From a virus, in IMG/VR virus record IMGVR_UViG_3300030106_005700, positions 8,782 through 31,346 of that record: a DNA stretch of 22,565 bases, one strand, 5' to 3'. Shown here piece by piece: positions 1 through 22,565 of the stretch (the first letter of the stretch is position 1; each line of letters begins with the position of its first letter). Below the pieces are notes generated by a model, which did not search any database, had not been told where the DNA came from, and saw only the letters and a list, made by a program, of their open reading frames with translations. A program made the translations under genes and the position numbers.

Positions 1-396
1 GGAGTATTTAACAACTCTGAAGATATGGCATTAAATTTAGGTTTCTCTGGTTTCAGAAGAGGTTCTTATGACTTCTATAAGTCTGACTTTAGATACTTAA
101 ATGATTTAGCTACAAGAGGTGGTATTAATGCTGCTGCTGGAGCTAACGCTCTTAGAGGTGTTATGATTCCTGCTGGTACATCTTCAGTTTATGACCAAAC
201 TGTAGGATCTAGTATCAAAAGACCTTTCTTACACGTAAGATATAGAGCTTCACAAACTGATGACCGAAGAATGAAAACTTGGGTTACTGGTTCTGTTGGC
301 GCTGCTACATCTGCTTTAGATGCGATGCAATTACACTTCTTAACTGAAAGATGTTTAATTACACAAGGTGCTAACAATTTCATGTTAATGAAATAA
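1..396 (+). CDS. Major capsid protein, C-terminal part (5'-truncated)
   Basis: The frame is open from base 1 (it reads GVFNNSED before the first ATG at 25), so this is the end of a longer gene cut by the window edge and not a small protein starting at 25. The visible part includes the segments RGVMIPAGTSSVYDQ, KRPFLHVRYR, DDRRMKTWVTGSVG and LHFLTERCLITQGANNFML. These match the C-terminal pattern I associate with major capsid proteins of uncultured marine phages and related podoviruses; that family link is recalled, not searched. Its place first in a structural gene run, followed directly by a strong terminator, fits a highly expressed capsid gene. It would form the shell of the head. An alternative is another abundant head protein. 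I am fairly sure it is a virion protein and moderately sure it is the capsid subunit. Confidence 0.7.
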   Translation, partial: GVFNNSEDMALNLGFSGFRRGSYDFYKSDFRYLNDLATRGGINAAAGANALRGVMIPAGTSSVYDQTVGSSIKRPFLHVRYRASQTDDRRMKTWVTGSVGAATSALDAMQLHFLTERCLITQGANNFMLMK

Positions 397-410
397 GCAT
401 TTATTATTTT

Positions 411-445
411 AAGGATCGAGGCTTCGGCCTCGACCCTTTCTTTTT
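411..445 (+). terminator. Intrinsic terminator with C(UUCG)G loop after the capsid gene
   Basis: The arms 411-422 and 427-438 pair with a single A/C mismatch (415 with 434). They close on the extra-stable C(UUCG)G tetraloop at 423-426. The 3' arm runs into a T-rich tract (437-447, broken by one C and one A). It starts 15 bases after the capsid stop codon. This is the clearest Rho-independent terminator in the window and would separate, or attenuate between, capsid and downstream messages. Confidence 0.9.
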
Positions 446-469
446 ATTAATTTTATTATATATTATATT
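446..469 (+). promoter_or_regulatory. A/T-only leader between terminator and next gene
   Basis: All 24 bases between the terminator and the ATG at 470 are A or T. There is no purine-rich Shine-Dalgarno site. If the terminator is efficient, a promoter or read-through must feed the genes downstream. I see no Bacteroidota-type -7 box (TAnnTTTG) here, so the sequence supports a translation-initiation region better than a promoter. Confidence 0.25.
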
Positions 470-1282
470 ATGGCAAAAAAACAAGAAAAGGTAGAGGTAC
501 CTGTTGTTGAAACACCAATTGTTGAAACACCAAAACCTAAAAAAGTTGAACCTGCAAAACCAAAGTGGGAAATTAAAGATAGAGTTTACAACTTAAAAGG
601 AAGTAAAAGACCTATATCTTATATGTTAAAAAGTTCTAACATATATTGGTTTGATGAAGAAAAAGGTTACGAAAGAGAATTAAAGTATTGTGAAAATCAA
701 AGAACACCTTTTGTTGACGAAATGAAAGGAGATCAAAGACTAGCTCATGTTATTTTTAGAAATGGTAATCTATTTGTAGAAAAAGAAAAAACAGTTTTAC
801 AAAAATTATTATCTTTATACCACCCACACAAAAACATTATATACACAGAGTATCAGCCCGAAGTTGAAGCTGCAGATGAAATTGAAGTATTAGAATTAGA
901 AGCTGATGCAATATTAGCGGCTAGAGACATGGATATTGAAATGGGAGAAGCTATACTACGTGTTGAGCTTGGTTCTAGTGTATCTAAGATGAGTTCTAAA
1001 GAGCTTAAAAGAGATTTACTAGTGTTTGCTAGAAATAATCCTGCTTTATTCTTAGAGTTAGCCGCTGATGATAATGTTCAACTTAGAAACTTTGGTATTA
1101 AAGCTACAGAGCTTGGTATTATTACACTAAGTCAAGATCAAAGAAACTTTTTATGGGCATCAAACAATAGGCCTATAATGACAGTTCCATTTGACGAGCA
1201 TCCATACACTGCTTTAGCACATTGGTTTAAAACTGATGAAGGTATGGAAATATACTCAAATATAGAAAAACGATTAAAATAA
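470..1282 (+). CDS. Conserved post-capsid virion-module protein, function unknown
   Basis: A 270-residue soluble, acidic/basic mixed protein. Residues 8-32 are a Pro/Glu/Val/Lys-rich linker containing a five-residue repeat (VETPI, VETPK). Residues 33-130 form one conserved block (key pieces DRVYNLKGSKRPISY, WFDEEKGYERELKY, NQRTPFVDE, FRNGNLFV). Residues 175-270 form a second, helical block (KELKRDLLVFARNNPALFLEL, VQLRNFGIKATELGI, LSQDQRNFLWASNNRPIMTVPFDE). I recognise this two-block pattern as a conserved uncharacterised protein that follows the capsid gene in marine phages, including some with contractile tails. It has no signal peptide, membrane segment or catalytic motif that I can see. 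It is bracketed by two UNCG-capped hairpins, which may give it its own transcript level. A head-associated or assembly role is inferred from position only. Confidence 0.85.
   Translation: MAKKQEKVEVPVVETPIVETPKPKKVEPAKPKWEIKDRVYNLKGSKRPISYMLKSSNIYWFDEEKGYERELKYCENQRTPFVDEMKGDQRLAHVIFRNGNLFVEKEKTVLQKLLSLYHPHKNIIYTEYQPEVEAADEIEVLELEADAILAARDMDIEMGEAILRVELGSSVSKMSSKELKRDLLVFARNNPALFLELAADDNVQLRNFGIKATELGIITLSQDQRNFLWASNNRPIMTVPFDEHPYTALAHWFKTDEGMEIYSNIEKRLK
504..533 (+). repeat. Perfect 15-bp tandem duplication
   Basis: Positions 504-518 and 519-533 are identical (ttgttgaaacaccaa twice in a row). The duplication adds five residues in frame to the N-terminal Pro/Glu-rich linker of the post-capsid protein, so it looks like recent slippage in a tolerant linker. 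Confidence 0.95.
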
Positions 1283-1289
1283 TCAAACT

Positions 1290-1325
1290 GTAGAAGCAGT
1301 CGCTCTACGGGGCGATTGCAACTAC
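1290..1325 (+). other. Intercistronic RNA hairpin with C(UACG)G loop, no T-tract
   Basis: Arms 1296-1305 and 1310-1319 form ten pairs, including two G-U pairs, around the UNCG-class tetraloop TACG (1306-1309) closed by C-G. After an AA/AA internal loop, 1290-1293 (GTAG) pairs with 1322-1325 (CTAC). It fills most of the 56-base gap before the ATG at 1339. What follows is A-rich, not T-rich, so it is not a standard intrinsic terminator. It could stabilise or punctuate the message. Confidence 0.75.
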
Positions 1326-1338
1326 AAACTAAAATAAT

Positions 1339-2049
1339 ATGAACTTCGGCATAAGTATAGACACAATATATCAAAAAGTATTAGCAGTAGCTAACAAAGA
1401 ACAAAGAGGGTATATAACTCCACAAGAGTTTAACTTATTTGCAGATCAAGCTCAGCTACAAATATTTGAACAGTATTTTTATGACAACAATCAGTTTAGT
1501 AGAATACCTGGTAATCAAACAGAATATTCTGATATGCTTGATATATTAAGAGAAAAAATCAGCGTATTTAAAAAGAAAACTACTATAAATCATCTTGGTA
1601 ATCACCTTTATGAACTTCCCAACATTATTTACAAACTATCATCAATAAATCTTCCTACTGGAATTTCTTTACAAGAAGTGAGTCCTGAGCAATTAATTTT
1701 ATTACAAAACTCACGCTTGTTAAAACCTATTGTTAATAGACCTGTTTATACTAGATATGAAAGAAATTTAGGAGATTATGTTGTAGAAGTTTTTCCAAAA
1801 GAACTAGAAACAAACACTTTAATAGCTGAGTATTTAAGAAAGCCTACAAAACCTAACTGGGGTTATGTAGTAGTTAATCAACAAGCTCTTTACGATGCAA
1901 ATGAGGCTGTTGATTTTGAACTACACCCATCTGAAGAAGCTAATTTAGTTTTTAAAATTTTACAATTAGCTGGTATAACTATGGACCCTAATTTGTATCA
2001 AATAGCAACTCAAGAAGAAATAAAAGAAACACAACAACAAAAATCTTAA
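1339..2049 (+). CDS. Putative head-tail connector/ring protein
   Basis: A 236-residue protein whose N-terminus (IDTIYQKVLAVANKEQRGY, then ITPQEFNLFADQAQLQIFEQYF, residues 7-48) follows a pattern I recall from structural proteins of crAss-like and other Bacteroidota phages, where helical proteins of this size form rings between portal and tail. The middle (80-180) is predicted beta-rich, with a YVVEVFPKEL strand. The C-terminal part (190-236) is helical and ends in a Gln-rich tail. The gene stops four bases before the next ATG, and the next product resembles a tail-tubular/adaptor protein, so a connector role fits the position. There is no Shine-Dalgarno site; the ATG is preceded by AAAATAAT. 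It could instead be an assembly factor. The family assignment is from memory and moderately secure. Confidence 0.65.
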   Translation: MNFGISIDTIYQKVLAVANKEQRGYITPQEFNLFADQAQLQIFEQYFYDNNQFSRIPGNQTEYSDMLDILREKISVFKKKTTINHLGNHLYELPNIIYKLSSINLPTGISLQEVSPEQLILLQNSRLLKPIVNRPVYTRYERNLGDYVVEVFPKELETNTLIAEYLRKPTKPNWGYVVVNQQALYDANEAVDFELHPSEEANLVFKILQLAGITMDPNLYQIATQEEIKETQQQKS

Positions 2050-2053
2050 ATAA

Positions 2054-3562
2054 ATGTCAGAATATTTATCACAACAACAAAAAGAATATTACGAAGGTAG
2101 TGATTACGGTAGTTATCAATTTGTTTCATTAGAAGAAATTATAAATCAATTTATGTTTGTTTATGTTGGTGAAGAAAAAATAATAAGCAAAGCAAGAAAA
2201 CTAGACGTTGCTTTTCACGCTCAAAGAGCTTTACAAGAGTTATCTTTTGATACTTTTAAGTCTATTAAATCACAAGAAATAGTATTACCACCTTCTTTAA
2301 CAATGCCTTTGCCACACGATTATGTTAATTATGTAAAATTAACTTTTACTGATAGCGCTGGTATTGAGCATCTTTTATACCCAGCTATAAAAACTTCTAA
2401 TCCTTTAAAGTTAGATCAAGAAGATGATGGCTCTTACATATTTCAAGCTGATGAAAACTTAGTTATTAACGGCAGTTTTGATACAGCTTTACAAAACTCA
2501 CCTTGGGCCTTTAGTGCTATAAAAAGTAATCATAGATCTGGTGGAGCTGGAGTTTTGCATTATACAGATCCTCTTAATAATCCTTATACAATTATACCAG
2601 ACAAAATAGAAATTTTAAACGGTAAACTATCTATAACAACAAATAATTTTTATTATAAAGGAGCTGTTGCTAGTAGAGCTTATGCTTGTTGGCAAGAGAT
2701 AGATGTATCGAATTATAATGTTGTAACATTATCTGCTAAAGCAACTTCAGCTGCAGCTGGCTCAACACCTATACATGGTAATGGTATAATAAAACTAGGT
2801 TTAAGTACAGTACCAGGTAGTAATTTTACAAATCCTTATAACACTGTAAATCCAAATCATCAAGTAAATGTTACAGATCCTGACGTTGCTGTAATAACTT
2901 GGGATGATGGTAACGCAACAGAAACAGAAAAAGAATTAACAAACATAAATGTACGTGATTATGATAAGCTATACGTTGTTGTACAAATGAGAACTATTTG
3001 GACACAGCTTGGTGGTGGTAGCGGTACAGAATATTTTCAAACAAATACTATTGATGATATAATAGTTGAGTTTGATGGTGATGCTGGTGAATTAAAAACA
3101 GATCCAAATACATCAACAACAAAAGATCGTTTTAAAGATTTAACATCACATCTTGAGTTTGATGCTTATGACGATAGAACTTTTGATTTAATGCATGGCG
3201 AAAGATATGGAATTGACCCGCAACATAGTCAAATAAACGGAAGTTTTTTTATAGATGAGTTAAGAGGTAATATCCATTTTAGTTCTGGTGTTAATGGTAA
3301 AACTATAATACTTAAATACATTAGTGATGGTTTAGGTACAGATGATGAAATGCAAGTGCATAAATTTGCTGAAGAAGCTATGTATAAATATATAGCGCAT
3401 GCAATATTATCTGGTAAGAAAAATATACCCGAATATATTATTACTAGGTTTAAAAAAGAAGCAAGGGCTTCTAAACGTAACGCAAAGCTTAGGCTTTCAA
3501 ATATTAAATTAGAGGAAATAACACAAATACTTAGAAGTAAATCTAAGTGGATTAAACACTAA
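2054..3562 (+). CDS. Tail tubular/adaptor-like protein with inserted CBM-like domain
   Basis: A 502-residue protein in three parts. Residues 24-125 (ISKARKLDVAFHAQRALQELSF, IVLPPSLTMPLPHDYVNYVKL) and 350-502 (FDAYDDRTFDLMHGERYG, FAEEAMYKYIAHAILSGKKN, then a basic helix ending SKWIKH) resemble the helical and beta parts of P22 gp4/T7 gp11-like tail adaptor proteins of Bacteroidota phages. Between them, residues about 135-345 form a separate beta-rich insert. It opens with LVINGSFDTALQNSPWAF and ends with TIDDIIVEFDG, the usual shape of a carbohydrate-binding jelly-roll module. This would put a glycan-binding or decorating domain on the connector ring. The ATG lies four bases after the upstream stop and just upstream of the large tail-hub gene, consistent with one transcript. 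Connector role: fairly likely. Sugar binding: inference only. Confidence 0.7.
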   Translation: MSEYLSQQQKEYYEGSDYGSYQFVSLEEIINQFMFVYVGEEKIISKARKLDVAFHAQRALQELSFDTFKSIKSQEIVLPPSLTMPLPHDYVNYVKLTFTDSAGIEHLLYPAIKTSNPLKLDQEDDGSYIFQADENLVINGSFDTALQNSPWAFSAIKSNHRSGGAGVLHYTDPLNNPYTIIPDKIEILNGKLSITTNNFYYKGAVASRAYACWQEIDVSNYNVVTLSAKATSAAAGSTPIHGNGIIKLGLSTVPGSNFTNPYNTVNPNHQVNVTDPDVAVITWDDGNATETEKELTNINVRDYDKLYVVVQMRTIWTQLGGGSGTEYFQTNTIDDIIVEFDGDAGELKTDPNTSTTKDRFKDLTSHLEFDAYDDRTFDLMHGERYGIDPQHSQINGSFFIDELRGNIHFSSGVNGKTIILKYISDGLGTDDEMQVHKFAEEAMYKYIAHAILSGKKNIPEYIITRFKKEARASKRNAKLRLSNIKLEEITQILRSKSKWIKH

Positions 3563-3565
3563 TAT

Positions 3566-6500
3566 ATGGCGAGAATAAATAATGTTTTCAATCAAGGTAA
3601 AATGAATAAAGACCTTGATGAAAGAGTAATACCTAATGGTCAGTATAGGCACGCTATGAACGTGCAACTATCTACTTCAGATGGATCTAACACAGGTGTT
3701 ATACAAAATTTATTAGGAAACCAAATGTTATCGCAACAAATAAACATATCTAACGGTATATGTGTAGGTTCTATTGTAGATGAAGGAGAAAATGCAATTT
3801 ATTGGTTTGTTACTGATGACAATAGAGATATGATACTAGAGTATAAAAACGGTATTACTAAAACTGTTTTTAACGATCCTAGTAGAGAAGTTTTAAAATA
3901 TAAAGATGTAGCTGAATATGGCGGTACTGATATAATAACTGGTATAAATATATTAGATAATTTTTTGTTTTGGACAGATAATGAAAGTGAACCTAAAAAA
4001 ATAAATATACCAAACTCAATATCTGGTACAGATCAAGCTGATGATACAGCACAAACTAAACTTGTTATTAATAACACTGTATCTGCTACAAATGTTACAG
4101 AAGATCATATTACTGTAATAAAAAAATCACCTAAATATCCACCTTTACTTGAAATGTCAGACGGTAGAAGACAAGGTTTTTTGTCTGCTACTATAAATTA
4201 TGATTTTAGTGGATTACAAGTTGGTGATCAAATTAATATTCAAGATGATGACTTATTAGGTAACGGTATCATGATGAGTTGGTTTGAAGATGATATTATT
4301 GTTTTACAATATTACGATGACAATGTACCTGTTACACCTTTAACTGAGTATCAAGTAAAGCTACAAATAGTAAATATAAATCACACACCTGGTGGTGTAA
4401 GTAACAATGGTTTACCAATACCACCTGACACTGATTATGATTTAGAAATAATAAGTATATCTAACAACACTCCTTTAGGTTTAGATATATCCACTGGCTT
4501 AGCACCTTCTTTTGTTATAGATTTATTTGAATCTATTGAAAAAATATTTGAATTTAAATTTCCAAGATTTGCTTATAGATGGAGATATATTGATAAAGAA
4601 TATTCTACATTTTCACCTTTTTCTGAAGTAGCTTTTTTACCTGGTGTTTTTGATTATCACCCTAAAAAAGGTTATAATATAGGTATGACAAACAACTTAG
4701 CGCAACTTTTTATAAAAGAGTTTGTTACTCCAGATATACCAGAAGATGTTGTTGCTATAGATATATTATACAAAGAATCTAATTCTGCAAACGTTTATGT
4801 TGTTGATACTATAAGAAAAAATGATCCTAATATATCAGACGCACCTTATAATGGTAGTACAAACGCTTGGACTTTTCAAAACGCAGATGCTACTTATCCA
4901 GGTATACTTTTAAATAGAGATGGTAGATACGAAATAAAATCAGAAACTATTTATGCTACTTTGCCAGCTAATCAATTATTAAGAGTTTACGATACAGTAC
5001 CTAGAAAAGCTTTAGCTCAAGAAATTACTGGTAATAGATTAATATACGGTAACTATGTACAAAATTATGACCTAAATAATTTAGTAGCAAATTTTAACGT
5101 AAATTTAAAAACATTTGAAAATGTTAGAAATTTAAATCAACCTTTAGGTCAAGCTGTAAAAATACCAAATAAGTCTTTAAAGTCAATAAGAGACTATCAA
5201 GTAGGTGTTATATATTTAGATCAATATGGTAGACAAACACCAATATTAAGTAGTAGCACTGGAGTAAAAAAAATAAGTAAAGCTTTTGCAGATAATTATA
5301 ATCAACTCCAAGTAAGATGTAAACATGATCCACCTTCGTTTGCTACATCTTTTAAATTTTATATAAAAGAAATATCTGGTGAGTTTTATAACTTAGCGTT
5401 AGATCGTTATTACGATGCTGAAGATGAAAACATCTGGTTGTCTTTTCCTTCTTCTGATAGAAACAAAATAGATATAGATACATTTTTAATATTAAAAAAA
5501 GGTACAGAATCTAATGATCTTGTAAAAGAAAAAGCTAGATATAAAGTTTTAGCTATTGAAAATCAAGCTCCAGATTATATAAAAAGAAATGAACTACCTT
5601 TAGGTTTAGAGTTTCATAATAATACTGACAACGATATATTTACTCAAGACTCTACTAAGTTTCCTTTACAATCAAGAGATTTTTTTAGTTTAAACTACGA
5701 GCCGTTTAAAAATAGTAGTTTAGATAATATTCATAAACTTTTGGAAACTTTACTTTCAAAAGAAGAAATACAAGTACAGTTTAAAAACACATCTACACAA
5801 CAAGCTTCAAGAAAATATAGAATAACTAATATATCTGCTTCTGTAGATGCAACAACAGGTATACCAGAGCCTGGTACTCAAGTAGATTTTAAAGTTGATC
5901 CAGCTTTTGAAGGTGATGTAGTTTTTGCTTATGACGAAACTAATAATCAAATAAAAAACATTACTAGTGTTTCTTTTGAAAAAGTTATTGTTGAAAATAA
6001 ACCTGAATTTGATGGTAAGTTTTTTGTAAAAATATTAACCGATGATATTATAAAAAAACATTTAGAACCAGCTATAACTGCAGATACTCAGTATAGAACT
6101 GTTGCTTCAAGAAAAATATATTACAGAGGATCAGACTTTTTAAATATACACTCAAATGGTGAAACAACTTTAAACGCTACTAATTATCATGATAATGGTG
6201 TTGAAGCTACTAATTTTAGTGCACCTACGGGTTCAGGTCGTAGAAATGATCTTTGGGATTATTGGTATAAGTTTTGCGCTTACGCAAGGCAAAGCCATCA
6301 ACACTATCCAGCCGCAAATAGAGTAGCGCAGTCAGTAGACGTAACACAAGGTACATATCAAGACGTTTGGTTTATAAATGATTACAACTGGATTGATCAA
6401 AGTAGTGGTATTAACGACACTTCTGGTTCTTATAGTACTGAAGACCATGCTAATTCAGGAGCTAATTATCTGCAAAATAAAACAGGAAACGGTATAACAA

Positions 6501-9500
6501 GTTGGTCAAATAATTCTAGAATAGAAATATCTATAACAGGCTTAGAACCTGATCCAGATAATATACAAACTTCACCTTCAAGTGTAGATAAATATTATAC
6601 TGACGATTACAATGATGACGACGGTTGGACAACAGGTACTTCTTCTATATACAATGTTGGTGAAGGAAATATAAACGAAGTTTTTTCTACAGAAACTTCT
6701 TTTGTAAATTCTTTATTTGTTGGTAATACGTTTAGATGGAAAGAAGATCCAACTGGAACTGTTTATACTATAACATCTATCACAAGAAGATATTTATTAG
6801 AGTACAACGGTGATGATAGTAACACAACCTACAATAGATATAGAAGACCAGAAAACTATACTACTTCTTGGGTTATGTATTTAGATAAGCCAATAGCTTG
6901 GGATCCTACAAATCCTAACGATGGTCAAGAAGCAATGAATGGTTTTTCACCAAATACAAATCCATATGCTGAGTTTGCTGTTGATGGTACAACTAGCAAC
7001 ACGCCTAGCTCTGGTGTAACATGGTCTGGTATTAGTATAGCTCAAGGTTATAACTTAGAGTTTGTTGAGCCTTTGTATGATGATAAAATAATGCCAACAA
7101 ATCCTAGTATATTTGAAACAGAACCAAAAGAACAAGTTGATTTAGATATATATTATGAGGCTAGTCAAGAATATCCTATAACTCTTACTACAGATAATTT
7201 TCCAAACGTTATTAAAATAGGTTCTAATGTAACTTTACCAACCTGGAATACTACTGACAACCTGGGTAGTGGAGACGCTGTAGTTGTAGGTTTTTCTAAT
7301 GATAAAATTAGATTACTAAGTAACAACTGGACTGGCTTGTCAATAGCTGCAAACACTATATTGCAATTTACTACTAGTGGTAAAACTATAAATCTAGAAA
7401 CGTTGTCTTATACAGGACCTGATCCAGTTACGCAAGAAGTTTTACTTGAAGTAAAAACAGATCTTCATGACTCACCAATAGAGTTAGACTTTTTTAATTG
7501 TTATAGTTTTGCAAATGGTGTTGAGTCTAATAGAATTAGAGATAATTTTAACGCTGTAACAATAGATAAAGGTGCTGTAGTTTCAACAACATTAGATGAT
7601 GAAAATTTATATAACGAAGACAGAAAAACAAATGGTTTAATATTTTCTGGTATATATAACTCTGTGGGTGGTGTTAACGAATTAAACCAGTTTATACAAG
7701 CAGAAAAAATTACAAAAGATATAAACCCTACATACGGTAGTGTTCAAAAGCTATTTAGTAGAAATACTGATTTAATAGCTTTTTGTGAAGACAGAGTTAT
7801 AAAAATACTAGCAAACAAAGACGCGGTGTTTAATGCTGATGGTAATCCTCAGCTAACTGCTAATCAAAACGTGCTTGGACAGACAATACCATTTGTTGGT
7901 GACTACGGTATATCAAAAAATCCAGAGTCTTTTGCTAGTGAAAGCTATAGAGCTTACTTTGCTGATAAACAAAGAGGCGCAGTGCTTAGATTATCAATGG
8001 ATGGTTTAACCGCTATATCCAACGATGGTATGAGAGATTATTTTGGTGAAAAATTAAAAGAAGGAACATATATTATTGGTAGTTATGACAACAATAAAGA
8101 AGAATATAATTTAACAGTTTGGAAAGGTGATCTTACAGGTGGTGGTGGATCAAGTGTTACTGTTAGTTATGATGAAAAAGTAAAAGGCTGGACTAGCTTT
8201 AAATCGTTTATACCAGAAAGTGGTTGCGGTATACAAAATGATTATTTTACCTTTAAAAGAGGAAATATATATAAACATCATGTTCCAGGTACTACTGCTA
8301 ATGAGTTTTATGGTGTACAGAAAGACTCTCGTGTTAGATTTATTTTTAACCAAGATCCTTCAATGATTAAATCATTTAATTCAATAATGTATGAAGGTAG
8401 TCAAGGTAAAGTTCAAAGAGGTGCTGGTTATACAGATAACAATTTTTACGGTTATAAAAGTTTATATAATAAAAAAGGTTGGTATGTACAAACAATAAGC
8501 ACAGAAAAAGGAAAAGGTAATGTATTAAACTTTTTAGAAAAAGAAGACAAGTGGTTTGGTAGTATAAGAGGTAAAAGCAATGGTGTAAACGATATTGATT
8601 TAAAAAACTTTTCAGTTCAAGGTATTGGTACTATATCAAGTATAGATGTTGTTGTGCCACCTTACACTTTAAACGCTGGTAATATAAGTTTAAGTAATCC
8701 TTCAAATACTTTTAACACGTCTACAATAGATTATAGTTTTACACCAGCTACACAAACAGGTAGCGTAGCTTTTCCAATAACATATACTGTTGAAGTAAAT
8801 ACTGGTACTCAAGGTTTACAAACCTTAATGACTGTAGATCAAAACGGTAACCCAACTTCTTTACACGAACCAAACACTGTTTACAACCATGTTGTATCTT
8901 CAAATACTAACCCTGCTGATCCAGACAACAACCATACATTTATAGTAACAGCAACTGATAGCAACGGACAAACTGTTGGTGGTTTTAATTTTATGAATTC
9001 AATATCAACTTTAGCTATCCCACCACTTGCTATGAACGCACCAGTGTTAACAATAAATACAAACACTAGTTCTTCCGTAATAATAGATTTAGATGTTGCG
9101 ACTGCTACAGGTGGTTATGCGCCTTATACCTATACGGGTGAATATGTACAAAACGGTGGTGTGTTTAATATATATCCAGCTCCAGTGCCTGGTATTCAAT
9201 CTGTTAATATTTTACCTACGCCTAACCAAGCTTACGATATAGACTTTAACATAACAGTAACAGATAGTCAAGGTAACTCAATTGTTCAAACATCAACTAT
9301 AAATGCTGGTGTTTCTTTACCACCTGTTCAATTAGGTCCTATAACTTTTCTTGATTCACCACCTACTTCACCACCAACGTATACATATACTTCTTATGCG
9401 AGTCTTAATTATATTAGTTTTGGTATTACAATTGAGACTCCAGTTGCTAGTAATCTTGCTGATCCAATATATGGTCAATATTTTATAGATGATATATATT

Positions 9501-9808
9501 GGGTAGATCAATTCGGTGCAAACCATTCAATAGTGTTATTGCCTTCACCTGTATACAATATAGCTGGTGATCCTTCTTCTGGTTTAGCAAGTCTTAGCAG
9601 CATTACATCAGCCTTTATTAATGGACCAATTGATTTTACTACTTTTGTTAACAATGGAAATGCTTACGCTATTGATGACATTTTTATGCCTAATCCACCT
9701 TCAGGTATTAATACCAGCACTTTGCTTTACGCGGTAGTAACCGTGTATGATATTAACACAGGTCTTTCTAGTACAGGAACAGCAACTTTAACTGTTCTTT
9801 TCGATTAA
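3566..9808 (+). CDS. Giant tail stabilization/muzzle-like protein with Ig-like C-terminus
   Basis: A 2080-residue beta-rich protein. The N-terminus (FNQGKMNKDLDERVIPNGQY, residues 8-27, followed by an NVQLSTSDGSNTG segment and VIQNLLGN) and the stretch around residues 1533-1600 (SYDEKVKGWTSFKSF, YFTFKRGNIYKHH, EFYGVQKDSRVRFIF) match the pattern I know as the P22 gp10-like stabilization protein, the muzzle of crAss-like phages. It would form the hub that closes the short tail. Residues about 1000-1060 are Asp/Tyr/Asn-rich. From about 1695 to the end, three Ig/PKD-like segments follow one another, two of them ending in a VTATDSNGQ or VTVTDSQGN motif. These extend the protein beyond the core and probably face outward. 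It lies between the adaptor gene (3-base gap) and a fibre-like gene. The tail-hub call is fairly sure; the individual domain limits are not. Confidence 0.8.
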   Translation: MARINNVFNQGKMNKDLDERVIPNGQYRHAMNVQLSTSDGSNTGVIQNLLGNQMLSQQINISNGICVGSIVDEGENAIYWFVTDDNRDMILEYKNGITKTVFNDPSREVLKYKDVAEYGGTDIITGINILDNFLFWTDNESEPKKINIPNSISGTDQADDTAQTKLVINNTVSATNVTEDHITVIKKSPKYPPLLEMSDGRRQGFLSATINYDFSGLQVGDQINIQDDDLLGNGIMMSWFEDDIIVLQYYDDNVPVTPLTEYQVKLQIVNINHTPGGVSNNGLPIPPDTDYDLEIISISNNTPLGLDISTGLAPSFVIDLFESIEKIFEFKFPRFAYRWRYIDKEYSTFSPFSEVAFLPGVFDYHPKKGYNIGMTNNLAQLFIKEFVTPDIPEDVVAIDILYKESNSANVYVVDTIRKNDPNISDAPYNGSTNAWTFQNADATYPGILLNRDGRYEIKSETIYATLPANQLLRVYDTVPRKALAQEITGNRLIYGNYVQNYDLNNLVANFNVNLKTFENVRNLNQPLGQAVKIPNKSLKSIRDYQVGVIYLDQYGRQTPILSSSTGVKKISKAFADNYNQLQVRCKHDPPSFATSFKFYIKEISGEFYNLALDRYYDAEDENIWLSFPSSDRNKIDIDTFLILKKGTESNDLVKEKARYKVLAIENQAPDYIKRNELPLGLEFHNNTDNDIFTQDSTKFPLQSRDFFSLNYEPFKNSSLDNIHKLLETLLSKEEIQVQFKNTSTQQASRKYRITNISASVDATTGIPEPGTQVDFKVDPAFEGDVVFAYDETNNQIKNITSVSFEKVIVENKPEFDGKFFVKILTDDIIKKHLEPAITADTQYRTVASRKIYYRGSDFLNIHSNGETTLNATNYHDNGVEATNFSAPTGSGRRNDLWDYWYKFCAYARQSHQHYPAANRVAQSVDVTQGTYQDVWFINDYNWIDQSSGINDTSGSYSTEDHANSGANYLQNKTGNGITSWSNNSRIEISITGLEPDPDNIQTSPSSVDKYYTDDYNDDDGWTTGTSSIYNVGEGNINEVFSTETSFVNSLFVGNTFRWKEDPTGTVYTITSITRRYLLEYNGDDSNTTYNRYRRPENYTTSWVMYLDKPIAWDPTNPNDGQEAMNGFSPNTNPYAEFAVDGTTSNTPSSGVTWSGISIAQGYNLEFVEPLYDDKIMPTNPSIFETEPKEQVDLDIYYEASQEYPITLTTDNFPNVIKIGSNVTLPTWNTTDNLGSGDAVVVGFSNDKIRLLSNNWTGLSIAANTILQFTTSGKTINLETLSYTGPDPVTQEVLLEVKTDLHDSPIELDFFNCYSFANGVESNRIRDNFNAVTIDKGAVVSTTLDDENLYNEDRKTNGLIFSGIYNSVGGVNELNQFIQAEKITKDINPTYGSVQKLFSRNTDLIAFCEDRVIKILANKDAVFNADGNPQLTANQNVLGQTIPFVGDYGISKNPESFASESYRAYFADKQRGAVLRLSMDGLTAISNDGMRDYFGEKLKEGTYIIGSYDNNKEEYNLTVWKGDLTGGGGSSVTVSYDEKVKGWTSFKSFIPESGCGIQNDYFTFKRGNIYKHHVPGTTANEFYGVQKDSRVRFIFNQDPSMIKSFNSIMYEGSQGKVQRGAGYTDNNFYGYKSLYNKKGWYVQTISTEKGKGNVLNFLEKEDKWFGSIRGKSNGVNDIDLKNFSVQGIGTISSIDVVVPPYTLNAGNISLSNPSNTFNTSTIDYSFTPATQTGSVAFPITYTVEVNTGTQGLQTLMTVDQNGNPTSLHEPNTVYNHVVSSNTNPADPDNNHTFIVTATDSNGQTVGGFNFMNSISTLAIPPLAMNAPVLTINTNTSSSVIIDLDVATATGGYAPYTYTGEYVQNGGVFNIYPAPVPGIQSVNILPTPNQAYDIDFNITVTDSQGNSIVQTSTINAGVSLPPVQLGPITFLDSPPTSPPTYTYTSYASLNYISFGITIETPVASNLADPIYGQYFIDDIYWVDQFGANHSIVLLPSPVYNIAGDPSSGLASLSSITSAFINGPIDFTTFVNNGNAYAIDDIFMPNPPSGINTSTLLYAVVTVYDINTGLSSTGTATLTVLFD

Positions 9809-9818
9809 AATATAGATT

Positions 9819-11234
9819 ATGAAACATATAAACTCAGTAAAATTTGATACATCGCCTATATCCAAAACAAAAACTATAAAACGTTTAACTGTTGCTGGAG
9901 ATAAAGACGCTGTATTTAGTGTATATGTAATTAGAAATAATGATAGTTATTATTATAATTTTAAAAGCAAAACTTTTCAATCAACACCTACAAGGCTTTT
10001 GCAAAAAAAAATTATTAGAGATGATGGTAGTTATAGTATAAATATATTATTTCCTACAGTTACTGCTGATAAAAATTACGATGTTTATGTTTATGCCGAG
10101 TCTCATTTTGATACTGATTTTAATAGAGATTTTAACGATAGCTTATTGTATAGAGTTAAAAATGTTGATGATAGGTTAAATGAAGATGGAACTTATTACT
10201 TAAATAATGATACTAAATTACCTTCTAGTTTGTATCAATATGCAGATATATGGGTTCGTTTTACTCTTAACCATGACAGCGCTGTTGTAACAAGAGCTTT
10301 AAATACAGATACAAGCTTAAGTACAAACGTTTCTGTAGCTAGCACAGGTGGTGCTTATGCAGCTTGGGAATTTGCAAAGCCAAGAGCAAAAAGATATACA
10401 GCTGTTACTAATAGATTAAGTGTAGTTGATAGCCCAGATAATAAAGTTAAAGTTAATTTTTTACCTGCAATGGGCACGGTTAACAACTCTATGCAATTAG
10501 CTAGAGCACCAAGATTACAAGATTTTTATGTTGTAGGTCAAGCAACTATACGAGCAAATGAAGATGGCTCTTCAAATAGCGCTAGCACTACTCATAAATT
10601 AACAAGTATAGAAAACATAAGAGTTGGTGATCAAATTATTTCTATTGTTGGTGGTGCTGCAATTACTACTAATAATGTAATTGTAAAGATAGTTCCAGAA
10701 ACAAAAACAATTCAAACTTCTGGAAATTTAACTTTAGCGGTAGATGCTGTTATAAATATTAAATCTTACGGATTATCTGGTATGTATAGATATTATGGCT
10801 GGAGATTAAAGGTTACTAATTTAACTGGTGCTTTGTCTACTATAACACATCCAGACACTGGCCAATCTACAACATTTAATTTTACAACAACTAAAACAAC
10901 TAGCAATTTAACAACAGGAACAACAGTAGTTGTAGCTTCTACTAAAGGTTTAGGTACTGGCGATAGTATATCTGCAATTGGTTTAACAACAGCAGATGGC
11001 ACGCCTGACGGCACACCAATAACAGTAGCGTCTATAACAAACTCTACTACTTTTGAAATATCTTCAGCTTTAGCAAATAACAGTACAATACTAGAAAGCA
11101 CTCCAATGTTTTTTACAGGTAGTGCTTTAACAGCGCCAATTAGTTTTGAAGCAGAGATATTAGAGGTAGGAGATACAAATATGATTTTGTATTTAGACTT
11201 AACAAACGTATTAACAATAACAGACGAATCATAA
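9819..11234 (+). CDS. Beta-rich virion protein, probable tail/fibre component
   Basis: A 471-residue protein with almost no predicted helix. Residues 15-120 (TIKRLTVAGDKDAVFSVYVI, DDGSYSINILFPTVTADKNY, then YDVYVYAESH) match a conserved segment I associate with structural proteins of marine phages. The second half holds two related small beta modules: residues about 259-310 (RVGDQIISIVGGA ... IVKIVPETKTIQTSGNL) and about 360-415 (LGTGDSISAIGL ... ITVASITNSTTFEISSAL). Between them is a GMYRYYGWRLKV strand pair. The Thr/Ser/Asn-rich composition is typical of tail fibres and surface proteins. It overlaps the next gene by one base (TAATG), so the two are probably translated together and may be partners. 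A virion protein is likely; receptor binding is possible but not shown. Confidence 0.65.
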   Translation: MKHINSVKFDTSPISKTKTIKRLTVAGDKDAVFSVYVIRNNDSYYYNFKSKTFQSTPTRLLQKKIIRDDGSYSINILFPTVTADKNYDVYVYAESHFDTDFNRDFNDSLLYRVKNVDDRLNEDGTYYLNNDTKLPSSLYQYADIWVRFTLNHDSAVVTRALNTDTSLSTNVSVASTGGAYAAWEFAKPRAKRYTAVTNRLSVVDSPDNKVKVNFLPAMGTVNNSMQLARAPRLQDFYVVGQATIRANEDGSSNSASTTHKLTSIENIRVGDQIISIVGGAAITTNNVIVKIVPETKTIQTSGNLTLAVDAVINIKSYGLSGMYRYYGWRLKVTNLTGALSTITHPDTGQSTTFNFTTTKTTSNLTTGTTVVVASTKGLGTGDSISAIGLTTADGTPDGTPITVASITNSTTFEISSALANNSTILESTPMFFTGSALTAPISFEAEILEVGDTNMILYLDLTNVLTITDES

Positions 11235-11614
11235 TGCAAGTAACATATACAGTACAAGGAAGTATAAACGCATCTGTTCAAGCAGGTGATAATATTTATT
11301 TTTGTTTAAAAACACCAGACGCTAATTATCAAACTAGTAATAGTTTTGTATATTCTGGAGTAATAAACGAAATAGAAAAGCTTGCGCAAACTACAAATAT
11401 AATAGTAACTGTAAATAATTTTTCAAACGTACCTGGTGGTGTTAATTTTCCAACTACTAATATGGATGATTATTTTTTATTTTTTGCTAAAGATACTGGC
11501 GCTAATTTAAACAGAATAAAAGGTTACTATGCAAACGTATTGTTTAGAAATGACTCTAACAATCGCGCAGAGTTATTTACAGTTGGTGCTGAGATACAAA
11601 AAAGTAGTAAATAA
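11234..11614 (+). CDS. Small conserved virion protein
   Basis: A 126-residue beta-rich protein. Its C-terminal part (YFLFFAKD at 80-87, GYYANVLFRNDSNNRAELF at 97-115, ending SSK) follows a motif (FFAKD ... GYYAxVxFxN ... AELFxVxxExxxSSK) that I recall as widespread in small structural-module proteins of marine phages, including cyanophages and pelagiphages. No enzyme motif is present. The start codon overlaps the upstream stop, so translation is probably coupled to the 471-residue protein. Its small size and strict conservation suggest an adaptor or decoration role in the tail, but no function is established from the sequence. Confidence 0.7.
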   Translation: MQVTYTVQGSINASVQAGDNIYFCLKTPDANYQTSNSFVYSGVINEIEKLAQTTNIIVTVNNFSNVPGGVNFPTTNMDDYFLFFAKDTGANLNRIKGYYANVLFRNDSNNRAELFTVGAEIQKSSK

Positions 11615-11654
11615 CATATAAAAAGTGTAATTATAAAATATAAAACAAATAAAA

Positions 11655-12515
11655 ATGAGTAACGGAACATTTTCTTTATTACCTGAAAACTATCAGTTTG
11701 GAGATTTTACAGGAGGTCTTGGTTTTGGAGGACAACAACAAGGTGGTCTTGACCTGAGCCAGTTTGATTTCAAACCACCTCAAGTACAAAACTTTAATTA
11801 TGGTAGTGGTTTTGGTAGCTCTACATCTCCTCCAACACCAGCTCCAAAAAAAGGCGCTGTGTTTGGCACTACATTTACTGGTATGGATCCAATGTCACAA
11901 GCCGGTTTTATTGGCGGCGCTGCTAAAATAGCTATGGGTTTGTTTGGTAGAAAAGCTAGAAGAAGAGAACAAACAGCTGCTAGACAAGAATATAAAGCAG
12001 CAAGATCAAGATATGAAGCGCTTGATACTAGTAACTTAGCTGCTAATATACAAAATCCATTTGCTGAAAACGTATATGAAGATTTAACAGTAAATCAACA
12101 AGCTGCACAGTTTCAAGCTCAACAAGCTGCTCAATCAAGAGCAAATATATTGCAACAATTACGTGGTTCAGCTGGTGGTAGCGGTATTGCTGGTTTAGCT
12201 CAAGCTTTGGCAAATCAAGCTTCAGTAGCTGCGCAACAAGCTTCTGCAAGTATTGCACAACAAGAATCTGTCAACGAAAGATTAAGAGCTCAAGGAGAGT
12301 TACAAGTACAAAAAGGAGAAATGTTAGTAGAACAACAAAGACTTGCTGGTGCTGAAAGATCAAGAGCGCTAGAATCAAGAAAAACAAGTACGCTGTTTGG
12401 TATGGCGCAACAAAGAAGAGCAGCAGCTGATCAAGCTGTAGCACAAGCAAATGCTGCTTTATACTCTGGTATAGGACAACTTGGAACATCTTTACTAACA
12501 GGTGGAGTTATATAA
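11655..12515 (+). CDS. Putative internal virion/ejection protein (Ala/Gln-rich)
   Basis: A 286-residue protein. Residues 1-65 are Gly/Gln/Pro-rich and disordered-looking. Residues 78-98 are a Gly/Ala-rich hydrophobic stretch (AGFIGGAAKIAMGLF) followed by a basic patch (GRKARRRE). Residues 103-260 are a long Ala/Gln/Arg helix or coiled coil holding NPFAENVYEDLTVNQQAAQF and QLRGSAGGSGIAGLAQALA. I recall this last pattern from virion proteins of marine phages, comparable in place and style to T7 gp14-like internal proteins that cross the cell envelope at injection. The C-terminus (LYSGIGQLGTSLLTGGVI) is again hydrophobic. It heads a run of three probable internal proteins. Ejection with the DNA is inferred from composition and position. 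Confidence 0.65.
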   Translation: MSNGTFSLLPENYQFGDFTGGLGFGGQQQGGLDLSQFDFKPPQVQNFNYGSGFGSSTSPPTPAPKKGAVFGTTFTGMDPMSQAGFIGGAAKIAMGLFGRKARRREQTAARQEYKAARSRYEALDTSNLAANIQNPFAENVYEDLTVNQQAAQFQAQQAAQSRANILQQLRGSAGGSGIAGLAQALANQASVAAQQASASIAQQESVNERLRAQGELQVQKGEMLVEQQRLAGAERSRALESRKTSTLFGMAQQRRAAADQAVAQANAALYSGIGQLGTSLLTGGVI

Positions 12516-12526
12516 AATATTTTAAC

Positions 12527-14041
12527 ATGGCAAAAAAACAATCATCATCATTAAATTACGGACCAGATACAGCTTTAATATTAGGCGAAAGAGATGTTAG
12601 AAAAGCTCAAGCTGCTTTAACACTAGCGCCTGGTAAAGGTATAGTTGAAGGTGTAGGCGTGATACAAACTATATTGTCTCAACAAGCTAAAGCACAGCAA
12701 GAGGCTAATAAAAAAGATAGTGACGATCATCAAGACTGGTTAGAAACTTTAGAAGATCCTTCTTCTGTTTATCAATTAACAAATAAAAAAGATAAAGAAA
12801 CTTCGTTAAACTGGTTAAGAAATAAAAGACAACAATATTTAAGCGCTAAAAAACTTTATAAGCAAACTGGTAGTTACGAATACGAAGATCAAGCAAATAT
12901 GTTTGCTAGTCAAATAAATAATTTTGTTACACAAACAAATAGTTATAACGAAACTCAAGCAGAGTATGCTGATGCAACTCATCATTTTGGTAAAGCAAAT
13001 GGTTCTAACGCACCTAAACATATATACCAAGGTGATAGAACTATGTTAATTGATGACAATGGAGATATTAATTTTAGCATAATAAATCCTGAATATTTAC
13101 AAAGAGGTGGCGATGGTAGTAAGCCAGTTAGTTATAATAAAGTTGGTCAAAAATGGAACGTTCGTAATCAAACAGCTGAAACATTTATATCAGACAAAGT
13201 AGAAGGTATTTATAACGATGCGGCTATTAAAGGCCCTACTAAATATGTTTTTAATGAGCAAAAAACTTTTTCAGAATTTTATTCTCATTTATCTGATAGA
13301 GACAAGTATGGTCCAGAAAATTCAATGGTTTTAGCTGAAACTAATATTGCTGGTGACGATGCTTTTGTTGCATACGAGTTTAAAGATGCTGGTAAAGGTT
13401 TAAATTTTTCTCAAATGTGGGAAAGTGGTTTATTAGATGATAAATTTTATGAAGGCTTTACACCTACAGGCACAGATCCAAAAACAAAAAGAAAAACATA
13501 CGATAATAGCTGGATGTTTGATGAAAAAAACACTGATCAATTAAATAGATCATTAGCTGAGTTTTATACTGATGTTGCTTTTGATAGATCTATTGATGGA
13601 GACTTTATGTATCAAGAAACACAAGAAGGTTTAAGCGATCAAGAATTAGAAGAAAGAAAAGCACAAAGAAGAGCAGATAAACAAATAGATCAAGAGTTTG
13701 AAAAACCAGACAAGCTTTCAGAAAAAGACAAACAACTTCAAAGATTAGAAAATAACTGGAACACTTTAACTAAACCAAAAGGCAAGTCTGCAGAATACGA
13801 GCCACCTACACCTAATGAAGTAATAAGCTTTTATAGAAATAATATAAACCAAAGTCACGAGTTAAGATATTATAACCAGCAAGAAGCTGAAGAGCGTAAT
13901 TTACCAAGAGGCGAGGGTTATTATAGAGTAATATCTGGAGATATGCCAGACACAGACGAAATAGAAACTTTTTATTTAGACTTTATAGCTAAGTCATTTA
14001 ATATATCTCTACTTAAATCATTGTACGAACAGAATCAATAA
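12527..14041 (+). CDS. Putative internal virion protein (hydrophilic, helical)
   Basis: A 504-residue hydrophilic protein with no signal peptide, membrane segment or catalytic motif that I can recognise. Residues about 20-150 and 365-430 are predicted helical; the second stretch is a highly charged coiled-coil-like segment (LEERKAQRRADKQIDQEFEK, then KEKDKQ-type runs). The N-terminus MAKKQSSSLNYGPDTALILG is typical of proteins placed between the Ala/Gln-rich protein and the giant internal protein in such phages. It starts 11 bases after the upstream stop and ends in two adjacent stop codons (TAA TAA, 14039-14044). By gene order it resembles the middle member of a three-protein ejection set, as in T7 gp14-15-16, but no sequence similarity to T7 is claimed. 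Virion role: likely. Exact function: unknown. Confidence 0.6.
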   Translation: MAKKQSSSLNYGPDTALILGERDVRKAQAALTLAPGKGIVEGVGVIQTILSQQAKAQQEANKKDSDDHQDWLETLEDPSSVYQLTNKKDKETSLNWLRNKRQQYLSAKKLYKQTGSYEYEDQANMFASQINNFVTQTNSYNETQAEYADATHHFGKANGSNAPKHIYQGDRTMLIDDNGDINFSIINPEYLQRGGDGSKPVSYNKVGQKWNVRNQTAETFISDKVEGIYNDAAIKGPTKYVFNEQKTFSEFYSHLSDRDKYGPENSMVLAETNIAGDDAFVAYEFKDAGKGLNFSQMWESGLLDDKFYEGFTPTGTDPKTKRKTYDNSWMFDEKNTDQLNRSLAEFYTDVAFDRSIDGDFMYQETQEGLSDQELEERKAQRRADKQIDQEFEKPDKLSEKDKQLQRLENNWNTLTKPKGKSAEYEPPTPNEVISFYRNNINQSHELRYYNQQEAEERNLPRGEGYYRVISGDMPDTDEIETFYLDFIAKSFNISLLKSLYEQNQ

Positions 14042-14050
14042 TAAATTTGT

Positions 14051-17000
14051 ATGTATTATAACAAACAAGGAAAATCATTAAATTTTTCACAGATAGCTAA
14101 TGCAGCTATGGCTAGTGATATGTCTGTAGAAAACTACATAGACATGGCTGGTATAACTGAAATGAGCGATGATGTTGTTGCTGTTGACAAAGATGGTTTT
14201 AATTTTGAAAGCAAAGGTGATTTTGATTTTACAGGAACAAGAAAGTTTACTAAAGAAGAAAGAAAAGAAGATGAATTAGCTAGAACTCAAGATCCAAAAT
14301 ATATGGTTGAAGCTATTATGTTTAACACAGAGTTAGATTTAAAGCTTAAAGACATAGATTTTAAAAGAAAAGCTTTAGGCGATAATGAAAGTTTTCAAAT
14401 GGCTACGTTTGCAACTGATGGTGGTGAAAATAGTATATTAAAAGCTACTAAACCTTTATTTGAAAGTAGAGAATATGAAAAGCTTACAAAGTCTGATTTT
14501 CAAAATATTGTATTAGATAAATACTATGCAGAAGTTGAATACGAGTTAGGTATGAAAAAAAGAAAATTAGCTGAAAAAGCTGATGATACAGCCATTGATA
14601 GTTATATAGAAGCTGATGGTACTTTTTCAAACAAGATAGATATGCAAATATCTAGAAAAATGAAAGAATATAGAACTTCTAAAGCTGCTGGTGCAGATTT
14701 TAATTTTGAAAGAATAGAATCAGAAATACAAGAGTTAAAAAATCAAAAAGAAGTTGAAAATAGATCTTATATATTAGATTTAAAAACAGGTACTGTAGTG
14801 CCTAGTAGAGTGCCTTTAGGTAACGAGCAAGAAGGTAAATTTAAATTTAGTTTAGCTGTTAATACAAAGTTAGCAGAGCTTTCTGCAGACCCTGAAGCTT
14901 CTGTTGAAGAAAACATATTGCAGGGCTATAAAACTTCTGTGTTAGCTTTACAACAACTTAATAAAGAGCTTGATAAAACTTATAAATTTAGAGTAGAATA
15001 CCCTGGTGAAAGGTTTAAATTTGTTGACGCTACTTTAAGATCTATGCTTAATTACAAAGTTAATAATCCTTCTTACAAAAACGTAGAGTTTGTAAAGACA
15101 GAAGGTGGTTTAGACAAAACTAAAAGTATACAATCATATACTGAAGATTTAAAACAATACGCTACAGACGTTGAGGTTTACAGACGTATGTATCATTTAA
15201 ACGAAGGTGCTGAAGGTTTAAGTAGAAAAGGTTGGAGTGATTTTGGAAAATATTTTACCGAAAGTTTTGTTGGTACTTACGGTTATAAAGGTGCTATAAA
15301 ACCTAAACGTATAGACGTTATACGTTCTTATGGTAGAACTTTAGGTGAAGTTGGCGTACCGTTTACTGCTAGTGAAAGTGAGTTTTTAGATGGTAAACTT
15401 ACTGACAGTTTAGCTGAGTTTGGTGGAAGTGCTAGATTTTTAGTAGAAATATGGGGTGCTGGTAAGTTTTTAAAACTAGGTAAGTATGCTGTAAAAGCTA
15501 TACCTATGACTAGACAGTGGATAAGAGGTTTGCAAATGTCAAAAAGTTATTATGACAATGCTACGGCTATTGCTTTAACTAGAACTACTTTAAAAGAAGG
15601 TGCTAAGTTTTATATTGCAGAGCAAAGAGCTTTTGGTGATGCTGATTTTAAAACAGCTATAAAAGGCGCTGCGTTTGGCGCTGGTGGATTTGGTGGTGGT
15701 AAATTACTTGGTAGTTTAATTAGCGGTAGTCCTGCTAGAGCAAACTTATATAATTATCTTTTAACATCTCCAATAGCGTTTAATATATCTACTGAGTTTT
15801 CAGAACTTGTAGGTGCTGCTGTTAGTGAATTAAAAGGAACTAGTACTGTAGAAAATTATATAGATAAAGCTTATGGTAATTTTTCTGAAACAACTAGACG
15901 TGTTATATCAAACGGTATATTTTCTTATGCTTTAGGCTTTGGAAGACAGGCTAAAGCAATGTATGATTATAAACAAAAATTTAATTTAGCTACTGCAAGA
16001 AAAGAAATTTTTACTTCTTTAACTGAAACTGCTAAAAAAGCTGGCATAACACCTGAAGAGTTTAATAGTAGTGATTTACATCTTGAATTATTTTCTAAAG
16101 TACAAAGCAGGTTAAAAGGCAAAGAGTTAAAAAAGTTTGAAAACGAATACGAAGCTTTTTTAGATATAGTTGTTAGAGAGCAAGCTCTTAATGGTATAAG
16201 ATCATTTGAAAATCCAAAAGATGCTAAACCTATAATTGAAAGAGAAAACAAAGCTGTTATTGAAGATTACAAAAAAGAGGGTAAAGAAGTTGAAATTAAA
16301 GTAATAACTCAAGAAGAGGCTAAAGCAAGAAAAGATTATGACAGTAGAGATCAAGCTTATTTTGACAAAGTAGGTAATAAGGTTACACTTTCATATATAT
16401 TAGATAAATACTCTTTTAATATTGGTGTGCACGAACAAAGCCATGCTCATGCAGATCTTTTTTTAGGTACTAATATAAAGTTTAATGCTTTGTTTTTTAA
16501 TAAGCTAAAAGGTGTAATGAGTAGAATACAAACAGAGTTTGTAGATAAAGAAGGTAACCCTCAAACTTTAAAACAAACTTTTGAAGCTAAGTTTGGAGAA
16601 GCTCCAGAAGTTAAGCAACATGCAGAAGCTTTTGCTTACGTAGGTGAATTTTTAAGCAACCCGCAAAACTACACTAGAGTAAAACAAGCTAATGGATTTT
16701 ATTCATTACAAGGTGTATTAAGCACTTTAATGAAAGATATAAATCCTAATAGAAAATATAATTTTTCAAAAGAAAAAGATATTGTAAGATGGTTTGGTGA
16801 TTATATACAAACTGTAAAGCGAGGTGGTAGTACAACTAAATTATTTGCTGAGCTTGAAAATGTTGTTGAGCCACCTGCAGAAAAAATAGTTAATGAGACT
16901 GCTGCTGAAACAAATTATCGAACGTTTAAATCAGAACGTATAGATACTAAAAAGTTAAGCGAAGAAATACAAGAAATTTACAAGCAAAAAGGTGAAAATA

Positions 17001-20000
17001 CTACTAAAGAAGATTTAATAAGCTCTTCAAAAAATTATCCTGTAGCTGGAGATAAACTTGGGCCTTTTATTGACGCTGCTATATCTAAATATAACATTAG
17101 TGTTCCTGAGCAATTTCGTATAAGCCTTGCAGATAGAAGTCCTGGTGGTGCTAGATATGATTTAGTAACAGAAATATTATATGATTTAAGCGGTAAAAAT
17201 AGAGGTTTAGACAATATTTTAAAAGCTTATAATCCAGAACAAGGTAAATTATCTACATACTTAACCGGTGTTATAAGGCTTAGAGCTCAAGAATACAAAG
17301 AAAGATCTGTTGATATAAAAGCAGAAGGTACTGAGTTAGGTTTTAAAGTAGATGTAGATAAACTAGATACAATGCCAGCGCCTGACGTTAAACGAACTAT
17401 AACTTCAACGCCATTTGATTCAAAATCTACTGAAGGTATACAAAATAGAAATGAAAAATTTAATATTAATGGTGAAAAAAGAACTTTAAATGAACAAACT
17501 GTTGTTGAAGTAGAAAATGCTTATAAAGAGTTATTTATAAGTGATAATAACCCTACATTGTTTAGTAATGTATCAAGAAAGCTTAGAACATCCACTAGTA
17601 AGTTTATAAACGATCAGTTGGGTATAAGCGAAACAATGGATAATAAAACAGCTGCTATTGTAGCTGAAAGAAATTTTAGACAACAGGCTAAACAGTTGTA
17701 CAAAGGTATGCCAGAGTTTTCTAGTTTAGAGTTTTATGATAATTCACAAATAGGTAAAAGTTATTTAAAATCTTTATTTGAAAACTTAGGTGAAAAATTT
17801 AAAACTAATCAGTTAAGTGAAGCTGAAAGACGAAGAACTAATGCAAGGGCTTATAAATATAAGAAAAAAGATTTTAATGAACCTGAGTTTGTAAATTTAG
17901 TTTTAAGAGGTAGATCGCCAAAAGAAAAGCTTAATAGAATTAAAACATTATATCAGTTTTTTCACGATGTTACAGGTGGTCAAATAGCAAGAGACGTATT
18001 AAATCCTGCAACAACAGCTGGTAAACAGTTTTATAACGAAATACATGTTAAAAACCAAGATGGTGTTTTTATAAATCCTGCTTTAGTTAAAAAATATGAA
18101 GTTGCAACAGCAGAGTTAGCTTTAAAAAGATTTAGAGGACCAACACCAGTAGGTTTAAAATCTGAGCAATTAGTTAGAGATTTAAAAAATCTTAATGTAA
18201 ACGCTCCAGATTATAGAAAACAATTTGTAAACGTTTTATCTATGGCTATTGGCGTTAACGAAGCTGAAAGACTTATTAAAGAAGAAATGCCTAGCTTACA
18301 AGGTGAAGCTGCGGGCGTATTTAAAAAACATAGAGAAGCTTTAGCTCAGCTTGATAAAGTAGGAGAAGCTACGCCAATAAGACAGTTTAGTAGTTTTGGT
18401 GAAGTTAATAAAATTATAGCTGAAAAATATAAAGATTTATTAGGTGTAGACTTAACAAGAAGTGGAACAGAAAAAAGAGGAGATCAAAATTATATTGAAA
18501 CTTACATAAAAGAATTTATTAATGGTTTTGGTAATAAACTGTCAAAAGACGTGTTGCAAATTAGTAGTACAAACACTAGTGGTTTGTTTATAAATTCTGC
18601 TACTTTTTTTGGTAAAGAAAAAATAAATTTAGATGGTACTGTAAAAAGAGTTGTTCAAGACATGCGTACTGTTATGATAAAAGATCTTAAAGGTACAAAC
18701 GAAAAACTAGATTTTTTAAATGAAACTTTTGTTGTAGACAACGGAACTTTTAAAAAAGATGTACTTAAACTGCTTAAAGGAAAGTATAGAAATTTAGAAA
18801 ATAATCCTAATAAAATACCACAATATTTAGCTGAAGTTAAAAAAATGCTTACTAAGCCAGGCTCTACTTACGAAAAAACTTTAGAAGCGAATACTAAATT
18901 AAGAGAGTATTTTTATACTAAGCTTTTTGATTATTATGCTAGCTCAAAAAACAAAGCACAAGCGCTAGATCATATATCTTTTTTCTTGCAAAACCAAACT
19001 AGCATTGGTCATGGTATATCTAGAGCTTTAGCTACTTTTGAAAGCGCTACTATTAAGTTAGGTAGAGGTGTAAGAAATAAAAGAACTGGTAAGATAGAAC
19101 ACTTGTACGGCGAACATCCACTACAAATTGCTAATTTTAATGGTAATTTTATATTAAATATGATTGAAAACGTTGGTAATAAAAAAGCGTTTTTAGAAAA
19201 ATTTAAAACAGTATCTAATGAGTTTAAACAAGGCTTAATTACTAAAAGATTACAATTATTTGTTGATAGTCCAAAAAACGGCGGTAGACTTGGTATAATA
19301 GGTGAAATGAGACAAGATGTAACTATAGGTTCAGAGTCTAATTTTATACGTAATCAAGCTATATTATCTACTCAGTATGATTTAAAAACTGGTAAAAGTT
19401 TTGCTGACAAAATGAATGACGTTGTGTTAGCCGGTAACGTAGTTAAAAAATTAAACAAACAGTTTAAAACAGGTTTTGAAACTGAAAACATGACTACACA
19501 AGAGTTAGTCAATATGTCAGTTACAGTAGATGCTGCTATTGCAAATGGTAGAAAATACAACAAAAAGTCAAGAGGTATGAGCACTTTTGATTTTGACGAA
19601 ACTTTAATTGTAGGTGGTAAAAACTTTGTTACAGCAACTAAAGACGGTGAAACTGTAAAAATTAGTAGTGCTGAATGGCCAACAAAAGGTACTGAGTTAG
19701 CAGCACAAGGTTGGAAAATGGATTTTAAAGATTTTGTAAATGTAAGAGGTGGTACTGATGGGCCTTTGTTACAAAAAATGCGTAATCAAATTAAAAAATT
19801 TGGAGTTGAAAATGTTTTTGTATTAACAGCAAGACAACAACAAGCAGCGCCAGCAATACAAGGTTGGTTAAAATCAAAAGGTATTAATGTGCCTATAGAA
19901 AATATAACTGGTTTAGGTAATAGCACAGGTGAAGCAAAAGCTTTATGGATGTTAGATAAGTTTAGCAAAGGTTATAATGATATGTATTTTGTTGATGACG

Positions 20001-22183
20001 CTATGTCAAATGTTAAAGCTGTTAAAAATGTATTAGAGCAACTTGATATTAAATCAAAAGTACAACAAGCTAGAATATTAAAGTCTGAGCAGTTAACTAA
20101 AGACATGGATGTTATATTAACTGAAACTACAGGTTTGTTTGGTAAAGTTTCTCCTGCTAAAGGAAAGCTACTAGGACAAAGAACTTATACTAAATCTATT
20201 ATAGTTCCTGGTGCTCAAGATTTTGCTGGTTTATTGCAAAACTTTCAAGGTTTTGGTAAGTTAGGTGAAAAACATAAAGCGTTTTTTGATGATAATTTAC
20301 ACAAACCATATTCTAGAGCTTATAACGAGTTAAATGCAGCTCAACAAGCTATAACTTCAGATTACAAAGCTTTAGGCGCTTTGTTGCCTACAGTAAAAAA
20401 GAAACTAAATAAAAAAATACCTGGTGAACCTTTTACATACGATCAAGCTATAAGAGTACATAGATGGACAGAAGCTGGGTTTGAAGTACCTGGTTTAAGC
20501 GAAGCAGATGTTAAACTTTTAACTGATGTAGTTAAAAACGATAGAAGTTTGTTAAGTTTTTCACAAAACTTAGCTAGAATAACAAAACAAAAACAAGGTT
20601 ATATAGAACCTACAGAAGCTTGGACTTCGCAAAGTATTGTTAGTGATTTAAATAATTTAATACAAAAAGTAAATAGAGATGCTTATTTTACTGAGTTTAG
20701 ACAAAACAGAGAGTTAGTTTTTGGTAAATGGGAAAATGGCAAGTTGGTTGGTGAAAACATGAATAAAATAGAGGCTACTCAAGGGCCTTTATTTAAAGAA
20801 GCTTTAGAAGATATATTATGGCGTATGGAAACTGGTAGCAATAGACCTGCTGGTCAAAATAAAGCTGTTAACATGCACATGAATTTTATAAATGGTTCTG
20901 TTGGTGCAACAATGTTTTTAAACACTAGATCTGCTACGTTACAAACACTGTCTACATTAAACTATATAAATTGGAGTGATAATAATCCTTTAGCAGCAGC
21001 AAAAGCTTTTGGTAATCAAAAGCAATATTGGTCTGACTTTTCTTTTATATTTAATTCAGACTTACTTAAACAAAGAAGAGCTGGTTTAAAATATAACGTT
21101 CAAGAAGCTGAGCTTGCACAAATAGCAGCTGGTGGTGATGGAACTGGTATTGCTAGAAAAATATTTGCACGTTTAATTAAAATAGGTTTTACACCTACAC
21201 AAATTGCAGATAGTTTTGCAATATCTGCAGGTGGTGCTACGTTTTATAGGAATAGAATAAATACTTATATTAAACAAGGTTTAAGCGGTAAAGAAGCTCA
21301 ACAAAAAGCTTTTATAGATTTTCAAGAAAAAACAGAAGTAGCACAGCAGTCTTCAAGGCCAGATTTAATATCTCCACAACAAGCTGGACCTATGGGTCGT
21401 ATGATATTTGCTTGGGGTAATACGCCTATGCAGTACGCTAGAATACAAGAAAAAGCTGCTCGTGATTTAATAAATAATAGAGGTAATAAAAAAGAAAATA
21501 TATCTAAACTATTATACTATGGATTTGTACAGTCTGTTGCGTTTACAGCGATGCAAAACGCTATGTTTGCTTTTTCATTAGACGAAGAAGGTTCTTTTGA
21601 TAAAGATGAAAAGTCTAAAAGATTAAATAGAATGGTAAACAACATGGCAGACTCTCAGTTAAGAGGTATAGGTATACCTGGCGCTATAGCTTCTACTGTA
21701 AAAAATACTGTAACTGAGTTTCAAAAACAAAAAGAAAGAGGTTTTAGAGCAGATCATACAGCAACAATGAATCAACTATTAAGCTACTCACCAGTTCTTG
21801 GTTCTAAATTTAGAAAAATATTTGGTTATACAGGTGTTGGTGGTAGCTTGTTAAAAGGTCAAACAAATTATGAAGCATCTATGTTAATGGGTTTTGATTT
21901 AAATAACCCTCAAACTTTAGCTTATGCTAATTTAGTAGAAGCAACTACAAATGTACCTATGGGTAGAACTGTAAATAAATTAAGAAACTTACAAATAGCT
22001 GCAGACGCTAATTATCAATGGTGGCAAAGAGCTGCTGCGTTTGGTGGTTGGGGCTCTTGGGAGCTTGGTATTGAAAATGAAGGTTTTGAAGATGCTGTAA
22101 GAAAAATAAAAGCAATTAGAAAATCACAGAAATCATTTGGTAAAAGTAGTAGTAAAAAAAGTGGTAAAAGTTTTAAAAAATAA
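14051..22183 (+). CDS. Giant polyvalent internal virion protein (zincin, sigma2-like, HAD)
   Basis: A 2710-residue protein, by position the ejected giant of the virion. Parts in order: a helical N-terminal region (1-450); a Gly/Ala-rich, partly hydrophobic region (about 460-620) that could contact membranes; a metallopeptidase-like motif HEQSH at 794-798, with E859 in AEAFAYV as a possible third zinc ligand; a sigma-70 region-2-like segment at 1037-1079 (DLVTEILYDL ... AYNPEQGKLSTYL ... IRLRAQEY); and a HAD phosphatase domain at about 1840-2025 with D1847/D1849 (DFDET), T1926 (LTAR), K1963 and D1982/D1983 (FVDD), so all four motifs are intact. A conserved C-terminal module at about 2300-2680 (QQSSRPD 2432-2438, NTPMQYARIQ from 2457, a late NVPMGR) is typical of phage large polyvalent proteins. 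The last 20 residues are a Lys/Ser tail. It would enter the cell with the DNA and act early. Catalysis is inferred from motifs only. Confidence 0.8.
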   Translation: MYYNKQGKSLNFSQIANAAMASDMSVENYIDMAGITEMSDDVVAVDKDGFNFESKGDFDFTGTRKFTKEERKEDELARTQDPKYMVEAIMFNTELDLKLKDIDFKRKALGDNESFQMATFATDGGENSILKATKPLFESREYEKLTKSDFQNIVLDKYYAEVEYELGMKKRKLAEKADDTAIDSYIEADGTFSNKIDMQISRKMKEYRTSKAAGADFNFERIESEIQELKNQKEVENRSYILDLKTGTVVPSRVPLGNEQEGKFKFSLAVNTKLAELSADPEASVEENILQGYKTSVLALQQLNKELDKTYKFRVEYPGERFKFVDATLRSMLNYKVNNPSYKNVEFVKTEGGLDKTKSIQSYTEDLKQYATDVEVYRRMYHLNEGAEGLSRKGWSDFGKYFTESFVGTYGYKGAIKPKRIDVIRSYGRTLGEVGVPFTASESEFLDGKLTDSLAEFGGSARFLVEIWGAGKFLKLGKYAVKAIPMTRQWIRGLQMSKSYYDNATAIALTRTTLKEGAKFYIAEQRAFGDADFKTAIKGAAFGAGGFGGGKLLGSLISGSPARANLYNYLLTSPIAFNISTEFSELVGAAVSELKGTSTVENYIDKAYGNFSETTRRVISNGIFSYALGFGRQAKAMYDYKQKFNLATARKEIFTSLTETAKKAGITPEEFNSSDLHLELFSKVQSRLKGKELKKFENEYEAFLDIVVREQALNGIRSFENPKDAKPIIERENKAVIEDYKKEGKEVEIKVITQEEAKARKDYDSRDQAYFDKVGNKVTLSYILDKYSFNIGVHEQSHAHADLFLGTNIKFNALFFNKLKGVMSRIQTEFVDKEGNPQTLKQTFEAKFGEAPEVKQHAEAFAYVGEFLSNPQNYTRVKQANGFYSLQGVLSTLMKDINPNRKYNFSKEKDIVRWFGDYIQTVKRGGSTTKLFAELENVVEPPAEKIVNETAAETNYRTFKSERIDTKKLSEEIQEIYKQKGENTTKEDLISSSKNYPVAGDKLGPFIDAAISKYNISVPEQFRISLADRSPGGARYDLVTEILYDLSGKNRGLDNILKAYNPEQGKLSTYLTGVIRLRAQEYKERSVDIKAEGTELGFKVDVDKLDTMPAPDVKRTITSTPFDSKSTEGIQNRNEKFNINGEKRTLNEQTVVEVENAYKELFISDNNPTLFSNVSRKLRTSTSKFINDQLGISETMDNKTAAIVAERNFRQQAKQLYKGMPEFSSLEFYDNSQIGKSYLKSLFENLGEKFKTNQLSEAERRRTNARAYKYKKKDFNEPEFVNLVLRGRSPKEKLNRIKTLYQFFHDVTGGQIARDVLNPATTAGKQFYNEIHVKNQDGVFINPALVKKYEVATAELALKRFRGPTPVGLKSEQLVRDLKNLNVNAPDYRKQFVNVLSMAIGVNEAERLIKEEMPSLQGEAAGVFKKHREALAQLDKVGEATPIRQFSSFGEVNKIIAEKYKDLLGVDLTRSGTEKRGDQNYIETYIKEFINGFGNKLSKDVLQISSTNTSGLFINSATFFGKEKINLDGTVKRVVQDMRTVMIKDLKGTNEKLDFLNETFVVDNGTFKKDVLKLLKGKYRNLENNPNKIPQYLAEVKKMLTKPGSTYEKTLEANTKLREYFYTKLFDYYASSKNKAQALDHISFFLQNQTSIGHGISRALATFESATIKLGRGVRNKRTGKIEHLYGEHPLQIANFNGNFILNMIENVGNKKAFLEKFKTVSNEFKQGLITKRLQLFVDSPKNGGRLGIIGEMRQDVTIGSESNFIRNQAILSTQYDLKTGKSFADKMNDVVLAGNVVKKLNKQFKTGFETENMTTQELVNMSVTVDAAIANGRKYNKKSRGMSTFDFDETLIVGGKNFVTATKDGETVKISSAEWPTKGTELAAQGWKMDFKDFVNVRGGTDGPLLQKMRNQIKKFGVENVFVLTARQQQAAPAIQGWLKSKGINVPIENITGLGNSTGEAKALWMLDKFSKGYNDMYFVDDAMSNVKAVKNVLEQLDIKSKVQQARILKSEQLTKDMDVILTETTGLFGKVSPAKGKLLGQRTYTKSIIVPGAQDFAGLLQNFQGFGKLGEKHKAFFDDNLHKPYSRAYNELNAAQQAITSDYKALGALLPTVKKKLNKKIPGEPFTYDQAIRVHRWTEAGFEVPGLSEADVKLLTDVVKNDRSLLSFSQNLARITKQKQGYIEPTEAWTSQSIVSDLNNLIQKVNRDAYFTEFRQNRELVFGKWENGKLVGENMNKIEATQGPLFKEALEDILWRMETGSNRPAGQNKAVNMHMNFINGSVGATMFLNTRSATLQTLSTLNYINWSDNNPLAAAKAFGNQKQYWSDFSFIFNSDLLKQRRAGLKYNVQEAELAQIAAGGDGTGIARKIFARLIKIGFTPTQIADSFAISAGGATFYRNRINTYIKQGLSGKEAQQKAFIDFQEKTEVAQQSSRPDLISPQQAGPMGRMIFAWGNTPMQYARIQEKAARDLINNRGNKKENISKLLYYGFVQSVAFTAMQNAMFAFSLDEEGSFDKDEKSKRLNRMVNNMADSQLRGIGIPGAIASTVKNTVTEFQKQKERGFRADHTATMNQLLSYSPVLGSKFRKIFGYTGVGGSLLKGQTNYEASMLMGFDLNNPQTLAYANLVEATTNVPMGRTVNKLRNLQIAADANYQWWQRAAAFGGWGSWELGIENEGFEDAVRKIKAIRKSQKSFGKSSSKKSGKSFKK

Positions 22184-22186
22184 AAA

Positions 22187-22565
22187 ATGAAAAAAATATT
22201 AATATTAATATCAATTATATTAGTTTCTTGTGCTGCACCTAAAAAGTGTTGCTCGCAAGATATAAAGAAAATATTTAAATTTTCTACGTTTTATGCAGCG
22301 GCAAATGGTGGTACATCTATATCAGATGTTGATATATTTTCTGTTACAAACGGTTTAGAAACGTCTACAGTAAAAACACCTTATGATTATAATTTAGTGT
22401 TAGGTATACGTAAAATAGCTAGATTTGGTTATGAAAATAGAGCACAAACGTTTTACGATGGTACAGAAAACTCTTGGTCTGATGGTGCTAATATAGGTAA
22501 AGTATCTGGTTTAGAGTTTTTGTTTGAAGTTGATTATAGTAGACAGCAAGGTAACGAATATATTG
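22187..22565 (+). CDS. Phage-encoded lipoprotein with beta-barrel-like body (3'-truncated)
   Basis: The reading frame starts at the ATG three bases after the giant gene and is still open at the window edge (126 full codons). The first 15 residues, MKKILILISIILVSC, are a lipoprotein signal with lipobox LVSC, so the mature protein would start at Cys15. Three lysines and two more cysteines follow (CAAPKKCCSQ). The body (FKFSTFYAAANGGTSISD, PYDYNLVLGIRKIARFGYEN, GLEFLFEVDYSRQQG) has the alternating aromatic pattern of an outer-membrane beta-barrel or its periplasmic partner. I recall similar proteins in Bacteroidota phages at this place in the structural module. It would act at the host outer membrane, perhaps changing the surface of the infected cell, or as a virion component. 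The signal is clear; the role is not. Confidence 0.75.
   Translation, partial: MKKILILISIILVSCAAPKKCCSQDIKKIFKFSTFYAAANGGTSISDVDIFSVTNGLETSTVKTPYDYNLVLGIRKIARFGYENRAQTFYDGTENSWSDGANIGKVSGLEFLFEVDYSRQQGNEYI

Follow-up and report, generated by a model that had tools for sequence, protein, structure and literature searches.

A 2710-residue virion-type protein combining zincin-like, HAD phosphatase and σ region 2-like parts in a probable Bacteroidota phage

Results

The giant gene, its neighbours and its relatives

The stretch of DNA analysed here (the window, 22,565 nucleotides) covers positions 8782-31346 of the 31,346-base IMG/VR virus record IMGVR_UViG_3300030106_005700. Terminase- and portal-like genes lie upstream of a giant ORF, which is immediately preceded by a small and a medium gene (Table 1). 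The portal protein matched 87 phage records, nearly all of them from Flavobacterium or Cellulophaga, together with Tenacibaculum, Maribacter and one unassigned spring phage. A second giant of 2080 aa, encoded at window positions 3566-9808, is a homologue of flavobacterial podovirus structural proteins (phrog_14478, E 8e-135) and matched the same phage groups. Moreover, type IX secretion sorting domains, a Bacteroidota trait, are encoded in some relatives. The flavobacterial matches and the sorting domains both back the assignment to a Bacteroidota phage made in a preliminary description of this DNA, and the host group is probably Bacteroidota. In two related contigs (L019, positions 15053-17191 and 20605-21810; L022, positions 14611-16455), phage proteins end in Por_Secre_tail or CHU_C sorting domains; owing to these terminal type IX signals, they might use the secretion machinery of the host for export.

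Table 1. Features of the giant gene and its two upstream neighbours (window positions)
Feature	Position	Strand	Basis
Small ejection-type protein, 286 aa, Ala/Gln/Gly-rich	11655..12515	+	profile match to phi18:3 gp120 set
Medium ejection-type protein, 504 aa	12527..14041	+	adjoins giant; weak profile match to phi18:3 gp121
Giant protein, whole ORF	14051..22183	+	single open frame, 2710 aa, conserved family
N-terminal module, residues 391-640, Gly/Ala-rich hydrophobic segments	15221..15970	+	hhalign to cultured phage giants
Zincin-like metallopeptidase domain, residues 722-900	16214..16750	+	invariant HExxH and Glu; predicted core elements; weak zincin-fold matches
HExxH (HEQSH), residues 794-798	16430..16444	+	motif
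E859, probable third zinc ligand	16625..16627	+	invariance
σ70 region 2-like segment, residues 1003-1087	17057..17311	+	hhalign 68% with controls; fold match Z 3.9
HAD phosphatase domain, polynucleotide 3′-phosphatase type, residues 1839-2009	19565..20077	+	complete motifs I-IV; PNKP fold matches; phrog_415
C-terminal all-helical module, residues 2045-2680	20183..22090	+	most conserved part of the family; model; fold matches; no Pfam match

The giant is indeed one open frame, as had been reported, and it is conserved with its relatives, which are 2229-3829 aa long; in one of them (L101) the giant ORF appears split. Whole-protein BLAST of the window giant found no match in 50,697 phage records, nor did that of a divergent family member among cultured phages, and a Pfam search with the window protein returned weak DUF2608 and Wbp11 matches and nothing else. 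First scans of IMG/VR retrieved 22 loci, and a scan with the family alignment located the HAD and C-terminal part in at least 495 IMG/VR contigs. Another 12 contigs carrying the giant are binned in bacterial or archaeal MAGs, some of these bins being implausible as hosts. All known family members come from uncultured viruses.

A comparison of domain order across related contigs had been proposed, and it gave a uniform picture: wherever the 5′ end of a relative's ORF is intact, the ORF carries one HExxH upstream of the HAD domain, at a distance of about 830-1380 residues (mostly 830-1240), and the medium and small genes are recognizable before the giant in nearly all relatives. Judged from these sequences, the layout is not peculiar to this contig and is the rule in hundreds of uncultured phages.

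The N-terminal module links the giant to virion proteins

The position of the giant directly after two probable ejection proteins was confirmed. The family of the small protein matched phi18:3 gp120, phi38:1 gp099, Elemovirus gp20 and Panino, taken as a set, at 97.1% (E 5e-11; controls ≤0.9%), and the medium-protein family weakly resembled phi18:3 gp121 and the corresponding proteins of the other phages (38%, E 3.4e-4; controls ≤0.4%). In 75 relatives the medium gene lies directly 5′ of the giant with gaps of –4 to 69 nt, and the small, medium and giant genes form an operon-like run comparable to the T7 gp14/15/16 or N4 gp52/51/50 sets.

Residues 391-640 of the giant were aligned by hhalign with Elemovirus gp18 (98.0%, E 2e-13), phi38:1 gp101 (97.6%), gp123 of Cellulophaga phage phi18:3 (94.8%, E 5e-8) and the Panino giant (80.5%), as compared with ≤0.2% for reversed or permuted controls; the Manatee Spring giant was not matched (1.2%). 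In the latter phage (ctfjg026, L124 741-12320), the counterpart giant of 3859 aa contains HExxH-type motifs and bears the public name “reticulocyte binding/rhoptry protein”. Since gp120, gp121 and gp123 of phi18:3 are annotated as virion proteins from MS/MS, the profile homology makes the giant kin to a virion protein, a relation distinct from injection, and its N-terminal end belongs by descent to the virion giants. Our confidence that the giant is itself a virion protein is fairly high on these sequence grounds. Its position also agrees: phi18:3 gp123, phi38:1 gp101 and Flavobacterium Elemovirus gp18 are each the last gene of the structural block, and the small-medium-giant order is that of phi18:3 gp120-gp121-gp123.

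A complete HAD active site of the PNKP type

The HAD active site is complete, as originally noted, with motifs I-IV intact: DFDET (1847-1851), LTAR (1925-1928), K1963/K1970 and DD (1982-1983). Four residues that played no part in retrieving the relatives (T1926, R1928, K1963 and K1970) are identical in 90 of 90 of them, whereas the invariance of D1847, F1848, D1849 and T1851 follows in part from the selection of relatives by HAD patterns. Large insertions between motifs I and II occur in five relatives (L018, L019, L077, L107 and L110), the last of which also carries a long insert after the HAD domain with a duplicated LDQLDxKSxVQQ stretch.

In the AlphaFold model of residues 1815-2710 (pLDDT 84), the HAD part matched the T4 Pnkp 3′-phosphatase with Z 13.2 and an rmsd of 2.4 Å over 126 residues. 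PNKP structures occupy ranks 1-5 (Z 13.2, 12.6, 12.5, 12.0 and 11.9; bacterial Pnkp1 is the one at 12.6), ranks less than one Z unit apart being ties. The polynucleotide kinase family phrog_415 matched 10 of 20 members (best E 4.9e-8) and is the only PHROG common to many of them. A HAD-only profile found nothing significant among PDB sequences, with PNKP ranked first at E 0.28. Predicted structure, PHROG profile and the top non-significant PDB sequence matches all name PNKP. An RNA ligase is encoded in 5 of 14 longer relatives and an AAA_33 kinase in none of these 14 records, which may be incomplete; without this kinase family among the 14, a full T4-type repair pathway is unsupported.

Invariant zincin residues

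The zincin-like motif noticed earlier proved robust. H794, E795, H798 and the downstream E859 are the same in each of the 80-85 aligned relatives, which had been retrieved via HAD patterns and hence independently of HExxH, and they are the sole invariant residues in the alignment of positions 720-1330. An acidic residue occupies position 866 in 76 of 80 relatives. The model (pLDDT 67) predicts a helix, three strands, the HExxH helix and a helix with E859, in this order, an arrangement that PMC5512222 describes for polyvalent zincins. Fold matches are weak (Z ≤4.5), the recurrent ones being zincin-type proteins such as lethal-factor chains and MATCAP, and a zincin-only profile found nothing significant among PDB sequences.

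A segment resembling region 2 of σ factors

A query of 80 sequences, covering residues 985-1115 and cut from the family alignment without motif selection, was compared with 28 genuine σ region 2 sequences from two Bacteroidota MAGs. The two profiles were collinear over region 2 (hhalign 68%, E 4.8e-5), as opposed to ≤0.4% for reversed or permuted controls and ≤4.6% for sliding windows over residues 715-2710 away from this stretch. The score depends on the sample, since half-samples gave 3-56%, and on the reference: ECF-type sequences reached 70% and primary σ factors, represented by three sequences only, 0.6%. Thermus σA was matched by fold at rank 4 (Z 3.9, rmsd 2.8 Å over 64 aa, 22% identity), a score lower than those normally relied on. 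Sigma70_r2 was the sole Pfam match to the segment, at an E value of 0.076 that is not significant by itself. A σ profile built from motif-selected sequences placed a σ factor on top of the PDB matches (E 0.012) and carries little weight. The paired tryptophans of region 2.3 of primary σ factors are absent, and a Sigma70_r4 search of the window protein up to E 10 was negative, with a chance-level match in one relative (E 0.012).

Residues 1003-1087 therefore probably adopt a σ2-like fold, as judged from profile and model. Of the σ70 region 2-like segment proposed in the preliminary description, the profile similarity stood well above controls, while no region 4 was detected and the resemblance stays at the level of a domain. 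Identity with σ70 region 2 is plausible, not proven; it is above chance and the weakest of the enzymatic or regulatory assignments. In sum, AlphaFold models gave structural matches for all three domains, clear for HAD and weak for the zincin and σ parts, and our confidence is high for the HAD and zincin motifs and moderate for σ2. A separate σ-like ORF of 253-264 aa is present in 9 of 14 longer-relative records, in four of which (L057, L082, L084 and L094) it lies about 1.5-2 kb from an RNA ligase.

The conserved C-terminal module

The all-helical C-terminal module resembles, by predicted fold only, phage proteins themselves predicted to be polyvalent: viral proteins annotated as PolyVal ART, LPD or MuF matched most of the model with probability 1.00 and large rmsd. 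No Pfam LPD profile matched the window protein or 20 members; an LPD38 search was silent everywhere, its controls included. A profile of HAD plus C-terminal module found nothing in the giants of phi38:1, phi18:3 and Elemovirus; used by itself, the C-terminal module gave no match to the C-termini of cultured-phage giants either. The reported polyvalent module thus holds as a strongly conserved unit with a similar fold, but not as a sequence match to the Pfam LPD families.

Discussion

The giant combines at least two unrelated activities in one chain (zincin and HAD, plus the probable σ region 2) and adjoins late virion genes. In both respects it is like the phage polyvalent proteins treated in PMC5512222, with disparate enzyme-like domains per chain, a zincin hub and virion-gene neighbours. 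According to that source, zincins have been proposed to process polyvalent proteins, and zincin polyvalent proteins near virion genes are known (PMC5512222, Iyer et al. 2017). Proteins of this kind are already known. The C-terminal fold, as modelled, is similar to that of predicted LPD/ART polyvalent proteins; unlike the catalogued ones, the giant has no LPD profile match. The words “phosphatase” and “sigma” do not occur in the main text of PMC5512222.

Three proteins are ejected by podoviruses, with gp16 the largest in T7 and gp50 the largest in N4 (PMC12633501). N4 gp50 contains an HExxH subdomain as well as C2, a large helical region without known homologues (PMC12633501), and it and DEV gp71 are giant virion RNA polymerases (PMC12633501, PMC10925440). 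The giant resembles them as the largest member of a three-protein ejection operon with an HExxH domain and a big helical C-terminal region. It differs in its HAD and σ2-like parts and in that no RNA polymerase domain was detected; the search for phage-type RNA polymerases also left its controls unmatched, and we make no claim of absence. Jumbo phages are known to carry PNK-HAD phosphatases for RNA repair (PMC7824862). The HAD domain is like these and T4 polynucleotide kinase-phosphatase in fold, motifs and top structural match, and unlike the T4 enzyme in its ejection-type giant context, without a kinase half and with the ligase elsewhere in some relatives.

We propose, with a probability of about 0.5, that the giant is the largest of a small-medium-giant ejection set (286, 504 and 2710 aa) in a Bacteroidota phage with a short tail, and thus a virion polyvalent protein whose enzymes act after entry. 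The N-terminal kinship with virion proteins, the fused domains and the layout common to hundreds of viruses point to a multi-tool probably injected with the viral DNA. Copies would be packed into the head and, ahead of the DNA or together with it, threaded through the tail, and the N-terminal module may engage the envelope alongside the small and medium channel proteins. The zincin could then cleave its own chain, or a host protein, and release the modules. The HAD domain might strip 3′-phosphates from broken RNA or DNA ends of host or phage, making them sealable, while the σ-like segment might contact host RNA polymerase and favour the first phage transcripts. Early host takeover by the giant is our inference. 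A still bolder version, in which a widespread class of marine Bacteroidota phages injects a self-cleaving giant ahead of the genome, the σ-like module commandeers host RNA polymerase and the 3′-phosphatase heals nucleic acids broken by defence systems, we regard as decidedly unlikely; here the giant would use the host's polymerase to the end for which N4 injects its own.

Part of this proposal depends on what the individual domains do. HAD folds tolerate many substrates, and the domain could act on proteins, nucleotides or other small phosphates instead of nucleic-acid ends, in line with matches to Ceg4 (Foldseek probability 0.99), Lem4 (Z 9.6), and AphA and MDP-1 (Z about 10). As PNKP accounts for all five of the best structural matches (Z 11.9-13.2) and phrog_415 is the only PHROG that many members share, we consider such a substrate somewhat unlikely. 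For the σ-like segment the choice is closer: a helical DNA- or protein-binding element that converged on region 2 and does not bind RNA polymerase comes near to an even chance. The undetected region 4, the missing tryptophan pair and a moderate score that varies with sampling would all fit convergence, which is opposed by the low control scores, by the restriction of the signal to residues 985-1115 and by the naming of σ region 2 by three methods (profile, Pfam and structure).

Other alternatives concern the protein as a whole. It would be highly improbable for the giant to be an intracellular late protein that lies within the structural operon by chance: its position, the operon spacing and the homology to MS/MS-annotated virion proteins all speak against this. 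A virion ejection protein whose enzymes serve assembly or delivery only, with the zincin maturing the protein in the head, the HAD domain acting on packaged or terminal DNA ends and no host target, accommodates the N-terminal and small-protein homologies equally. A precedent in PMC5512222 is P1 DdrB, which is processed before packaging, its own zincin being the suggested agent. Nevertheless, HExxH is lacking in three counterpart giants (phi38:1 gp101, phi18:3 gp123 and Panino) and HAD in all five comparison giants, so that zincin and HAD are dispensable for assembly in general, and we judge an assembly-only role unlikely.

The phi18:3, phi38:1 and Elemovirus giants differ in the middle and match neither the HAD domain nor the C-terminal module in sequence, and of these three only the Elemovirus giant has HExxH. 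No cultured phage matched the HAD/C-terminal part. This suggests that in flavobacterial short-tailed phages the last structural gene keeps its N-terminal module and swaps the enzyme payload behind it. The homology of module 391-640 to phi18:3 gp123, an annotated virion protein, is newly found here by profile comparison. As for the domain set, which had been put forward as new, no published injected giant with a PNKP-type HAD or σ2-like part was found in the literature searched, which is weak evidence of absence; the architecture itself is standard in hundreds of uncultured phages. If the proposal is correct, an abundant uncultured marine phage group has an early-infection toolkit unlike the injected polymerase of N4, and it becomes testable whether virions deliver σ-like control over host transcription and whether pre-made repair of nucleic-acid ends counters nuclease-based defences.

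The gene 3′ of the giant (window positions 22187-22564, open at the contig end; positions 13780-14367 in the relative L002) encodes a signal of lipoprotein type (LVSC) and a sequence resembling an outer-membrane barrel; in many relatives a gene of 340-365 aa lies at the same place.
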